This document shows, piece after piece, positions 1-64,000 of a stretch of 64,000 nucleotides of DNA. Every line of letters starts with the position of its first letter. Position 1 is the first letter of the stretch. Source of the DNA: Geothrix terrae. GTDB taxonomy: Bacteria; Acidobacteriota; Holophagae; Holophagales; Holophagaceae. The position numbers and the translations under genes were made by a program. Location: positions 124,001-188,000 of the forward strand of contig NZ_JAKZLA010000004.1 in assembly GCF_022808775.1 (NCBI RefSeq). The letters are read 5' to 3'. The notes under the pieces were generated by a model. It made no database searches, was not told the origin of the DNA, and saw only the letters and a list, made by a program, of their open reading frames with translations.

Positions 1-872
1 CGCCGCTGCACGGCCTGCTCTGGTCGGCCCTGCGCACCGCCTCCGTGGCGAAGGTCGGCGGCATCCTGCCCCTGGCGCACCGGGCCCAGGGCCTGTCGAT
101 CTTCGGCCTGACGGGCCCTGGCGGCGTGGCGGTGGGCCCACTGGTGGGGCTCTGGCTGATGCCCCACCTGGGCTTCTCCTGGATGCTGGTCCTGCTGGCG
201 GGCGTCTTCGTGGCGCTGCACCTGCTGATCGGCTTCCTGCCCCGCGAGGAGTCCCGCGAGATCGAGTCCGTGGGCCTGTTCCAGTGGCCGGACCGCAGCG
301 TGTGGGGGGCGGTGGCGGTCATGGGGCTGGTGGGCCTGAGCTTCGGCCCCATGCCGCCCTACAGCGCCCAGGAGGCGAAGGCCCTGGGAATGGCCTGGCC
401 ATCCGCCTTCCTGACCTGCTTCGCCCTCGGGATGATGGCCATGCGCGGCCTGCTGGCGCTGACGGGCATGGGCCGGCGGCCGGTGGCGCTGCTGCCCTGG
501 ATGGCCGCGCTCACCGCCCTGGGCTACGGGCTGCTCGCGCTGCTGCCAGGGGGCCTGGTCCGGCACCTGTCCTCGGGTCTTGTCTACGGCGCCGGGTACG
601 GCATGGTGCACACCCTCATGCTCACCCACGTGATGGAGACCACGCCGCCCCACCGCCGGGGCGCGGCGACCGGTGCCTTCTTCTTCGCGTTCGACGCCAC
701 CACCGCCCTCGGCGCCCTGGGCCTGGGCTGGGTGATGCAGCGCGCCGGCTTCCGCTGGGGCTGGGCCATCGGCGCCGGGTTGATCGCCCTGTGCATCCCC
801 GTGGCGCACCGCGTGGTCCGCAGACCGGCCGTGACATCCCTGTCCGCGCCCTCTGTCATCGTGGATGGATGA
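1..872 (+). CDS. MFS transporter, 5'-truncated by window edge
   Basis: Carboxy-terminal part of a major facilitator superfamily permease of the inner membrane; the substrate is not evident. The frame is open from base 3, so the start lies left of the window. Hydrophobic helices alternate with short loops, and the stretch GLTGPGGVAVGPLVGLW matches GLASPGGVIVGPLLGLW in the next gene; several other blocks (QEAKALGM, YGAGYGMVHT, RRGAATGA) are also shared. It is therefore a paralogue of its neighbour. Its TGA stop overlaps the ATG of the next gene (ATGA), so the two are probably translated together. The family call is firm, the substrate unknown. Confidence 0.85.
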   Translation, partial: PLHGLLWSALRTASVAKVGGILPLAHRAQGLSIFGLTGPGGVAVGPLVGLWLMPHLGFSWMLVLLAGVFVALHLLIGFLPREESREIESVGLFQWPDRSVWGAVAVMGLVGLSFGPMPPYSAQEAKALGMAWPSAFLTCFALGMMAMRGLLALTGMGRRPVALLPWMAALTALGYGLLALLPGGLVRHLSSGLVYGAGYGMVHTLMLTHVMETTPPHRRGAATGAFFFAFDATTALGALGLGWVMQRAGFRWGWAIGAGLIALCIPVAHRVVRRPAVTSLSAPSVIVDG

Positions 873-2014
873 CGGATCTTTCGAGCCCTCGGCCGCGTCT
901 GATGACGCGGCAGTTCGCCCTCGTCTGGGCCATCACGTTCGTGACCTTCTTTGCGGCCTTCCAGCTCTTCCCCACGGTGCCGCTGCGCCTGCGCGCCCTC
1001 GGGGCCAGCCTGGCGGAAAGCGGCCGGTTCATGAGCCTCTTCACTGCGGGAAGCGCCCTGGGCGCGCTCTTCACGGGCCCCCTGGGCGACCGTGTGGGCC
1101 ATCGCCGCCTGATCGTCCTCTCCGCCTCCCTCTACGCGCTCTTCCTGGGCGCCTACGCCGTGATGCCGGTGCGCGGCGGCTTCTACCTGCTGGCCTTCCC
1201 CCACGGCGTCGTGTGGTCGGGCCTGCTGACGGCCACCATGGCCTCGCTCTCCCACGTCCTGCCGGAAGACCGGCGGGCGGATGGCCTCAGCCTCTACGGC
1301 CTCGCCAGCCCGGGCGGGGTCATCGTGGGACCGCTGCTGGGCCTGTGGATCCACCAGCACTGGGGTTTCGCGCCCATCGGCTGGTACCTGGCCGTGATGT
1401 TCCTGGCCCTGGCCGCCCTGGGCACCACCCTGCCGAAGGATCAGCCCCACCGCCGGCCCGAGGGGTTCCAGTGGCCGGACGCATCGGCGCTCGGCCCCAG
1501 CCTCGTGCTCTTCTGCGTGGCCCTGGGCTACGGCGCGCTGGGGAGCTACACGGCCCAGGAGGCACTGGCCCTGGGCATGTCCCTGCCCTCCGCCTTCCTC
1601 TCCTTCATGGCCGTGGGCATGGTGCTCATGCGCATCGCCATGCTGCGGCGCGGCTTCGGGAGGCGCCCCATCCGCAAGCTGCCGGCCATGCTGGCGGGCG
1701 CCCTGGCCGGCATGATCCTGCTGGCCGCGCTGCCCGGCGGCACGGCCCGCCACATCGCCTCGGCCGTGCTGTACGGGGCGGGCTACAGCATGGTGCACAC
1801 CCTCCTCAATGCAAAGCTGCTGGAGACGGCCGATCCCAAGCGCCGGGGCGCGGCCTTCGGCGCCCTGCTCTTCGCCTTCGACTCGGGCATCGGCCTCGGC
1901 AGCTTCAGCCTGGGCTGGATCATCGGCGGCTACGGCTACCGCATGGGCTGGGCCCTGGGCGCCGTCGCCGTGCTGGCCTCCCTGCCCATGGCGATGCGAC
2001 TCAGCCGGCACTGA
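869..2014 (+). CDS. MFS transporter (tandem paralogue)
   Basis: A 381-residue inner-membrane permease of the major facilitator superfamily with about 12 hydrophobic helices. The conserved loop after TM2 reads GDRVGHRRL, the usual MFS GxxxDRxGRR-like signature. The start at 869 gives an ATGA overlap with the upstream MFS gene; an in-frame ATG at 902 is the alternative, as neither has a strong ribosome-binding site. Similarity to the upstream copy is spread along the shared part, which points to an old tandem duplication rather than a recent one. The two proteins could act separately or as a pair. Substrate cannot be told from sequence. Confidence 0.85.
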   Translation: MTDLSSPRPRLMTRQFALVWAITFVTFFAAFQLFPTVPLRLRALGASLAESGRFMSLFTAGSALGALFTGPLGDRVGHRRLIVLSASLYALFLGAYAVMPVRGGFYLLAFPHGVVWSGLLTATMASLSHVLPEDRRADGLSLYGLASPGGVIVGPLLGLWIHQHWGFAPIGWYLAVMFLALAALGTTLPKDQPHRRPEGFQWPDASALGPSLVLFCVALGYGALGSYTAQEALALGMSLPSAFLSFMAVGMVLMRIAMLRRGFGRRPIRKLPAMLAGALAGMILLAALPGGTARHIASAVLYGAGYSMVHTLLNAKLLETADPKRRGAAFGALLFAFDSGIGLGSFSLGWIIGGYGYRMGWALGAVAVLASLPMAMRLSRH

Positions 2015-2025
2015 GCCCGCTCCAT

Positions 2026-2063
2026 CGAAAGGGGCTCCACGAAGGGCACGAACGGAGATCCGT
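2026..2063. repeat. Dispersed intergenic repeat, short copy
   Basis: This stretch between two convergent genes shares CGAAAGG, CTCCACGAAGGGC and GGAGATCCGT with the longer element at 45556-45630, which also lies between convergent genes. The shared ends and the similar setting suggest a dispersed repeat family. It is the only notable sequence in this gap. Confidence 0.5.
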
Positions 2064-2080
2064 GGCTCTTCGGATCCGGA

Positions 2081-2848
2081 TCAGGCGTGGCGATGCACCT
2101 TGTGGGCGGCGGCCTGGTCCACGCACTTGACGATCATCTGGTCGATGTTCACGTGGTCGGGCAGCATGAGGGTCCAGCGCACGCACTCGGCCACGTCCTG
2201 GGCCGAAAGGGGCTTGACCCCCTGGTAGACGGCCGCGGCCTTGTCATCGTCCTTGAGGCGCACGTTGGAGAACTCGGTCTCGGCCATGCCGGGATCCACG
2301 GAGGTCACGCGGATCTGCTCGCCGTTCACTTCCAGGCGGAGGCTCTGGGCCATGGCCTTCACGCCGAACTTGGTGGCGCAGTAGACGCTGCCGCCTTCAT
2401 AAGCCTGGTGGCCCGCCACGGAACCGATGAAGAAGACGTGGCCCCAGCCGGCCTTCCGAACGTGCGGCAGGGCGGCGCGGACGGTCTTCACCACGCCCTC
2501 GATGTTGGTGCGGACCATGGCCTCCAGGTCCTCGTCCGGCGTCTCCCACATCTTGAAGGTCCCGCTGGCTAAGCCCGCGTTGGCCACGATCACATGGAGC
2601 GCTCCCAGGTCCTTCACGGCTTCCGTCACGAAGGTGTCCACGCTGGCGGTGTGCCGCGTATCCACCGCCCCGGCGAAGACCTTCACGCCGTGGGCCTTCC
2701 TGAGTTCATCCGCCAGGGCCTGGACACGCTCCACGCGGCGGGCGCCCAGGGCCAGGTGGCAGCCTTCCGCGGCCAGGGTCCGCGCCATGGCTTCCCCGAA
2801 GCCGCTGGACGCACCGGTGATGAGGACGATGGGGTGCTCGGGGCGCAT
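2081..2848 (-). CDS. SDR family NAD(P)-dependent oxidoreductase
   Basis: A 255-residue classical short-chain dehydrogenase/reductase. The cofactor motif TGASSGFG is at residues 11-18, NAG at 90-92, the catalytic serine near 143 and the YxxxK pair at Tyr156/Lys160. Overall it resembles the YdfG-type hydroxy-acid (serine or 3-hydroxypropionate) dehydrogenases, but the substrate is inferred only by resemblance. The start at 2848 is chosen because AGGAGA sits just upstream; the frame is open further but that part is coding for the aminotransferase in another frame. It lies 17 bases after the aminotransferase stop, so the two very likely share a transcript. Confidence 0.85.
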   Translation of the reverse strand: MRPEHPIVLITGASSGFGEAMARTLAAEGCHLALGARRVERVQALADELRKAHGVKVFAGAVDTRHTASVDTFVTEAVKDLGALHVIVANAGLASGTFKMWETPDEDLEAMVRTNIEGVVKTVRAALPHVRKAGWGHVFFIGSVAGHQAYEGGSVYCATKFGVKAMAQSLRLEVNGEQIRVTSVDPGMAETEFSNVRLKDDDKAAAVYQGVKPLSAQDVAECVRWTLMLPDHVNIDQMIVKCVDQAAAHKVHRHA

Positions 2849-2865
2849 GGGGTCTCCTGTGGAAG

Positions 2866-4221
2866 TCAGCGGTAGTTCCGGTGGAACTCGCCCAGGGCCT
2901 CGACGACCTTCTGGAGCTTGTCCGTGGGCGGGAGGATGGTGGTCCGGAAGTGGGCGGTGCCCTCGGCCTGTCCGAAGCCCGAACCGGGCACGACGCAGAT
3001 GCCCGTCTGCTCGAGCAGGGCCATGGCGTAGTCGAAGTCCGTGCGGCCGGGCGGCAGCGTGATGCTGGGGAAGGCGTACATGGCGCCCGCGATCACGTTG
3101 CAGGTGATGCCCTCGACGCGGTTCAGCCCCTCGGCCAGCAGGACGGCCCGCTGCTTCAGCGCGCCGAGGATGGCGGCCTTCTCCTCCGCGTACCGGGCGT
3201 ACGAAGGCATGCCCGGTTTCGGGGGGCGCACCATCGCGCAGGTGGCGGCCTGGCCCGCCAGGTTGGCGCAGAGGCTCACGCTCTGGAGCTTGAGGATCTG
3301 GGTGGCCACGTCCTCGGGCACGTTCCGGTACTCGAAGTAGCCGCCGCGCACGCCGCACTCGCCCAGGAAGCCCTTGGAGCAGGAGTGGAAGCTGAAGAGG
3401 GAGACTTCCTTCGCCTCCATCTGGTGGAGCACCTTGGCGAAGGACACGAACTCGTCGCCTGGCAGGTAGATGTTCTCCTGGTAGACCTCGTCGGCCAGGA
3501 TCGAGAGCCCGTGGTCCCTCGCGAACCCGATGACCATCTCGATGTTGGCCTCGTCCAGCACCGCGCCCGTGGGATTGCCCGGGTTGATGACGCAGATGGC
3601 CTTCACATGGGTGCCTTCGGCCTTCGCCTGGGCCAGGGAGGCCTCCAACATGGCGCGGCTCAGCTTCCAGCCGTTGGCCTCGTCCAGGTAGTAGGGCACC
3701 ATGCGTCCCTCGTACAGCGTGATGGTGGCCGAGTAGAGCGGGTACTGGGGGATGGGGATCATGATGCCGTCCTGCGGGCCGGCGAGGAGCAGCCGCAGGA
3801 TGGTCTGCACGCCCTTGCTGGCGCCGTCCGTGAGGAAGATGGCATCGGGATCCACGCCGATGTGGTCGCGCTCCAGGATGAATTCGGCCACAGCCTCGCG
3901 GATGAACCGCACGCCGCGGCTCTCGCTGTAGGCGCCAAGGCCGTGCTTCGTGCCGGCGAGGATGGCCTTGGCGGTTTCGATCACGTCGGGCGGGAAGATT
4001 CCGGGGGCCAGGTCCATCAGCGCCGGATATTCGCAGAGGGCGAGGATCTGGCGGTTCCAGGTGAGGGCCTTCTGGCCCAGGGACTGGGGGTTCCCGATGT
4101 TGCAGTAGATGATCTCGCGGCCCTGCTTCTCCAGGTCCGCCGCCCGGGCCACAATGGGCCCCCGCACCGCGTATTCGGTCTCAAGGACGGCCTTCCCGAG
4201 GTCGGTCAGATGAATGGTCAT
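2866..4221 (-). CDS. Alanine aminotransferase, animal/plant GPT type
   Basis: A 451-residue PLP-dependent class I/II aminotransferase. The motif NPGNPTG (213-219), ADEVYQEN (243-250) and the lysine region FHSCSKGFLGECGVRGGY (PLP lysine about 283) are the pattern of eukaryotic alanine aminotransferases (GPT/ALT), which differs from E. coli AlaA. The expected reaction is alanine plus 2-oxoglutarate to pyruvate plus glutamate in the cytosol. The ATG at 4221 is preferred over an in-frame GTG at 4227 because GGAG lies five bases upstream of it. It heads a two-gene operon with the SDR. Related specificities such as glutamate:glyoxylate exchange cannot be excluded. Confidence 0.85.
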   Translation of the reverse strand: MTIHLTDLGKAVLETEYAVRGPIVARAADLEKQGREIIYCNIGNPQSLGQKALTWNRQILALCEYPALMDLAPGIFPPDVIETAKAILAGTKHGLGAYSESRGVRFIREAVAEFILERDHIGVDPDAIFLTDGASKGVQTILRLLLAGPQDGIMIPIPQYPLYSATITLYEGRMVPYYLDEANGWKLSRAMLEASLAQAKAEGTHVKAICVINPGNPTGAVLDEANIEMVIGFARDHGLSILADEVYQENIYLPGDEFVSFAKVLHQMEAKEVSLFSFHSCSKGFLGECGVRGGYFEYRNVPEDVATQILKLQSVSLCANLAGQAATCAMVRPPKPGMPSYARYAEEKAAILGALKQRAVLLAEGLNRVEGITCNVIAGAMYAFPSITLPPGRTDFDYAMALLEQTGICVVPGSGFGQAEGTAHFRTTILPPTDKLQKVVEALGEFHRNYR

Positions 4222-4299
4222 GGGCACTCCAACCCTTGAGTTTAACCCGAGGCCGCACTGTGACCGCCGTCATCCTACTCCGTGACAAGGCCTCCGGCC

Positions 4300-4328
4300 T
4301 TGGGCGGCACGGGGTGGGCCGCTAGACT
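4300..4328 (+). promoter_or_regulatory. Likely sigma-70-type promoter of the acyl-CoA dehydrogenase gene
   Basis: TTGGGC (4300-4305) and TAGACT (4323-4328) are 17 bases apart, and the same -10 hexamer family recurs before other genes here. The ATG at 4384 is about 50 bases downstream. A small hairpin, AAGGCC-TCC-GGCCTT at 4287-4301, overlaps the -35 box and could be an operator. Confidence 0.5.
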
Positions 4329-4383
4329 GGACCCTCCGGACCAATCCGCGCGCCATTCCACCTCCCCATCTGAAGAGGCATCC

Positions 4384-5529
4384 ATGCTCGGTTTCTCGCT
4401 CACCCCCGAACAGCTGGCCGAAAAAGAACGGGCCCATACCTTCGCCGAGAAGATCATGCGCCCCGTGGCCCGCAAGTACGACGAGACCGGCGAGTGGGCC
4501 GTGGACGTCTACAAGGCCGCCTTCGACTACGGCTACCTGCAGGCCCTGGTGCCCGAGGACTGCGGCGGCCCCGGCGCCTCCCAGATGGATGAGGCCATCG
4601 TCTGCGAGGAGCTGTCCTGGGGCTGCGGCGGCCTCTACACCTCCATCATGGCCAACGGCCTGGCCATGACGCCCCTGCTCATCGCCGCCAGCCCCGAGCA
4701 GAAGAAGAAGTGGCTGGGCATGATCGCCGAGGAGCCGAAGTTCGCGGCCTTCTCGCTCTCCGAGCCCAATGCCGGCTCCGACGCTGGCGGCATGAGCTGC
4801 CGCGCCGAGAAGAAGGGCGACAAGTACATCATCAACGGCACCAAGTGCTATTGCACCAACGGTGGCTACGCCGACTGGTACGCCCTCTTCTGCAGCACCG
4901 ATCCCAGCAAGGGGGCCCGCGGCACCAGCTGCATCGTGGTGCCCCGCGATACGCCGGGCCTGGTGGTGGGCAAGGCCCTGGACAAGATGGGCCAGCGCGC
5001 CTCCAACCAGGTGGAGCTCTACTTCAACGACGCCGAAGTGCCCGCCGAGAACCTCCTCGGCAAGGAGGGCATGGGCTTCGTCATCGCCATGAAGACCCTG
5101 GACCAGACCCGCGCCGCCGTGGCCGCCGGGGGCGTGGGCGTGGCCCGTGCCGCCTACGAGATCGCCCTGCAGTACGCCAAGACCCGCATCCAGTTCGGCC
5201 AGCCCATCTTCGCCAACCAGGCCATCAGCTTCATGCTGGCGGACATGGCCAAGAAGATCGAGGCCGCCCGCCTGCTCACCTGGCAGGCCGCCTGGATGAC
5301 CGACAACGGCATCAAGAACTCCAAGCAGAGCGCCATCGCCAAGACCTTCGCCACGGACACCGCCATGGAAGTCACCACCGACGCCGTGCAGATCCTCGGT
5401 GGCAACGGCTACAGCCGCGACTACCTGGTGGAGAAGTGCATGCGCGACGCCAAGCTGCTCCAGATCTATGAAGGAACGAACCAGATCCAGCGGCTGGTGA
5501 TCGCGAAAGAGATCCAGCAAGGTAACTGA
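4384..5529 (+). CDS. Acyl-CoA dehydrogenase
   Basis: A 381-residue FAD-dependent acyl-CoA dehydrogenase, the usual length. It should oxidise an acyl-CoA to the trans-2-enoyl-CoA and pass electrons to ETF. The middle signature FSLSEPNAGSDAGG and the C-terminal IYEGTNQIQR carrying the catalytic glutamate (about Glu363, the short/medium-chain position) are present. The start at 4384 follows a purine-rich GAAGAGG; upstream in-frame sequence overlaps the promoter. No ETF or thiolase gene is adjacent, so chain length and pathway (fatty acid or branched-chain amino acid) are unknown. The last codons are echoed about 130 bases downstream. Confidence 0.92.
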   Translation: MLGFSLTPEQLAEKERAHTFAEKIMRPVARKYDETGEWAVDVYKAAFDYGYLQALVPEDCGGPGASQMDEAIVCEELSWGCGGLYTSIMANGLAMTPLLIAASPEQKKKWLGMIAEEPKFAAFSLSEPNAGSDAGGMSCRAEKKGDKYIINGTKCYCTNGGYADWYALFCSTDPSKGARGTSCIVVPRDTPGLVVGKALDKMGQRASNQVELYFNDAEVPAENLLGKEGMGFVIAMKTLDQTRAAVAAGGVGVARAAYEIALQYAKTRIQFGQPIFANQAISFMLADMAKKIEAARLLTWQAAWMTDNGIKNSKQSAIAKTFATDTAMEVTTDAVQILGGNGYSRDYLVEKCMRDAKLLQIYEGTNQIQRLVIAKEIQQGN

Positions 5530-5683
5530 CCGAAAGAGCTCGGACCATCCGCGGGTCACGAGCGAACGCGCCTGAATGGCGCGTTCCGAGTGGGGCACCC
5601 GCTGGTTCGTTCAAACCACCAGGTTGGCCTCCCACCCTTTTCAAGAGATCCAGCAGGGCAACTAACGGTCAAAGAACGGACGA
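5505..5683 (+). repeat. Echo of the acyl-CoA dehydrogenase 3' end in the intergenic region
   Basis: The gene end at 5505-5544 is repeated imperfectly at 5643-5683: both encode a ...EIQQGN-stop tail, one ending TGA and one TAA, followed by a similar AAAGA stretch. Between them, 5563-5585 holds a perfect 9-bp hairpin with arms GAACGCGCC and GGCGCGTTC. This could be the scar of a partial duplication or of a small inserted element. The rest of 5530-5925 holds the terminator and promoter listed separately and the csp leader. Confidence 0.55.
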
Positions 5684-5686
5684 CCA

Positions 5687-5721
5687 CGCAGAAGGCGGCC
5701 AGGGGCCGCCTTCTGCGTTTT
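5687..5721 (+). terminator. Rho-independent terminator after acyl-CoA dehydrogenase
   Basis: A perfect 14-bp stem (arms 5687-5700 and 5704-5717, loop AGG) is followed by TTTT. It lies directly after the repeated gene end, so it should close the acyl-CoA dehydrogenase transcript. Confidence 0.9.
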
Positions 5722-5726
5722 GGGTC

Positions 5727-5755
5727 TTGAAGACCGCAACCCCCGACCCTAGAAT
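5727..5755 (+). promoter_or_regulatory. Promoter of the cold-shock gene
   Basis: TTGAAG (5727-5732), a 17-base spacer and TAGAAT (5750-5755). Transcription would begin near 5762, which leaves a leader of roughly 160 bases before the ATG at 5926. Long leaders are typical of cold-shock genes, where they act as temperature-sensitive mRNA elements. Confidence 0.6.
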
Positions 5756-5925
5756 CCCTGTCAACCATCCATCTTTACCAGCTCAACAGCCGTGAAAAGT
5801 GGGGGAGGGACTCCCGCCGGGGATCCCGGTTTCACTCGGGCGCAAGCCTCCGCGATCCGCATGCCTGGTGCGTATCGCGCGACCAACCTCCAGGCTTATG
5901 GGGCTCCGTCCCCGGGAAGAAAGTC

Positions 5926-6129
5926 ATGTCCGAAGGTACCGTCAAGTGGTTCAACGCCGAGAAGGGGTTCGGGTTCATCACCCCCGATGAGGGTGGAGCC
6001 GACATCTTCGTTCACTACTCGGCCGTCCAGGCCAAAGGGTTCCGCACCCTCGAGGAGAAGCAGCGGGTCAGCTTCGACGTGGTGCAGGGCCCCAAGGGGC
6101 CCCAGGCCGCGAACGTCAACAAGATCTGA
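5926..6129 (+). CDS. Cold-shock domain protein (CspA family)
   Basis: A 67-residue single cold-shock domain (OB-fold) protein of the normal length. The RNP-1-like motif is KGFGFI (residues 14-19) and RNP-2 is IFVHY, the aromatic residues that stack on single-stranded RNA or DNA. Such proteins act as RNA chaperones in the cytosol; only some are cold-induced. GAAGAAAG before the ATG is the ribosome-binding site. It stands alone between its own promoter and a hairpin terminator, with a long leader that could regulate translation. Confidence 0.95.
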
Positions 6130-6144
6130 TTCCCCTTTTTCCCC

Positions 6145-6170
6145 CGGGCCCCGGTTCCGGCCGGGGCCCG
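6145..6170 (+). terminator. GC-rich hairpin after the cold-shock gene
   Basis: CGGGCCCCGG and CCGGGGCCCG form a 10-bp stem with a six-base loop, 15 bases after the csp stop. There is no T-run after it, so termination would be weak or Rho-assisted. Confidence 0.5.
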
Positions 6171-6187
6171 TCGCGTACCCTGGAGCC

Positions 6188-7867
6188 ATGAAGAAGGCCT
6201 CCGTCCGCCCGGTCCTGGGCATCCTGCTGATCGCCTTGATCGTCCTTCTGTCGCTGGAGGGATTCCGCCGCGACCCCCGGTTCGGGTGGATCCTCCCGCT
6301 CACGGTCCTGGCCGGGGCCTGGCTGGGCTGGGCGATCCGGCAGGCCTGGCTGTACCCCCCGCGGCTGACCCGCGCCGAAGCCATGTGGGCCGCCGGCGAG
6401 CCCGCCTCGGCCGTGGCGGAGTGTCTCTCCCGGGCGCCCCTGGCCACCGGCGAGCTGGGGTATCGGATCCGCCTCCTGCGGAGCGCGGCGCACCAGGCCC
6501 TCGGCTACCGGGACCGGGCCTGGCTGGATGCCCTGGAGGCCCAGCTCGCCCGCCTCCCCCTCTGGAAGCGGCTGGTGGTGTCCCTCGCCTTCCGGCGGGT
6601 TCCCGACACACCCTCCTCCCGCCGGATCGCCTGGGGGGACCGGTTCATCCGCCTGGCCCCGCGGATGGCCCGGCTCCGCCACCTGCAGGGCATCCTCCTC
6701 CTGCGCTCCGGCCGCGAGGATGCGCTGCATCGGGCCTGGACCCAATTCGAGGATGCCCTCCCCCTGGCCTGGGATGATCCGCTGGTGCTCGAGGACCTGA
6801 TGCTGGCCGGTTTCCAGCATGGACGGGAGGACGTGGCCGAGCGCGCCCTGGCGACGCTGATCTCCCGCCACGGCGACCCGCGGCTCCCCTGGGACCGCGG
6901 GGCTGCGGGCATGTACCTGCTGCGGAACGGCAGGCCTGCCGAAGCCCTGGGCCTGGTCGGGGGCCTTCCCCGGGATCGCCGTGACCAGCCACTGCCCTGG
7001 CTCGTGGAATGCCTGTCCCGCCGGCGCATGGGAGACATCGACGGAGCCTGGAGGACGGTGGAGGACGCGGTCGGACAGTTGCCGGACGCCTTCCGCCTCT
7101 GGATGGAGCGGTACCAGATCGCACTCGACCTGGAACGCGACGCGGAGGCGCTCGGGAGCCTGGCGCGGGCCTGGCGGACCCTCCCGGAGGGAACGGAGGG
7201 GGATCTCCTCCGCGAAGAGTGGCAGCTCCGCCGAGCCGAGTTCGCCTTCTGGTGGGAGGGCGATCCAGCCTTCGCGAAACAGCTCCTCGAGAAGCTTCCG
7301 CCGGATCGCCAAGGCGACCATCGCCCCCCGCTCCTCCTGCAGGTCCGGGTGGCCCTGGGAGAATACGAAGCAGCCTACGGAGAGGTCGCGACCCTGCTCC
7401 AGCGGACCCCCGACGACACGAGCCTCCTGCTGCTCCAGGCCGACTGCCTCGCCGGCCTGGAAGCCTGGGAGGCCCTGCTCCCCTATCTGAACGGCCTGGG
7501 GGAGTCCTGCCGGGAGCGCGCCGATTTCTGGCACCTGCGGGGACTCGCCCGGGCCAACCTGGCGGATCACGTCCCCGCCCGCCTGGATCTGGAACATGCG
7601 GTGCGGATGGACCCCCGGAACCTGGGGTTCCTGATGGACGCAGGACATGCCTGCGCGGAGCTTGGCGATTGGGACCGGGCGGAGAGCCACTGGCGGCAGG
7701 CCCTCCAGGTGGACAGCCAGTCCGAGGAGGCCCTGATCCAGCTGGCAGAGGCGAGACGGGAGCTGGAAGACCTCGACGGGGCGCGCCGCTACCTGCGCGA
7801 GTGCCTGCTTCACCACCCCGACAGCGCCGATGCCCAAGCCCGCCTGGCGGAACTGGAGGCCAACTGA
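6188..7867 (+). CDS. Membrane-anchored TPR-repeat protein
   Basis: A 559-residue protein with two hydrophobic segments at the N-terminus (about 7-24 and 33-52) followed by a long alpha-helical region with TPR-like repeats. The clearest are near the C-terminus, where the pattern LMDAGHACAELGDWDRAESH and its follow-on unit fit the TPR consensus. It probably scaffolds protein contacts near the inner membrane; no enzymatic motif is visible. The ATG at 6188 has only a weak GGAG but is six bases after a TACCCT -10-like hexamer, so the mRNA may be leaderless. Convergent with another TPR-containing gene. Confidence 0.8.
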   Translation: MKKASVRPVLGILLIALIVLLSLEGFRRDPRFGWILPLTVLAGAWLGWAIRQAWLYPPRLTRAEAMWAAGEPASAVAECLSRAPLATGELGYRIRLLRSAAHQALGYRDRAWLDALEAQLARLPLWKRLVVSLAFRRVPDTPSSRRIAWGDRFIRLAPRMARLRHLQGILLLRSGREDALHRAWTQFEDALPLAWDDPLVLEDLMLAGFQHGREDVAERALATLISRHGDPRLPWDRGAAGMYLLRNGRPAEALGLVGGLPRDRRDQPLPWLVECLSRRRMGDIDGAWRTVEDAVGQLPDAFRLWMERYQIALDLERDAEALGSLARAWRTLPEGTEGDLLREEWQLRRAEFAFWWEGDPAFAKQLLEKLPPDRQGDHRPPLLLQVRVALGEYEAAYGEVATLLQRTPDDTSLLLLQADCLAGLEAWEALLPYLNGLGESCRERADFWHLRGLARANLADHVPARLDLEHAVRMDPRNLGFLMDAGHACAELGDWDRAESHWRQALQVDSQSEEALIQLAEARRELEDLDGARRYLRECLLHHPDSADAQARLAELEAN

Positions 7868-7877
7868 GCTCCCAGGA

Positions 7878-8936
7878 TCAATCAGGCTTGATGTTCCGGA
7901 GCAGCGAGAGCTTGCTGTCGTAGCGGGCCTGCGCCTCGGGCTGGGCCCACTTGCGGGCCTTCTCCAGCGACTTGATGGCGTCCTTCGTCCGGCCCTGGGC
8001 CAGGGCCACCCGGGCCTGGATCCAGTAGAACTCCGGTTCGTAGTGAAGCAGCTTGATGGCCTGCTTGATGCGCCGCCCCGCCTCGTCCCACTGCTGTTCC
8101 CCGAGAGCCTCTTCGGCCAGGAAGGCGTTGAAGAAGGGATCCCGCTTCCGGATCTCCAGGCCGCGCTCCCGGTAGGCGGTCGCTTCCTCAATGCGGCCCT
8201 GGGCCCTCAGGAGGTTCTCCAGGTTCCCGCAGGGGGCGCCGTCCTTTGGATCTTCCGAGAGGGCCTTCCGGAACGAAGCCTCGGCGTCGGCGTCGTGCCC
8301 CTGGGCCCGCTGGACCACCCCCAGGATGTTCCAGCCCACTCCCAGGGCCGGATCCACCTCGATGGAGTGGCGGGCGACATGGAGGGCTTCCTCCGGCTTC
8401 TCCTCCGCCAGCAGCTCCACCGCCCGGTTGCTGAAGTAGAGTGCCTGCACCCGCTTCGGCTCGAGCGGCGCGATGAGCAGGCTGTCCCGGCGCACCTCGG
8501 GCAGGAAGTCGGCCACCAGCTCCTGTCCCAGCGTCCCGGACTGCACCACGGCCACCACGTGCCGCTCGAACCGCACCGTCGAGCCCACCCGGCGCCAGCG
8601 GCTGATCCGCAGGGGCTCACCGTACCGGACCTCGAGGCCGATGGACTTGCACGCGCCCACGAAAAGCGCGGTGAGGCCAAGGCAGTTGGCTTTGCGATCC
8701 CTCCAGACCTCCTTGGGGGTCCGGGTGTAGGCATTGTCATACACGATCCCCAGCCCACCCTCCTCGACCGGGGAGAAAAAGGCGCGGAGCAGGGTGGAGA
8801 CCTTGGAGGGGACGCTCGGCCGGCCATTGGTCTGCTGACGCGCAAAAGCCTGAACCTCCGGCGGCGGCTCGAAGGGATCCTCGCCAGCCGTCAGCAGCAC
8901 GGCACCAAGCAGCAACGGCAGGATACGCAGGCGCAT
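7878..8936 (-). CDS. Secreted transglutaminase-like/TPR protein
   Basis: A 352-residue protein with a signal peptide (about 1-18). Residues 60-150 look like a transglutaminase/papain-like fold: Cys85 in KANCLGLTAL, His126 in FERHVVAV and Asp143 in VADFLPE form a plausible catalytic triad. Residues 160-340 contain TPR-like helix pairs (for example GWNILGVVQRAQGHDADAEA). The family could cleave or cross-link peptides in the periplasm, but this is inferred from fold cues. GGGAG five bases upstream supports the ATG at 8936. It ends 11 bases from the convergent TPR gene. Confidence 0.75.
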   Translation of the reverse strand: MRLRILPLLLGAVLLTAGEDPFEPPPEVQAFARQQTNGRPSVPSKVSTLLRAFFSPVEEGGLGIVYDNAYTRTPKEVWRDRKANCLGLTALFVGACKSIGLEVRYGEPLRISRWRRVGSTVRFERHVVAVVQSGTLGQELVADFLPEVRRDSLLIAPLEPKRVQALYFSNRAVELLAEEKPEEALHVARHSIEVDPALGVGWNILGVVQRAQGHDADAEASFRKALSEDPKDGAPCGNLENLLRAQGRIEEATAYRERGLEIRKRDPFFNAFLAEEALGEQQWDEAGRRIKQAIKLLHYEPEFYWIQARVALAQGRTKDAIKSLEKARKWAQPEAQARYDSKLSLLRNIKPD

Positions 8937-9010
8937 GGAAGCTCCCGGCACAACATAGGGCTACGGACAGGAAGGTCAACGGGTTATGAGATGCTGGATG
9001 TGGAGGGATT

Positions 9011-9931
9011 ATGACGCGCCCGACTGCTGTTGTGTGTGCCTATTCCAGCGTGGGGACCTCGGCCCTGCAGGGGCTGCTGGAGGCCGGGGTGGAGGTGAAG
9101 GCCCTGTACACCTACGCCCAGGGCGCCGACGAGCAATGGTTCACGCCTCCGGCGGCGGTGGCCGAGGCCCATGGGATCCCGGTCCGCATGGCCCCAGCCT
9201 TCAACGCGGATGGGGTATTCGAGGCCATCCGGGCGCACCGGCCCGACTTCCTCTTCAGCTTCTACTTCCGGGAGATGATCCAGGCGCGCTTCCTGGAGTT
9301 GCCGAGACTCGGGGCCTATAACCTGCACGGCAGCCTGCTACCGAAGTACCGGGGCCGGGCACCCATCAACTGGGTGCTGGTGAAGGGCGAGACCGAAACC
9401 GGCATCACCCTGCACGTCATGACGCCCAAGCCCGACGATGGCCACATCCTGGCCCAGGCCCGCCTCCCCATCGACTGGGACGAGACCGCCCTCAGCCTCA
9501 CGCTGAAGGCGGCAGACGCCGGTCGGGGCCTTGTACGCGAGGCCATCCCGGGCCTGGTGGACGGGAGCCTTCCCCGCATCGACCAGAAGACCCTCGGACC
9601 CTCCACCTACTTTGGAGGCCGGAAGCCCGTCGACTCCCGCCTCGATTTCGCGATGACGGCTCAGGAGGCCTTCAACCAGATCCGGGCCGTGGCCGACCCC
9701 TGGCCCAACGCCTTCCTCGAGACCGCTTCGGGCACTGCCAAGGTGGGCTGGGCGCTGCCCACGGACCTGCCCTGCCCTCAGGGGCGCTTCCTCGCCCTGA
9801 GGGATGGTGTGCTGCTCGGCTTCGCGGACGGGGCCCTGCGCCTCCACACCCTCAAGGTGGAGGGGGCCCGGCTGGAGCGTCCCAGCGAGCAGACCCACGC
9901 CCTCAGGGCGCTCGGGATCAACGAAGGCTGA
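9011..9931 (+). CDS. Stand-alone ArnA-type sugar N-formyltransferase
   Basis: A 306-residue formyltransferase closely following the N-terminal domain of ArnA. The signature NLHGSLLPKYRGRAPINW carries the catalytic Asn104 and His106, and Asp142 in PKPDDG is the third catalytic residue. It should transfer a formyl group from 10-formyl-tetrahydrofolate to an amino sugar nucleotide. The ArnA decarboxylase domain is absent and no other arn genes are nearby, so the substrate may be a different amino sugar for LPS or glycan. Methionyl-tRNA formyltransferase is a relative, but the ArnA-like SFYFREMI and VRAVADPWPNAF blocks argue against it. Confidence 0.8.
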   Translation: MTRPTAVVCAYSSVGTSALQGLLEAGVEVKALYTYAQGADEQWFTPPAAVAEAHGIPVRMAPAFNADGVFEAIRAHRPDFLFSFYFREMIQARFLELPRLGAYNLHGSLLPKYRGRAPINWVLVKGETETGITLHVMTPKPDDGHILAQARLPIDWDETALSLTLKAADAGRGLVREAIPGLVDGSLPRIDQKTLGPSTYFGGRKPVDSRLDFAMTAQEAFNQIRAVADPWPNAFLETASGTAKVGWALPTDLPCPQGRFLALRDGVLLGFADGALRLHTLKVEGARLERPSEQTHALRALGINEG

Positions 9932-9959
9932 GCCAGTCTTCCCGGCCCTCGGGCCGCAT

Positions 9960-9988
9960 TTGGCTCTGGCCTGGAATCCGGATATGCT
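9960..9988 (+). promoter_or_regulatory. Promoter of the FabH-like gene
   Basis: TTGGCT (9960-9965), 17 bases, TATGCT (9983-9988). The start codon is about 28 bases downstream with AGGAAG between. Confidence 0.5.
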
Positions 9989-10016
9989 GTCGCGCCCTCA
10001 CGAGAAAAGGAAGTCC

Positions 10017-11075
10017 ATGCGAAGCGTGATCACTGGAACCGGCGTCGGCCTGCCTCCGCACATCGTCACGAACGCGGCCCTGGCGGGGATCATGGACACC
10101 TCGGACGAGTGGATCCGAACCCGCAGCGGCATCCAGGAGCGGCGGTATGCGGAGCCGGGCCAGGGATCCACCGACCTGGGCGTGCTGGCCTCCCGGGCTG
10201 CCCTGGCCGATGCTGGGCTGGCGCCCGGCGACCTGGATGCCGTGGTCTTCGCCACCATGACGCCCGATCACGTCCTCCCCGGCGACGGCCCTCTGCTGCA
10301 GGCGGCACTGGGCCTCCGCACGGACCTCCCCACCTTCGACATCCGGCAGCAGTGCAGCGGCTTCCTCTACGGGCTGGAGCTGGCAGACCTGCTCATCCAG
10401 AGCGGCCGGTACCCGAAGGTCCTGCTGGTGGGAGCCGAGGTGCACACCGGATTCATGCCCTGGCACCTGGGATGGGATACGGTGATCGGCCGCTCGACGC
10501 GCGAGGTCACCGAAGCGGAAAAGGCCGAGAACACCGCCAGCCGGGACCGCACCGTCCTGTTCGGCGACGGGGCCGGCGCCGTGGTGATCGAGGCGCGGGA
10601 CGGGGACCGCGGCCTCCTGAAGACGAAGCTCTTCACCGACGGCACCGGGGCCGGCGTGTTGACCATGCTGGGCGCCAGCTTCAAGCGCCGGCCCTTCGTG
10701 GATCGCGAGCAGATCGAAGCCGGCGAGACCCTCCCGGTGATGTCCGGCAAGGAGGTCTTCCGGTCCGCCGTGACCCTCATGCCCCAGGCGGTGCGGGAGG
10801 TCTGCGATGAAGGGGGCGTGACGGTGGCGGACCTGGACCTGGTGCTGGTCCACCAGGCGAACCTCCGCATCATCGAAGGTGTCCAGAAAGCCCTCGGCCT
10901 CCCGCCGGAGAAGGTGCCCCACAACATCGAGCGCTACGGCAACACCACCGCGGCCACCCTGCCCATCCTCTTCCACGAGTGCCGGCAGCAGGGCCTGGTT
11001 CGCCCCGGCGGCCTGGTGGCCTTCACGGCCCTGGGATCCGGCCTGCACTGGGGGGCGGCACTTTACCGGGCCTGA
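10017..11075 (+). CDS. Beta-ketoacyl-ACP synthase III (FabH-like)
   Basis: A 352-residue thiolase-fold condensing enzyme with the Cys-His-Asn triad of KAS III: Cys113 in QQCSGFLYG, His279 in VHQAN and Asn309 in YGNTTAA. FabH joins acetyl-CoA or a branched acyl-CoA to malonyl-ACP to start fatty-acid synthesis. It is longer than E. coli FabH (317), with an insert around residues 150-178, as in FabH-like enzymes of secondary metabolism or olefin synthesis. It is not in a fab operon, so a housekeeping role is uncertain. AGGAAG before the ATG supports this start. Confidence 0.85.
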   Translation: MRSVITGTGVGLPPHIVTNAALAGIMDTSDEWIRTRSGIQERRYAEPGQGSTDLGVLASRAALADAGLAPGDLDAVVFATMTPDHVLPGDGPLLQAALGLRTDLPTFDIRQQCSGFLYGLELADLLIQSGRYPKVLLVGAEVHTGFMPWHLGWDTVIGRSTREVTEAEKAENTASRDRTVLFGDGAGAVVIEARDGDRGLLKTKLFTDGTGAGVLTMLGASFKRRPFVDREQIEAGETLPVMSGKEVFRSAVTLMPQAVREVCDEGGVTVADLDLVLVHQANLRIIEGVQKALGLPPEKVPHNIERYGNTTAATLPILFHECRQQGLVRPGGLVAFTALGSGLHWGAALYRA

Positions 11076-11104
11076 TTGTCCGCCGCCCCGGCCGGGGCTA
11101 GAAT
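11076..11104 (+). promoter_or_regulatory. Promoter of the PepSY-like gene
   Basis: TTGTCC (11076-11081), a 17-base spacer and TAGAAT (11099-11104), 22 bases before the ATG at 11127. It begins directly after the FabH-like stop codon. Confidence 0.6.
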
Positions 11105-11126
11105 CCTGGCAAACCCCGGAGTCCCC

Positions 11127-11477
11127 ATGCGTGCCCTGACCTTCGGCGCCGCCCTGGCGCTGGTCCCCGCTCTCGTCCTGTCCGCAGGCACCCCCAGATC
11201 CCGCAAGCACTCGGGTGGCCCCGTGAAGACTGCCGGCGAGGCCAAGTCCATCGCCGAGCGCGAGACCGGCGGCCGGGCCGTCAGCGCCCGGCGCATCGCC
11301 CTGAATGGCGCCTCCGGGGGCTGGGAGGTGGACCTCCGCATGCCCGGCGAGGAGCGCGGCTGGCGCTGCATCATCGACAGCGACACCCACATGGTCCACA
11401 GCAAGGCCCGCATCGACCAGCCGGGCGCCAAGGGCAAGGCCGATGGCGCCGTCCGCATGGTCAAGGGAAGCCGCTGA
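11127..11477 (+). CDS. Small secreted PepSY-like protein
   Basis: A 116-residue protein with a signal peptide (about 1-21, ending near LVLSAG). The mature part has one unit, from AKSIAERETGGRAVSARR to the CIIDSDTHMVHSKARI strand, that follows the PepSY pattern of a helix and then strands carrying a charged residue pattern. PepSY domains occur in peptidase inhibitors and membrane redox proteins, so the role is open. CGGAG five bases before the ATG gives the start. It has its own promoter and terminator and is therefore probably monocistronic. Confidence 0.6.
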   Translation: MRALTFGAALALVPALVLSAGTPRSRKHSGGPVKTAGEAKSIAERETGGRAVSARRIALNGASGGWEVDLRMPGEERGWRCIIDSDTHMVHSKARIDQPGAKGKADGAVRMVKGSR

Positions 11478-11495
11478 CGGGGGCTCCCCGACCTG

Positions 11496-11517
11496 CGGCG
11501 ACCGTTCGCCGGTTTTT
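11496..11517 (+). terminator. Rho-independent terminator after the PepSY-like gene
   Basis: CGGCGA-CCGT-TCGCCG stem-loop followed by GTTTTT, 18 bases after the stop codon. Confidence 0.8.
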
Positions 11518-11530
11518 CCCATCGCGCGGT

Positions 11531-11559
11531 CTGTCCGGCTTGACAGCCCGGCCTAGAAT
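11531..11559 (+). promoter_or_regulatory. Promoter of the SPFH-SHOCT gene
   Basis: CTGTCC (11531-11536), 17 bases, TAGAAT (11554-11559). A perfect TTGACA at 11540-11545 is only eight bases from the -10 and so cannot be its partner. Confidence 0.5.
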
Positions 11560-11594
11560 CGTACGTGCGGCCGATGCCGCAAGGAGAACGACAC

Positions 11595-12641
11595 ATGGGT
11601 CTGATGGACTGGGGCAAAGCCCAATTCCTCGACATCCTCGAATGGCTGGATGATTCCAACGACACGCTGGCCTGGCGCTTCCCCATGCGCGGGCAGGAGA
11701 TCCAGAACGGCGGCAAGCTGGTGGTGCGGGAAAGCCAGGAGGCCGTCTTCGTCAATGAGGGCCAACTGGCGGACGTGTTCAAGCCCGGCACGCACAACCT
11801 CACCACCCAGAACCTGCCCATCCTCGCCACGCTGAAGGGCTGGAAGTACGGCTTCGAGAGCCCCTTCAAGAGCGACGTCTACTTCATCTCCACCAAGCTC
11901 TATAACGACCTGAAGTGGGGCACATCGAACCCCATCATGATGCGCGATGCCGACTTCGGCATGCTGCGCATCCGGGCCTTCGGCATCTACTCCATCAAGG
12001 TGGTGGACAGCGGCACCTTCCTCAAGCAGCTGGTGGGCACCAACGGCGTCTACACCGTGCCCGACATCAGCGAGCAGCTCCGCAAGACCATCATGAGCCG
12101 CTTCACCGACACTTTGGGCGAAGCCAAGATCCCTGCCCTGGACCTGGCCGCCAAGTACGACGAGATCTCCGACCTGGTGAAGCAGAAGCTCCAGGACGAG
12201 TTCAAGACCATGGGCCTGGAGCTGTCGAAGTTCTTCGTGGAGAACATCAGCCTCCCCGAGGAAGTGGAAGCCATGATGGACAAGCGCACCGGCGTGGGCA
12301 TGATGGCCCCCGTCATGGGCGCCTACACTCAGATGCAGGTGGCCGACAGCATTCCGCTGGCCGCCCAGAACCCCGGCGGCGTGGCCGGCATGGGCATGGG
12401 CGTGGGCCTGGGCTTCGGCATGGGCAACATGATGGGCCAGCAGATGACCGGGGCCGCCCAGCAGATGGGCCAGCAGGGCTTCCCCGCCGGCAGCGCCCCC
12501 GCCGCGCCTGCGGCTCCCGCCAAGTCGCTCAAGGACGAGCTGACCGAGCTCAAGGAGCTCTTCGACGGCCAACTCATCACCCAGGCGGAGTACGACACCC
12601 AGCGCGCCGCCATCATGAAGAAGCATGGAATGGGCAACTGA
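11595..12641 (+). CDS. SPFH-domain protein with C-terminal SHOCT domain
   Basis: A 348-residue cytosolic protein. Residues about 1-250 are an SPFH (stomatin/flotillin-like) domain of the YdjI/virion-core-like type, beginning MGLMDWGKAQFLDILEW. A glycine/methionine-rich linker (about 260-305) leads to a SHOCT domain, LKDELTELKELFDGQLI plus a YDTQRAAIMKK helix, at the end. SHOCT modules are short oligomerisation or nucleic-acid-associated domains at protein ends. The precise function is unknown; relatives have been linked to membrane stress. AGGAG eight bases upstream supports the ATG. A strong terminator follows. Confidence 0.85.
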   Translation: MGLMDWGKAQFLDILEWLDDSNDTLAWRFPMRGQEIQNGGKLVVRESQEAVFVNEGQLADVFKPGTHNLTTQNLPILATLKGWKYGFESPFKSDVYFISTKLYNDLKWGTSNPIMMRDADFGMLRIRAFGIYSIKVVDSGTFLKQLVGTNGVYTVPDISEQLRKTIMSRFTDTLGEAKIPALDLAAKYDEISDLVKQKLQDEFKTMGLELSKFFVENISLPEEVEAMMDKRTGVGMMAPVMGAYTQMQVADSIPLAAQNPGGVAGMGMGVGLGFGMGNMMGQQMTGAAQQMGQQGFPAGSAPAAPAAPAKSLKDELTELKELFDGQLITQAEYDTQRAAIMKKHGMGN

Positions 12642-12660
12642 GTTCCGTTCTTCCCATCGG

Positions 12661-12696
12661 CAAAATCAAGGGCGGCCGGGGCCGCCCTTGATTTTG
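12661..12696. terminator. Bidirectional terminator between SPFH gene and CDF operon
   Basis: A perfect 17-bp inverted repeat with only two bases between the arms. The outer part is CAAAATC/GATTTTG, so a U-rich 3' side is available on both strands. It serves the two convergent transcripts. Confidence 0.9.
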
Positions 12697-12714
12697 CAGC
12701 GGCTGAAAAGCGGC

Positions 12715-13659
12715 CTAATGGTGATGATCCGCCTCCACCTCATGCTGGTGGATGAACCGGTGGTGGTGGTGATCCGCCATCTCCCGGGTCTCAAAGTGGA
12801 CGGTGAGGTGCCGGACGCCGTGGCGATCCCACAGCAGGCGCTCGATGCGCTCGAGGTGGGCCTCGGTATCCCCCAGCCGGTCCGCTTCCACGATGATGTG
12901 GGCCGTGGCGATGGTGAGGTGGCTGCACATCTTCCAGCTGCGGAAATCCTCCACGCCGAGGATGCCCGGCAGCGCCATCAGCTCCGCCTTCACGGACTCG
13001 TGCTCGAAGGCGGCACGGTGCATGAGGATGCCCACGGCGTCGCGGAGCAGCAGCACGGCCCCCCGGAGGATGACCACCAGGATCACCAGGGCGATGGCCG
13101 GGTCCACCCAGCGCCAGCCCGTGAGACGGATGAGGATCATGCTCCCCACCAGAGACACGCTGGTGAGGCTGTCGGCGAAGGCGTGCAGGTAGGCGGCGCG
13201 CAGGTTGGCGTCCCGCTCCAGCAGGCTGCGGTCCCGGGGCACCAGCACCACCGTGGCCGCGATGTTCAGCAGGAGGCCGATGCCCGAGAACACCAGCACC
13301 CAGCCGGTCTGGATGGGCACGGGATGACGGAATCGGGCCAGCGCCTCCCAGCCCACGGCTCCGGCGAGGAACAAGAGGAAACCCACGCCCACGAGGCTGT
13401 TGAACACCTCCAGGCGGTGCCAGCCGAAGGTCCAACGGTCGTCGGGATCCCGCCGGTTGGCCAGCCACAGGCTCAGGATGCCCAGGCTGTTCACCAGCAC
13501 ATCGTTCAGGTTCTCCAGGCTGTCGCTCACCAGACCGATGGACCCGGTCCACCACCCGCCGAGCCCCTGGAGAACGAAGCTGGCGAAGAAGATGCCGGCG
13601 CTCCAGGCCAGGCGCCCCGTGGTGCTGGGCCCGTGATGGTGGTGGTGATCCGACATCAT
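12715..13659 (-). CDS. Cation diffusion facilitator (CzcD/ZitB-like)
   Basis: A 314-residue inner-membrane metal/proton antiporter with six predicted helices, a His-rich N-terminus (HHHHH at 5-9) and a His-rich C-terminus. TM5 has the standard HxxxD pair (His159, Asp163). In TM2 the pair expected as HxxxD reads ExxxD (Glu49, Asp53, in DSLENLND). The cytoplasmic C-terminal domain is present. Zinc export is the default guess, but the altered site makes specificity uncertain. The ATG at 13659 overlaps the stop of the enoyl-CoA hydratase gene (ATGA), so it is translationally coupled as the last gene of a four-gene operon. Confidence 0.88.
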   Translation of the reverse strand: MMSDHHHHHGPSTTGRLAWSAGIFFASFVLQGLGGWWTGSIGLVSDSLENLNDVLVNSLGILSLWLANRRDPDDRWTFGWHRLEVFNSLVGVGFLLFLAGAVGWEALARFRHPVPIQTGWVLVFSGIGLLLNIAATVVLVPRDRSLLERDANLRAAYLHAFADSLTSVSLVGSMILIRLTGWRWVDPAIALVILVVILRGAVLLLRDAVGILMHRAAFEHESVKAELMALPGILGVEDFRSWKMCSHLTIATAHIIVEADRLGDTEAHLERIERLLWDRHGVRHLTVHFETREMADHHHHRFIHQHEVEADHHH

Positions 13660-14441
13660 TCGCCCCGGTACTGGGGTCTCCGCTTCTCCCGGAAGGCGGC
13701 CAGCCCTTCGAGCCGATCCTGGGTGGGGATGACCTGGGCGTAGCAGGCCTGCTCGAAGGCCAGGCCCGAGTCCCGGTCCATCTCGAGACCCCGGTTCACC
13801 GCCAGCTTGGCCATCCGAAGTGCCACGGGCCCGTTGGGGAGGATCTCCCGCGCCAAGGCCAGGGCCGCATCCAGGGCGCCGCCCGCGGGAACCACCCGGT
13901 CCACGATCCCCAGGCGCCCGGCCTCCTCCGCTCCGAGGCGGCGGGCCGTGAAGATCAGCTCCTTGGCGCGGGAAGCGCCGATGAGCCTCGGCAGGCGCTG
14001 GGTGCCTCCGGCGCCCGGGATGATCGCGAGGGAAGTCTCCACCAGGCCCAGCTTCGCCTCGGCCCCCGCCACGCGGAGGTCCGCCGCCAAGGCCAGCTCC
14101 AGCCCGCCGCCGAAGGCCACGCCCTCCAGCGCGGCGATGACTGGCATCGGCAGGTCCTCCAGCTCCGTGAAGGCGCTTCGCAGCCCCTGCACGAAGGCCG
14201 TGGCCTCGGCCTGGGACATGCCGGCCCGCTCCTTCAGGTCCGCCCCGGCGCAGAAGACGCCGGGCACCAGGCTGTGCACCACCACCACCCGGACCTCCGG
14301 GTCGAAGAGCAGATCCGCGAGAGCCTGGCGGAACTCCGCCATGAGCTGGCGGCCCAGCGCGTTCTTCGCCGCGGGGCGGTCCAGGCCCAGCAGGACCAGG
14401 CCCACATCGGCCCCCGCGAGGCGTTCGAGGCGGATCTCCAT
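13656..14441 (-). CDS. Enoyl-CoA hydratase/isomerase (methylglutaconyl-CoA hydratase-like)
   Basis: A 261-residue crotonase-family enzyme of the usual length. Oxyanion-hole and glutamate motifs are present: FCAGADLKER, AFGGGLELAL and ETSLAIIPGAGGTQRLPR. It should hydrate a trans-2-enoyl-CoA in the cytosol. The gene directly follows a 70-residue biotin carrier (TGATG overlap). The same pairing occurs in the Bacillus yngHB-yngF leucine-degradation locus, where YngF is a methylglutaconyl-CoA hydratase; that comparison suggests, but does not prove, the same substrate here. No carboxylase subunit is in the window. Confidence 0.85.
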   Translation of the reverse strand: MEIRLERLAGADVGLVLLGLDRPAAKNALGRQLMAEFRQALADLLFDPEVRVVVVHSLVPGVFCAGADLKERAGMSQAEATAFVQGLRSAFTELEDLPMPVIAALEGVAFGGGLELALAADLRVAGAEAKLGLVETSLAIIPGAGGTQRLPRLIGASRAKELIFTARRLGAEEAGRLGIVDRVVPAGGALDAALALAREILPNGPVALRMAKLAVNRGLEMDRDSGLAFEQACYAQVIPTQDRLEGLAAFREKRRPQYRGE

Positions 14442-14653
14442 CAGCCCAGCTCGACGATGGAATCCCCCTCGTTCAGGAACTGGTCCGGGGTCACGAAGAC
14501 CTTCTTGACCGTCCCCTCCTCGGGGCTCCCCACGGGAATCTGCATCTTCATCGACTCGATGATCACCAGATCCTGGTCCTCGCCCACGGAATCCCCTTCC
14601 GCGACGCAGACTTCCAGGACCTTCCCTGCCATCTCGGCCCGCACCAGCGCCAT
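14441..14653 (-). CDS. Small biotin carboxyl carrier protein (YngHB-like)
   Basis: A 70-residue stand-alone biotinyl domain. The biotinylation motif ESMKMQIP is intact with the target lysine at about 36, placed in the hairpin between two beta-strand halves. It would carry CO2 between the biotin carboxylase and carboxyltransferase of an acyl-CoA carboxylase in the cytosol. It lies 49 bases downstream of a lysine-less paralogue and shares its stop with the start of the enoyl-CoA hydratase (TGATG). The partner carboxylase subunits must be elsewhere. Confidence 0.88.
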   Translation of the reverse strand: MALVRAEMAGKVLEVCVAEGDSVGEDQDLVIIESMKMQIPVGSPEEGTVKKVFVTPDQFLNEGDSIVELG

Positions 14654-14702
14654 CCAACACCTCTCGAAAAGGACGATGGCCCCAGTGTAGCGGTCTGCCG
14701 TG

Positions 14703-14939
14703 TCATTCGTCCTTGTCGGAGTCGCCGATCACCACCAGGTCGTCATCCTCGTAGGCGAAGTCACCCTCCTCCATGAGGACCTCGCGGACCTTCCCGCACT
14801 CCGGAGCGTTGATGTAGAAGGCGGTGCGAGAGGCGTCCGTGCCCTCGAGGATCATCAGGGGCTCGTCCTCCTCCACCTCCTGGCCGGGGCGGACAAGGAC
14901 GTCCACCACATAGCCCGGCCATTCCGCCCGCACGATCAT
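14703..14939 (-). CDS. Biotinyl/lipoyl-like domain without the acceptor lysine
   Basis: A 78-residue protein that aligns along its length with the neighbouring biotin carrier (both begin with a VRAE block and have matching strand patterns), but where the carrier has ESMKM it has LEGTDASRT. No lysine is present in that loop, so it cannot be biotinylated or lipoylated at the usual place. The C-terminus is very acidic (EEGDFAYEDDD). GGGGAGG four bases before the ATG at 14939 marks the start; open sequence upstream runs into the ychF promoter. It heads the operon. It may be a structural or regulatory subunit; function unknown. Confidence 0.7.
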   Translation of the reverse strand: MIVRAEWPGYVVDVLVRPGQEVEEDEPLMILEGTDASRTAFYINAPECGKVREVLMEEGDFAYEDDDLVVIGDSDKDE

Positions 14940-15069
14940 GCTGCCTCCCCTTCGCCCATCCGCGACCTTGGCGGGGAGGTTATGGCGGACGGGCTTCCCG
15001 CGCAAGGGCCAGAAGCCGTTCTTTTCGTCACATGTCGGGTAGGCGATACTGGAGGGCTTGGAGGATGGA

Positions 15070-16170
15070 ATGGCTGTCGCCTGTGGCATCGTGGGTCTCC
15101 CCAATGTGGGAAAGTCCACCCTTTTCAACGCCCTCACCCGTGCGGGCGCGGCTTCGGCCAACTACCCCTTCTGCACCATCGAGCCCAACACGGGCGTGGT
15201 GGATGTGCCGGATCCGCGCCTGGCGGCCCTGGCGGAGATCGTGAAGCCCCAGCGCATCCTGCCGGCGGCCCAGGAGTTCGTGGACATCGCGGGCCTGGTC
15301 CGCGGCGCCAGCAAGGGGGAGGGCCTGGGCAACGCCTTCCTGGGCCACATCCGTGAGACAGACGCCATCGTGCAGGTCGTCCGCTGCTTCGAGGACGGCA
15401 ACGTCACTCACGTGGAGGGCGGTGTGAACCCCGAGCGGGACCTGAGCATCATCGAGACCGAGCTGGTGATCAAGGACCTGGACGCGGTCGAGAAGGGCCT
15501 GGAGCGCCACCGGAAGGTGGCCAAGACCGGCAACAAGGAATCCCAGGCCCTGGTGGCCGTGCTGGAGCGGGTCTTCGCTGCCCTGGACGGCGGCAAGTGG
15601 GCCCGGACGGCGGGCCTGTCCCCGGAGGACAAGGCCCTGATCAAGTCCTACGGCCTGCTCACCCTCAAGCCCACCCTCTTTGTGGGCAACATCGGGGAGG
15701 AGGACATCCGGAACCCCGAGGGCAACGCCCACTACCGGAAGCTGCAGGAGCTGGCCACCGAGCGCCAGGCGCCCTGCATTCCCATCTGCTCCAAGCTCGA
15801 GGCCGAGATCCAGGACCTGCCCGAGGAGGACCGCCCCCTGTTCCTGGAGGAGGCGGGTCTCTCCGAGCCGGGCCTGAACGTGCTCATCCACGCCAGCTAC
15901 AACCTGCTGGGCCTTCAGACCTACTTCACCGCCGGGGTGAAGGAAGTTCGCGCCTGGACCATCCACAAGGGCGACACGGCCCCCCAGGCCGCCGGCGTCA
16001 TCCACACGGACTTCGAGAAGGGCTTCATCCGCGCCCAGGTCATCGCCTACGAGGACTTCATCCAGTACCGCGGCGAGCAGGGCGCCAAGGATGCCGGCAA
16101 GATGCGCACGGAAGGCAAGGACTACGTCGTGAAGGACGGCGACCTGATGAACTTCCTCTTCAACGTCTGA
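15070..16170 (+). CDS. ychF: Ribosome-associated ATPase YchF (Obg-like)
   Basis: A 366-residue TRAFAC-class P-loop NTPase of standard length. The P-loop is GLPNVGKST, the switch region contains [10 protein letters not shown], and the base-specificity motif is NIGE (NxxE), which favours ATP over GTP in this family. A TGS-like C-terminal domain follows ([20 protein letters not shown]). YchF binds ribosomes and modulates stress responses. GGAGG five bases before the ATG at 15070 settles the start over an in-frame TTG at 15058. A weak TTTTCG/GATACT promoter lies at 15022-15050. Confidence 0.95.
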
Positions 16171-16183
16171 CCCGATCCCCGCC

Positions 16184-16777
16184 TCACTGAGCGGTGAGCG
16201 TTCCCACCGCCAGGACGAGTGGCCGTTTGACTCCCTGCCCATCCAGGTACTGGGAGGTTTTCTGGTCCGTGGGCACGAGGGATATCCGGCTTCCCGACAG
16301 GCAGCCTGTCTTCAGGTCCAGGGCCACGCTCAGGATCGGAGTGCTGCCGAGGGTGGCCGGCGGGGCGCCGGTCTGGAAGAGCCCTACCTGGAGGTCGTCC
16401 GTCCCCTGGGGTTGCCGGGAGGTGAACAGCGGTACGACGCCGAGGGTGAGGGCCGTCCCAGCCTTGGCGTGGGGATCCGTCCCCCCCGGAGCTCCCCAGG
16501 ACGCCCGGGTGCCATCGCAGGTGAGGAACACGGCGACCCCCTGGGCCGGGGTACCCGCGGGCCCCATGAGGTTCAGCACCAGGTGGGACGTGTCGTTGGT
16601 GGTGGGATCCGCCTCCAGCCGGAAACCCGAGGAAACGGGGTTCGCATAGTGGAGCCGCGTCGCGGGGCCCGCAGGCTGGGGGGCCGAGCCGCCTCCTCCG
16701 CCGCCGCAGGAAACCACGGCCAGGGCGAGGAATGGAAACAGGAGTCCGAGAAGTCGGGAGCGGGTCCGGAGGCTCAT
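16184..16777 (-). CDS. Lipoprotein with possible cohesin-like beta domain
   Basis: A 197-residue lipoprotein: signal peptide with lipobox AVVSC (lipid-bearing Cys24) and then a run of six glycines as a flexible tether. The remaining 165 residues are strand-rich with no catalytic motif. The order of strands, including the block DDLQVGLFQTG followed by PILSVALDLKTG, recalls cohesin domains, though the match is weak and not proven. The ATG overlaps the TGA of the dockerin-bearing peptidase gene (ATGA). That coupling suggests the two products work together, with this one as a surface anchor. Confidence 0.7.
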   Translation of the reverse strand: MSLRTRSRLLGLLFPFLALAVVSCGGGGGGSAPQPAGPATRLHYANPVSSGFRLEADPTTNDTSHLVLNLMGPAGTPAQGVAVFLTCDGTRASWGAPGGTDPHAKAGTALTLGVVPLFTSRQPQGTDDLQVGLFQTGAPPATLGSTPILSVALDLKTGCLSGSRISLVPTDQKTSQYLDGQGVKRPLVLAVGTLTAQ

Positions 16778-19545
16778 GGCTGGATCCTCGGAAAGACGTC
16801 CATGAAGAGGGAGACGTCGGTGTCGTCGATGACCCCGTCACCGTTCAGATCCACTTTCGGATCGAAGGTGGCATCGCCAGTCCTGCTCCCGTAGGCCTTC
16901 GCCAGTTCCAGCATGTCCAGGACATCCACCGTGCCCGTGCCCAGGAAATCCAGAGTCTTCACGGGAATGGCCAGGGTGTCCGAGACCGTGCCTGAGTTAC
17001 CCCAGTCCACCCGGAGGCTCAGGTCCCCGACCATGGCTGGCTCGATGGTGAAGGTGAGTGGGTTGCCGGAGAGCGACCACCGACCGCCACCATTCGAGAC
17101 GAGCCAACCGACCCGCTGGTCGACGTCCCCCGTCACGGTCGCCGTGAAGGTCACGGTGGATCCCGCTACCACGGCCAGGGGCCTGGGGCTGATGGCCACG
17201 GATACCGCGCCATCAGGCTCGATGATCAGGAAGTAGTACGACGCGCTCCCGAAGGGCGTGGTCACCTGGATGCTTCCGGAGATGGCCATCGGGGGCACGG
17301 TAGCCGTGATCTGGGTGTCGCTGTCCACGGTGAAGGGGGCCGGCACCGCGGCGAAGCCCGCCATGCCCTGGAAGGCCACAGAAGTGCAGCCGGTGAGGCC
17401 GGAGCCAGTGAGCACCACGGAGGTGCCCCGCTTGCAGGACCTGGGACTGATGGACATGAGCAAAGGACGGAGCACCTGGAAGGAGGTCGAGCTGAGCCCT
17501 GATCCCCCGGGGGTGTTCACCAGGATCGGCCCGGTGGTCACCTGGTCGGATCCGAGCACGCTGGCCTTTGGGACCGTGGTGGCGATCTGGGTGTCGCTCT
17601 GAACGGAGAAGGGGGCATCGAGACCATTGAAGGCCACGTGAGTGGCCCCGGTGAACCCGGAGCCGGTGAGGATGACCGGATCTCCTGGATTTCCACTCGC
17701 GGGAGTGAAGGAGCTGATGACAGGCAGAGGCACGGGATCGGAGGGGTCCAGCACCACGGCGAAGTCGTCCAGACGCCAGAAAGAGGAGTTCACCATCCAA
17801 TCGCAGTGGATCTTCACCTGCCGGCCCTTGAGGTCTCCAAGGCCGAAGCGGTCCTGCTTCCACAGCAAGTGCTTCGCCGAGAAACTGCTGGAGCCATAGG
17901 TCATCACGGGCCTCAGCAGCTGGCCGGTGGCGGCGTCGAGGATGGAGACGGACAGAGAGAAGAAGCCCGTCCCCCAGAGGCCGAGCCCGCTTCTGCCGTT
18001 AAGCCAGTAGCTCAGCAGCACGGAGCCCGGGCCCGAGGGGATGGTGAGGGTCTGATCGAGGGCCCCATTGAAGTCCCACTGCCCCGGACCACCCAGGAAG
18101 GCGTCCCACTGCCCCGTGCGGGCAGAGCTCTCCTGACGCCAGGGCGTGAAGTCGATGGGGGTACCCAGCTGAGTGGTGGCCGTCGTCCAGGCCGCCTGTC
18201 CGAGACCTCCCTCGAACCCCGGGTTGCCGAGCAGTTGTTGCTGGCCCGCCATGGACGGCACCACGACCGCGGGGCCGGAGGTCTGGACGGGGAGTCCTCC
18301 CACGGTGTTGGAGACCACCACGCGGTAGGCCCGACCCGACTCGACCCCGGTGAGATAGGGGAGCGTGTAGGCGGCCGAGCGCGCATCGGGGATGTCCTGC
18401 CCGTCCACCTGCCACTGGTAGGTGAATGGGGGGTAGCCCGTCGGAGTCGCCGAGAAGGTCAGAGGCTGCCCCAGCTTCGCCTGGGAGGATGACGCCATCG
18501 CCACGTCCGGCACGGTGGCCGCGGGATGGTCGGCGCTGAGATCCAGGACTTCGAACCCGTAGTTGGTGTAGGCCTTCCCGGCGTAGGTGAAGGTGGCGCC
18601 GTAGTTCATGGCCATGGGCATCCGGAACAGGCCGCCTGGGCGGCCTGGGGTGAGCCCCCAGCTGTTCAGCACGATCCAGAAGTGGTTGGCCGGGGTGGGA
18701 TCGCTCTCGTCGTACCCGACGATGACCACCATGTGGGCCCCCCAGCGCTCATCCGGTGGCCCGGTCGGGCCCGTGACCGGCTCGGGCCACAGCACATCCT
18801 CGGCCTGGGTCTCCCACCACTCCTCGAACCCGCCGGCGCCCGAGAACTGCGTGATGAAGGAAAAGCCGACCACCTTGTGCTGGTCGAGCATGTTCTTGAT
18901 GTTGGCGATGGCCGTGGCCTGGGATACTCCGGATGTCTGGACCGTCTTGCCCGAGACCGCCACGTGGGTGTAGGCCGGGGAGAGCTGGATGGCGGAGGTG
19001 GGGACGAGGCTCTGGGTGCACCGGGGATCGACGATCCCATCCACGTAGGCGGCATTGGCATTGCTCTCGGGGACCAGGAGTCCGGGCCCGTTCACGAGCT
19101 TGCAGTAGGTCGCGAGGTCACCGCCGTTCTGGAAGGTATAGGCGTCGGCCAGCGAATCGACGTACTGCACGGAGAGCCGGTCCGCGTACCCGTAGGCGAC
19201 CTTGAGCGCCGTCTCCGACATGGCGGACGCGGCCCAGTTCCAGCAGTTTCCGTTGGCTCCCTGGTCCCGGGACGGCCCCCGGGTGGACACATCCTCCAGC
19301 CAGTCCACCCTGGTCGCGCTGCCTCCCGGCCCAGCCAGGGGAAGCGGGTGGATGTTCGCGAGGGGCTGTTCCCGGCGAGCCCGGTCCCAGGCTTCCACCT
19401 GGGCCGGATCCAGGGGCATGTAGCCGTGTCGCCGCGCCAGAGGGGGGAGGTCTTGCCGGGCCTGGGCCTCTGCTCCTGGGACTACACCCAGAAGCAGGCC
19501 CAGCAACAGCCTTCGGATGAGCCAATCCGCCCTGAGCCTGCCCAT
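16774..19545 (-). CDS. Secreted papain-like (C1) peptidase with Ig, TIG and dockerin-like modules
   Basis: A 923-residue exported protein. Signal peptide about 1-27. A C1 peptidase domain (about 78-335) has Cys101 in DQGANGNCWNWAAS, His271 in WGAHMVVIVGYDE and Asn294 in VLNSWG. Then come an Ig-like domain (345-430), a jelly-roll-like region (435-600), two IPT/TIG domains (605-692, 694-775), another Ig-like region (778-863) and a C-terminal dockerin-like pair of EF-hand loops (865-918). The second loop, DLNGDGVIDDTD, is a full calcium loop; the first, DFLGTGTVDVLD, has lost two ligands. It should be a cell-surface or secreted protease. It is coupled to the downstream lipoprotein gene. Confidence 0.85.
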   Translation of the reverse strand: MGRLRADWLIRRLLLGLLLGVVPGAEAQARQDLPPLARRHGYMPLDPAQVEAWDRARREQPLANIHPLPLAGPGGSATRVDWLEDVSTRGPSRDQGANGNCWNWAASAMSETALKVAYGYADRLSVQYVDSLADAYTFQNGGDLATYCKLVNGPGLLVPESNANAAYVDGIVDPRCTQSLVPTSAIQLSPAYTHVAVSGKTVQTSGVSQATAIANIKNMLDQHKVVGFSFITQFSGAGGFEEWWETQAEDVLWPEPVTGPTGPPDERWGAHMVVIVGYDESDPTPANHFWIVLNSWGLTPGRPGGLFRMPMAMNYGATFTYAGKAYTNYGFEVLDLSADHPAATVPDVAMASSSQAKLGQPLTFSATPTGYPPFTYQWQVDGQDIPDARSAAYTLPYLTGVESGRAYRVVVSNTVGGLPVQTSGPAVVVPSMAGQQQLLGNPGFEGGLGQAAWTTATTQLGTPIDFTPWRQESSARTGQWDAFLGGPGQWDFNGALDQTLTIPSGPGSVLLSYWLNGRSGLGLWGTGFFSLSVSILDAATGQLLRPVMTYGSSSFSAKHLLWKQDRFGLGDLKGRQVKIHCDWMVNSSFWRLDDFAVVLDPSDPVPLPVISSFTPASGNPGDPVILTGSGFTGATHVAFNGLDAPFSVQSDTQIATTVPKASVLGSDQVTTGPILVNTPGGSGLSSTSFQVLRPLLMSISPRSCKRGTSVVLTGSGLTGCTSVAFQGMAGFAAVPAPFTVDSDTQITATVPPMAISGSIQVTTPFGSASYYFLIIEPDGAVSVAISPRPLAVVAGSTVTFTATVTGDVDQRVGWLVSNGGGRWSLSGNPLTFTIEPAMVGDLSLRVDWGNSGTVSDTLAIPVKTLDFLGTGTVDVLDMLELAKAYGSRTGDATFDPKVDLNGDGVIDDTDVSLFMDVFPRIQP

Positions 19546-19573
19546 GATTCGACCCCACGATAAGGAGACATTC

Positions 19574-19616
19574 CCGACCTGGAAGGAGACAACAGGCTTT
19601 CAGCCTATCCGGTCGG
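19574..19616 (-). other. Structured leader upstream of the papain-like peptidase
   Basis: CCGACC and GGTCGG close a loop that contains an inner hairpin (AGGCT-GAA-AGCCT on the minus strand). It sits about 30-70 bases before the start codon. It matches no riboswitch I know. On the plus strand the same structure is followed by a run of Ts, so it would also look like a terminator there. Confidence 0.3.
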
Positions 19617-19673
19617 ACCCTTTTTTGCGCAGCGGGAGGCGAATTTTTTGCCCACTCCCTCACAAAGGGGAGT

Positions 19674-20513
19674 TCAGCGGGCCTCGATGGGCATGCGCCG
19701 CAGACGCTCCACCCGCACCTCCATGGGGGGATGGGTGGAGAAGAGGCTCATGAGGCCACCCCCGCTCAGGGGGTTCACGATCATCATGTGGGCCGTGGCG
19801 GGTTCGGCGGAGGCCATGGGCAGCTGCTGGTTGTAGGCCTGCAGGCGCTCCAGGGCCGAGGCCAGCATGTCCGGGCGGCCCGTGAGGTGGGCGCTGTAGT
19901 CGTCCGCCAGGTACTCCCGGGAGCGGCTCACGGCCATCTGGAGCAGGATGGCCGCCAGGGGCCCCAGGATCATGATGGCGATGCCCGCCAGGGGGTTGGA
20001 GCGGCCCTCCTCGTCGCGGGGCGAGATCCAGAAGGCCATGCGGGAGAGGAACATGATGGCCTGGGCCAGCACGGCCGCCAGGCTGCCGATGAGGATGTCC
20101 CGGTGCTTCACGTGGCCCAGCTCATGGCCGATGACCGCCTCCAGCTCCGGCCGGCTGAGGACGCGCATGATGCCCTCGGTCACGGCCACCACGGCGTGCT
20201 CGGGGTTCCGGCCGGTGGCGAAGGCGTTGGGGGTGTCCTCGGGGATGATGGCGATGCGGGGCGTGGGCAGGCCCGCCCGCTGGGCCAGGTTGGCCACGAT
20301 GGCGTAGAGCTCCGGGGCCTCGGCCTGGTCCACCACCTTGGCGCCGTAGCTGGCCAGCACGATCTTGTCGGAGAAGAAGTAGCTCACCCCGTTCATCACG
20401 AGGCCGATGGCCAGGGCCAGCACCATGCCGGACTGTCCGCCGAAGTAATCGCCGATCCACACCAGCAGGCCCGTCATGGCCACGATGATGAGAAGGGTTT
20501 TCGCCTGGTTCAT
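19674..20513 (-). CDS. htpX: Zinc metalloprotease HtpX
   Basis: A 279-residue M48 membrane protease of the usual length. Two hydrophobic segments open the protein, the zinc site HELGH is at 130-134, two more helices follow, and a downstream SREYLADD block supplies the third ligand. HtpX removes damaged membrane proteins with its active site facing the cytoplasm. GGAGG seven bases before the ATG fixes the start. It follows the partner-switching operon on the same strand, separated by a strong hairpin, so it likely has its own promoter. Confidence 0.95.
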   Translation of the reverse strand: MNQAKTLLIIVAMTGLLVWIGDYFGGQSGMVLALAIGLVMNGVSYFFSDKIVLASYGAKVVDQAEAPELYAIVANLAQRAGLPTPRIAIIPEDTPNAFATGRNPEHAVVAVTEGIMRVLSRPELEAVIGHELGHVKHRDILIGSLAAVLAQAIMFLSRMAFWISPRDEEGRSNPLAGIAIMILGPLAAILLQMAVSRSREYLADDYSAHLTGRPDMLASALERLQAYNQQLPMASAEPATAHMMIVNPLSGGGLMSLFSTHPPMEVRVERLRRMPIEAR

Positions 20514-20559
20514 GAAGTTGCCTCCAGGTACCAGGATACGAAAGGGATCAAGAGCGCAG

Positions 20560-20592
20560 ACGTGATGCCTGGGCCCTGCCCAGGCATCACGT
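20560..20592 (-). terminator. Hairpin between SpoIIE phosphatase gene and htpX
   Basis: A perfect 15-bp stem with a three-base loop (arms 20560-20574 and 20578-20592). The minus-strand side after it is not a clean T-run, so it may be a Rho-assisted terminator or an mRNA 3' stabiliser for the partner-switching operon. Confidence 0.6.
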
Positions 20593-20646
20593 GGGGGTCA
20601 AAGGGGGGACGTAGAGCGAGCCTTGGCGCGCGGACGGTCCCTCCTT

Positions 20647-22215
20647 TCATGACATGCGCTTCACGACCACCAGGGTCACGTCGTCCCGGAACCGGCCCTC
20701 CTCCAGGTGCTGGAAGGCCTCCACCAGCAGGGCCTCGAACAGCTCCTCCGCCCCCGCATGCGGGCGCCGCAGGACGACCTCGGCCAGGCGCCCGTCGCCC
20801 AGCTCCTCACCGGCGGCGTTTTCCGCCTCCACCAGGCCATCCGTGAAGATCACCAGCGCATCGCCCGGTTCCATGGAAGCCCGGCCCTCGGCGAAGGCGG
20901 CCCCGGGGAGCAGGCCCACCATGGGTCCTGTGGGGGCCAGCCGGACCACCTCGCCGCTGGCCCGCACCACCAGGGGCGGATTGTGCCCCCCGTTCACGAA
21001 CCGGAGATCGCCGGTCAGGGGATTGAGGCTCGCGGCGAACAGGGTGGTGTAGCGGTTGCCGTCGCGCACGTCGTTCATGCGCCGGTTCAGGCGCTCCGCC
21101 AGCTTGCCCCAGTCCTGCACGCGCCGGCCCCCGAGGGCCCGGAGGAAGGCGGAGAGCTGGGTCATCATCAGGGAGGCGGGGAGGCCCTTGCCGGAGATGT
21201 CGCCCACGGCGATGTGGAGCCGCTCGCCCAGTTCCTCGTCGCGGGCCATCCACAGGTCGTAGAGGTCGCCGCCCACCGCCTGGTAGGGCAGGTTCGCGGC
21301 GGCGCACTGCCAGCCGCTGGGCTCGGGAAGCGCCTTGGGGAGGAGGCGGCGCTGGATGTCCCGGGCCAGGTCCAGGTCCTTCTCCAGGCGCTCGGCCTGG
21401 CGGCGGGCCTCCCGGAACTCCAGGTTCGACAGCTGGGAGGAGGTGAGGTTCAGCAGGGTGTGCAGGAAGACCTCATCGTCGTCCGACAGCTTCCCCACCG
21501 CTGGATCCGCCGCATAGGCGAAGCCGTGGCTGTGGTCCTGGTCCTGCAGCTCGACGGCGTGGACCAGACCCTTCGCCTCCACCAGCTCGTGGAGGGAATC
21601 GCCTTCCAGCACCCCCGGGACCGTGCCGAGCCCCTTCGCATGCAGCACGGTGCCCTGGGCGTCCACCACCAAGAGGCGCATGATCCGGAACTCGCCCATG
21701 AGCGTGTTGGCCATGAGCCGGACCAGATCCTGCCGGGTTTCCACCTGGCCCAGGTTGCGGGTGAGCTCGAACACCGTGTTCAGGCGGGAGAGCTGCAGGG
21801 CCAGGGCTTGGTTCTGGGAGCTGCGCACGGCCTCGGCCCGGCGCCAGGCCAGCAGGGGGGCGCTGATGGACAGCAGCAGCGGCACGGCTCCCGGCGGCTC
21901 CTCGGCGCGCAGGACCAGGTGGCCGTAGACCTCCTCGCCGTAGGCCCAGGGCAGGACCTGCCAACCCTCGCCCGGGTGGGTGGGGAAGGCCGGCGCCGCC
22001 CCCCGCAGGAACAGCCACTTGCCGCCGTCCCACAGGCCGCCCTGCCCCGCCTTGGCAATGCCCATCGCGGTGATGCCCACCAGGTGGACGAGGTCCTCCT
22101 CGGTGCCCTGGTCCGGAAAGGTCTCCAGGAAGTCGATGAGCGGGAGCAGCTCCTGGGCCCCTTCCGGGATCTTCAGCGCCAGCTGGCGGAGACGGTCGAA
22201 GGGGTTGGTCGGCAT
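20647..22215 (-). CDS. SpoIIE-type PP2C phosphatase with GAF-like sensor (RsbU-like)
   Basis: A 522-residue cytosolic protein. Residues about 1-280 contain one or two GAF-like sensory regions, a coiled linker follows (around RQAERLEKDLDLARDIQRR), and about 290-520 form a PP2C/SpoIIE phosphatase with the metal-binding aspartates in GGDLYDLW, VGDISGKG and FTDGLVEA, plus the final FRDDVTLVVV. It would dephosphorylate the STAS anti-anti-sigma factor encoded two genes upstream. The gap to the upstream HATPase gene is 16 bases, indicating one operon. The signal sensed is unknown. Confidence 0.88.
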   Translation of the reverse strand: MPTNPFDRLRQLALKIPEGAQELLPLIDFLETFPDQGTEEDLVHLVGITAMGIAKAGQGGLWDGGKWLFLRGAAPAFPTHPGEGWQVLPWAYGEEVYGHLVLRAEEPPGAVPLLLSISAPLLAWRRAEAVRSSQNQALALQLSRLNTVFELTRNLGQVETRQDLVRLMANTLMGEFRIMRLLVVDAQGTVLHAKGLGTVPGVLEGDSLHELVEAKGLVHAVELQDQDHSHGFAYAADPAVGKLSDDDEVFLHTLLNLTSSQLSNLEFREARRQAERLEKDLDLARDIQRRLLPKALPEPSGWQCAAANLPYQAVGGDLYDLWMARDEELGERLHIAVGDISGKGLPASLMMTQLSAFLRALGGRRVQDWGKLAERLNRRMNDVRDGNRYTTLFAASLNPLTGDLRFVNGGHNPPLVVRASGEVVRLAPTGPMVGLLPGAAFAEGRASMEPGDALVIFTDGLVEAENAAGEELGDGRLAEVVLRRPHAGAEELFEALLVEAFQHLEEGRFRDDVTLVVVKRMS

Positions 22216-22231
22216 GGGGGCGGACCCGGCG

Positions 22232-22675
22232 TCAGTCCAGCTTCTTGATCAGGCAGCACTCGTTCCGGCCGGAGGCCTCGTCTGCCTTGAACCGCACCTC
22301 GTCCATGAACCGGCTCATGAGCAGCAGGCCGAGGCCGCCCTTCCGGGGGTGCTTGATGTACTCCTTGGGATCCGGCAAGACGATCTGGTCACCGCGGAGC
22401 CCCTGGCCTGAGTGGAGGATGTGGATCTCCAGAGCCTCCTCCGTGAACCGCAGTTCCAGCTCGACGCTGTGCTCCCCCTCCCCGTGGTAGGCGTGGAGGA
22501 TCACGTTGGTCACGGCCTCGTCCACGGCGATGCTCACCTTGGCGGAGGTGGCGTCGTCGAGACCGGCCACCAGCGACGCCCGCTTGGCCAGGCCCGTCAC
22601 CAGGTTCAGGTAGCGGGTCTGGCTCGGGATCACGAGTCGGAACTCGGCTGGCTCCATGCTGACCGCCACGCTCAC
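22232..22675 (-). CDS. HATPase anti-sigma factor/serine kinase (RsbW-like) with altered G1 box
   Basis: A protein of about 147 residues in the RsbW/SpoIIAB branch of GHKL ATPases. The N-box is DEAVTNVILHAY and the later glycine loop is KGGLGLLLM. The G1 box, normally DxGxG, reads HSGQG, so the aspartate that contacts adenine is histidine. It would bind a sigma factor or other target and phosphorylate the STAS partner. The GTG at 22675 overlaps the upstream TGA (GTGA); a GTG at 22669 with AAGGGG at better spacing is an alternative start. Confidence 0.8.
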   Translation of the reverse strand: MSVAVSMEPAEFRLVIPSQTRYLNLVTGLAKRASLVAGLDDATSAKVSIAVDEAVTNVILHAYHGEGEHSVELELRFTEEALEIHILHSGQGLRGDQIVLPDPKEYIKHPRKGGLGLLLMSRFMDEVRFKADEASGRNECCLIKKLD

Positions 22676-23031
22676 CCCTTCCGCTCGGGCGCGACCGCGG
22701 CGAGTGCCTGGTCCTCATCGCCGAACACGCGGTAGAGCTGGGTGAAGCCGAGGGTGTCGAAGATGGTGAATACGTTCGGCTGGAGATCGGACAGGAGGAT
22801 GTCCCCCTGGTGGTCCCGGACCGTCTCGATGAGGCCCATGATGGCCCCCAGGCCGGCCGAGCTGATGTAATGGAGATCCCTGCAGTTGAGGAGGATGGTG
22901 TACTGTCCGTCGCGGACCAGCCCCTCCAGGGCCGCCTCGAACTCGCGCACCGTGTGGGCGTTGATGAAACCGGCCGGAAGCAGGATCGCAACATCGCCGG
23001 CCTGTCTCATCGCAATGGAAAGATCCGCCAT
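22672..23031 (-). CDS. STAS-domain anti-anti-sigma factor (RsbV-like)
   Basis: A 119-residue single STAS domain. The phospho-acceptor region reads LHYISSAGLGAI, with the target serine in SSAG as in RsbV/SpoIIAA. When unphosphorylated it would sequester the HATPase encoded next and free that protein's target. The ATG at 23031 is chosen for the GGAG seven bases upstream; in-frame sequence beyond is unconvincing. It is the first gene of the STAS-HATPase-phosphatase operon. No sigma factor is encoded in the window, so the output is unknown. Confidence 0.85.
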   Translation of the reverse strand: MADLSIAMRQAGDVAILLPAGFINAHTVREFEAALEGLVRDGQYTILLNCRDLHYISSAGLGAIMGLIETVRDHQGDILLSDLQPNVFTIFDTLGFTQLYRVFGDEDQALAAVAPERKG

Positions 23032-23148
23032 CCGCCATCTCCAAGGAACCTGGGCCATCCTATCGGTTCCCCAGGGCAAATACCAGCAGACGAGGTTCCC
23101 ACCCGAACTTGGGATACCCTGGATCCGAACCTTTCACCCGAGTCCCCC

Positions 23149-24276
23149 ATGAGCGCAGCCCGTCCTGAGGACCAGCCCATCCACGCCGCCCTCCGTGGTC
23201 TGGTGGAAAACTGGGTGAACCAGAAAAACCAGAGCCTGCTCGAGGAGGTCATCGCCACCTGGCAGCTGGCCATGGACCGGTTCCATCCCGACGATGCGCT
23301 GATCGAGAAGCTCCGCCAGGCCATCCCGGCCCAGGCCCCGACCGAAACGGAAGGGGGCGGGGCCCTGGGAGCCATGGCCGCCTTCTCCTCCGCCCTCGAT
23401 CTGGTCGAGGGTGCCCCCTCCCAGAGTGACCTTCTGAAGCGCCTTCTGGACGGCCTGGAGCCCCTGGTGGAGCGCAGCGCCCTCTTCATCGTCAAGCAGG
23501 GGCTGGCCTCCCTGTACGCCCATCGCGGCTTCGAGGCGGGTGCCCCCCTGCAACCGGGCGCTGTGGTGCCGCCTCCGGACCTGGAGTCCGTGATCCAGGG
23601 CCTGGGCCGATCCCTGAGGAAGAAGGGCGCCGGCTATTCGGCTCTCCTCTCGGTGCTCAGCTCCTACGAAGCCTCGGACTTCGTGGTCCTGCCCCTGCGC
23701 CACAAGCGGAAGACCGTGGCCCTGCTGCTCGTGGATAGCGGCCTGCGCCAGAAGATCGACCACCCCGAGCTGGTCCGGGCCCTCGTGCTGGCGGCCTCGG
23801 CCGCCCTGGGAGGCCTGGCGGCCGGGAAGGATGAGCCCGCCCACGCCCTGCCTCCCCCTCCGCCATCGGCCCAGCCTCCCTCGGCCCTGCCGCCATCAGC
23901 CCTACCCCCGGCTTCGCCCCAACCGCTGCCGCCCCTCCCCAGCAGCCACTCGAGCGCCCCCACGCAGATGGTGCCCGAGCCCATCGAAGCCCCCGCATTG
24001 ATGGACCTGGACCCCAAGACCCGGGCCGCCGCCGAGCGACTGGCGCGGGTCCTGGTGGGTGACGTGGAGCTCTATTTCCCGACGAAGGTCGCCCAGGCCC
24101 AGACCCACGGCAACCTGTACGGGTTGCTCCGGGAGGAGCTCGAGCGGAGCCGCGCCACCTTCGTGGAGCGCTTCGGAGAAGATGTCGAGGCCCATCACCG
24201 GATTTTCACCAGCACGGTCGTGAGCCAGTTATGCGAAGGCGATGCGTCCAAGCTGGGGCCGGCCCCCTGGGCCTGA
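23149..24276 (+). CDS. GAF-like protein with proline-rich linker
   Basis: A 375-residue protein divergent from the partner-switching operon. Residues about 75-235 look like a degenerate GAF domain (FVVLPLRHKRKTVALLLVD near its end). Residues 242-290 are a Pro/Ser/Ala linker with PPPPPSAQPPSALPPSALPP repeats, and the last 80 residues are a charged helical domain (MDLDPKTRAAAERLARVLVG). No enzymatic motif is visible. The shared 117-base intergenic region suggests a functional tie to the adjacent regulatory cassette. Similar architectures sit in bacterial signalling proteins, but I cannot name this family. Confidence 0.65.
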   Translation: MSAARPEDQPIHAALRGLVENWVNQKNQSLLEEVIATWQLAMDRFHPDDALIEKLRQAIPAQAPTETEGGGALGAMAAFSSALDLVEGAPSQSDLLKRLLDGLEPLVERSALFIVKQGLASLYAHRGFEAGAPLQPGAVVPPPDLESVIQGLGRSLRKKGAGYSALLSVLSSYEASDFVVLPLRHKRKTVALLLVDSGLRQKIDHPELVRALVLAASAALGGLAAGKDEPAHALPPPPPSAQPPSALPPSALPPASPQPLPPLPSSHSSAPTQMVPEPIEAPALMDLDPKTRAAAERLARVLVGDVELYFPTKVAQAQTHGNLYGLLREELERSRATFVERFGEDVEAHHRIFTSTVVSQLCEGDASKLGPAPWA

Positions 24277-24294
24277 GGTCGCCCGCCATAAGAA

Positions 24295-24323
24295 GTGACA
24301 ACGGGATCAGAGTCTGGTAGAAC
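24295..24323 (+). promoter_or_regulatory. Promoter plus inverted repeat before the FYDLN gene
   Basis: GTGACA (24295-24300), 17 bases, TAGAAC (24318-24323). Immediately downstream a perfect 8-bp inverted repeat, CTTGTTCC at 24324-24331 and GGAACAAG at 24347-24354, spans the expected transcription start and reaches the ribosome-binding site. It could be an operator or an mRNA hairpin. Confidence 0.5.
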
Positions 24324-24357
24324 CTTGTTCCTTTGGGCATGGGCGAGGAACAAGTCA

Positions 24358-24651
24358 ATGGCGGATCTCGGCAAGAAGTTCACGTGTTTCCAGTGCGCGA
24401 CGAAGTTCTACGACTTCGGCAAGCCGGAGGCGGTCTGTCCCAAGTGCGGTGCGAACCAGAAGGCCGCTCCGGCCAAGCCGCGCGCCGTGAAGAAGGAGAA
24501 GAGCGTCCACGTCATCGAGGACGACTTCACCGCCGAGCCTGAGGCCGAGAACCTCGAGGAGACCTTCAACGAGAGCGGCGTGCCCCTTGAGCGGGGCCGT
24601 GGCGAGGGCTTCGACCCCGGCGACCTGCGCATGGACGACTACGACGAGTAG
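24358..24651 (+). CDS. FYDLN-acid domain zinc-ribbon protein
   Basis: A 97-residue protein of the FYDLN-acid (TIGR02300-like) family. The N-terminus has a zinc-ribbon, CFQC and CPKC at about 10-13 and 28-31, flanking FYDFGKPEAV, and the C-terminal two thirds is strongly acidic (for example FDPGDLRMDDYDE at the end). The family is widespread in several Gram-negative groups and its function is not established. It has its own promoter and a palindrome across the start of the transcript. Confidence 0.88.
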   Translation: MADLGKKFTCFQCATKFYDFGKPEAVCPKCGANQKAAPAKPRAVKKEKSVHVIEDDFTAEPEAENLEETFNESGVPLERGRGEGFDPGDLRMDDYDE

Positions 24652-24661
24652 GCGAACCCCG

Positions 24662-24725
24662 CCGGATCGCGAGACAGGCTGCTAAATGCAGCCTGGCGAG
24701 CGAGGATCCGGCGAGCGGTGAGCAT
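24662..24725 (+). repeat. Palindromic repeat, copy A
   Basis: About 64 bases: CCGGATCGCG, then a hairpin CAGGCTGC-TAAAT-GCAGCCTG, then AGCGAGGATCCGGCGAG and GCAT. Copy B (24750-24806) is in the same orientation; copy C (25798-25857) is inverted beyond the next gene. The stem of copy C differs but still pairs. Confidence 0.75.
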
Positions 24726-24749
24726 AGCAATCAGGTTGGCCTCCGTCTC

Positions 24750-24806
24750 AATCGTGGGCAGGCTGCTCCTCGCAGCCTGACGAGCGATGCGGCGAGCGGT
24801 GAGCAT
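24750..24806 (+). repeat. Palindromic repeat, copy B
   Basis: A shorter relative of copy A with the same stem (CAGGCTGC/GCAGCCTG), a different loop (TCCTC) and the same GGCGAGCGGTGAGCAT tail. It ends ten bases before the GTG of the adenosine deaminase gene and so occupies its leader. Confidence 0.7.
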
Positions 24807-24815
24807 AATGTCCAG

Positions 24816-25751
24816 GTGAGCACAACCGCCCCCTCTCCTCTCATCGATCGCCACACCCACCTGGAGGGCGCCCTGGATCCCGTCTGGGTCCGAGGCGAAG
24901 CGGCGCGCCGCGGGCTGGCGTTGCCGGGACCGCTGGAAACCCTGTGGTCCGGCGGCGCCGTGCCCTTCGATGGGTTCATCGAGGCCTTCCTCTTCGGCGC
25001 CGCGCTGCTGGACAGCCGGGAGGCCGTCCGTGAGGCGGTGCGGGCGGTGGTCCGGCGGACGCAGGCCTGCGGCGGGTCGGGGTTCGATCTCTGGGCCTCG
25101 CCCCACTTCCTCGTGGTCCACCGCGGCCAGATCACCCTCGACGCCTTCTGGCGGGGGGTGGAGGACGGCCTGGCCGAGGCCGCGGCCCAGGGTGTCTGCG
25201 GCTGCGTGGTGGTGGACGCCGTGAACCACTTCGGCCCCAAGCATGGCCAGGCGGTCCTCGACCTGGTGCTGCCGGAGCTGCCGCTCTTCGTGAAGGGCTT
25301 CTCCACGGGCGGCCTGGAGGGCAGCCCCTTCCGCGATTGGGCCGCTGTCTTCGACCGGGCCCGGGCCGCAGGCCTGCGCCTCGCCGCCCACGCGGGCGAG
25401 AACGGACCGGGCTCGAACGTGCGCGAGGCCGTGCTGGAGGGTGGCGTGGCCCGCATCGTCCACGGCATCCGCGCTGACGACGCCACCCTGGACCTCCTGG
25501 CGGAGCGGGGCATCCCCGTGGACATCTGCCCCACCTCCAACGCAGCCCTGGCCGCCGACGTGACGCCCCACCCCCTGCCCCGGATGCTGAGGGCCGGCGT
25601 GCGCTGCGCCCTGGGCACGGACGACCCCGGCGTGGCCCCCTGCGACCTCGGCACCGAGACCGCCGCAGCCCAGGCCATGGGCCTGGATGCCACCGCCCTG
25701 GAGACCCTCCGCCGGAACGGGGCCGAGGATGCCTGGTGCCTCCGTGGCTGA
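24816..25751 (+). CDS. Adenosine deaminase-family amidohydrolase
   Basis: A 311-residue metal-dependent deaminase of the ADA-like amidohydrolase family. The metal and catalytic residues are visible in DRHTHLEGAL (about 11-20), AHAGE and GTDDPGV. It would deaminate adenosine or a related 6-aminopurine compound in the cytosol; aminodeoxyfutalosine deaminase of menaquinone synthesis is another member and cannot be excluded. The start is a GTG at 24816 preceded by a purine-poor leader made of repeat copy B. It is flanked on both sides by copies of a palindromic repeat. Confidence 0.85.
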   Translation: MSTTAPSPLIDRHTHLEGALDPVWVRGEAARRGLALPGPLETLWSGGAVPFDGFIEAFLFGAALLDSREAVREAVRAVVRRTQACGGSGFDLWASPHFLVVHRGQITLDAFWRGVEDGLAEAAAQGVCGCVVVDAVNHFGPKHGQAVLDLVLPELPLFVKGFSTGGLEGSPFRDWAAVFDRARAAGLRLAAHAGENGPGSNVREAVLEGGVARIVHGIRADDATLDLLAERGIPVDICPTSNAALAADVTPHPLPRMLRAGVRCALGTDDPGVAPCDLGTETAAAQAMGLDATALETLRRNGAEDAWCLRG

Positions 25752-25754
25752 CCG

Positions 25755-25793
25755 AACCCAGGGGTCGAAGCCAGGGGGGTCTTCCCGGTAGAC
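25755..25793 (+). repeat. Duplicated tRNA-promoter-like block (upstream copy)
   Basis: This block matches 25987-26024 in AACCC, GGGGTCGAAGC, CTTCC and GGTAGAC. In each the TCGAAG and TAGACC/TAGACT hexamers are 17-18 bases apart, and the second copy is the likely promoter of tRNA-Arg. The first copy may start a transcript through the hairpin-rich stretch 25795-25984, which has no gene. Confidence 0.5.
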
Positions 25794-25797
25794 CCGC

Positions 25798-25857
25798 ATG
25801 CCCTCCTCGCCGGATCCTCGCTCCATGGCCTGCCCCGCAGGCCATTCCGCGATCCGG
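25798..25857 (-). repeat. Palindromic repeat, copy C (inverted)
   Basis: Read on the minus strand it has CCGGATCGCG, a hairpin TGGCCTGC-GGG-GCAGGCCA, then AGCGAGGATCCGGCGAG and GCAT, matching copy A block by block. The stem bases differ from copy A in paired fashion, so pairing is kept. Confidence 0.7.
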
Positions 25858-25948
25858 CGGTCGGCCCAGTGCGCGCCCGACCCCGGCCTCCGCGAGCGAG
25901 GCGAGCGGGAGGACGCGCCGGGGCGCGTCCGATAGGCCACGGGCGGAG

Positions 25949-25984
25949 CTGGATAGAGCCTTCAGCATCCGGCGCTCTATCCAG
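25949..25984 (+). other. Hairpin containing a copied tRNA D-arm segment
   Basis: AGCTGGATAGAGC at 25947-25959 is identical to 26053-26065 in tRNA-Arg. Here CTGGATAGAGC pairs perfectly with GCTCTATCCAG (25974-25984) to make an 11-bp stem instead of a cloverleaf. Together with the duplicated promoter block this looks like debris of a partial tRNA-gene duplication. Confidence 0.45.
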
Positions 25985-25996
25985 CCAACCCGGGGG

Positions 25997-26025
25997 TCGA
26001 AGCGCCCGGAGCTTCCAGGTAGACT
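25997..26025 (+). promoter_or_regulatory. Likely promoter of the tRNA-Arg/tRNA-Leu unit
   Basis: TCGAAG (25997-26002), 17 bases, TAGACT (26020-26025), 14 bases before the mature tRNA-Arg 5' end. Confidence 0.5.
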
Positions 26026-26039
26026 AGGGGATTCGGTGC

Positions 26040-26116
26040 GCGCCCATAGCTCAGCTGGATAGAGCATCAGGCTTCGAACCTGAGGGTCGGGCGTTCGAGT
26101 CGCTCTGGGCGCACCA
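26040..26116 (+). tRNA. tRNA-Arg (anticodon TCG)
   Basis: A 77-base cloverleaf with encoded CCA. The acceptor stem GCGCCCA/TGGGCGC pairs perfectly, the anticodon stem is TCAGG/CCTGA around loop CTTCGAA (anticodon TCG, codon CGA), and the T-arm GGGCG-TTCGAGT-CGCTC pairs with one G-T. Confidence 0.95.
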
Positions 26117-26141
26117 CCGGCAATGACAATTCGGAAACCCT

Positions 26142-26226
26142 GCGAGCGTGGCGGAACTGGTAGACGCACTGGATTTAGGTTCCAGCGGTTCACACCGTGT
26201 CGGTTCGAGTCCGACCGTTCGCACCA
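26142..26226 (+). tRNA. tRNA-Leu (anticodon TAG)
   Basis: An 85-base class II tRNA with a long variable arm and encoded CCA. Acceptor GCGAGCG/CGTTCGC pairs with one G-T, anticodon stem CTGGA/TCCAG encloses TTTAGGT (anticodon TAG, codon CUA). It lies 25 bases after tRNA-Arg and 33 bases before tig, so co-transcription is likely. Confidence 0.95.
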
Positions 26227-26259
26227 CTTCGCATGACCCCCGCATCACACGGAGCATCC

Positions 26260-27930
26260 ATGTCCGCCACCCTGCATCACCAGTCCCCCACCCGCAAGGC
26301 CGTCGAAGTGACGGTGCCCGCCGCCGAGGTGAGCGCCACCTTCAACGAGGTGGTGGCCAAGATCGCCCCGAAGGTCCGCATCCCCGGGTTCCGCCCCGGC
26401 AAGGCCCCCCGGCCCGTCCTGATGCAGCGCTACGCCCGTGAGATCCAGTCCGACGTAGCCCAGCAGCTGGTGGAGAAGCACTTCTGGAAGGCCGCCCAGG
26501 AAGCCGGCGCCCTGCCCATCTCCCATCCCTCCCTGGAGAAGCTGGACCTGAAGGAGGGCGCCGACGCCGTCTTCCGCGCCCAGTTCGACGTGGCGCCCGA
26601 GGTGGCCCTGCCGGACTACAAGGCGATGGCCCTCACCAAGAAGAAGCGGGCCATCGACGAGGCCGCCGTGGCCGAGCACCTGGAGGGCCTCCGCCAGCGG
26701 GCCACCAAGCTCCTGCCCGTGGAGGACGCCGCCGTGGCCGAGGGCCTCGTCGTCACCTGCGATATCCGCGTGAAGCCCCAGGGCCTCAAGGCCCAGACCT
26801 ACCAGGACCAGGTGCTGGAGATTGACGGCAAGCGCCCCTTCGACGCCCAGATCCTCGGCATGAAGGTCGACGAGAAGAAGGCCTTCAACCTCACCCACCC
26901 GGACGACGACGCCAACAAGGTCCTCGCCGGCAAGACCCTGGCCTACGAGGTGCAGGTCAAGGACATCCGCCGCAAGGAGGTGCCCGTCCTGGGCGATGAC
27001 TTCGCCAAGGACATGGGCGCCTTCGAGAACCTGGAGGCCCTGAAGGCCGCGGTGAAGAAGGACCTGGAGGAGGCCTCCGAACGCGACGCCGTGGCCCGCC
27101 TCCACGCCAACATGCTCGACACCCTGCTGGAGGCCGCGCCCTTCGAGGTGCCCCGCTCCATGGTGGCCCTGCAGCTCGATGACTACTGCCAGGAGTTCGC
27201 CCAGCACGTAGCCCGCCAGGGCATGGACCCCAAGAAGGTGAACTGGCAGGGCTACCGCCAGTACCGCCTCAACGACGCCGAGCGCGCCGTCCGCAGCGGC
27301 TACCTGCTCCAGGCCATCGGCAACGCCGAGAGCATCGAAGTGCCTGAGGCGGACATCGACGCCGAGATCCGGACCTTCATGGCCGAGAACCAGGTGCAGC
27401 AGCCCTTCGAGGCCTTCAAGGCCGAGCTGGAGCGCCGCGGCAACACCACCGAGATCAAGGGCCGCCTCCGCACCGACCGCATCTTCACCCACCTGCTCGC
27501 CACCGCCAAGGTCACGGAGGAGCAGCTGGACAAGGCGGCCTTCGAGGCCCTGGTCGAGCTGGAGCGCAAGCGCGAGGCGGGCCTGCCCGTGAACCGCTTC
27601 GACGCCGGCGGCCTGGAGGGCGGCGACCTGGAAGGCCAGGAGGGCGGCGAGCCCGCCGCCGTGGCCCCCGCCGGCCACGTCCACGGCCCCGACTGCGACC
27701 ACGACCATGATCACGGCCACGGCCACAGCCACGAGGAGGAGGCCGCTCCGGCCAAGAAGCCCGCGGCGAAGAAGGCCGCGGTGAAGGCCGAGCCCGAAGC
27801 CGAGGAGAAGCCCAAGAAGGCCGCGAAGAAGGACGAGCCCGTCGCGGAGAAGCCCAAGAAGGCCGCCGCCAAGAAGGATGAGCCCGCCGAGGACAAGCCC
27901 AAAGCCAAGAAGCCCGCGGCCAAGAAGTAG
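26260..27930 (+). CDS. tig: Trigger factor with metal-binding and Lys/Ala-rich tail
   Basis: A 556-residue ribosome-bound chaperone and peptidyl-prolyl isomerase, about 110 residues longer than usual. The ribosome-docking signature PGFRPGKAP is in the N-domain, a PPIase domain spans roughly 165-255, and the helical chaperone domain follows. The extra C-terminus starts with a His/Asp block (CDHDHDHGHGHSHEEE) like the metal-binding tail of SlyD, then alternates acidic and AAKK/KKPAAKK repeats. CGGAG five bases before the ATG at 26260 fixes the start. It sits just after two tRNAs and before clpP, the usual tig-clpP order. Confidence 0.95.
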   Translation: MSATLHHQSPTRKAVEVTVPAAEVSATFNEVVAKIAPKVRIPGFRPGKAPRPVLMQRYAREIQSDVAQQLVEKHFWKAAQEAGALPISHPSLEKLDLKEGADAVFRAQFDVAPEVALPDYKAMALTKKKRAIDEAAVAEHLEGLRQRATKLLPVEDAAVAEGLVVTCDIRVKPQGLKAQTYQDQVLEIDGKRPFDAQILGMKVDEKKAFNLTHPDDDANKVLAGKTLAYEVQVKDIRRKEVPVLGDDFAKDMGAFENLEALKAAVKKDLEEASERDAVARLHANMLDTLLEAAPFEVPRSMVALQLDDYCQEFAQHVARQGMDPKKVNWQGYRQYRLNDAERAVRSGYLLQAIGNAESIEVPEADIDAEIRTFMAENQVQQPFEAFKAELERRGNTTEIKGRLRTDRIFTHLLATAKVTEEQLDKAAFEALVELERKREAGLPVNRFDAGGLEGGDLEGQEGGEPAAVAPAGHVHGPDCDHDHDHGHGHSHEEEAAPAKKPAAKKAAVKAEPEAEEKPKKAAKKDEPVAEKPKKAAAKKDEPAEDKPKAKKPAAKK

Positions 27931-27951
27931 CGGTCTGCGCAGACCACCCAG

Positions 27952-27975
27952 AGAAGGCGCCCCATGGCGCCTTCT
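27952..27975 (+). terminator. Hairpin between tig and clpP
   Basis: AGAAGGCGCC-CCAT-GGCGCCTTCT, a perfect 10-bp stem whose 3' arm ends in TTCT, 21 bases after the tig stop. It may attenuate read-through into clpP. Confidence 0.6.
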
Positions 27976-28005
27976 TGCTATCCTGATGAGCCAGCCGGAG
28001 GGCCC

Positions 28006-28602
28006 ATGCCCAGCAGCTACTATCCCCCCATCGTCATCGAGCAGACGCCGCGCGGCGAACGCAGCTACGACATCTATTCGCGCCTGCTGAAGGACAACAT
28101 CATCTTCCTGGGCACGGCCATCGATGACAACGTGGCCAACGCCATCGTGGCCCAGATGCTCTTCCTCGAGAGCGAGGACCCGGACAAGGACATCCAGATC
28201 TACATCAACAGCCCCGGCGGGAGCGTCACCGCGGGCCTGGCCATCTACGACACCATGCAGTTCGTGAAGAATGACATCGTCACCTACTGCATCGGCCAGT
28301 GCGCCTCCATGGGCGCCCACCTGCTGGCGGCCGGCACCCGGGGCAAGCGCTTCGCCCTGCCCAACGCCCGCATCATGATCCACCAGCCCTCGGGCGGCGC
28401 CCAGGGCCAGGCCACCGAGATCGAGATCACCTTCAAGGAGATCCAGCGCCTGAAGGAGAACCTGGCCGCCACCTTCGCCAAGCACACGAACCAGCCCCTG
28501 AAGAAGGTCATGAAGGACATGGACCGCGACTACTTCATGGGCGCCGAGGAGGCCCTGGAATACGGCATCGTCGACAAGGTCCTCTCCGAGCGGCCCGCCT
28601 GA
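28006..28602 (+). CDS. clpP: ATP-dependent Clp protease proteolytic subunit
   Basis: A 198-residue serine peptidase of normal length. The catalytic triad is Ser101 in GQCASMGA, His126 in [10 protein letters not shown] and Asp175 in DRDYFMG. It forms the 14-mer barrel that degrades proteins delivered by ClpX or ClpA. GGAG five bases before the ATG at 28006 supports this start. It follows tig, as in many bacteria, but clpX is not next: hisC overlaps its stop (TGATG). Confidence 0.97.
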
Positions 28603-29729
28603 TGAACACCAGCCTGTCCGCCCTTCCCGCCTTCGAACACCTGGCGCGGATCCCGCTCTACGTCCCCGGCAAGCCCATCCAGGAGGTCCAGCGCGAGCTG
28701 GGCCTCACGTCCATCGTCAAGCTGGCCTCCAACGAGAATCCCTGGGGCCCCACCGACGCGGTGAAGGCCCGCGTGGCCGCGGTCATCTCGGGGTCCGAGT
28801 TCGAGGGCCTCGGTCTCTACCCCGTGAGCGACGGCTACTACCTCCGCCAGCGCATCGCGGCGCGCAAGGGCCTTTCCCTCGACCGCGTGGTGCTGGGCAA
28901 CGGCAGCAGCGAGATCCTGGAGATGGTGGCCAAGGCCGCCTTCCTGGACGGCGGCAGCTCCGTCATCCCGAAGCACAGCTTCGCCATCTACGGCATCGCC
29001 ACCCAGACCGCCGGCGGGCGCGTCATCGAATCCCGGGCCTCGGCCACGGAGCTCGACGCCGATGACATCCTGCGATCGGTGGCGGAGGACACCCGCCTCG
29101 TCTACCTCGGCAATCCCAACAACCCCACGGGCATCCGCCTGGAGCGGGCCGCCCTGGAGCGCCTGGTGCGCGACCTGCGCGAGGACATCGTGCTGGTGGT
29201 GGATCAGGCCTACGCCGAGTACGAGGACCCGGCCACGTACCCGGATGCCGCGGCCTACCTGGATCAGCGCCCGAACCTGCTGGTGCTGCATACCTTCTCC
29301 AAGATCCACGCCCTGGCCGGGCTGCGCATCGGCTACGGCCTCGGGTCCAAGGAGATGATGGGCTTCCTGGAGCGGGTGCGCAGCCCCTTCAACACCAACC
29401 ACCTGGCCCAGGCCGCCGCGGAAGTGGCCGTGCAGGACCTGGCCTTCGAAGCCTTCTCCCGCCAGAAGAACACCGAGGCCCGCGCGACCTTCGTGGCGGA
29501 AGCCGCGAAGCACCGCTGCCAGACCTCGGGCACTTCAGGTAACTTCATCCTCCTGGAGACCGTCTTCCCGGCCGCCGAGCTGTTCAAGGAGCTGCTCCAG
29601 CGCGGCGTGATCGTGCGGCCCATGCAAGGCTATGGCCTGCCCAACCACATCCGCGTGACCTTCGGGAAGCCCGAGGAGATGGAAGCCTTCTGGAAGGCTG
29701 CCGGGCCGTTGCTCGACGGCGGCTGCTGA
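28602..29729 (+). CDS. hisC: Histidinol-phosphate aminotransferase
   Basis: A 375-residue class I/II PLP aminotransferase. Recognisable blocks are KLASNENPWGP near residue 40, LGNPNNPTG at about 169-177, VVDQAYAEY and the PLP-lysine region HTFSKIHALAGLRIGYG (Lys234), the HisC pattern. It would transaminate imidazole-acetol phosphate with glutamate in histidine synthesis; aromatic amino acid transamination is a known alternative for such enzymes. Its ATG overlaps the clpP stop (TGATG). No other his genes are present. Confidence 0.88.
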   Translation: MNTSLSALPAFEHLARIPLYVPGKPIQEVQRELGLTSIVKLASNENPWGPTDAVKARVAAVISGSEFEGLGLYPVSDGYYLRQRIAARKGLSLDRVVLGNGSSEILEMVAKAAFLDGGSSVIPKHSFAIYGIATQTAGGRVIESRASATELDADDILRSVAEDTRLVYLGNPNNPTGIRLERAALERLVRDLREDIVLVVDQAYAEYEDPATYPDAAAYLDQRPNLLVLHTFSKIHALAGLRIGYGLGSKEMMGFLERVRSPFNTNHLAQAAAEVAVQDLAFEAFSRQKNTEARATFVAEAAKHRCQTSGTSGNFILLETVFPAAELFKELLQRGVIVRPMQGYGLPNHIRVTFGKPEEMEAFWKAAGPLLDGGC

Positions 29730-31418
29730 TTGGGCTCAGTTCTGGACGAGATTGAGCGACTGCGCGCCTTGCTCACGCAAGGCGCGCATGTGGAATGCAG
29801 GGAGGGTCTGGCGCGGCTGCGGGACCGCTACCGCGCTGAGCCCGGGGCCTTCGATGCTGGAGCCATCGCGGCACTGAAAGGCTTGGCGGCTGGACTGGGG
29901 GCCCCGCCGGATCTGGAATCCGCCCTCAAGACCACCTTCGGCTACGCCTCCTTCCGGCCCGGGCAGCGGGCCATCATCGAGGCGGTCATGGCAGGCCGCG
30001 ACGTGGTGGGCATCATGCCCACGGGCGCCGGCAAGTCCCTCACCTTCCAGCTGCCCGCGCGGCTGCTGGGCGGCGTGACGCTGGTGGTGTCGCCCCTCAT
30101 CGCCCTCATGAAGGACCAGGTGGACGCGCTGACCGAGGCCGGGCTCCGCGCCACCTTCCTCAACTCCAGCCTCGATGCGGAGGCCCGCCGCGAGCGCATC
30201 CGCGCCCTCAAGAATGGCGAGCTGGAGCTGGTGTACGCGGCGCCCGAGGGCCTCGAGCTCTACCTCGCCGACCTGCTCCGCGAAGTGGACCTGCGCCTCA
30301 TCGCCGTGGACGAGGCCCACTGCATCAGCCACTGGGGCCATGACTTCCGCCCCGCCTACCGCACCCTTGCCGGCCTCAAGCAGCGCTTCCCGGGCGTGCC
30401 CGTCCTGGCCCTCACGGCCACGGCCACGCCCGAGGTGCGCCGCGACATCGCGGAACAGCTGGAGATGCGGAAGCCGGTCGAGGTGCAGGGCTCCTTTTTC
30501 CGATCCAACCTGCGCATCAGCGCCTACCGCAAAGGCGCCGAGGGCCTGCCGCCGGTGCGCGAGGCCCTGCTGCGGCTCGTGCTGGCGCGGCGCGGCGAGA
30601 GCGGCATCATCTACTGCCTGTCGCGCAAGGCCGTGGAGTCCACGGCGGCCTTCCTGCGCGAGGAAGGCGTCCTCGCCGCCGCCTACCATGCGGGCATGGA
30701 CGCCGCGGCGCGCTCCGCGGCCCAGGAAGCTTTCCAGCGGGATGACGTGGATGTCATCGTCGCCACCGTCGCCTTCGGCATGGGCATCGACAAGAGCAAC
30801 ATCCGCTACGTCATCCACCGCGACATGCCCAAGAGCGTGGAGGGCTGGTACCAGGAGATCGGCCGCGCGGGCCGTGACGGCGCAGATGCGGACTGCGTCA
30901 TGTTCTACGGCTGGGGCGACGTGCTGAGCTACGACCGCTTCACGGACGGCCTGGAGGCGGGCCTGGCCCAGGCCCAGCAGCGGCAGACCCGGGACCTCTT
31001 CCGCCTGGCGGATGCCACCCGCTGCCGCCACCAGGCCTTGCTGGCCCATTTCGGGGAGCGCATGGAGCCCTGCGGGGCGTCCTGCGATGTCTGCTCCGGG
31101 GCGGACCCGCTGGAAGCCGCGCCGAAACCCGGCAAGGCCAAGCGCGGCTCGCCGCGCGGCACGCGCCCGGCGCTGCCCGAGGGACCGGTGGACGGCGAAG
31201 AGGCGCTCTACCGGGACTTGAAGATCCTCCGGAAACGGCTGGCCGATGCGAAGGGCGTGCCCGCCTACGTGATCTTCAGCGACGCCACCCTCCAGCAGAT
31301 GGCCCGCTTCCAGCCCGCCACCGAGGCGGAATTCCTGGCCCTGAGCGGCGTCGGGCCGAAGAAGCTCCAGCAGTACGGCGAGGCCTTCCTCCATCTGCTG
31401 CGCGTAAAGATGATCTAA
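29730..31418 (+). CDS. recQ: RecQ-family DNA helicase lacking the winged-helix domain
   Basis: A 562-residue SF2 3'-5' DNA helicase. An N-terminal extension of about 60 residues precedes the helicase core: Walker [19 protein letters not shown] in [17 protein letters not shown] and motif [13 protein letters not shown] zinc-binding segment ([20 protein letters not shown] plus CDVC) follows, then a basic linker and an HRDC domain at the end. The winged-helix part of the RQC region seems missing. The TTG start at 29730 directly follows the hisC stop, so it is probably coupled; the exact start is uncertain. Confidence 0.88.
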
Positions 31419-31603
31419 TGGTAACCTTCCAGTAGCCTGGGCCTCTGTCACAACCTGGAACGCCCCCTGTTGATATCAAAGGAGATAAGGCCTCCTCGGC
31501 CCCGCTCTGTCTTGCGGCTGATCCCGGAGGAATTTAGGGTGGAACGAGGCATTGCCCACTCGGGTGTCATTTGTCTTTTCCCCCACGTCGCGGAGGTGGA
31601 TCC

Positions 31604-33055
31604 ATGAGCTTGAAAGAACGCATCAGAGACCTCGCCAGGCTCTGCTTCCAGCTGGGGAACAACTGGATCACCCTGCTGGGCGTGGCCCTGACGACCAGCT
31701 CGGCCTTCACGCTCGTCTGGTTCTGGTTCATGGAACTGACCAGCCCCCGGGCCGTCCACCCCTACGTCGGCATCCTGCTGTTCCTCGCCCTTCCCGCCAT
31801 CTTCCTCGTGGGCCTGGTCCTCATCCCCGTGGGCATCCTCCGGATGCGCCGCCAGCGCCGCCTGTCGGGCGAGGCTCCCACGCCCCTGCAGAAGGTGGAC
31901 TTCACCCAGCCTGGCATCCGCCGCCTGCTGCTGGTGGTGGGCGCCCTCACCTTCATCAACGTCGGCATTCTCGGCACCGCCGGCCTCAAGGGCGTGGAGT
32001 ACATGGACTCCAACCGCTTCTGCGGCCTCACCTGCCACACGGTGATGAGCCCCGAGTACACCGCCTTCCTGAACTCGCCCCACTCCCGCGTGGGCTGCGC
32101 CCAGTGCCACATCGGCCACGGCGCCCCCGCCCTGGTGCGCGCCAAGATCTCCGGCACGCGGCAGCTCTTCGCGGTGGCTTTCGGCACCTACTCGCGTCCC
32201 ATCCCGAGCCCGGTCGAGCACCTGCGCCCCGCCCGGGAGACCTGCGAACAGTGCCACTGGCCCCAGAAGTTCACGGACGACAAGCTGCTGATCCGCACCA
32301 AATACGCCGATGACGAGGCCAACACCCCCTCCACCAGCATCCTCCTGCTGAAGATCGGCGGGCACACGCCGAACGGCACCACGGGCATCCACGGCCGCCA
32401 CCTCGACGCCATGGAGCGCATCAGCTACATCAGCACGGACCACCGCCGCCAGGAGATCCCCAAGGTCACCTACCGCGACGACAACGGCCAGCTTGTGGAG
32501 TACGTCACCGACGACTACAAGAAGCTCACGCCCGACCAGCTGGCCAAGGCCACCGAGCGCAAGATGGACTGCATCGACTGCCACAACCGGCCCACCCACA
32601 CCTTCGAGCTGCCCGATCGCGCCGTGGACAAGTCCATGGCCAAGGGCCTCATCGCCACGGACCTGCCTTACATCAAGAAGAAGGCGGTGGAGCTGCTGAA
32701 GGTCGAGTACGCCAGCCAGCAGGAGGCGGGCTCGAAGATCGTCCTCGGCATCAACGAGTTCTACCGCACCACCTACCCCGACGTGTTCAAGCACAAGCGG
32801 GCCCAGGTGGACGCCGCGGCCGAGGCCGTGAAGGCCATCTACCTGCGGAACGTGTTCCCCGAGATGAAGCTCACCTGGGGCACGCACCCGAACAACATCG
32901 GCCACGAGGAGGCCGTGGGCTGCTTCCGCTGCCACGACGGCAGCCACACCGCCGCCGACGGCCGCACCATCAAGGGCGACTGCGACACCTGCCACACGCT
33001 CCTGGCCCAGGACGAGAAGGATCCCAAGGTCCTCAAGGACCTCGGCATGAAGTAA
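31604..33055 (+). CDS. Membrane-anchored NapC/NirT-type multihaem cytochrome c
   Basis: A 483-residue protein with three hydrophobic segments in the first 140 residues, then a periplasmic haem domain. Five CxxCH motifs are visible (CAQCH, CEQCH, CIDCH, CFRCH, CDTCH). The first NapC/NrfH-like site, FCGLTCHTVMSPEY, has three residues between the cysteines (CxxxCH). It probably passes electrons from the quinone pool to periplasmic reductases. GGAGG seven bases upstream of the ATG at 31604 marks the start. It is not in an obvious operon with a terminal reductase; cydAB lies 1.3 kb away on the other strand. Confidence 0.88.
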   Translation: MSLKERIRDLARLCFQLGNNWITLLGVALTTSSAFTLVWFWFMELTSPRAVHPYVGILLFLALPAIFLVGLVLIPVGILRMRRQRRLSGEAPTPLQKVDFTQPGIRRLLLVVGALTFINVGILGTAGLKGVEYMDSNRFCGLTCHTVMSPEYTAFLNSPHSRVGCAQCHIGHGAPALVRAKISGTRQLFAVAFGTYSRPIPSPVEHLRPARETCEQCHWPQKFTDDKLLIRTKYADDEANTPSTSILLLKIGGHTPNGTTGIHGRHLDAMERISYISTDHRRQEIPKVTYRDDNGQLVEYVTDDYKKLTPDQLAKATERKMDCIDCHNRPTHTFELPDRAVDKSMAKGLIATDLPYIKKKAVELLKVEYASQQEAGSKIVLGINEFYRTTYPDVFKHKRAQVDAAAEAVKAIYLRNVFPEMKLTWGTHPNNIGHEEAVGCFRCHDGSHTAADGRTIKGDCDTCHTLLAQDEKDPKVLKDLGMK

Positions 33056-33090
33056 TGGCAAGGGCGTGAGCGGTCCCGCAGAATGAAGGC

Positions 33091-33756
33091 ATGACCGCTT
33101 CCGCCCTTCCCCTGATCGCGATCGACGGCCCGTCCGGCGTGGGAAAGTCCACCACAGCCCGACGGGCCGCCGCGCGTCTGGGCTGGCAGTACCTCGACAC
33201 CGGCGCCATGTACCGCGCCGCCACGCTGGCCCTCCAGCGCGCGGGGCTGTCCCTGGAGGACCGCCCTGCGCTGGAGCGCCTCCTGGCGGGCCTGGACCTC
33301 GCCCAGGAGGGCACGCGCATCTTCCTCGCCGGTGAGGACGTCAGCGAGGCCATCCGCAGCCAGGAGGTCACGCGTGGGGTGACGCCTGTCAGCGCGGATG
33401 CCCGCGTGCGCGAGGTGCTCGTCGAGCAGCAGCGCCGCGTCGGCGCCTCCGGCCGCTGGGTGGTGGACGGCCGCGACATCGGCACGGTGGTCTTCCCCCA
33501 CGCCTGCTGCAAGATCTTCCTCACCGCCAGCCCCGAGGCCCGCGCCCGGCGGCGCTTCCTCGAACTGGAGGCCAAGGGCCAGGCTCCCCTCTTCGAGGAT
33601 GTGCTCGCGGACCAGCGCCGGCGCGACGAGGCCGACAGCACCCGCGCCGTGGCGCCCCTTCGCAAGGCCGCGGATGCCGTGGAGCTGGATTCCAGCGCCA
33701 TGACCCTCGACCAGGTGGTGGACTGGATCGTGGCAAGGCACCTGGCGCACCCATGA
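33091..33756 (+). CDS. cmk: Cytidylate kinase
   Basis: A 221-residue nucleoside monophosphate kinase that phosphorylates CMP and dCMP. The P-loop is GPSGVGKST, followed by LDTGAMYRA, and the family blocks VVDGRDIGTVVFPHA and RRRDEADSTR are intact. The ATG at 33091 has no good Shine-Dalgarno sequence but is six bases after a CAGAAT -10-like hexamer, which would suit a leaderless mRNA. Its stop overlaps the start of the next gene. Confidence 0.95.
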   Translation: MTASALPLIAIDGPSGVGKSTTARRAAARLGWQYLDTGAMYRAATLALQRAGLSLEDRPALERLLAGLDLAQEGTRIFLAGEDVSEAIRSQEVTRGVTPVSADARVREVLVEQQRRVGASGRWVVDGRDIGTVVFPHACCKIFLTASPEARARRRFLELEAKGQAPLFEDVLADQRRRDEADSTRAVAPLRKAADAVELDSSAMTLDQVVDWIVARHLAHP

Positions 33757-34307
33757 TGCCTCTCCTGGAACCGCTGGCCGAAGCCTGGGAGGCCGAGTGG
33801 CAGCCCGTGGGGACCGCCGCCCTGGCCGGCGTCTCCCTGGGCTTCTTCCTGCTCGCCGCTCTGGCGGTCCGCTCCGACCAGGGCTGGATCCCGCTGCTGG
33901 ACGGCGTGAACCTGGTGTTCCACGAAGCCGGCCATCCCATCTTCGGCATCCTGGGCTGGGAGGTCCTGACCATCCTCGGCGGGACCTTCATGCAGCTGCT
34001 GGCGCCCCTGCTCGCGCTCGGGACCTTCTGGCTGCGCCGGGATGCGGTGGGAACCTCGGTCACGGGCATCTGGGCGTTCGAAAACCTCCTGAACATCGCG
34101 CGCTATGTGGCGGATGCCCGGGCGCAGGTCCTCCCGCTGGTAGGCGGGGGCGAGCATGACTGGGCCACGCTGCTGGGGCGCTGGGGCCTGCTGGCCCAGG
34201 ACACCGCGCTGGCCCGCGGGCTCTTGGTCCTGGGCTGGCTGGGCATGGTGGCCTGCTGGGCCTGGCTGGCCTGGCAGTGGCGCCGGAGCCGGTCAGAGAA
34301 GGCCTAG
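33753..34307 (+). CDS. Small membrane protein with HEAGH zinc motif (M50-like)
   Basis: A 184-residue protein with three or four hydrophobic segments. FHEAGHPIFGILGWE, next to a membrane helix, has the HExxH zinc motif of intramembrane site-2 proteases (M50) and related families, but the second M50 motif is not clear and the protein is short. It may be a minimal membrane metalloprotease or a non-proteolytic relative. It starts inside the last codon of cmk (ATGA overlap). A very strong terminator follows. Confidence 0.65.
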   Translation: MMPLLEPLAEAWEAEWQPVGTAALAGVSLGFFLLAALAVRSDQGWIPLLDGVNLVFHEAGHPIFGILGWEVLTILGGTFMQLLAPLLALGTFWLRRDAVGTSVTGIWAFENLLNIARYVADARAQVLPLVGGGEHDWATLLGRWGLLAQDTALARGLLVLGWLGMVACWAWLAWQWRRSRSEKA

Positions 34308-34329
34308 GAACCCACGCGGTCATGTCGTT

Positions 34330-34379
34330 CTCACCTCAGAAAAACGGGCGCCTCCTGGCGCCCGTTTTTCTGAGGTGAG
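34330..34379. terminator. Very strong bidirectional terminator
   Basis: A perfect 23-bp stem with a TCCT loop (arms 34330-34352 and 34357-34379), including AAAAACGGGCGCC/GGCGCCCGTTTTT. It separates the cmk unit from the convergent cydAB operon and ends transcripts in both directions. Confidence 0.95.
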
Positions 34380-34391
34380 CACGAAAGCGTG

Positions 34392-35438
<1,047 letters not shown>

Positions 35439-35447
35439 GGCGGACTC

Positions 35448-36782
35448 CTAGGCCTTCTGCGTATGGGCGACGGGGCCGTGGGCGATCTCCCGGCCGATGA
35501 GGAAGAGCCACAGGACGCTCAGCACCACGAAGATGCCGGCGAATCCGAGCGTCGTGAACGCAGTGTGGCCGGCGTTCACCGTGGGGGATCCCCCCTGGAT
35601 CGTGCGCAGCAGGCCATAGATGAGCCAGGGCTGACGGCCGAACTCGGCCACCGCCCAGCCCGCGGCCGTGGCGATGTACGGGAAGGGGAAGGCCAGCATC
35701 AGCACCCAGAGCATGGGACGCGCCGTATCGAGGCGGCTCTTCCAGAGCAGCAGGGCAGCCAGGCCCATGATGGCGATCATGATCGTGCCCAGGCCCGCCA
35801 TGATGTGGAAGCTGTAGTAGAGGAGCTCGATGTTCTGCGGCCATTGGTCCTCGGGAAACTCGAGCAGGCCCTTCACGTTGCTGGAGAAGCTGCCGTAGGC
35901 GATGAAGCTCAGCACGGCGGGCAGCTGGATGGGATTCTCGATCCGCCGCTGGGCCACGTTGGGCTGGCCCACCAGGGTGAGGTTGGCGCGGGGCCCGCTC
36001 TCGAAGCGGCCCTCCATGGCCGCCAGCGTGATGGGCTGGTACTTGGCCACGAGCTTGCCGGAGATGTCCCCCGTGGGGAAGGCCACGAGCACGCTGAAGA
36101 TCAGGCCCATGATCGTGCCGGCCCGCAGGTTCAGCCGGGCCTGCTCCGGGTGGATGCCCTTGAGGGTCCAGTAGGCGCCGATGGCCGCCACCACGAAGGA
36201 AGCCGTCACCACGGAGGCGATCATGTTGTGGGCGTACTGGCCCAGCGCCCAGGGGTTGAGCACGAAGGCCCAGAAGCTGGCCAGCTGGAGGCTGCCGTCG
36301 GCGGCATGGGTGTAGCCCACGGGATGCTGCATGAACGCGTTGGTGGCGATGATGAAGTAGCCCGAGAGCCAGCTGCCGATCCACAGCGCCAGCGCGGCCC
36401 CGAAGTGGCCCTTCGGTGAGAGTTTCTTCTCGCCCCAGATCAGCATCCCCAGGAAGCTGCTCTCCAGGAAGAAGGCGAACATGCCTTCCATGCCCAGGGT
36501 CTGGCCGATGATGCCGCCGGAGAATCGCGAGAAGGCCGCCCAGTTCGTGCCGAACTGGAACTCCAGCGGAATGCCCGTCACCACGCCCACGGCGAAGTTG
36601 ATGCCGAAGATCTTGATCCAGAAGCGGGCCGCATCGTTGTAGCGGGCCTCGCCGGTGCGGAGGCCCATGGCCTTCAGCACGACGATCACCAGGGCGAGTC
36701 CCATCGTCAGCTGCGGGAAAAGGTAGTGGTAGGTCGCCGTGAAGCCGAACTGAAGCCTGTGCCAGAAAAGCGGATCACCCAT
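35448..36782 (-). CDS. cydA: Cytochrome bd quinol oxidase subunit I, short Q-loop type
   Basis: A 444-residue haem-bearing subunit. Haem ligand His19 is in ATYHYLF, the LEFQFGTNW and MEGMFAFFLESSFLG blocks carry conserved glutamates, and the second histidine ligand is in GQYAHNMIAS. It is shorter than E. coli CydA (522), because the quinol-binding loop is short (CIO-like subfamily). GGGAG precedes the ATG at 36782. Such oxidases support growth at low oxygen or under cyanide, sulfide or NO stress. An AT-rich block upstream probably holds its promoter. Confidence 0.96.
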   Translation of the reverse strand: MGDPLFWHRLQFGFTATYHYLFPQLTMGLALVIVVLKAMGLRTGEARYNDAARFWIKIFGINFAVGVVTGIPLEFQFGTNWAAFSRFSGGIIGQTLGMEGMFAFFLESSFLGMLIWGEKKLSPKGHFGAALALWIGSWLSGYFIIATNAFMQHPVGYTHAADGSLQLASFWAFVLNPWALGQYAHNMIASVVTASFVVAAIGAYWTLKGIHPEQARLNLRAGTIMGLIFSVLVAFPTGDISGKLVAKYQPITLAAMEGRFESGPRANLTLVGQPNVAQRRIENPIQLPAVLSFIAYGSFSSNVKGLLEFPEDQWPQNIELLYYSFHIMAGLGTIMIAIMGLAALLLWKSRLDTARPMLWVLMLAFPFPYIATAAGWAVAEFGRQPWLIYGLLRTIQGGSPTVNAGHTAFTTLGFAGIFVVLSVLWLFLIGREIAHGPVAHTQKA

Positions 36783-36899
36783 GGTTTCTCCCGGAATGAA
36801 TGGCCTGCGACGCCTCTGGATCCATGATGCGCGGCCAGTATCCCACGCCAACCGTGGAGGGGCTCCTCCAAAGAGCTGAAACCAAACGGGAAACCGTCG

Positions 36900-36960
36900 G
36901 TGATGGAAATCACATTGTTTTCAATAGTCTTAAATCATTATTTAGTCATATTCTATTCGC
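36900..36960. promoter_or_regulatory. AT-rich island upstream of cydA
   Basis: By count 16 of 60 bases are G or C, against about two thirds elsewhere. It lies about 120-180 bases upstream of cydA and 50 bases before an orphan plus-strand terminator. Several weak hexamers (for example TTGTTT at 36915 on the plus strand, TTGAAA on the minus strand) occur but no convincing pair. It probably holds regulated promoters. The rest of 36783-37071 holds nothing I recognise. Confidence 0.5.
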
Positions 36961-37009
36961 ATCCCAGCACTGGACCGCTCGCGGTTCCGGAAAGCTCAGG
37001 GGTAGGGGA

Positions 37010-37041
37010 GGCGGGCCCGGGGTGGGCCCGCCGTTTTTATT
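37010..37041 (+). terminator. Orphan plus-strand terminator
   Basis: GGCGGGCCC-GGGGT-GGGCCCGCC followed by GTTTTTATT, a textbook intrinsic terminator on the plus strand. No plus-strand gene precedes it. It may end a short untranslated RNA from the AT-rich island, or serve the minus-strand OsmC gene as a hairpin without T-run. Confidence 0.75.
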
Positions 37042-37071
37042 GGGCCGTCCCCGCCCAGGCTCGACCGCCGG

Positions 37072-37482
37072 TCAGTCCTCGACCACGATCTCCGACGTGA
37101 TGGGCACGGCCGGCCGCAGCATGGCGGACACCCCGCAGTAGGTCTCCTCGGACAGCTTCACGGCGCGCTCCAGCTTGTCCATGGGCAGGTCCCTGCCCCG
37201 GAACACATAGCGGACGTGGATGCCGGTGAAGATCCTCGGATGTTCCTCCCGGGCCTCGGCGCTCACCTGCACCTCGAGGCCCTCCAGCTTCACGCGCATC
37301 TTCTCGAGGATGCTCACCACATCGATGGCGGTGCATCCGCCGAGCCCGGCCAGGACGAGTCCCTTGGGCCGGGGTCCCTGGGTGGGCGCCCCGTCACCGG
37401 CCGGCACGTCGATGTGGTAGTGGTGGCCTTCCTGGTCCACCTGGAACGTCAGGCCCGATTCCCAGCGGACATGTGCTTCCAT
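37072..37482 (-). CDS. OsmC/Ohr-family peroxiredoxin-like protein
   Basis: A 136-residue OsmC-fold protein. The two redox cysteines are Cys50 in GLGGCTAIDVVS and Cys116 in ETYCGVSAML, placed as in thiol-dependent organic hydroperoxide reductases. It would reduce hydroperoxides, or possibly reduce persulfides, in the cytosol. AAGGAA before the ATG is the ribosome site. It is the last gene of a long minus-strand cluster and follows the rhodanese by 11 bases. Confidence 0.9.
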   Translation of the reverse strand: MEAHVRWESGLTFQVDQEGHHYHIDVPAGDGAPTQGPRPKGLVLAGLGGCTAIDVVSILEKMRVKLEGLEVQVSAEAREEHPRIFTGIHVRYVFRGRDLPMDKLERAVKLSEETYCGVSAMLRPAVPITSEIVVED

Positions 37483-37493
37483 GGAGGTTCCTT

Positions 37494-37844
37494 TCAGGAG
37501 AGGAAGGTGGCGATGCGCCGCCAGGAGCCGAGGTTGTGGACCTCCTTGAAGCCCTTGCGCTTGAGGATGGAGGCGGCGAATCCGCTGCGGCTGCCGCTCT
37601 CGCAGCAGAGCAGCACGGGACGTCCGGGATCCAGCTCCTTCGCGCGCTGCTCCAGCTGGTCGGCAGGGATGTTGACGGCCTTCGGGTGCGAGGCGGTGCG
37701 GAACTCGCCCGCGGTGCGGACGTCCACGATCTGGGCCCCTCGCTCCAGCATGGCCTTCACGTCCGCGGCCGAGGCCGAGCGTCGGCTCCACAGAAGGTAG
37801 CCGATGGCGGCCACCGGGATGAGGTAGATCCAGTACTCGGCCAT
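37494..37844 (-). CDS. Membrane-anchored rhodanese
   Basis: A 116-residue protein with an N-terminal membrane helix (about 4-20) and one rhodanese domain. The active-site loop is CCESGSRSG, with the persulfide-carrying cysteine at about 81 (CxxGxR pattern), and the domain start IVDVRTAGEF is clear. It would carry sulfane sulfur. Its ATG overlaps the thioredoxin stop (TGATG). In E. coli YgaP the rhodanese is fused to a two-helix DUF2892 domain; here that domain is a separate gene at 38392. Confidence 0.9.
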   Translation of the reverse strand: MAEYWIYLIPVAAIGYLLWSRRSASAADVKAMLERGAQIVDVRTAGEFRTASHPKAVNIPADQLEQRAKELDPGRPVLLCCESGSRSGFAASILKRKGFKEVHNLGSWRRIATFLS

Positions 37845-38167
37845 CAGGCACCCGCCTGCTGGAGGGCCGCCAGAAGCGCGTGCGCGGACTGGACGCCCAC
37901 CATGCGGCTCTGGATGCGGCCATCCTTGAGGACCACGAGGGTGGGGATGCTCTGGACGCCGAATTGGCCGGCCAGCAGCGGCTCCTCATCCACGTTGACC
38001 TTCGTCACGAGGGCCTTGGCGCCCGCGGTCTTGGCGACCTCGTCGAGGATGGGACCCTGCATGCGGCAGGGACCGCACCAGGGGGCCCAGAAGTCGATGA
38101 GCACGGGATTCGCGTGGGAGGAGACCTTGTGGAAGGCCTCGGTGGTGAGATGGATGACTTCGGACAT
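37844..38167 (-). CDS. trxA: Thioredoxin
   Basis: A 107-residue thioredoxin with WCGPC (Cys31, Cys34) and the cis-proline segment QSIPTLVVL. It has no signal peptide, so it acts in the cytosol. Its place between a DUF6132-like membrane protein and a rhodanese suggests it reduces persulfides or protein disulfides in that relay rather than being the housekeeping thioredoxin. GGAG five bases before the ATG marks the start. Confidence 0.93.
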   Translation of the reverse strand: MSEVIHLTTEAFHKVSSHANPVLIDFWAPWCGPCRMQGPILDEVAKTAGAKALVTKVNVDEEPLLAGQFGVQSIPTLVVLKDGRIQSRMVGVQSAHALLAALQQAGA

Positions 38168-38221
38168 GGCGACTCCGGAAATGGACAGGAGGAGAGGCGG
38201 AGCTGAGGCCGCCCGCGGGGC

Positions 38222-38404
38222 CTACTTGGCCGCGGCCCAGAGCAGGCCCATCACGGCGCCATACGTGATGGCGCGGAGGGGCGTGGCAGTGAGCGGACAG
38301 GTCCCCGTGCTGCAGCCCACCAGCCGCTGGTAGGCGTAGCCCAGGACCCCACCCACCGCGAGGCCCAGGAGGATGCGGAGGGCCACGGGCTTCACCGGGA
38401 ACAT
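38222..38404 (-). CDS. Small membrane protein, DUF6132-like
   Basis: A 60-residue protein with two hydrophobic helices separated by a cysteine-containing loop, VGCSTGTCPLTATP, which is the hallmark of the DUF6132-type family. Function is not established; the family often sits next to thioredoxin and rhodanese genes. The start at 38404 overlaps the end of the DUF2892 gene by 13 bases. The frame stays open upstream, but that part is coding for the DUF2892 protein in another frame. Confidence 0.75.
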   Translation of the reverse strand: MFPVKPVALRILLGLAVGGVLGYAYQRLVGCSTGTCPLTATPLRAITYGAVMGLLWAAAK

Positions 38405-38604
38405 CCCACACCCGCACCTTCGGGCACCCCGAGCTTGCGCAGGATGGTGGACATGAGGCACCAGTTGGTGAGGCCGCTCTGGAGCAGGTTGGCACCCACG
38501 AAGACCGTGAACCAGATCCAGTTCGGGTTGTGGAACCTCGCCAGGGCGAGGCTCAGCAGGATGAATGTGCCGGCGACGGTGTGGACGATGCGATCGACGT
38601 TCAT
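38392..38604 (-). CDS. YgaP-type DUF2892 membrane protein
   Basis: A 70-residue protein with two hydrophobic helices, beginning MNVDRIVHTVAGTFIL and containing FVGANLLQSGLTNWCLM, the pattern of the DUF2892 domain found at the C-terminus of YgaP. The domain anchors the rhodanese to the membrane and may form a channel. GGAG six bases before the ATG supports the start. It is downstream of the RND pump gene, separated by a 12-bp hairpin. Confidence 0.8.
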   Translation of the reverse strand: MNVDRIVHTVAGTFILLSLALARFHNPNWIWFTVFVGANLLQSGLTNWCLMSTILRKLGVPEGAGVGCSR

Positions 38605-38627
38605 GAATCACTCCTTAGGGGGCCTTG

Positions 38628-38658
38628 CGAACCAACCAGCGCTTTCCTGGTTGGTTCG
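38628..38658 (-). terminator. Hairpin between RND gene and DUF2892 gene
   Basis: CGAACCAACCAG and CTGGTTGGTTCG form a perfect 12-bp stem with a seven-base loop. No T-run follows on the minus strand, so it more likely trims or stabilises the polycistronic mRNA than ends it. Confidence 0.5.
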
Positions 38659-38668
38659 TTAGGGCCTC

Positions 38669-41600
38669 TTATGTCGCCTGCTCGTTCGAGGGGGCGATCG
38701 GGTTATGCGAAGGCGACGCGACGGCGAGAGCCGCCTGGCGTTGCAGGTTGGCCGCATGGCCCCGGCGGGCCACGACGTAGTAGAGCACCGGCACAGCGAT
38801 GCGGGACAGCAGGGTGGCGGCCACTTCGCCCGCCATGAGGCTGATGGCCAGGCCCTGGAAGATGGGGTCCGCCAGCATGACGGCGCTCCCCACCAGCACG
38901 GCGGCGGCCGTCAGCAGCATGGGGCGGAACCGCACCACGCCGGCCTCCTCCACCGCGGATTCCAGCGACATCCCCTCCTTCAGCTTCAGCTCGATGAAAT
39001 CCACCAGGATGATGCTGTTGCGGACGATGATGCCGGCCCCGGCGATGAAGCCGATCATGCTCGTGGCCGTGAAGAAGGCGCCCATGAGGCCGTGGGCGGG
39101 GATGATCCCGATGAGGGAGAGCGGGATGGGAACCAGGATCACCCAGGGGATCTCGAAGCTCTCGAACCAGCCCACCACCAGCACGAAGATCAGCACCAGC
39201 ACGGCGGCGAAGGCCATGCCGAGGTCGCGGAAGACCTCGAGGGTGATGTGCCACTCGCCGTCCCACTTCATGATGAGGTTCTCGGTGTTCTCGGGGTGGG
39301 CCAGGCCGAGACGCTCCACCTTCGCGCCGCCGGTGCCCTTGAGGGCGTCGATCTTCTTGTTCAGCGCGGCCAGGGCGTAAACGGGGCTCTCGATGGTCCC
39401 CGCCAGGTCGGAGAAGACGTAGGCGACGGGCATCAGGTTCTTGTGGTGGATGACAGGCTCCTCGGTCCCGTCCTTCACCGTCACCAGCTCCCGCACGGGC
39501 ACCATGCCCCGGGCCCCCGGGACATAGAGCTGGAGGATCTGATCCAGCCGCTGGCGCTTCTCGGAGGGGAGCTGCACCACCACCGGCACCTGGCTGGAGC
39601 CGCGCAGGACGTGGAAGGCTCCGACGGTATGGCCGTAGCCCGCCATGTAGAGCGTCTGGACGACGCTGGCGGGGGCCACCCCGTGGAGGGCCGCCTTCTC
39701 GCGGTCGAGGACAAGGCTGATCTTGGGCGAGGTCGGATTCAGGGTGGAGTCCACGTCCACGATGCCGTCCACGCTCTTGAAGGCGCCGAGGACCTCCCCG
39801 GCCAGGCGGGCGCGCTCGGCCTCGGAGGGCCCATAGACCTCGGCCACGATGGTGTCCATGACCGGGGGCCCGGGCGGGATCTCCACGAGTTTCATGCGGG
39901 CCCCCGCCGGCTTCGAGATCTTCTCGAGCTCGGGGCGCAGGCGCACGACGATGTCATGGCTCTGCTCCTTGCGGTCGCCCTTGGGCACCAGGTTGACCTG
40001 GATGTCGACCATCTCGGCCGCCTGGCGGAGGAAGCTGTGGCGCACCATGCCCACGAAGGTGAAGGGCGCGGCTTCGCCCGCATAGACCTGCACGTCCTTG
40101 ACCGTGGCGTCCTTGAGTAGACGGCGGGCGATGTCCTGACCGGCGGCCAGGGCATCCTCCTTCGGCGTCCCGGCCGGGAGGTCCAGCTGGACCATGAACT
40201 CCGACTTGTTGTCGAAGGGCAGCATCTTGACCTTGACCACGCCGAAGCCCACCAGGGACATGGCACCCGCCAGCAGGACCACCACACCGGCGAAGAAGGC
40301 CCACCGGACCCGGGGCCGGGTCAGCAGGGCGTGCATGGAGGTCCGGTAGATCCGGGTGAACCGGGTTTCGGGCACCTCGTCAGGGCCCCGGTGATGCTGG
40401 GCGGGTTCGGGGGCCGCCTGGTCGGGGCTGGCGGGATGGAGGCCGGAGGGATCGGTCTCGGGGAGGTGCGCCTCCTTCCGGAACACGATGAGGCTGGCCC
40501 AGGGACTGATGACGAAGGCGATGACCAGGCTGAAGATCATAGCCAGGCTCGCCCCCACGGGGATGGGCCGCATGTAGGGGCCCATGAGCCCGCGCACGAA
40601 GGCCATGGGCAGGATGGCCGCGATCACCGCGAACGTGGCGAGGATCGTGGGATTGCCCACCTCGTCCACCGCCTCCACCACCATGCGGGCGAAGGTCTTC
40701 TTCTGGCCGGGAAGATGCAGGTGCCGGTGGATGTTCTCCACCACCACGATGGCGTCGTCCACCAGGATGCCGATGGAGAAGATGAGCGCGAACAGCGTGA
40801 CCCGGTTCAACGTGTAGCCGAACAGGTAGGTGATGAGCAGCGTGAGGGCCAGGGTGACCGGCACGGCCACGCCCACCACCACCGCGCTACGCCAGCCCAT
40901 GGCCAGCAGGATGAGCGCGATGACGCTGAGGGTGGCGATGAGCAGGTGCTCGATCAGCTCATTGGACTTGTCTCCGGCCGTCTCGCCGTAGTTCCGGGTG
41001 ACGGTCACCTTCAGATCGCGGGGGATGAGGGTTCCCCGCAGGGCTTCCACCTTGGTGAGCACCTGCTCCGCCAGGGCCGTGGCGTTCGCCCCGGCCCGCT
41101 TGGACAGGGAGATGCTGACCGCGGGCTCGAAGCCGGGCCGCGCCGCGTCGGCGAAGAGGACCATGGGCGGCTCGGACTCGGGGGCATCCACCACCCGGGC
41201 GACATCCGCGAGGTAGACGGGCTTCATGTTCCGCACGCCCACCACGAGGCGGCGCAGCTCGGAGGCCTGGAGCACGAAACCGGTGGCCTCGAGCTCCGTG
41301 CGCTTGCCGTGGTCCACGAGCGCGCCCGCCGGCAGCTGGGCTTCGGCGGCCTGGAGGGCCGGCTGGAGCTCGCCGATGGACATGTTGAGGGACCGGAGGC
41401 GGTCGGGATCCGGCTCAATCCGGACCATGCGCCGGGCGCCGCCGACCACCTTCACCTGGGCGGTGTTCGGCACATCGGACAGCTCCCGCGCCAAGACTTC
41501 GCCGACCTGGCGGAGCTGCCCCGGCGTCTGCCCGGAGCCGGCCTCGCCGTGAAGCGTGAGCACCAGGAAGGGCACGTCGTCGATGGTCTGGAGCTTGATG

Positions 41601-42022
41601 ATGGGCTTCATGGCCCCAGGCGGCAGGATCTGGGGATTGGCCGCCAGTTCCTGGTAGATCTTCACCAGGCTGGGCTCCTGGGGCTCGTTCACCTTGAAGC
41701 GCACGGTGATGAGCGCCATGCCCGGCATGCTCGTACTGTAGAGGTACTCGACGCCGGGAATGCCCCAGAGGCGGCGCTCCAGGGGCGTGGCGACCTGGCT
41801 CTCGATCTCCTTGGGGCTCGCGCCCGGGTAGGGCACGTAGAGGTCCACCATCGGGACGATGATCTGGGGTTCCTCTTCTCGAGGCGTGAGGACCACGGCG
41901 AGGACGCCCAGCAGCAGCGAGGCCAGGACGATGAGCGGCGTCAGCTTGCTGCGGAGGAAGCCCTTGGCCAGCCGCCCGGCCAGGCCCAGTCTGGGCTCAC
42001 TTGCCCCATGTTCACTTGCCAC
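38669..42022 (-). CDS. RND-family efflux pump inner-membrane subunit
   Basis: A 1117-residue RND permease with the standard twofold plan: a first helix, a large periplasmic loop, six helices, and a repeat of this layout. The proton-relay motif in TM4 is GILVDDAIVVVENIHRHL. The heavy-metal (CusA) methionine sites are not obvious, so it belongs to the broad AcrB-like group of unknown substrate. Its GTG start overlaps the adaptor stop by 11 bases. The company of ArsR, rhodanese and thioredoxin suggests a thiol-reactive or metalloid substrate, as inference. Confidence 0.93.
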   Translation of the reverse strand: MASEHGASEPRLGLAGRLAKGFLRSKLTPLIVLASLLLGVLAVVLTPREEEPQIIVPMVDLYVPYPGASPKEIESQVATPLERRLWGIPGVEYLYSTSMPGMALITVRFKVNEPQEPSLVKIYQELAANPQILPPGAMKPIIKLQTIDDVPFLVLTLHGEAGSGQTPGQLRQVGEVLARELSDVPNTAQVKVVGGARRMVRIEPDPDRLRSLNMSIGELQPALQAAEAQLPAGALVDHGKRTELEATGFVLQASELRRLVVGVRNMKPVYLADVARVVDAPESEPPMVLFADAARPGFEPAVSISLSKRAGANATALAEQVLTKVEALRGTLIPRDLKVTVTRNYGETAGDKSNELIEHLLIATLSVIALILLAMGWRSAVVVGVAVPVTLALTLLITYLFGYTLNRVTLFALIFSIGILVDDAIVVVENIHRHLHLPGQKKTFARMVVEAVDEVGNPTILATFAVIAAILPMAFVRGLMGPYMRPIPVGASLAMIFSLVIAFVISPWASLIVFRKEAHLPETDPSGLHPASPDQAAPEPAQHHRGPDEVPETRFTRIYRTSMHALLTRPRVRWAFFAGVVVLLAGAMSLVGFGVVKVKMLPFDNKSEFMVQLDLPAGTPKEDALAAGQDIARRLLKDATVKDVQVYAGEAAPFTFVGMVRHSFLRQAAEMVDIQVNLVPKGDRKEQSHDIVVRLRPELEKISKPAGARMKLVEIPPGPPVMDTIVAEVYGPSEAERARLAGEVLGAFKSVDGIVDVDSTLNPTSPKISLVLDREKAALHGVAPASVVQTLYMAGYGHTVGAFHVLRGSSQVPVVVQLPSEKRQRLDQILQLYVPGARGMVPVRELVTVKDGTEEPVIHHKNLMPVAYVFSDLAGTIESPVYALAALNKKIDALKGTGGAKVERLGLAHPENTENLIMKWDGEWHITLEVFRDLGMAFAAVLVLIFVLVVGWFESFEIPWVILVPIPLSLIGIIPAHGLMGAFFTATSMIGFIAGAGIIVRNSIILVDFIELKLKEGMSLESAVEEAGVVRFRPMLLTAAAVLVGSAVMLADPIFQGLAISLMAGEVAATLLSRIAVPVLYYVVARRGHAANLQRQAALAVASPSHNPIAPSNEQAT

Positions 42023-43046
42023 GGCTCACCCCGCTGGAGATCTCGACAGGTTGGCCATCCTGGAGCGCACCGGGATGGTCGATGACCTTCTCGCCCTCCT
42101 TCAGGCCCGAGCGCACGGGCAGGAAGCTGCCCTCCCCTTCGCCCAGGGAGAGCCAGCGGAGCTCGGCATGGCCATCCTTGGCGACGAAGACGCCCGTGAG
42201 CTCACCCCGCTGCACGAGGGCGCTGCGGGGCACGGAGAGGCCCTCAGCGGCCGCCTTCGCGCCCGGCACCAGGATGCGGGCGAAGGAACCCTGCCGGAGT
42301 CCCTTGGGCTTGAGCACCTTGGCGCGCAGGGTGCCCTTGTGGCTGGTGGGGTCACCGCCGGGAGCCAGGCCCGTGATCTGGGCCTCGCCCTGGACGCCCT
42401 CCGATTCGAACGCCACTTTGGCGCCGGCCTTGAGCCCCTTGGCCTCGCCCTCGGACACAGTGGCAAGCAGCTCCTGCTCGCCGTCGCCCACCAGCTCCAG
42501 CAGGGGCGTGCCGGGCCCGACGAAGTCGCCTTCGTTGACCTTCCGGGACTGCACCACGCCGGCGAAGGGGGCGCGGATCTGCGTGTAGGCGATGTTGGCC
42601 TTCAGGGAGGAGACGCCGGCCTGGGCCTGGGCCACCTGGGCTTCCACCTGCTCCAGTTCCACGGCCGTGCTGGCTTTCTGGGCCTGGAGGGCCTGGATGC
42701 GGCGGTGGTACGCCTGGACGGTGGCGAGTCCCGTCTCTGCGGCCCTCAGCTGGCCCTGGAGGTCCTCGTCGCCCAGGGCGATGAGCAGGGTGCCGGCGGA
42801 CACGCGCTGGCCCTCCTGGACGAGGACGCGCTTGACCTGGGCGGCCATGCGGGTGGACATCATGGCCGTGCGGCTGGACTGGAGCGTGGCGGCCACCCAG
42901 GCACCGCCCTCCGGCGCGCCATCGGCCACCAGGGAGACCGCGACCCGAGGCAGTTCTTTCTCTACCCGGGAATCCCGCTTGCTCCCGCATGCGAGATTCC
43001 CGAGCAACGCCACACTCAGGCTGGCGAGCACGAATGCTGACTTCAT
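42012..43046 (-). CDS. RND periplasmic adaptor lipoprotein (HlyD/MFP)
   Basis: A 344-residue membrane-fusion protein with a lipobox (LGNLAC, lipid-bearing Cys20). It shows the lipoyl-half motif (MAAQVKRVLVQEGQRVSAGT), a helical hairpin rich in Ala/Gln (about 95-150), the second lipoyl half (IRAPFAGVVQSRKVNEGD) and beta-barrel domains. It links the RND pump to the TolC channel. The ATG overlaps the TolC gene stop by four bases. Confidence 0.93.
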   Translation of the reverse strand: MKSAFVLASLSVALLGNLACGSKRDSRVEKELPRVAVSLVADGAPEGGAWVAATLQSSRTAMMSTRMAAQVKRVLVQEGQRVSAGTLLIALGDEDLQGQLRAAETGLATVQAYHRRIQALQAQKASTAVELEQVEAQVAQAQAGVSSLKANIAYTQIRAPFAGVVQSRKVNEGDFVGPGTPLLELVGDGEQELLATVSEGEAKGLKAGAKVAFESEGVQGEAQITGLAPGGDPTSHKGTLRAKVLKPKGLRQGSFARILVPGAKAAAEGLSVPRSALVQRGELTGVFVAKDGHAELRWLSLGEGEGSFLPVRSGLKEGEKVIDHPGALQDGQPVEISSGVSRGK

Positions 43047-44392
43047 GGCTTCACTCCTTCGATGGGGGTGCCGGTCGCAAGATCAAGGCTGGCGCGGCTC
43101 ACGCGAAGATCGAACAGGCTCTGGAGGATGAGGGTGCGGGCGCCCTGCACGGCGGCTTCCGCGTCGAGCACTTCGATGAGGGGCGCAAGGCCTTCCTTGT
43201 GGCGGGCCTCCCGCAGACGCTTGGATTCCTCGGCGGCGGCCAGGGATTCCTTCGCCGCGGCGTAGCGGGCCTGGGCGGCGAGGACGCCTTCCCTGGCCAC
43301 GCGGATCTCGTGCTCGGCCTGCTGCTGCTTGAAGTCCCGCATCTCGCGGGCGGCGCGCTCCTGGGCGCGGGCGGCCCGGGCCTTGGCCTGGTCGGGCGCG
43401 GAGAACACCTTCCACTTCACGCCCACGCCGGCCCAGGTCCAGTTCCCCTTGTCGGACCAGGAATGGTGGAGGGTGCCTGCCCCCAGCTCCAGGCCCACTT
43501 CGGGAAGCAGGCTGCCCTTGGCGGCCTTGGCGCCTTCCGTCGCGGCCTTGGCCTGGAGGTCGGCGGCCAGCAGGTCGCCCCGGCGGCCAGAGGGCAGCCC
43601 AGCCTCTGGATCCGTGGGTTCCTTCAAGGGGCGCATGCGCCCCTCGAAATCTAGGGTCAGCGGCGTGGCCAGCGGGCCCTCCACGGGGCCCGTGCCGGTG
43701 AGGAGGCCCAGTCCCGAACGGGCGGAACGCACCTGCTTGGTGACGTCGGCCTTCTGGGCGTCGATCTGGGCGTGGAAGGCCTTCAGGCGCTGGAGCTCCG
43801 ACTCCAGCATCAGGCCCTGCTTGACGCGGGCCCCCACGAAGTCCTCCATGCCCTGGATCCAGGTCCGGGAATCCTCCACCCACTTGAGGGCCTGCTCGGC
43901 CACCTGGGTGCCGAAGTAGGCCTCCACCACCGCCTGGGCCGTCTCCTGCTTCCGGCGCTCCTGGCTGGCCACCTCGGCCTGGGCCATGAAGTCGCCCGCC
44001 CGGCGGGCGGCGGTGATCCGCCCGCCGGTGTAGAGCGGCTGCTGGAGCACGGCCGAGCCACCATAGGCGCCGATGGCATCCGGGTGGTTCAGGCTGTCGG
44101 GGTTGAAGTCCGCCGCGGCGATGCGGGCCTGGTTCAGCTTGATGCCGAAGGCCATCATGGGCTCGTTGGTGCGGATCCCCTGGGCCTGGAGCGTGAGGCT
44201 CGGCAACCGGAGGTCGCGGGTGCCTTCAGCTTCCGCTTGGCGGGATTCCACCATGGCCTGGCCCGCGCGGAGGCCGGCCTGGTCGCGCCATGCCTTCCGG
44301 ATGCTGTCGGCCACGGTCAAGCCATCCTGCCCCAGGAGGCTTCCCCCCGACAGCAGCGCCAAGCTCAATCCCGTGATGGCTTTAATGTTCAT
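43043..44392 (-). CDS. TolC-family outer-membrane efflux channel
   Basis: A 449-residue protein with a signal peptide (about 1-21) and two TolC repeats made of long Ala/Gln/Glu-rich helices and short strands. It is the outer-membrane exit duct for the pump encoded downstream. It is the first structural gene after the ArsR regulator; the 50-base gap upstream is AT-rich with an eight-base T-run on the minus strand. GGAG (in TTTAGGAGTATT) precedes the start. Confidence 0.92.
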   Translation of the reverse strand: MNIKAITGLSLALLSGGSLLGQDGLTVADSIRKAWRDQAGLRAGQAMVESRQAEAEGTRDLRLPSLTLQAQGIRTNEPMMAFGIKLNQARIAAADFNPDSLNHPDAIGAYGGSAVLQQPLYTGGRITAARRAGDFMAQAEVASQERRKQETAQAVVEAYFGTQVAEQALKWVEDSRTWIQGMEDFVGARVKQGLMLESELQRLKAFHAQIDAQKADVTKQVRSARSGLGLLTGTGPVEGPLATPLTLDFEGRMRPLKEPTDPEAGLPSGRRGDLLAADLQAKAATEGAKAAKGSLLPEVGLELGAGTLHHSWSDKGNWTWAGVGVKWKVFSAPDQAKARAARAQERAAREMRDFKQQQAEHEIRVAREGVLAAQARYAAAKESLAAAEESKRLREARHKEGLAPLIEVLDAEAAVQGARTLILQSLFDLRVSRASLDLATGTPIEGVKP

Positions 44393-44442
44393 AAAGGAAT
44401 ACTCCTAAACAAAAAAAAGCAACTACATATAAAAGCATTCGT

Positions 44443-44772
44443 TCATTTAAGAGCCTTATAGGTCATCTTTGCACGATCGGTCACATGACCGCACACCAGA
44501 TCGCAGAGCTCGCCCACCAGGGGCATCACGGGGGTGAAGTACACCGCATTGCCCTCGGGCTCGCGGGTCACGAGGCCCACGCGCACCAGGCAGGCCAGGT
44601 GCTTCGACGCGTTGGCCTGGGACAAGCCCGAGGCCTCGGCCACGGCCCCCTGGCTGAGGGGGCCCTTGTTGTCGAGGAGGGAGCGGAGGATCTTCAGGCG
44701 GGAGGCGTCGCCCAGGGCGCTGAACAGGCCGCTCACTTCTTCGATCATGGGATTGCTGAGCTGATGGTTCAC
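44443..44772 (-). CDS. ArsR/SmtB-family regulator of the efflux-thiol cluster
   Basis: A 109-residue winged-helix repressor with SALGDASRLKILRSL, the recognition helix SQANASKHLACLVRVGLV and the wing REPEGNAVYF. It has cysteines in HLACL and in the C-terminal ELCDLVCGH, which could form a thiol switch or a metal site. Sulfide/persulfide sensors (YgaV, BigR, SqrR) and metal sensors both belong to this family; the gene context favours the former, as inference. GTG start at 44772 with GGAG eight bases upstream. Confidence 0.88.
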   Translation of the reverse strand: MNHQLSNPMIEEVSGLFSALGDASRLKILRSLLDNKGPLSQGAVAEASGLSQANASKHLACLVRVGLVTREPEGNAVYFTPVMPLVGELCDLVCGHVTDRAKMTYKALK

Positions 44773-44791
44773 GATTTCAACTCCATGCGAC

Positions 44792-44820
44792 TATATTCAT
44801 CCGGTTTCATGTCTTGTCAA
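44792..44820 (-). promoter_or_regulatory. Promoter of the ArsR-headed cluster
   Basis: On the minus strand a perfect TTGACA (44815-44820) precedes AATATA (44792-44797) by 17 bases; TATAGT at 19 bases is an alternative -10. TTCAT occurs twice between the boxes and could be part of an ArsR operator. The rest of 44821-45021 holds nothing recognisable except a GCGGGGATT direct repeat. Confidence 0.55.
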
Positions 44821-45021
44821 CCCGGAAATCTGGTCTCCACTGGAAAACTGTATATCCATCGGAGCATCCAGCAACCGACATTCCATCCATCTGCGGGGAT
44901 TTGCGGGGATTCGTGATGGACATCATCTCTTTACCGGGAAAATCCACCCGGAGGTCCGTGGGACTTCCCCCCCAGTCCGCCAGGCCCGGCCCGCAATGCT
45001 AGGCTGAGGCAGGAGGCCCCC

Positions 45022-45540
45022 GTGGAGGACCTGGACGCCCGCGCCGCTAAGATCCGCCTGCTCTGCACCGACATCGACGGGGTCCTCACCGACGGCGCCC
45101 TGCACTACGGCCCGGAGCCCGGCCACACGAAGGCCTTCCACGTGCGGGACGGGGCCGCCATCAAGCACTTGCAGCGGGCGGGCATCCCCGTGGCCTTCAT
45201 CTCAGGCCTGGATGCCGGGGCCACCGTGAACCGGGCCCGGGACCTGGGTGTGGAGGACTGCTTCGCCGGCCACCTGGACAAGCTGCCCATCCTTGACCAG
45301 CTCTGCGCCAAGTACGGCCTGGCCTACGATCAGGTCGGCCACCTGGGCGACGACCTGCCGGACCTGCCCCTGCTGCGCCGCGTGGGCCTGGCCTGCTGCC
45401 CTTCGGATGCGGCGGACGAGGTGAAGGCCATCTGCCACTGGACCGTGCCCGTCCCCGGCGGCCGGGGCGTGCTGCGCCGGGCGGCTGAGCGGATCCTGAA
45501 GGCCCAGGGGCGGTGGGACGAGATCGTGGGCCGGTACTAG
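45022..45540 (+). CDS. kdsC: KDO-8-phosphate phosphatase (KdsC type)
   Basis: A 172-residue C0-type HAD phosphatase. The nucleophile motif is CTDIDGVLTDG (Asp17, Asp19) and the late HAD motif is GDDLPDLPLL. It removes phosphate from KDO-8-phosphate to make KDO for the LPS inner core. Length and lack of a cap domain fit KdsC; related nucleotide-sugar phosphatases are possible. The GTG start has a near-perfect AGGAGG five bases upstream. No other kds gene is adjacent. Confidence 0.88.
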   Translation: MEDLDARAAKIRLLCTDIDGVLTDGALHYGPEPGHTKAFHVRDGAAIKHLQRAGIPVAFISGLDAGATVNRARDLGVEDCFAGHLDKLPILDQLCAKYGLAYDQVGHLGDDLPDLPLLRRVGLACCPSDAADEVKAICHWTVPVPGGRGVLRRAAERILKAQGRWDEIVGRY

Positions 45541-45555
45541 CCTTCGACCCAGCAA

Positions 45556-45630
45556 CGAAAGGATCTCCACGAAGGGCGTTTTCGCGGTCTTCGCGTTCCG
45601 CTTTCCTTCGTGTCCTTCGGGGAGATCCGT
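45556..45630. repeat. Dispersed intergenic repeat, long copy
   Basis: A 75-base element between the convergent kdsC and M3 peptidase genes. The outer arms GGATCTCC and GGAGATCC and inner arms CACGAAGG and CCTTCGTG make a long imperfect hairpin. Its ends match the shorter copy at 2026-2063. Such CGAAGG-rich intergenic repeats are common in some bacterial genomes. Confidence 0.6.
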
Positions 45631-45648
45631 TGAAGCCCGGGGGAGCCC

Positions 45649-47742
45649 CTACTTCAGCCCGCGCTTCTCCAGCAGGGGCTCCACCTTGGGATCACGGCCG
45701 CGGAAGTTCCGGTAGAGCTGCCCCGGATCGATCGTGCCCCCCTTGGACAGCACCTCGGCGCGGAACTTGGCGGCGGTGGCGGAGTCGAAGAGGTTGCCCT
45801 TCTCCTTGAACGCCTGGAACGCGTCGCTGTCCAGCACGGCGCTCCAGATGTAGCTGTAGTAGCCCGCCGCGTAGCCGCCCATGATGTGGTTGAAGTAGGG
45901 GCTGCGGTAGCGGGGCGGGATCTCGGCGAGGAGGCCCCACTTGGCCAGGGAGGCCTTCTCGAAGGCGGCGGTGTCCTGGGGCTTGGTGGTGGTCAGCGTG
46001 TGCCAGTCCATGTCCAGCAGGGAGGCCGCCATGTACTCCACGGTGGCGAAGCCCTGGCCGAAGGTGGCGGCCTTCTTCATCTTGGCCACCAGGGCGTCCG
46101 GGATGACCTCGCCGGTCTTGTAGTGCTTGGCGTAGAGCTTCAGCATCGCCGGCTCCATGGCCCAGTTCTCCATGACCTGGCTGGGCAGCTCCACGAAATC
46201 CCGGGGCGTGCCGGCGGTGCCGCGGTAGCGGCCCTTGTAGAAGAGGCCATGGAGGCCGTGGCCGAACTCGTGGAAGAGGGTTCGCACCTCGTCCGAGGTC
46301 AGCAGCGCGGGCCGGTCGCCCGCCGGGGCCGTGAAGTTGCAGACGTTCACCACCACCGGGTCCACCTGCTTCCCGTCCTTCACCCAGGCGGGCCGGTAGC
46401 TGCTCATCCAGGCGCCGCCGCGCTTGCCGGGACGCGGATGGTAGTCCACGTAGATGAGGCCCAGGTGGCGGCCGTCCTTCTCCTTCACTTCGAAACAGCG
46501 CACGTCCTTCTGGTAGACGGGCATGTCCTTCAGCTCCGTGAAGGTGATGCCGTAGAGTCGGCCCGCCAGCGTGAACGCCCCCTGCCGCACAGCATCGATG
46601 GCGAAGTAGGGCTTCACCGATTCCTCGTCGAAGTCGTACTTGGCCTGCTTCACCTTCTCGGCGTAGTAGCGCCAGTCCCAGGCTTCCAGCTTCTGTCCGG
46701 GAAGGTCCTTGGCCATCATGGCCTGCAGCTCGGCCCGCTCCTTCTTGGCCACGTCCAGCGCGGGCTTCCAGATCTGGTCCAGCAGGCCATAGACGCCCTT
46801 GGGATCCTTGGCCATGTTCTCTTCGAGCACGAATTCCGCCCAGGTGCGGTAGCCCAGCAGCTGGGCCTTCTCCACGCGCAGGGCCGCCACCTGGGCGACG
46901 ATGGCGTTGGTGTCGGTGTCGCCGCCCTGGTTGCAGCGCTCCAGGTAGCCCGTGAGGATCCGCTTCCGCAGGTCGCGGTTCTGGGCGTACTCCAGGAAGG
47001 GCCAGATGCTGGGGCCATCCAGGGTGAACAGCCACTTCCCGTCCTGCCCCGCCTTCTTCGCCGCGGCGGCAGCCGCCAGGCGCGTGCCCTCGGGCAGGCC
47101 CGCCAGGTCCTCGGGCTTGTCGATCACCAGCCGGAAGGCCTTGGTGGCCTTGAGCAGGCGATCGCCGAAGTCCACGCCCAGCTTGGACAGCTCCGCATTG
47201 ATGGCTCGCATGCGGGTCTGCTGGGCGGGCGTGAGCGCGGCGCCCGCGCGCACGAAGCCCTTGTAGGTGCGCTCCAGGAGGCGGGCCTGGTCGGGCTCCA
47301 GCTTCAGCGCAGCCCGGCCATCCCACACGGCCTTCACGCGCCCGAAGAGCTTGGCGTCCAGGTTGATGTCGTCGCGGTGGGCCGCCAGAAGGGGCATCAC
47401 CTCGCGATTCACGGCCTGGAGCTTCGGATTCGTCTCGGCGCCGGTGAGGTTGAAGAAGACGGAGCCGATGCGGTCCATGAACTGGCCGGACAGGTCCAGG
47501 GCCACGATGGTGTTGGCGAAGGTGGGGGCCTCCTTGGCGTCGGCGATGGCGGCCACCTCGGCCCTCTGGCGGACCATGCCCTCCTTGAAGGCCGGAAGGA
47601 AGTGCGCTTCCTGGATCTCCGCGAAGGGCGGCACGCCGAAGGGGGTCTTCCATTCGCCGAAGAAGGGGTTGGCGGCAATGGCCGGATCAGCGGCCAGGGC
47701 GGGCAGGGTCATGAGGGCGGCCAAGGCGGAGGCGGGACGCAT
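45649..47742 (-). CDS. dcp: M3-family peptidyl-dipeptidase (Dcp-like), exported
   Basis: A 697-residue zinc metallopeptidase. A signal peptide (about 1-17) is followed by the long helical M3 fold; the zinc site HEFGHGLHGL sits near residue 495 in TLFHEFGHGLHGLFY. Dcp removes dipeptides from the C-terminus of peptides; oligopeptidase A is a close relative, but the predicted export fits a periplasmic Dcp. AGGAG six bases before the ATG at 47742 marks the start; open sequence further upstream is not coding. Confidence 0.9.
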   Translation of the reverse strand: MRPASALAALMTLPALAADPAIAANPFFGEWKTPFGVPPFAEIQEAHFLPAFKEGMVRQRAEVAAIADAKEAPTFANTIVALDLSGQFMDRIGSVFFNLTGAETNPKLQAVNREVMPLLAAHRDDINLDAKLFGRVKAVWDGRAALKLEPDQARLLERTYKGFVRAGAALTPAQQTRMRAINAELSKLGVDFGDRLLKATKAFRLVIDKPEDLAGLPEGTRLAAAAAAKKAGQDGKWLFTLDGPSIWPFLEYAQNRDLRKRILTGYLERCNQGGDTDTNAIVAQVAALRVEKAQLLGYRTWAEFVLEENMAKDPKGVYGLLDQIWKPALDVAKKERAELQAMMAKDLPGQKLEAWDWRYYAEKVKQAKYDFDEESVKPYFAIDAVRQGAFTLAGRLYGITFTELKDMPVYQKDVRCFEVKEKDGRHLGLIYVDYHPRPGKRGGAWMSSYRPAWVKDGKQVDPVVVNVCNFTAPAGDRPALLTSDEVRTLFHEFGHGLHGLFYKGRYRGTAGTPRDFVELPSQVMENWAMEPAMLKLYAKHYKTGEVIPDALVAKMKKAATFGQGFATVEYMAASLLDMDWHTLTTTKPQDTAAFEKASLAKWGLLAEIPPRYRSPYFNHIMGGYAAGYYSYIWSAVLDSDAFQAFKEKGNLFDSATAAKFRAEVLSKGGTIDPGQLYRNFRGRDPKVEPLLEKRGLK

Positions 47743-47835
47743 GGAAGGCTCCTGGGGGGTCATACTCCACTCTAGCATCATCTTACGAGGGGTTGCTCCC
47801 CGGAAAGCCCCGGAAGGATCGGATATCCTCAGGGC

Positions 47836-48810
47836 ATGACCAGCCTCATCTCCTCGCGCATCGCTCGGGCCGGGGCCCTGCTGGGTCTCTCCCTGTTCCT
47901 GGCCTGCCAGCCCCAGGCTCCCGTGGTGGTGCCCCAGGCGCCGCCACCCCAGGTCCAGCCCCCGGCCCCACCCAAGCCGCAGGGCCCCCCGCCCAAGCCG
48001 AAGATCGCCCTGGTGCTGGGTGGCGGTGCCGCGCGCGGGTTCGCGCATATCGGCGTCATCCGCGCCCTGGAGCAGGAGAAGATCCCGGTGGACCTGGTGG
48101 TCGGCACCAGCGTGGGCAGCCTCATCGGCGCCATCTACGCCGCGGACCGCAACAGCTTCGAGCTGGAGTGGACCGCCTTCCAGCTGCAGAAGGAGGACCT
48201 CTTCGACTTTGGTGTGATCTCCACCGTGGCGGGCATGGGCTTCGCCAAGGGCGACAAGCTCGAGACCTGGGTCAAGGGCCACATCAGGCCGGCCAACATC
48301 GAGCAGCTGAAGATCCCCTTCGCGGCCGTGGCCACGGACCTCAACTGGGGCCAGAAGGTGGTGCTGGACCGGGGCTCCGTGGCCCGCGCCGTGCGCGCCA
48401 GCTCGGCCATTCCCGGCGTGTTCCAGCCCGTGCAGCACATGGGCAAGATCCTGGTGGACGGTGGCGTGGTGGACAACATCCCCATCTCCGTGGCCCGCGC
48501 CAAGGGCGCCGACCTCGTCATCGCCGTGGACATCAGCGCCAACGTGGGGAACACGGACATCACCAACCTGCTGGGCGTGAGCCTCCAGGCCGCCAACATC
48601 ATGTTCGCCCTCAATGTGGAGCACTCGAAGAAGGACGCGGACGTGCTCATCTCGCCGGCCATCGGCGACGTGGGCACCCTGGACTTCACCCAGAAGAAGC
48701 GCTGCATGGAGGCGGGCATCGTGGCCGCCCAGCAGGCCATGCCCGCCATCCGCCAGGCCATCGACAAGTGGGTGGCCGCCCGGATGGCGGCGGCCACCCC
48801 GCAGCCTTGA
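47836..48810 (+). CDS. Patatin-like phospholipase lipoprotein (RssA-like)
   Basis: A 324-residue protein with lipobox LFLAC (Cys24), a Pro/Gln-rich tether (25-55) and a patatin domain. The oxyanion loop is GGGAARGF (62-69), the nucleophile is Ser92 in GTSVGS and the aspartate is in LVDGGVVDN. It should hydrolyse acyl esters of lipids at the outer membrane or periplasm. A TATCCT hexamer ends six bases before the ATG, which could give a leaderless transcript, though an AGGG is also present. It ends one base before the convergent gene. Confidence 0.9.
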   Translation: MTSLISSRIARAGALLGLSLFLACQPQAPVVVPQAPPPQVQPPAPPKPQGPPPKPKIALVLGGGAARGFAHIGVIRALEQEKIPVDLVVGTSVGSLIGAIYAADRNSFELEWTAFQLQKEDLFDFGVISTVAGMGFAKGDKLETWVKGHIRPANIEQLKIPFAAVATDLNWGQKVVLDRGSVARAVRASSAIPGVFQPVQHMGKILVDGGVVDNIPISVARAKGADLVIAVDISANVGNTDITNLLGVSLQAANIMFALNVEHSKKDADVLISPAIGDVGTLDFTQKKRCMEAGIVAAQQAMPAIRQAIDKWVAARMAAATPQP

Positions 48811-48811
48811 T

Positions 48812-49405
48812 CTACTTCACGAACACCATGTCGCCCATGGGGTTGAGGTAGAAGCGCTCACCCCGGGCATTCTCCTGGATGACGCGGCCCTGGGCGTCCA
48901 CGCCCGCCACGGACACCCGCTGCTCGCCCTTGATGCCGTCGAACTTGAGGTAGCCGGCCCGACCCGGCGCCATGGCTTGGCCCGGCGCCATGGCCCGGCC
49001 CGGGGCGGGCGCGAGCTTGATGTAGCCCAGGGACTCGGCGCTGTGGAACTGCAGGTCGCCGGTGTTCGGCTCCACCTGGAAGTACTCGCCCTGGGGCGTC
49101 TTGAAGACCGGGCGGCCGTTCAGCATGCCCGCCACGGACAGGCTGCCCCGCCACTTCATGAAGGTGCCGGCGAACTTGATGGTGGTGGCCGCGGCCTCCC
49201 GGCGGCTGGCGGCAGGGCTCTGGACCGCGGGCAGCGCCTGGGGCTTGCCCGGAGCGGCCTGGCCCATGAACTGGGGTGAGGGGGACTGGGGTTTGGGAGG
49301 CTGGGGTCGGGTGGCCTGGGCCGAGGCGCCGGAGGTCAGGAACACGCTGGCGGAGAGCATCGCGACCGCCGGAGACTGCGACTTGCTGCTGGGTTTCCGC
49401 TTCAT
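48812..49405 (-). CDS. Secreted protein of unknown function with AMAPG repeats
   Basis: A 197-residue protein with a basic N-terminus, a signal peptide (about 1-29) and a Pro/Gln-rich stretch (30-65). Later it carries short repeats (GRAMAPGQAMAPGRAGY) between strand-rich segments, with paired blocks such as RPVFKTPQGEYFQV and RVIQENARGERFYL near the end. I do not recognise the family. AGGAGG four bases before the ATG at 49405 strongly supports the start. It lies between the patatin gene (convergent) and the SET gene (same strand, 26 bases upstream). Confidence 0.65.
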   Translation of the reverse strand: MKRKPSSKSQSPAVAMLSASVFLTSGASAQATRPQPPKPQSPSPQFMGQAAPGKPQALPAVQSPAASRREAAATTIKFAGTFMKWRGSLSVAGMLNGRPVFKTPQGEYFQVEPNTGDLQFHSAESLGYIKLAPAPGRAMAPGQAMAPGRAGYLKFDGIKGEQRVSVAGVDAQGRVIQENARGERFYLNPMGDMVFVK

Positions 49406-49431
49406 GGGTCCTCCTCGTGGGTGGTGCCGCA

Positions 49432-49962
49432 TCAACCCTGCGGCGGGGCAGCCTGTGCGGGGGTGGCGCGCCCGGCCTTCGCGCGCCGCTTCGGGAGGGC
49501 CACCAGGGTGCCCCGGCAGGTCGGGGCCCCGCAGTGGCAGGGGAAGAGCTCGCGGCTCAGGCCGCGGGAGAGGCGCGACGAGCCGACGGACTGCAGCTTG
49601 TAGTCGAAGGTCAGCTCGGCCCCGGCCGGAATCTCCTGCATGGCGTAGACGTAGGGCGTCCCGTCGAAGATGTAGACCTCGCAGTTGGGCTCGCAGCTGT
49701 GGTTGACGAAGCGGGCGTCGTTGCCCTGATCCGCGCCGTCGATGGCCGTGTCCAGGTCCAGGTTCAGGACGTACGTCAGCGTCCGCTCCCCCCGTCCCGC
49801 CGCGGCCAGCAGCTCCGTCTTGGCGATGCGCCGGCCGGCATATTCGAGGACCCGCGTCCCCCTCGGGATCGGTCGCTTGGCGAAGACCCCGGTGCCGTGG
49901 ATGCCCGAAGCCTGGACCCGGATGAAGTCCCTGTCCTGCCCTGGGCCTTTGGTGCTCGGCAT
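49432..49962 (-). CDS. SET-domain protein methyltransferase
   Basis: A 176-residue protein that is almost entirely a SET domain. It has GIHGTGVFAKRPIPRGTRV (N-SET), NHSCEPNCEV (the pseudoknot NHS motif), ELTFDYKL and a post-SET cysteine cluster FPCHCGAPTCRGTL. It should methylate lysine using S-adenosylmethionine. Such genes are mostly eukaryotic, with scattered bacterial members; the target here is unknown. GGGAGG four bases before the ATG fixes the start at 49962. A basic C-terminal tail could contact nucleic acid. Confidence 0.9.
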   Translation of the reverse strand: MPSTKGPGQDRDFIRVQASGIHGTGVFAKRPIPRGTRVLEYAGRRIAKTELLAAAGRGERTLTYVLNLDLDTAIDGADQGNDARFVNHSCEPNCEVYIFDGTPYVYAMQEIPAGAELTFDYKLQSVGSSRLSRGLSRELFPCHCGAPTCRGTLVALPKRRAKAGRATPAQAAPPQG

Positions 49963-50136
49963 GCCACCTCCCGGAAGGTCCATGGCGGAACGGTTGTGGA
50001 ATGAAGCGGCGGATCGGCGAGGGGGACTGATGGCGGCGGCCCCCATCATGCCCCCGCCTCGGGTGTGTGAACAGGAAATTCGGGCGGCCCGCTCGGAGGA
50101 AGGGCCCCGTGAACCCGGAACACGGAGAAGCCCCCC

Positions 50137-50442
50137 TCAGCGGTTTCCGGGAGCCCCTCCCAGAAGGTGGGAAGGGTGCACCTCGCGCGTGACCCGGGGA
50201 AAGACCTCGGGCATGTAGATGGTCTGGATCGCGGGAAGCTCGCCATGGGCCTCCCACAGCTCCTGGGTCTGCCAGTGCTCCACGAGCACGAACCGCCCCG
50301 GCTCGGCGTCCGACTGGTAGGCCTCCCAGCGGACACAACCCGGTTCCGCGAGGCAGAGCGGGCGCATGCGGACCAGAGCCTCGGCGATGGGCTCCACGTC
50401 GGCGGGCGCCTTCGCGGAAAGGATGACGATCAGATGGAACAT
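50137..50442 (-). CDS. Antibiotic biosynthesis monooxygenase (ABM) domain protein
   Basis: A 101-residue dimeric alpha/beta-barrel protein of the ABM/YgiN type: MFHLIVILSAKAPADVEPIA, then EPGCVRWEAYQS and FVLVEHWQTQELWEAH. Members are cofactor-free monooxygenases or quinone-related enzymes. The start at 50442 overlaps the end of the epimerase gene by 13 bases, so the two are coupled. The 174-base gap downstream to the SET gene shows nothing clear. Confidence 0.82.
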   Translation of the reverse strand: MFHLIVILSAKAPADVEPIAEALVRMRPLCLAEPGCVRWEAYQSDAEPGRFVLVEHWQTQELWEAHGELPAIQTIYMPEVFPRVTREVHPSHLLGGAPGNR

Positions 50443-51386
50443 GAGGACCTCGCAGCGGCGACCGCAGCGGCCGCAACCCCCGGCAGCCAGTCCGAGGCGG
50501 GGGTGAACCGGTAGCCCAGCCCGGCGGCTCGGGCCGTCGACATGCATAGGGTCTGGGGGAAGGAAAAGGGTGAACAGGCCTCGTCCGCGCCGGGATCGGC
50601 CGCTTCCTCGATGCGGGCCACCCGTCCACTGGCCACCCCGATGGCGGCGCAGAGGTCACGCACGTCGAGCCCTTCAGGGGAGCAGGCGTTGACGGCGCCG
50701 GTGAACGTGGCCGTGGTGGCCCAGGCCAGGAAGGCGGCGATGTCCTCGGCATGGATGAAGGAGCTCTTCCCCGACCCGGGCCAGGTCAGGATGGGTCTCC
50801 CCGTCAGCATGCGGTCCACGTGGAAGCTGAAGCGGCCGGTGAATTCATCCTTGTCCGAGAGCACGTGCCCGACTCGGACGAAGGCGACCGGGAAGGAGGC
50901 CGTCTGGGCCAGCGCGGCCTCGGCCTGGCGCTTGCCTTCGCCGTAATGGCCTTCCGCGAAGACCGGGTCGAGCCAGGGGAGGCTCTCATCGTAGGCGTAG
51001 GTCTCCGGATTCAGTCCGCTCTCGAGCGCCCACGGACTCAGGGTCGGGACCTCTCGGTCCTCGAACGTGCGGGGATTGTAGGTTTCGATGGTGGAGGTCA
51101 TGACCAGGCGCCGGGTGCGCCCCTTGAACGCGAGGCTGGCCGCCAGCGCGGCGATGGGCGAATAGCACATCTGGTGGAGGACGGCGTCGAAGGTGCGCTC
51201 CCCGAGGGCGGCCGCCAGCGCGGCCGCGTCGTTCGCATCGGCCTTCAGCCGCTGGACCGAATCTCCGAAATCATCCTGCGAGCGCCCTCGCGTCAGGATC
51301 GTCACCCGGTGCCCCTGGGCCAGGAGCCTGCGGACGATCAGCTTGCCGAAATACCGGGTCCCTCCGATGACGCAGATCTCCGCCAT
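50430..51386 (-). CDS. NAD-dependent epimerase/dehydratase family protein
   Basis: A 318-residue extended SDR. The Rossmann motif is VIGGTRYFGKLIVRRLL near the start; the region TSTIETYNPRTFED and later HYGEGKRQAE contain the catalytic Ser/Tyr/Lys positions (YGEGK as YxxxK). The substrate is unknown; similar proteins act on sugar nucleotides or are isoflavone-reductase-like. GGGAG five bases before the ATG at 51386 supports this start. Coupled with the ABM gene. Confidence 0.82.
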   Translation of the reverse strand: MAEICVIGGTRYFGKLIVRRLLAQGHRVTILTRGRSQDDFGDSVQRLKADANDAAALAAALGERTFDAVLHQMCYSPIAALAASLAFKGRTRRLVMTSTIETYNPRTFEDREVPTLSPWALESGLNPETYAYDESLPWLDPVFAEGHYGEGKRQAEAALAQTASFPVAFVRVGHVLSDKDEFTGRFSFHVDRMLTGRPILTWPGSGKSSFIHAEDIAAFLAWATTATFTGAVNACSPEGLDVRDLCAAIGVASGRVARIEEAADPGADEACSPFSFPQTLCMSTARAAGLGYRFTPASDWLPGVAAAAVAAARSSCSI

Positions 51387-51556
51387 GCACGCTCCCTGAG
51401 TGAAGACAGCTCGTGGAGAAGGGACGATAACAATCTCGACCAATCAGGTCAACATATCGACTTCCGCCCGCCGCGGCCTGGAGCTGCGCACGGCAGGCGG
51501 GGGGAGCTACTGGAAGCTGAAGGCCGCGAAGCCCTGAGGGGCCGCCCAGCCCACCA

Positions 51557-52198
51557 TCAATGGGATTTGAGGGCCGTCGCGCGGTCGAACATGAACAGCT
51601 TGCGATCAAAGTCCCGGTTGGTGCTGTTCATGTCCCGCAGGGGCTCCTCCTCGTAGTCGGTCAGGGCTTTCGTGCGGTCGTCGGGATCGTAGGCAAACCG
51701 CGTGGTGAAGTAGGCCCGCGTCAGCTTGGCCTTCGCCTTCGCCAGGAGCTTGGCCTTCCACGTGGCGTAGGGCACGGGCCGGTCGAAGAGCGAGGGATCG
51801 AGGACCTGGACCGTCGGGGTCTTGCCCTCCCTGACGAACACGACAGGTGCGACGTGGTAGGTCAGGCCCACCTCGCCGAAGCGCTGGCTGTCCACGAAGA
51901 GCTCACCCTCCACCCAGGCCTTGGCCGCCATCACGCCCCGGTCGTCGAGGATGCGCACCATCTTGTGGGCCCGGGCGTAGTTGCCGTCCAGCAGGAACCC
52001 GTGTGGGATGTCGGAACGCCTCGCCAGCTCGGTGAAGAGGTCCCCCGCCTCCTGGGGTTCGATCACGGATACGGCGATGTGCTGGCCGTTGTCCGGGGAA
52101 TCCAGGATCTGCGTGAGCCCCGGATTGGCGTGTGCCCCTTGGGCCACGGCGACAAGCCCGATCTGGAGGGCCAGGACGAGGGGAAGGCGCAGGGTCAC
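51557..52198 (-). CDS. Exported protein-glutaminase-like protein lacking the catalytic cysteine
   Basis: A 213-residue protein starting at GTG 52198 (CGGAG seven bases upstream), with a signal peptide (about 1-25). The core DGNYARAHKMVRIL, GLTYHVAPVVF and VLDPSLFDRPV resembles protein-glutamine deamidases, in which a Cys-His-Asp triad is used. His115 and Asp134 are present, but the cysteine position appears to be Asn73 (codon AAC). It may be an inactive relative, or the family match may be only structural. No partner is evident. Confidence 0.6.
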   Translation of the reverse strand: MTLRLPLVLALQIGLVAVAQGAHANPGLTQILDSPDNGQHIAVSVIEPQEAGDLFTELARRSDIPHGFLLDGNYARAHKMVRILDDRGVMAAKAWVEGELFVDSQRFGEVGLTYHVAPVVFVREGKTPTVQVLDPSLFDRPVPYATWKAKLLAKAKAKLTRAYFTTRFAYDPDDRTKALTDYEEEPLRDMNSTNRDFDRKLFMFDRATALKSH

Positions 52199-52283
52199 GG
52201 CGGAACTCCGATCGGTGGCGGACAAGGAATTGGGGACCCCGCCCCTGAACCCCGGGGCGGGATCGAAGGTGGCTCCCATCGGG

Positions 52284-52961
52284 TCAGCCCTTGTGGGCGT
52301 GGACCCGGGCGAAGAGCGCCGCATCGGCCTTGGCGCCGTGGCACTTCCGGCAGAAATCGAGGGTGGGCAGGGCTAGGCCCGCGGCCTTGGCCGCCGCCAG
52401 GTTCTTCATGACGCCCATGGCCTTGTAGTCGGCGCCGTTGCCGTGGCAGGCCTCGCAGTCGAGGCCCTTCTTCGCGTGGGCCGAGGCGGACCAGGAGTCG
52501 TGCTGAAGGCGGTGGCACATCTTGCAGGCTCCGGCTCCCACCGCGGCATGGCCGTTGTTGGCCATGGAAGGCATGGGGCTCGCGGCGGCGGGCGCCGGCT
52601 TGGGCGCAGGCGTCGGGGCCGCGGCGGGCGCCGGAGCAGGCGCGGCCACGGGCGCCGGAGTGGGCGCAGGGCTGGGCGTGGCCGCGGGCGTGACCGCGGG
52701 CGTGACCGCGGGAGCGGGCGTGGCCGGGGCCGGTTTGGGAGCCGTCTCGGCGGCCTTGGGAGCCGGGGCCGCTGGCTCGGCCTTCGTCCCGGCGGTGGTC
52801 GGCTGGGCCGAGGGCTGAGGTGAGGGCTGGGCGGCGGGCGCGCCAGCGGCCGGCGTTGCGGCCGGGGTCGTGGCCGGAGCTGCGGCGGGAGCCGGCGCCT
52901 CCTTCTCGGCGCAGGCCAAGAGGAAGGCGAGCATCAGGGCAGGCACGACCGTTCGACGCAT
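52284..52961 (-). CDS. Tethered trihaem cytochrome c lipoprotein
   Basis: A 225-residue lipoprotein: lipobox LLAC (Cys17), then about 110 residues of almost pure Ala/Pro/Thr repeats (a long flexible arm), then a compact domain with three CxxCH sites (CKMCH, CEACH, CRKCH) and extra histidines that could be distal ligands. It is probably an electron carrier on the outer or inner membrane with reach across the periplasm. It lies between the glutaminase-like gene and the S9 peptidase gene on the same strand, with no obvious functional tie. Confidence 0.85.
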   Translation of the reverse strand: MRRTVVPALMLAFLLACAEKEAPAPAAAPATTPAATPAAGAPAAQPSPQPSAQPTTAGTKAEPAAPAPKAAETAPKPAPATPAPAVTPAVTPAATPSPAPTPAPVAAPAPAPAAAPTPAPKPAPAAASPMPSMANNGHAAVGAGACKMCHRLQHDSWSASAHAKKGLDCEACHGNGADYKAMGVMKNLAAAKAAGLALPTLDFCRKCHGAKADAALFARVHAHKG

Positions 52962-52986
52962 GGGATCTCCGGGGACTGACCCGATG

Positions 52987-55065
52987 CTACTTCCCGGCGT
53001 TCCCGAACACCAGGTTCCGCACCAGGTCCTCGGTCTTCCAGGGGGCGGCGCCGCCGCCCAGGTACGTCTGGAACCACTCGAGGTGGGCGTTGTAGTAGAC
53101 GGGCATGGACTTCAGGTTGTCCGGCCAGTGGCCGTCGTTCTTGAAGACGATGAGGCGGCTGGGCACGCCCATCTCCTGGAGGCCCGTGAAGAACTGCAGG
53201 CTCTGGGTGTAGGGCACGCGGTAGTCTCGCTCGCCGGTGATGACGAGGCAGGGCGTCTTGAAGGTCTTCGCGTGGCTGCTGGGGTTCATGCGCTCGTAGG
53301 CGGCGGCCTGGTCCCAGGGCGTGCCGGTGAGGTCGTGCTCGGGGAACCACAGCTCCTCGGTGGCGCCGTGCATGGAGCGAAGGTCATAGACGCCCATCAT
53401 GGCGGCGAGGGCCTTGAAGCGCGTGGTGTGCCCCTCCAGCCACATCATGGCGTAGCCGCCCCAGCTCCAGCCCATGGCGCCCATGCGGTCCTTGTCCACG
53501 TAGGGCAGCGCCGCGAGATGATCGGCCACCTTCGCGATGTCGGTCTGCACTTTGCCGTCCCAGTCGCCGCTGATGGCGTCCGTGAAGGCTTGGCCGTAGC
53601 CGGTGGAGCCATGCGGGTTCGGGAAGGCCACGATGTAGCCCGCGCCGGGATACACCTGCCAGTCGCCGCGCAGCGTGTCCGACCACATCATCTGCGGGCC
53701 ACCGTGGACGTTGAGGATGAGCGGGTACTTCTTCGCGGGGTCGAAGTCATGGGGCTTCACCAGGAACACCTGGATGTCCTTGCCGTCCGCGCCCTTCACC
53801 CACTGCTCTTCGGCGGGCCGGATGTCCACCTCCTCGGCCACGGCCTGGTTGAAGGCCGTGAGGCGCTTCAGCTCCTTCGCCTCGAAGGTGTAGCGCCAGA
53901 CCTCCACGGGCTCGCCCACGCGGGTCTTGCTGAGGTAGACGGCCTTCTGGTCCGGGCTCACCTGGAACTCGCGGATGCTCTGGCCCTCCAGCATGCGGGC
54001 CGTCTTCCCGGTGGCCACCTCCACGCGGAACAGCGGCCAGCGGCCCTTCTCCTGCACGGTGAACCAGATCGCCTTGCCGTCGGCGGACCACTGGAAGGTA
54101 TCAACCCAGTTGTCGATGGCCTCGGTCAGGACCTTCCGCGCCTTCGTCTGCCGGTCGTAGACGGCCAGGCGGAAGCGGTCGGATTCATGGCCGGGCTTGG
54201 TCTGGAACCGGTAGGCGATGTAGCGGCCATCCGGCGAATACTTGGGGTCCTGGTCCGCGGCGGGGTTGTCCCCCGTGATGCGCCGCGGGGTGCGGTCGCC
54301 ATCCAGGGAGATCAGGAACAGATCCTGGTTGGTGCTGCGGGCCGGCACGGGATCGGTGTTGGTGGTGACGCAGACCTCCTTGCCGTCAGGGCTCAGATCC
54401 CAGGTCTGCCAGAAGGCCGGGTGATCCTGTGTGCCGCTGGTGAGGGCCTCGACCTTGCCTTCGAAGGTGGCCTTGAAGAGGTGGCTCACCTGGAAGTCCC
54501 GCCACTCGGTCCAGTGCCGGTAGAGCAGCGAGTCCGCCAGATGGGCCTGCACGGGGCCCTTCTCCAGCTTGTCGGCCAGCTCCTTCTGCTTCGCGCCATC
54601 CGCCATGGCCTCGGGGAAGACCGAAGCCTCGAACACCACCTGGTTCCCGCCGGGCATCAGCTTGGGCGCGCCCACGCCGGCCTCGAAACCGGTCACCTTG
54701 CGGGCCTCGCCACCCGCCAGGTCCAGGGCCCAGAGCTGGCTGCCCCCGGCGCGGCTGGAGAGGAAGTAGAGCGTCTTCCCGTCCTTGGACCACTGGGGCG
54801 CCGTGTCGGACTTGCCGGAGAAGGTGAGCTGCCGCGAGGCGCCCGTGGCTGTGTCGAGCACCCAGATCTGCGTGTTCCGCGCGGAGGCCTTCAGATCCTG
54901 CGTGGACACTTCGAAGGCCAGCTTCGACCCGTCCGGGCTCAGGGCCAGGTGCTGCACGCCCTTGAGGCGGTAGAGGTCCTCGATGGTGAAGGCGCGCTTC
55001 GCCGCGGCGGCCGCGGGAAGGGCCAGGATCAGGGACGCGATCGGGACGAGGCAGAAACAGCGCAT
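52987..55065 (-). CDS. S9 family peptidase (prolyl oligopeptidase-like), exported
   Basis: A 692-residue serine peptidase. A signal peptide (about 1-22) leads to a WD40-like beta-propeller (about 30-410) and an alpha/beta-hydrolase domain with Ser in MGWSWGGYAM, Asp in ITGERDYRVP and His in NDGHWP. It would act on proline- or alanine-containing peptides in the periplasm. GGAGG four bases before the ATG at 55065 fixes the start. It ends 25 bases from the cytochrome gene. Confidence 0.92.
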   Translation of the reverse strand: MRCFCLVPIASLILALPAAAAAKRAFTIEDLYRLKGVQHLALSPDGSKLAFEVSTQDLKASARNTQIWVLDTATGASRQLTFSGKSDTAPQWSKDGKTLYFLSSRAGGSQLWALDLAGGEARKVTGFEAGVGAPKLMPGGNQVVFEASVFPEAMADGAKQKELADKLEKGPVQAHLADSLLYRHWTEWRDFQVSHLFKATFEGKVEALTSGTQDHPAFWQTWDLSPDGKEVCVTTNTDPVPARSTNQDLFLISLDGDRTPRRITGDNPAADQDPKYSPDGRYIAYRFQTKPGHESDRFRLAVYDRQTKARKVLTEAIDNWVDTFQWSADGKAIWFTVQEKGRWPLFRVEVATGKTARMLEGQSIREFQVSPDQKAVYLSKTRVGEPVEVWRYTFEAKELKRLTAFNQAVAEEVDIRPAEEQWVKGADGKDIQVFLVKPHDFDPAKKYPLILNVHGGPQMMWSDTLRGDWQVYPGAGYIVAFPNPHGSTGYGQAFTDAISGDWDGKVQTDIAKVADHLAALPYVDKDRMGAMGWSWGGYAMMWLEGHTTRFKALAAMMGVYDLRSMHGATEELWFPEHDLTGTPWDQAAAYERMNPSSHAKTFKTPCLVITGERDYRVPYTQSLQFFTGLQEMGVPSRLIVFKNDGHWPDNLKSMPVYYNAHLEWFQTYLGGGAAPWKTEDLVRNLVFGNAGK

Positions 55066-55118
55066 GGACCCTCCGGGACAGCCTCCCAGCATCGCATGAC
55101 CGCCATCCCCTTGCGTGC

Positions 55119-55163
55119 TCAGCCCTCCAGGGCCCGGTGGTTCAGCCCTCCAGGGCCCGGTGG
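55119..55163. repeat. Perfect 22-base tandem duplication at the surE 3' end
   Basis: TCAGCCCTCCAGGGCCCGGTGG occurs twice, one base apart (55119-55140 and 55142-55163). The second copy encodes the last residues (HRALEG) and stop of surE; the first lies just beyond. It looks like recent replication slippage. Confidence 0.85.
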
Positions 55164-55948
55164 ATATCCGCGAAATCGGCGCGGGAGGTGGCGTCCAGGC
55201 TCAGGGGCGTGACGGCCACCACCCGCTCGCGGACGAGGGCGTGGACATCCGAGTCCGGCTCCAGGGCGTTGTGGTCCACCTGCACGGTGACGCGCCCGTC
55301 CTTCAGGCGGCTGTGGAGCCCCGGGTCCTCGAAGGCGAGCTCGAAGTATCGCTGCCGCGAGAGCCGGCTCAGCCGCCAGGGTGTCTCCGGCGTGGCGTCC
55401 TCCGGCACGTCCAGCTTCAGCAGATCCACGTCCTGCGGCAGCCGGGCGCGCACGAGCTTCCGGGCGAACAGGCGCAGGAAGTGCTCCGCGGCGCCCCAGT
55501 CGCGGGACTCGTGGCGCATGAAGTGGTCCGGGTGCATCTGCTGGGAGGCCGCCAGGGCCGGAATGCCGCGGGCGGCGGCCTCCATGGCGGCCCCCACGGT
55601 GCCCGAGGCGCCGATGCTGATGCCCACGTTCTCGCCGTAGTTGATGCCGGAGACCAGCAGATCCGGACGGCGGTCCCGGCACAGGAGGTGGAGGCCGTGG
55701 CGCACCACTGAAGCCGGCGAGCCCTCGCAGGCGTAGGCCCGGACCGCCGCACCGTCCACCTCAAAGGGAACCGCCTCCAGCCCCGCCTCGGGCCGGCCCG
55801 TGAAGCTGCGGCCCATGGCCGTCTGCTGCGTCGCCGGAGCCACCACCAGCACCTCGCCCAGGTCGCGCACGGCCCGGACCGCCGCCCGGAGGCCCGGGGA
55901 CTGGATGCCGTCGTCGTTGGTGAGGAAGAACAGGGGGCGGTGGGTCAT
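55142..55948 (-). CDS. surE: 5'/3'-nucleotidase SurE
   Basis: A 268-residue survival protein of standard length. The metal site FLTNDDGI (Asp12, Asp13) and SGINYGENVG are intact, as is the GTVGAAMEAA helix. It dephosphorylates nucleoside monophosphates and short polyphosphates in the cytosol. The ATG at 55948 has GGAG seven bases upstream. It is divergent from a HAD-type 5'-nucleotidase gene, so two nucleotidases share one 71-base intergenic region. Confidence 0.93.
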   Translation of the reverse strand: MTHRPLFFLTNDDGIQSPGLRAAVRAVRDLGEVLVVAPATQQTAMGRSFTGRPEAGLEAVPFEVDGAAVRAYACEGSPASVVRHGLHLLCRDRRPDLLVSGINYGENVGISIGASGTVGAAMEAAARGIPALAASQQMHPDHFMRHESRDWGAAEHFLRLFARKLVRARLPQDVDLLKLDVPEDATPETPWRLSRLSRQRYFELAFEDPGLHSRLKDGRVTVQVDHNALEPDSDVHALVRERVVAVTPLSLDATSRADFADIHRALEG

Positions 55949-56019
55949 GCGCGGGCTCCACTTCCAGACTGGCCTCCGGGAGGGCCTGCGTCCACCACCC
56001 GCCCTTGGTATCCTGCCCC

Positions 56020-57474
56020 ATGGCCGAACCTGCTTCCTCCGCGCCCCTCGTCCCACCCCGCGGCCGTGGCATCTTCTGCAACCGGACGCTGAACCTGCGC
56101 TCCGTGCGGGCCATCGGCTACGACATGGACTACACCCTGGTGGACTACCGGGTGGCCGCCTTCGAGCAGATGGTCTACGACCAGGCCCGGGAGCGGCTCG
56201 GCTCCGAAGGCTGGCCCGTGGACGCCCTCGCCTTCGACCCACGCATGGTGACCCGCGGCCTCATCGTGGACACGGAGCTGGGCAACCTGGTGAAGGCCAA
56301 CCGCTTCGGCTTTGTGAAGCGGGCCATGCACGGCACGCGCATGCTGGAGTTCGCCGAGCAGCGGGACGCCTACACGGGCACGCTGGTGGACCTCTCGGAT
56401 CCCCGCTGGGTCTTCCTCAACACGCTGTTCTCCCTCTCGGAGGGATGCCTCTACGCCCAGGCCGTGGACCTGCTGGACCAGGGCGCCCTGCCCCGCCCCT
56501 TCGAATACGCCAGCCTCTACCGGCATGTGCGCTCCCGGGTGGACGCACAGCACCTTGAAGGCCACCTGAAGGCCGAGATCGCTGCGGCGCCCGAGCGCTA
56601 CGTGGTGCAGGACCCCGAGGCGGCCCTGGCCCTGCTGGACCAGAAAGCCGCGGGCAAGAAGCTGATGCTCATCACGAACTCCGAGTGGAGCTTCACCGCG
56701 AAGATGATGGCCCACGCCTACGACCGGCACCTGCCGGAAGGCATGACCTGGCGGCAGCTCTTCGACCTGGTGATCGTGGCCGCCCGGAAGCCCGCCTTCT
56801 TCACCGAGCGAGGCCCGTTCTTCGAGGTGGTGGACGAGTCCGGCCTGCTGCGCCCCCTGATGGGCCCTCTCCGGCCCGGCGGCCTCTACCTGGGCGGGAG
56901 CGCGTCCCAGGTGGAGCGGGACCTGGGCATCTCCGGCGACGAGATCCTCTACGTGGGTGACCACATGTTCGGCGACGTCCACGTGAGCAAGCGCTCCCTC
57001 AGCTGGCGCACGGCCCTGGTGCTGCGGGAGCTGGAACGCGAGGTGGAGGCCCTGGAGGCGTTCGGAGAGACAGAACGGAAGCTCATGGCCCTGATGCGCG
57101 AGAAGGAGATCCTGGAGACCCGGCTCTCCCAGACGCGCTTGGCCCTCCAGCGCCTCCACACGGGCTACGGCCCCGCACCCGCCGCCGACGCCGCCGCCCT
57201 GGAGGCGAGGGTGCATGACCTCCGCGGCCAGCTGGTGGCCCTGGACGCCGAGATCGCGCCCCTGGCCAAGGCCGGCACCGAGCTGGTGAACGCCCGCTGG
57301 GGCCTGCTCACCCGGGCCGGCAACGACAAGAGCCACCTCACCCGCCAGATCGAGCGCTACGCGGACATCTACACCAGCCGCGTGTCGAACTTCCTGCACG
57401 CCACGCCTTTCGCCTACTTCCGCTCACCCCGGGGAAGCCTGCCCCACGATCCCTTGGATCACCTGCCCGCGTAG
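56020..57474 (+). CDS. HAD-IG family 5'-nucleotidase (cN-II-like)
   Basis: A 484-residue cytosolic nucleotidase. The HAD nucleophile motif is YDMDYTLVDY (Asp35, Asp37), the second motif LITNSEWSF, and the late acidic motif VGDHMFGDV. A C-terminal helical region (about 345-430) may form a coiled coil. The family hydrolyses IMP/GMP-type nucleotides. A TATCCT hexamer ends five bases before the ATG and there is no Shine-Dalgarno, so the message may be leaderless. Its end overlaps the convergent gene by 16 bases. Confidence 0.88.
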   Translation: MAEPASSAPLVPPRGRGIFCNRTLNLRSVRAIGYDMDYTLVDYRVAAFEQMVYDQARERLGSEGWPVDALAFDPRMVTRGLIVDTELGNLVKANRFGFVKRAMHGTRMLEFAEQRDAYTGTLVDLSDPRWVFLNTLFSLSEGCLYAQAVDLLDQGALPRPFEYASLYRHVRSRVDAQHLEGHLKAEIAAAPERYVVQDPEAALALLDQKAAGKKLMLITNSEWSFTAKMMAHAYDRHLPEGMTWRQLFDLVIVAARKPAFFTERGPFFEVVDESGLLRPLMGPLRPGGLYLGGSASQVERDLGISGDEILYVGDHMFGDVHVSKRSLSWRTALVLRELEREVEALEAFGETERKLMALMREKEILETRLSQTRLALQRLHTGYGPAPAADAAALEARVHDLRGQLVALDAEIAPLAKAGTELVNARWGLLTRAGNDKSHLTRQIERYADIYTSRVSNFLHATPFAYFRSPRGSLPHDPLDHLPA

Positions 57475-58865
57475 ACCGTGATGCCGTAGTGCTCCGGGTC
57501 CCAGGGCGGGTCGCTGTTCCAGTGGCCGTAGGCATGGCTGTCGTCCGTGCGGAACCGCAGGGTGAAGGTCCCCTTGGCCAGGCTGACCACCTCGTCGGCC
57601 AGGCGGTTCTTCGTGGCTCCGCCGGCGTGCCGCGTGTGGTCGTACGCCATGGTCCAGACGCGGTTCCCCGCAGCGTCCTCGATCCAGGCCTCATCGGCCA
57701 TCCCGTCGCCGGTGCCTTCGGCGACGGCATAGATCCGCACGTCGCGGGCCGCCCCGAGGGTGAAGGCCGCGCTGCGGTCCTGGCCGTTCCCCACCCGCAC
57801 CAGCTCCGCCAGCGCGGTCCAGGCCAGGGGCTTCGTCAGGGAGATGGCCGCCAGGTCCGCGTCCGAGGGCGCCGACAGCGTCAGGCCGTACATCCCGGGG
57901 TCGCAGGGCGGCGCGGCGTTCCAGTCCGCGGGGGAGTGGGAGTCGTCCGTGACGAAGGCCGCTTCGTAGTCGCCGGGCGGCAGCGTGACCGTTTCCACCT
58001 GGCGACGGTTCTTCCGCGCCCCGCCGGCGAACTGGGCCTTGTCCATGCTCATCTCCCACACTCGGGCGCGGGTGCGGGCGTCGAGGATCCAGCCGTAATC
58101 GTGCATGCGCCGGCCGCTTCCCTCGCCCTCGGCGTAGACGTGCAGCGTCACGGGCTTCCGGACATGGAAGGCCTGGGACCACTGGCCCTCATCCGTGGTG
58201 GCAGCCAGGGACACGAGGATGTTCTTCCAGCGCAGTGGGGCCTCGAAGACGGCCACCTCGGCGGGGTTGCCGCCGGGCAGGTAGAGCTCCAGCCCGTAGT
58301 TCCCCACCTGCTCCTTCCAGTGGTGGAGGAGGCTGGTGCGGTCCGCTCCGAAGGCCGCCAGGAAGCCCCGGGGACGCTCGGCCAGCTCCGACGGGAGGGT
58401 GCGCCGGTCGATGTTGCGGGTCCACTGGGCGAGGAGCAGGCTCTGGCCGAAGCCGTGGTTGGCGAAGTAGGTCTCGTAGCTTCCGGCGGGCAGGTCCAGA
58501 TACTGGTCCGCCACGCGGTAATCCCAGTCCCGCTTCGTGTTCGCGCCGTCCATCTGCCACACCACTTCGCGGGTGGTGGCGTTGAGGATCCAGCCGTAGG
58601 CGAAGAGGGGCTCGTCAGGCCGGGCATGGACCAGGCGCCGGAGGCCTCCGCCCTTGGCGTAGACGTGGATCTTCATGGGCCGCGGCAGGGTGAAGCCCTG
58701 GCTTTTCACCTCGACGGCCTCGAAGCCCTTCAGAGAGACGATTCGAGGTTCCGGCTCGGCGGCGCGCAGGGTGACCACCCCGAACACCAGGGCCAGGATG
58801 AACGCCGTGATGGCCTGCACCGTTCGGACCAGGGCGGCGGCTTCGGACATGAGGAAGGACGACAT
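57459..58865 (-). CDS. Secreted/membrane protein with three repeated beta domains
   Basis: A 468-residue protein with one hydrophobic segment (about 12-32) and three related units at roughly 56-196, 228-330 and 366-466. Each has a strand ending VYA or IYA, a block such as YGWILDARTRARVWEM, and a final turn; the last two share DDSH...W N...PP.DP..YG. They look like beta-sandwich binding modules. No family is recognised. GGGG four bases before the ATG at 58865. It overlaps the convergent nucleotidase by 16 bases. Confidence 0.7.
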   Translation of the reverse strand: MSSFLMSEAAALVRTVQAITAFILALVFGVVTLRAAEPEPRIVSLKGFEAVEVKSQGFTLPRPMKIHVYAKGGGLRRLVHARPDEPLFAYGWILNATTREVVWQMDGANTKRDWDYRVADQYLDLPAGSYETYFANHGFGQSLLLAQWTRNIDRRTLPSELAERPRGFLAAFGADRTSLLHHWKEQVGNYGLELYLPGGNPAEVAVFEAPLRWKNILVSLAATTDEGQWSQAFHVRKPVTLHVYAEGEGSGRRMHDYGWILDARTRARVWEMSMDKAQFAGGARKNRRQVETVTLPPGDYEAAFVTDDSHSPADWNAAPPCDPGMYGLTLSAPSDADLAAISLTKPLAWTALAELVRVGNGQDRSAAFTLGAARDVRIYAVAEGTGDGMADEAWIEDAAGNRVWTMAYDHTRHAGGATKNRLADEVVSLAKGTFTLRFRTDDSHAYGHWNSDPPWDPEHYGITVYAGR

Positions 58866-59309
58866 GGAACCCCCGACGGGACGCCTCCAAAGTAGGCCCG
58901 ATCGTCCTGGCCATGGCCGTGGATCGGCGAACGGTGGATCCGGACCGGCCACCGATCCGGGGCCGGGGGCTCACGGGCCTGCGGGCGCTCCGGTCCCCCC
59001 GCCGGCCACGGCACTCAGATCGAAGTCCAGCATCGTGGCGAGGGAGGCCGGATCCCGCCGAAGGCGGCCGCGCAGGGCCGTGCCCTCCCAGCCATTCACC
59101 AGGGGATCCGCCAGCTGCCACCTCTGGACAAGCGGGGAAGTCCCCAAAAACAACCCGACATCAATGCCGATTAAATTCAATGGCATGACTTGTTCCACGG
59201 ACCCCTTGGACCGGGGTCCCCGAAAGGGCTGATCGCATTCTTTCAAAAAATGCAACCAATGGGTTGCGTCATTCTCCGGCTCGCCTAACCTGCAACCAGG
59301 AGGTTACAC
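58866..59309. promoter_or_regulatory. Divergent intergenic region with paired palindromes
   Basis: This 444-base gap has no convincing gene. At its right end are two 16-base palindromes with equal arms: GCAACC-AATG-GGTTGC at 59252-59267 and GCAACC-AGGA-GGTTAC at 59292-59307, start to start 40 bases apart. The second covers the ribosome-binding site of the SRPBCC gene. They are likely operators for the ArsR repressor encoded two genes on. Nothing recognisable is seen in 58900-59240. Confidence 0.6.
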
Positions 59310-59768
59310 ATGACGGCATCGAGCACCGACTGCATCAGGAAGGAGATCCATCTCCGCGCGCCCCGCACACGGGTCTGGAAGGCGCTGTCGGACGCCGAGG
59401 AGTTCGGAACCTGGTTCGGGATGAAGCTGGAGGGGCGCTTCGTGCCCGGCCAGCCGGTCTTCGGACGGATCACCCATCCTGACTACTCGCACATCCACCT
59501 GGAGATGAGGATCGAGCGCATGGAACCGGAGCGCCTCTTCTCCTACCGCTGGCACCCCTACCCCATGGACGTGAAACGGGACTACTCGGTCGAACCCATG
59601 ACCCTCGTGGAGTTTCACCTCGAGGCGGCCGAGGGTGGCACCCTGCTCAAGGTGATGGAGTCCGGCTTCGACCAGTTGCCGCCCGATCGGCGCGACGAGG
59701 CCTTTCGCATGAACGATGCCGGGTGGGCGGGCCAGCTGCCCCGGATCGAACGCCATGTCACGAGCTGA
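59310..59768 (+). CDS. SRPBCC (AHSA1-like) protein
   Basis: A 152-residue START-like protein of the AHSA1/activator-of-Hsp90 type, with KEIHLRAPRTRVWKALSDAE at the start and a long C-terminal helix. The family binds hydrophobic ligands; it commonly pairs with an ArsR regulator, as here, where the ArsR gene overlaps its end by 14 bases. AGGAGG lies before the ATG, within a palindrome that could let a repressor or RNA structure block translation. Confidence 0.88.
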   Translation: MTASSTDCIRKEIHLRAPRTRVWKALSDAEEFGTWFGMKLEGRFVPGQPVFGRITHPDYSHIHLEMRIERMEPERLFSYRWHPYPMDVKRDYSVEPMTLVEFHLEAAEGGTLLKVMESGFDQLPPDRRDEAFRMNDAGWAGQLPRIERHVTS

Positions 59769-60099
59769 GGCCCTCTCCCCCGCGCGGCTGAAGGACGCCG
59801 CGCCCCTCTTCGCCGCCCTGGGGGATGCGACGCGCCTGGGCCTGCTTGTCAGCCTCTGCTCCGGCGGACCGCTCACGGTCACGCGCCTCAGCGGCCAGTT
59901 CGACGTCTCCCGGCAGGCCATCACCAAGCATCTTGAAGTGCTCTCCGAAGCGGGACTCGTCAAGAGCGCCCGCCACGGACGAGAGCGCATCTGGACCTTC
60001 GAGCCCAAGCGCCTCGAGGATGCCCACCAGTATCTGGAGCGCCTGTCCAGGGAGTGGGACGTCGCCCTGGACAGGCTCAAGGCCTTCGTCGAAACCTGA
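59755..60099 (+). CDS. ArsR-family regulator paired with SRPBCC gene
   Basis: A 114-residue winged-helix protein: AALGDATRLGLLVSLCSGG, recognition helix DVSRQAITKHLEVLSEAGLV and wing ARHGRERIWTF. It has a single cysteine, so it is probably a non-metal ArsR of the kind that partners SRPBCC proteins. It likely represses its own operon through the paired GCAACC palindromes upstream of the SRPBCC gene. A CCCGG-TCA-CCGGG hairpin follows the stop but lacks a T-run. Confidence 0.87.
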   Translation: MSRAEALSPARLKDAAPLFAALGDATRLGLLVSLCSGGPLTVTRLSGQFDVSRQAITKHLEVLSEAGLVKSARHGRERIWTFEPKRLEDAHQYLERLSREWDVALDRLKAFVET

Positions 60100-60225
60100 A
60101 ATCAACCCGGTCACCGGGGGCGGACCGCTCGTCCCCGATATTCCCAGAACCCGCGCGAAGCGGGCGGATCCCCGTCTGCCTTCCGTCGGCCACCCGCGCT
60201 CCGGCGCTTTCCCCTAGGAGGACCC

Positions 60226-60681
60226 ATGTCCCAGCCCTGGACCACGCTCTTCTCCCTCAACCGTCAGGTCCTGATGGCCAGGAACCTGGCCGATGTCACC
60301 CAGGGCCAGGCGGACCAGCCGCCGGCGCCCCACGTGAACAGCATCACGTGGATCCTCACCCACCTCGTGGAGAACCGCCGCTGGCTCCTGGGAACCCTGC
60401 TGGAGTCCGACGACCGGCCGGCGGCCACCGGGCCCCGGTCCCTGGCACAGCTCGAGGCCGCGATGGACGAGACGCAGGCGGCCCTGGCCGAGGCCTTCGA
60501 CGCCGTCGTCGACTGGCGCGAGCCGCGGATTCATCCCGCCATGCAGGTTGCCCTCCCTCTGGAGCAGATCGTGGGCACCTTCCTCATGGAGGAGGCCTAC
60601 CACCTGGGCCAGATCGGCACCGCCCGGAAGCTCATGGGGATGCCCGGCGCGATGAAGGCGCCCGAGACGGGGAGGGTCTAG
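60226..60681 (+). CDS. DinB/YfiT-like four-helix metal protein
   Basis: A 151-residue protein of the DinB superfamily. Likely metal ligands are histidines in NSITWILTHLVENRRWLL and EEAYHLGQIGTARKLM. Relatives include thiol S-transferases using bacillithiol or mycothiol, but many have unknown function. AGGAGG precedes the ATG. It is 126 bases downstream of the ArsR gene and may belong to the same stress unit. Its end overlaps the convergent SDR by four bases. Confidence 0.85.
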   Translation: MSQPWTTLFSLNRQVLMARNLADVTQGQADQPPAPHVNSITWILTHLVENRRWLLGTLLESDDRPAATGPRSLAQLEAAMDETQAALAEAFDAVVDWREPRIHPAMQVALPLEQIVGTFLMEEAYHLGQIGTARKLMGMPGAMKAPETGRV

Positions 60682-61562
60682 ACCGCCATCCGGACCTTCA
60701 GCAGGTCCCTCCGCACGATCTCCTCCGCCCTGGCGAGGAACTCGCCCATGTCCCAGTTCACGCTGACGTAGCGTCCCGACAGCCAGTCGCGTCGCTCGGA
60801 GGCGAGGAAGGCGAGGGTGTCCCCCGCCAGCTCGGGCGTATCGACGAGGATCGCGTGCGTGTGGGCGGGCATGCGGCTCCCCAACTCCGTCAGGACGCCA
60901 CCAGGATGGATCGCATAGGCCAGAAGCCCCTGGTCGGCGTACTCGGCGGCGAGGAACTCGGTCAGCCGGAGCAGCGCCAGCTTCGACGTCTGGTACCCGC
61001 TCGCACCAGGCCGCACGTGGTGCGCGCCGATGCTGGAGGTGTTGACGACCGTCCGGTCCCCGCCCTGCAACAGCAGCGGGAGCAGCGCCCGTGTCACGAG
61101 GTACGGCCCCCGCAGGTTGATGGTCATGGCCTTCCACCACTCGTCCGGATCCGACTCGGCCAGCGGCGCGGAGGCTTCCAGGTAGCCGGCGTTGTTGATC
61201 AGGAGGTCGAGGCGGTCCTCCAGGGCCTCCTCGAGCCTGGCCGCGGCCTCCTGCACACTGGCTGGATCCGCGACGTCGAGCGGGACACGGACAACCCTGG
61301 GCGGGGGAAGGTCAGGATGAGCCACCCTGGCCACCTCCCGGAGCTCCTGTTCCAGGGCGTGGAGGTCGGAGCGGGCGCCGAGGGCGATGGCGGCGGCGCC
61401 CGCTTTCGCGAAGGCGCGCGCAGTGGCGCGGCCGATGCCTCTGGAGGCACCGGTGATGAAGACATGCCGGCCCCGGAAGGAGGCGTGCTGGCTGGGGTCG
61501 ATGGCCGGATAGGTATCGTGATGGACGGTGGGCGTGAAATCGGTTCCATTGGGCGCGGGCAT
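60678..61562 (-). CDS. SDR family oxidoreductase
   Basis: A 294-residue classical short-chain dehydrogenase with an N-terminal extension of about 30 residues. TGASRGIG is the cofactor motif, NNAG follows LDLLI, and the catalytic triad is Ser (NTSSIG), Tyr and Lys in SGYQTSKLAL. The substrate is unknown. The ATG at 61562 was chosen as the first after a purine-rich GAGAGGA; an open frame upstream has no start signal. It is convergent with DinB. Confidence 0.85.
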   Translation of the reverse strand: MPAPNGTDFTPTVHHDTYPAIDPSQHASFRGRHVFITGASRGIGRATARAFAKAGAAAIALGARSDLHALEQELREVARVAHPDLPPPRVVRVPLDVADPASVQEAAARLEEALEDRLDLLINNAGYLEASAPLAESDPDEWWKAMTINLRGPYLVTRALLPLLLQGGDRTVVNTSSIGAHHVRPGASGYQTSKLALLRLTEFLAAEYADQGLLAYAIHPGGVLTELGSRMPAHTHAILVDTPELAGDTLAFLASERRDWLSGRYVSVNWDMGEFLARAEEIVRRDLLKVRMAV

Positions 61563-61704
61563 CTGGGTCAGGTCCTCTCGAGTGGTGTCCGGAAAGGCCG
61601 GTGGCAAAGGGGGAGACGCCGGGGGCCTCCATCTTCCGTGTTCCAACCCCGAAGTCAAACGAGGGGACAGACCCGCAGCTCGACGGATCGAACCCCCAGG
61701 GCCC

Positions 61705-64000
61705 TCATTCCCCCACGAACCCCGCCCACTCCGCCAGCACGCGCTGGGCCTGAATCACGGGGCCGCCCTCGCTGGGTGGCATGGGCAGGAGCACGGCGCC
61801 GTCGGGATTGAGCTGGGCGTCCTTCCGGGCGCGGACCCAGGCCAGGAGCTTCGCGGCGTCCACGGGTGTCTGGGGGCTGAGGCGGAGCTTGAGGCGGCCG
61901 GATTGGACCGTGACTTCGCTGACCGCCAGGGCCTGGGCCCGCAGCTTCACCTTCAGCACTTCGAAGAAGCGCTGGGTGTCCGTGTCGTCCTCGGGCACAT
62001 GCCCGAAGCGGTCCTCCAGATCCAGGCGGTAGAGGTCCAGGTCCTTCTCCTCCCGCAACCGCGAGATGCGCTTGTAGGCCACCAGGCGCTCGGCGGCCTG
62101 GTCGATCCAGCGGCGGCTGAGCTGGGCGCCCGGCGCCAGGCCGTCCACCTTCACTTCGAACGCGGTGCTGGGCTGGCCCTGCAGTTCCTGGAGCGTCTCC
62201 TCCAGCAGCTTCACGTAGAGCTCGAAGCCGATGTCGTGGATGTGGCCGGACTGCTCGCCGCCCAGCAGGTTGCCGGCGCCGCGCAGCTCCAGGTCCATGG
62301 CCGCCACGCGGAAGCCCGAGCCCAGCTCGGAGAAGTCTTCGAGCGCCTGGAGGCGCTTGCGGGCGTCCTCGCTGATCTCGTGCTTGGGCGGGATCATCAG
62401 GTAGGCGTAGGCCGGCACGTCGCTGCGGCCCACGCGGCCCCGCAACTGGTAGAGCTGACTCAGCCCGAAAGCATCCGCACGGTGGACGATGAGCGTGTTG
62501 GCGTTGGGCACGTCCAGGCCGTTCTCCACGATGGTGGTGGCCACCAGCACGTCGATGCGGCCCTCCATGAAGCCCAGCATCACCTGCTCCAGCCCCTCGT
62601 CGCTCATCTGGCCGTGGCCCACGGCCACGCGGGCGTCGGGCACCAGCTCGCGCACGCGCGCGGCGATGCTGACGATGGACTCCACGCGGTTGTGCACCAG
62701 ATAGACCTGACCACCGCGGCGCAGCTCGAACTGGACGGCCGTCTGCACCAGCTCGTCGCTCCAGGGCGCCACCACGGTCTCGATGGCCAGCCTGTCCTTC
62801 GGCGGCGTCTCGATGAGGCTGATCTCGCGGAGGCCCGTGAGGCTCATGTGGAGGGTGCGGGGGATGGGCGTGGCGCTGAGCGCGAGCTGGTCCACGTTGA
62901 GGCGCAGCTTCTTCAGCTTCTCCTTGTGGCCCACGCCGAAGCGCTGCTCCTCGTCCACCACCACGAGGCCCAGGTCGGCGAACTTCACACGGGCGCCCAG
63001 CAGCTGGTGAGTGCCGATGACGATCTCCACCTTGCCGTCGGCCACCTCCTGGAGGATGCGCTTCTGCTCCGCGGGATCGACGAAGCGGTTCAGCATCTCG
63101 ATGCGGATGGGGAAGCCCGCAAAGCGCTCCTTGAAGGTGCGGAAGTGCTGGAAGCAGAGCACGGTGGTGGGGCACAGCACGGCCACCTGGCGGCCTTCGA
63201 GGGCCACCTTGGCGGCGGCGCGCATGGCGACTTCCGTCTTACCGAAGCCCACGTCGCCCACCAGCAGTCGGTCCATGGGGCGCGGTGACTCCAGGTCGGC
63301 CTTCACGGCCTCGATGGCTTCGATCTGGTCCGGCGTGGGCGTGAAGGGGAAGCTGGCGTCGAAGGCCGCCATGTCGGGCCCGTCCGGAGGGTAGGCGTGG
63401 CCCTTCTCCAGCTTGCGCTGGGCGTAGAGCTTCAGCAGCTCGTCGGCCATGTCGCGGATGGCCCTCTTGGCTTTGCGCTTGACCTTGGCCCAGGAGGCGC
63501 CGCCCAGCTTGTCCAGGGGCGGCAGGTGGCCCTCGGCGCCGGTGTAGCGCTGGACGAGATCGGCCCGCTCCAGGCTGACGTTGAGCTGGCCGCCGTCGGC
63601 GTAGCGCAGCTGGAGCACCTCCAGTTCCTCGCCGCCCACGGTGAGGGTGGCGAAGCCCACGAACTCGCCGATGCCGTGGTCGAGATGCACCACGCGGTCG
63701 CCGGGCTTGAGGTCCCGCAGGTCCGACAGGAAGGCCGCGCTGCGGGACTTCTTGGGTGCCGCCTGGATGGCCTTGCGGCCGAAGACCTCGCGCTCGGTGA
63801 AGAGGGCGAGGCGGCACTCCTTGATGAGCACGCCGGCGCTGAGGTTCAGGCGGAGGGCCCGGCAGCCCGCCTCGGTGCCATAGGCCTGGGGCAGGTCGTA
63901 GTCCCGCAGGAATTCCGCGAAGCGGTCCCGCATGCCGGGCGTCGAGCCCGCCAGCACCACCCGGAAGCCCGTGAGGGCCAGCTCCTGCACCTGCTCCGCC
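61705..64000 (-). CDS. mfd: Transcription-repair coupling factor Mfd, 5' part beyond window
   Basis: The last 764 residues of Mfd; the gene continues past base 64000. Visible are the end of the UvrB-like region, the RNA-polymerase-interacting domain (DLKPGDRVVHLDHGIGEFVG), the translocase core with Walker A GDVGFGKTEVAM and DEEQ (VVVDEEQRFGVGH), GRVGRSDVPAYAYL, and the C-terminal TRCF domain. Mfd frees RNA polymerase stalled at lesions and recruits UvrA. The N-terminal UvrB-homology domains lie outside the window. Confidence 0.97.
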   Translation of the reverse strand, partial: AEQVQELALTGFRVVLAGSTPGMRDRFAEFLRDYDLPQAYGTEAGCRALRLNLSAGVLIKECRLALFTEREVFGRKAIQAAPKKSRSAAFLSDLRDLKPGDRVVHLDHGIGEFVGFATLTVGGEELEVLQLRYADGGQLNVSLERADLVQRYTGAEGHLPPLDKLGGASWAKVKRKAKRAIRDMADELLKLYAQRKLEKGHAYPPDGPDMAAFDASFPFTPTPDQIEAIEAVKADLESPRPMDRLLVGDVGFGKTEVAMRAAAKVALEGRQVAVLCPTTVLCFQHFRTFKERFAGFPIRIEMLNRFVDPAEQKRILQEVADGKVEIVIGTHQLLGARVKFADLGLVVVDEEQRFGVGHKEKLKKLRLNVDQLALSATPIPRTLHMSLTGLREISLIETPPKDRLAIETVVAPWSDELVQTAVQFELRRGGQVYLVHNRVESIVSIAARVRELVPDARVAVGHGQMSDEGLEQVMLGFMEGRIDVLVATTIVENGLDVPNANTLIVHRADAFGLSQLYQLRGRVGRSDVPAYAYLMIPPKHEISEDARKRLQALEDFSELGSGFRVAAMDLELRGAGNLLGGEQSGHIHDIGFELYVKLLEETLQELQGQPSTAFEVKVDGLAPGAQLSRRWIDQAAERLVAYKRISRLREEKDLDLYRLDLEDRFGHVPEDDTDTQRFFEVLKVKLRAQALAVSEVTVQSGRLKLRLSPQTPVDAAKLLAWVRARKDAQLNPDGAVLLPMPPSEGGPVIQAQRVLAEWAGFVGE

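Follow-up and report, generated by a model that had tools for sequence, protein, structure and literature searches.

A secreted papain-family peptidase with a C-terminal dockerin and its overlapping lipoprotein gene in Geothrix terrae: a candidate one-enzyme, one-socket anchoring pair

Results

Layout of the gene pair and domains of the peptidase

The window examined, a stretch of 64,000 nucleotides from Geothrix terrae, contains on its minus strand (as are all features below) a gene for a secreted C1 (papain-family) peptidase of 923 residues (16774..19545), followed by a gene for a lipoprotein of 197 residues that is a candidate cohesin-fold receptor (16184..16777). The two genes share an ATGA stop/start overlap, read as TCAT on the plus strand, at 16774..16777; the coordinates, lengths and overlap had all been given correctly in an earlier reading of the sequence alone. 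Among the 68 homologous pairs examined, 37 could share such an NTGA overlap, and a scan for promoters and terminators gave no signal above chance. The G. terrae genome holds two dockerin matches and two full-length lipoproteins of this family, forming two adjacent pairs, and the pairing is therefore more than would be expected by chance; two further matches in the lipoprotein search of this genome, of 23–27 residues, cover signal peptide and linker only.

The peptidase begins with what appears by eye to be a Sec-type signal peptide (residues 1–27; 19465..19545), and its Peptidase_C1 domain (residues ~75–335; 18541..19323) was assigned from Pfam and from motifs. PF00112 scored 35.8 bits by hmmscan against a cut-off of 20.7, and the catalytic motifs are complete: QGANGNCW with Cys101 (the Gln/Cys motif occupying residues 95–101), GAHMVVIVGY with His271 and LNSWG with Asn294, so that the C1 assignment of the sequence-only reading holds. 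The catalytic domain is followed by an Ig-like domain (residues ~345–426; 18268..18513; Ig_3 just below the cut-off), two IPT/TIG domains matched by Pfam (residues 608–690 and 694–776; 17218..17724) and an Ig/PKD-like domain (residues ~781–860; 16966..17205), for which I-set was above the cut-off with the whole protein and PKD below it.

The dockerin module

Residues 866–918 (16792..16950) form a predicted dockerin module, recognized by profile and by predicted fold. As had been read from the sequence, one of its loops is canonical (loop 2, residues 899–910, DLNGDGVIDDTD, 16816..16851) and the other degenerate (loop 1, residues 866–877, DFLGTGTVDVLD, 16915..16950); two tandem calcium-loop/helix repeats, spanning about 60–70 residues and here at the C-terminus, are the arrangement of a type I dockerin. 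Dockerin_1 (PF00404; cut-off 22.9) scored 21.9 bits by hmmscan, just below the cut-off, and 26.7 bits, above it, in the genome search. The model of the module (pLDDT 91.1) has two helices and resembles, in a Foldseek search, the dockerin chains 5k39_B, 4u3s_B and 2y3n_B, which come from the same complexes as are matched by the lipoprotein model. Dockerin or cohesin–dockerin entries made up 28 of the 34 Foldseek rows, with a best E of 0.006 and none at E ≤ 0.001, and the best Z was 7.6, to 2y3n_B, which is modest for a small module. The module is thus predicted to have the dockerin fold, with modest structural matches. In one lineage with small genomes (locus L130) the dockerin lies within the protein, and 162 residues follow it.

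A cohesin fold in the lipoprotein

The smaller protein is, as judged by eye, a putative lipoprotein, with a signal peptide (residues 1–23; 16709..16777) ending in the lipobox VVSC, whose cysteine, Cys24 (16706..16708), lies in a column kept in at least 90% of 61 family members. The Gly-rich tether that the sequence-only reading had described follows directly as GGGGGGS (residues 25–38; 16664..16705) and leads to a predicted cohesin-fold domain (residues 39–197; 16187..16663). One subclass of the lipoproteins has additional repeats separating lipobox from cohesin.

Searches with sequence profiles did not identify this domain. The lipoprotein matched no Pfam family at E ≤ 1, and PF00963 (Cohesin), against which the sequence-only reading had proposed that its weak cohesin call be checked, failed to match it or any other of the 61 family members (0/61) at E ≤ 1. 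The family profile gave no match to PDB sequences by hmmsearch at E ≤ 10, and with NCBIfam neither the lipoprotein nor one relative gave a match over the cut-off, the only two matches to the lipoprotein being below it and covering signal peptide and linker.

Structure prediction, the other check named by the sequence-only reading, backed the cohesin call. An AlphaFold2 model built from 61 sequences (pLDDT 95.0, pTM 0.88) matched cohesin entries in each of the first 35 Foldseek rows against the PDB, with a best E of 1.2e-5 and TM-scores by query length of 0.41–0.65 across those rows. VIA-align superposed it on the type II cohesin 4u3s_A over 141 residues at 2.8 Å (Z 13.6), and 49 of the 50 structures listed (rows 1–49) were cohesin entries, including 3kcp, 4fl4 and 2o4e, which we take to be such though their titles do not name cohesin; row 50, at Z 9.0, has a different fold. 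The domain is therefore predicted, with confidence, to adopt the cohesin jelly-roll fold.

A chain of profiles through intermediate lipoproteins also supports the call. Compared directly with the Pfam cohesins by hhalign, the family gave a weak match (probability 13.5, E 0.002), but it aligned with lipoproteins of other acidobacterial families, using linker-free sequences, at probability 94.7 and E 6e-8, and these in turn aligned with the Pfam cohesins at probability 98.7 and E 1.8e-16, three of the five exceeding the PF00963 cut-off. The lipoprotein at locus L116 was rejected as an HMM bridge, since its 26.6 bits came partly from the shared lipobox and Gly linker; with these removed, its domain scored 12.3 bits (E 0.012) with the family HMM, and the domains of L145 and L146 scored 10.2 and 8.4 bits. 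The bridge to the cohesins accordingly rests on the linker-free hhalign comparison. On these predictions, the lipoproteins would form a divergent cohesin family missed by Pfam and NCBIfam.

Linkage of lipoprotein and dockerin across genomes

Both modules were found in 41 of 47 genomes of the genus and neither in 6, although linked genes that are missing together from an incomplete genome add no independent evidence. Dockerins detected with the family profile adjoined a lipoprotein in 58 of 61 cases in the genus (dockerin upstream in 55, downstream in 3), a count that is not independent of the linkage because the sequences used for the profile were themselves encoded next to the lipoproteins. 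With PF00404 alone (genus, E ≤ 0.01), 52 of 61 hits had a lipoprotein next to them, downstream in 49 and upstream in 3. Conversely, 66 lipoprotein matches were counted in the genus, and a profile-detectable dockerin lay alongside 58 of them, the 66 being what remains of 78 after exclusion of 12 short matches within query residues 4–61, which comprise signal peptide, lipobox, linker and at most the first strands of the domain. Fourteen lipoprotein matches had been candidates for lacking a dockerin under PF00404; six of them show one with the family profile, and the other eight all lie in tandem arrays in four genomes. In three of these arrays (G013, G037 and G044; the fourth, in G036, holds two of the matches) the neighbouring proteins, of ~800–920 residues, end in a degenerate dockerin-like tail, and the two that were scanned, one each from G013 and G037, are M4 peptidases, the G037 protein having its M4 match below the cut-off and M4_C above it.

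Across 95 loci, a dockerin could be detected no more than 3.5 kb away for 77 of 89 lipoprotein matches (upstream in 72, downstream in 5), with dockerin matches accepted down to an i-E of 0.5. A set of 60 loci was composed of 53 from the top of the lipoprotein ranking and 7 picked lower down, and skips a match at a contig start (G056:C240). A lipoprotein occurring without the dockerin protein had been named beforehand as what would refute the pairing, which for the most part withstands this check. The one-to-one linkage is conserved, with few exceptions: one apparent orphan lipoprotein occurs elsewhere in the bacterial family (L152) and two among distant relatives (L145 and L146). There is also a dockerin protein without a lipoprotein neighbour (L142) and a second, weak, unpaired dockerin match (G040:C1).

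Partner proteins and co-divergence

The partners of the lipoproteins are varied. Pfam scans of 19 partner proteins, chosen as representatives rather than at random, identified C1, C10 and M4 peptidases, a protein with a kumamolisin-type (Pro-kumamolisin) propeptide, Sortilin-Vps10/BNR-like (propeller-type) proteins and an NPCBM/Ig protein; Dockerin_1 went undetected in 6 of the 19 at the threshold used. The second dockerin protein of the G. terrae genome is of the Sortilin-Vps10 type.

Distances between cohesins correlated with those between their dockerins at 0.734, a value reached in 0 of 2000 permutations, and still at 0.539 once the remainder of the partner protein was taken into account. 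The correlation of cohesin distances with the rest of the partner was lower (0.623), the N-terminal distance being taken from the single best BLAST alignment and some partners being truncated by contig ends or having over-long start calls.

Discussion

A probable private socket for the enzyme

The recurrence of the two-gene pairing with different proteases looks like dedicated tethering of enzymes to the envelope, which supports the interpretation given in the sequence-only reading. We consider it very probable that one gene supplies an enzyme and the other a private socket for it, a dockerin docking on a lipid-anchored cohesin at the envelope. The peptidase would be exported by Sec, and its C-terminal dockerin would bind, presumably in a calcium-dependent manner, to the cohesin-fold domain of the lipoprotein translated together with it. 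Through the acyl-cysteine and Gly-rich tether of the lipoprotein, the complex would be kept at the outer membrane, in all likelihood on its outward side; digestion of external protein may be the purpose. The same cassette would anchor other proteases and propeller-type proteins in the Holophagaceae.

The side of the membrane is where an alternative deserves most thought. The pair may bind but be periplasmic, attached to the outer membrane's inner leaflet or else to the inner membrane, and serve, for example, envelope protein turnover. Both proteins carry plain export signals, and no export route across the outer membrane emerged for the 923-residue enzyme, the best GspD-like secretin scoring 192 bits, well below the cut-off of 351. 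Against this, the Ig/TIG spacers and the NPCBM and Vps10/BNR modules of the partners suggest extracellular proteins, of which they are typical, and the repeats between lipobox and cohesin in some lipoproteins may serve to reach outwards; we regard a periplasmic site as unlikely, although a serious contender.

It is improbable, in our view, that the lipoprotein, instead of acting as a docking receptor, helps the peptidase to fold or to be secreted, or inhibits it. Chaperones and immunity partners are often products of overlapping genes, and the fold of cohesins is similar to that of carbohydrate-binding jelly rolls, but lipoproteins of this family are found with peptidases of unrelated families and also with non-peptidases, the dockerin being the common element, and cohesin distances track the dockerin better than the rest of the partner. 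Least probable of all, and barely credible to us, is that the dockerin-like tail binds a cohesin encoded elsewhere, or a polymer of the cell envelope, beside a passive lipoprotein. One loop of the peptidase dockerin is degenerate and PF00963 cohesins do occur elsewhere in the genus, in genomes G029 and G030, whereas the G. terrae genome has no PF00963 match at E ≤ 0.01, both of its dockerins adjoin cohesin-fold lipoproteins, and the pairing is seen in both gene orders.

The Holophagaceae appear to have a one-enzyme, one-socket anchoring system unlike the cellulosome. We lean slightly towards a broader reading, in which they would possess many private, mutually selective pairs in overlapping or adjacent two-gene cassettes, with surface sockets interchangeable between several unrelated peptidase families and propeller-type proteins, as a protease counterpart of cellulosome anchoring; the cohesins being divergent and missed by Pfam and NCBIfam, the pairs would constitute a natural orthogonal docking toolkit. 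Confirmation of binding would explain how Acidobacteriota could retain secreted proteases at the cell, would give a rule for reading a dockerin protein with an adjoining hypothetical lipoprotein in such genomes, and would supply many cognate pairs with directly testable selectivity.

Comparison with known systems

Cohesin–dockerin docking is known chiefly from cellulose degraders with shared scaffolds, and anchoring of the cellulosome is by SLH domains or sortase. The predicted folds of the partners described here match both chains of cellulosomal type I/II complexes (4u3s, 2y3n and 5k39). The present system differs from the cellulosome in having one cohesin per lipoprotein, a lipid anchor, peptidases and propeller-type proteins as partners, and a cohesin sequence beyond the reach of Pfam's Cohesin model. 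The combination of a multi-cohesin scaffoldin with many dockerin-bearing glycoside hydrolases was not found in the G. terrae genome, which, lacking a PF00963 match, has no recognizable scaffoldin, and whose only two dockerin proteins are the C1 peptidase and the Sortilin-Vps10 protein.

The pair from Archaeoglobus fulgidus has, as here, a single non-cellulosomal cohesin (2xdh, matched by VIA-align at Z 10.8), but it is archaeal, and we know of no family of protease-socket operons associated with it. Its high affinity and its application to surface attachment in E. coli are described in PMC9705933. Among dockerin-bearing peptidases, RflaF_05439 of R. flavefaciens is cellulosomal (PMC3573020) and NlpC/P60-like rather than a C1 papain; according to a review (PMC12484212), it binds the surface-anchoring ScaE cohesin, and cell-surface anchoring has been proposed for an S8 double-dockerin protein of C. 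thermocellum. Those two proteins dock on shared scaffoldins of fibre degraders, whereas each of the enzymes described here comes with a socket gene of its own that overlaps or adjoins it. Outside cellulose degradation, cohesin and dockerin proteins, with mention of adjacent domains of the two kinds, are reported for ANME archaea and partner sulfate reducers in portions of PMC9012536 and PMC10553843, where they are described as adhesins, as proteins resembling scaffolds or as components of transporters that bear dockerins, and not as lipid-anchored protease sockets. PMC5900883, a paper found for acidobacteria with dockerin or cohesin, mentions dockerin once, in a figure legend.

Non-cellulosomal cohesin–dockerin pairs are thus already known. 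The main survey of such cohesins is reportedly that of Peer in 2009, in which a prior description is possible; what appears new is the repeated one-enzyme, one-socket operon and its divergent cohesins. The setting is one of environmental Acidobacteriota, in which docking often serves proteases.

The gene pair and its family

The pair lies on the minus strand of the window (C9:124001-188000 of a 3.4-Mb genome in 14 contigs), where the 923-residue protease gene read from the sequence (16774-19545) shares a four-base ATGA overlap with the lipoprotein gene (16184-16777), so that the coupling proposed in the sequence-only reading holds, coordinates included. The protease begins, by eye, with a Sec-type signal peptide; Pfam then places a Peptidase_C1 domain (35.8 bits; cut-off, 20.7), an Ig-like, two TIG and an Ig/PKD-like domain, and a terminal Dockerin_1 match. 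The catalytic motifs QGANGNCW, GAHMVVIVGY and LNSWG are all intact, and the first dockerin loop is degenerate and the second canonical; matches and motifs thus agree with the earlier description of a C1 peptidase ending in a dockerin with one loop of each kind. The lipoprotein, which gave no Pfam match at E ≤ 1, has its lipobox Cys at residue 24, followed by six glycines and a beta-rich domain.

The pair is a family rather than a single occurrence. A single full-length paralogue, 41% identical to the lipoprotein (E 7.6e-22), is encoded in the same genome, whose two Dockerin_1 matches and two full-length lipoproteins form two adjacent pairs. Lipoprotein matches were found in 69 of 150 sampled relatives (67 belonging to the window's own family), and the profile built from 61 aligned lipoproteins (60 fetched loci and the window's own) matched in 44 of 396 sampled genomes of the phylum, 37 of them Holophagaceae. 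Strong matches with dockerin partners also occur in two genomes that are assigned to the phylum but not to this family (L143, G192:C307; L144, G323:C472), reflecting either horizontal transfer or contamination.

Linkage of lipoprotein and dockerin

Within the genus, PF00404 gave 61 matches at E ≤ 0.01, with the lipoprotein next downstream in 49, upstream in three and absent in nine. A second profile, built from dockerins neighbouring the lipoproteins, also gave 61 matches (the equal totals are coincidental), in 41 of 47 genomes; 58 were paired (55 + 3) and three unpaired, one of these at a contig edge. The same 41 genomes carry the lipoprotein and six have neither (Fisher, 9e-8), a naive value that ignores gene linkage, species kinship and the 58-87% completeness of five of the six double-negative genomes. 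In 37 of 68 pairs the stop and start codons could share an NTGA.

A lipoprotein without a dockerin in other genomes had been named as one case against the pairing. Among 89 lipoprotein matches in 95 loci, some of which were picked for other reasons, 77 have a detectable dockerin nearby (72 upstream, five downstream), but 12 have none. Nine of the 12 belong to tandem arrays (L117, L118, L119, L120 and L121), in which cohesin-type lipoproteins alternate with proteins of ~800-920 residues; the tails of these neighbours are dockerin-like and strongly degenerate, with an acidic loop-like C-terminal sequence, for example DTDQDGEQDALD, and then a degraded second repeat. The two array proteins scanned with Pfam belong to the thermolysin-like M4 peptidases; one of them (L118:4284-6965) has no HExxH motif. 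The other three dockerin-less lipoproteins are L152, within the family, and L145 and L146, in distant relatives. At L040, L042, L043, L047 and L052 the order is reversed, the lipoprotein preceding the dockerin protein (frames of 526-633 residues).

Predicted folds

AlphaFold2 modelled the lipoprotein from its alignment with a mean pLDDT of 95.0 and a pTM of 0.88. The first 35 Foldseek matches in the PDB were all cohesin entries (best E 1.2e-5), and the best VIA-align match was the type II cohesin 4u3s_A (Z 13.6, rmsd 2.8 Å, 141 residues). Among the 50 VIA-align matches listed, the first 49 were cohesin entries, the weakest at Z 9.4-9.5, and the last another fold at Z 9.0, near the weakest cohesins and well under the best. 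In these counts 3kcp, 4fl4 and 2o4e, whose titles do not name cohesin, are presumed to be cohesin entries.

At the sequence level, PF00963 matched none of the 61 family members, and direct comparison of the family with 17 Pfam-detected cohesins gave a probability of only 13.5 (E 0.002, 97 columns). Five aligned lipoproteins from other acidobacterial families (L116, L145, L146, L147 and L156) appear to close this gap: PF00963 scored three of them above its cut-off of 24.1 (27.6, 29.4 and 24.2 bits), one below it and one not at all, and their domain-only alignment matched both the window family (probability 94.7, E 6e-8) and the Pfam cohesins (98.7, E 1.8e-16). Dockerin matches lie just upstream of L116 (34.3 bits), L147 (19.4) and L156 (19.7). 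The original cohesin call is therefore favoured by the predicted fold and the bridged comparison, though not by PF00963. Two open frames in the same genus, of 1749 (L114, G029:C243) and 1574 residues (L115, G030:C403), combine Pfam cohesin and dockerin in-frame and are possible scaffold-like proteins.

The window dockerin was modelled with a pLDDT of 91.1, and 28 of its 34 Foldseek matches were dockerin or cohesin-dockerin entries (5k39_B, 3kcp_A, 4u3s_B and 2y3n_B foremost), none of the 34 reaching E ≤ 0.001; the best structural Z, 7.6, is modest. The lipoprotein thus matches the cohesin chains, and the dockerin the dockerin chains, of a shared set of crystal complexes.

Partner proteins and co-divergence

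Nine of 19 representative partner proteins scanned with Pfam carry a peptidase or peptidase-propeptide domain: C1 (the window, L064 and L071), M4 (L087, L093, L117 and L118), C10 (L069) or a Pro-kumamolisin activation domain, hence S53 type (L073). Six carry Sortilin-Vps10 and/or BNR domains (L046, L061, L065, L079, L094 and L130; Sortilin marginally below cut-off in L061 and L130), L049 has an NPCBM/Ig combination, and L045, L047 and L116 have no telling domain. At the threshold used, Dockerin_1 was absent from six of the 19 (L064, L069, L071, L073, L117 and L118), whose tails are visible only by the family dockerin profile or by eye. The dockerin of L130 (G053:C10), from a small-genome lineage, is internal to its Vps10-like protein (708-751 of 913) rather than terminal. 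Directly downstream of the second cohesin-lipoprotein of the window's genome (L065, G000:C8:68393-79941), a gene at 5692-8907 encodes a 1071-residue lipoprotein, which by eye has TIG-like repeats, carries the metallopeptidase motif HExxHxxGxxH (as HETGHNMGRHH) and may be a third anchored protease of this operon.

Distances between cohesins track those between dockerins with a correlation of 0.734 (equalled in none of 2000 permutations), higher than that of either module with the remainder of the partner (0.623 and 0.684). The partial correlation, allowing for that remainder, comes to 0.539, and the 699 of 1485 pairs whose N-terminal parts seem unrelated still give 0.375. Relatives of the window peptidase at L051 and L060 (39-40% identity) have cohesins that are closest, among such pairs, to those of loci such as L068, L070 and L072, whose partners cluster with the Vps10-type protein from L065, as if cassettes had been exchanged between enzymes.

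Proposed attachment and known systems

These data lead us to suggest that the enzyme would be exported, that its dockerin would dock onto the lipoprotein made alongside, perhaps with a role for calcium, and that the lipid would keep the complex at the outer membrane, presumably on the cell-surface side; nutrition may be the purpose. As regards the export route, the best GspD-like secretin falls below its cut-off. At L086, L095, L127, L128 and L131 the cohesin domain begins 333-1011 nt past the dockerin, and in the four read by eye (L086, L095, L128 and L131) between one and four additional Gly/Thr-rich repeats separate lipobox and cohesin; stalk length varies, and such repeats would give a longer stalk. 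The surface-attachment system for a protease envisaged from the sequence is, on this evidence, largely right as a dockerin protease and a lipid-anchored, predicted cohesin conserved as a cassette.

In the portions of the open-licence literature consulted, we found neither this lipoprotein family nor any acidobacterial protease-socket operon described. Cohesin-dockerin pairs are known to occur outside cellulosomes in Archaeoglobus (used in PMC9705933) and in ANME and sulfate reducers (PMC9012536, PMC10553843), and dockerin-bearing peptidases are known within cellulosomes (PMC3573020, PMC12484212).
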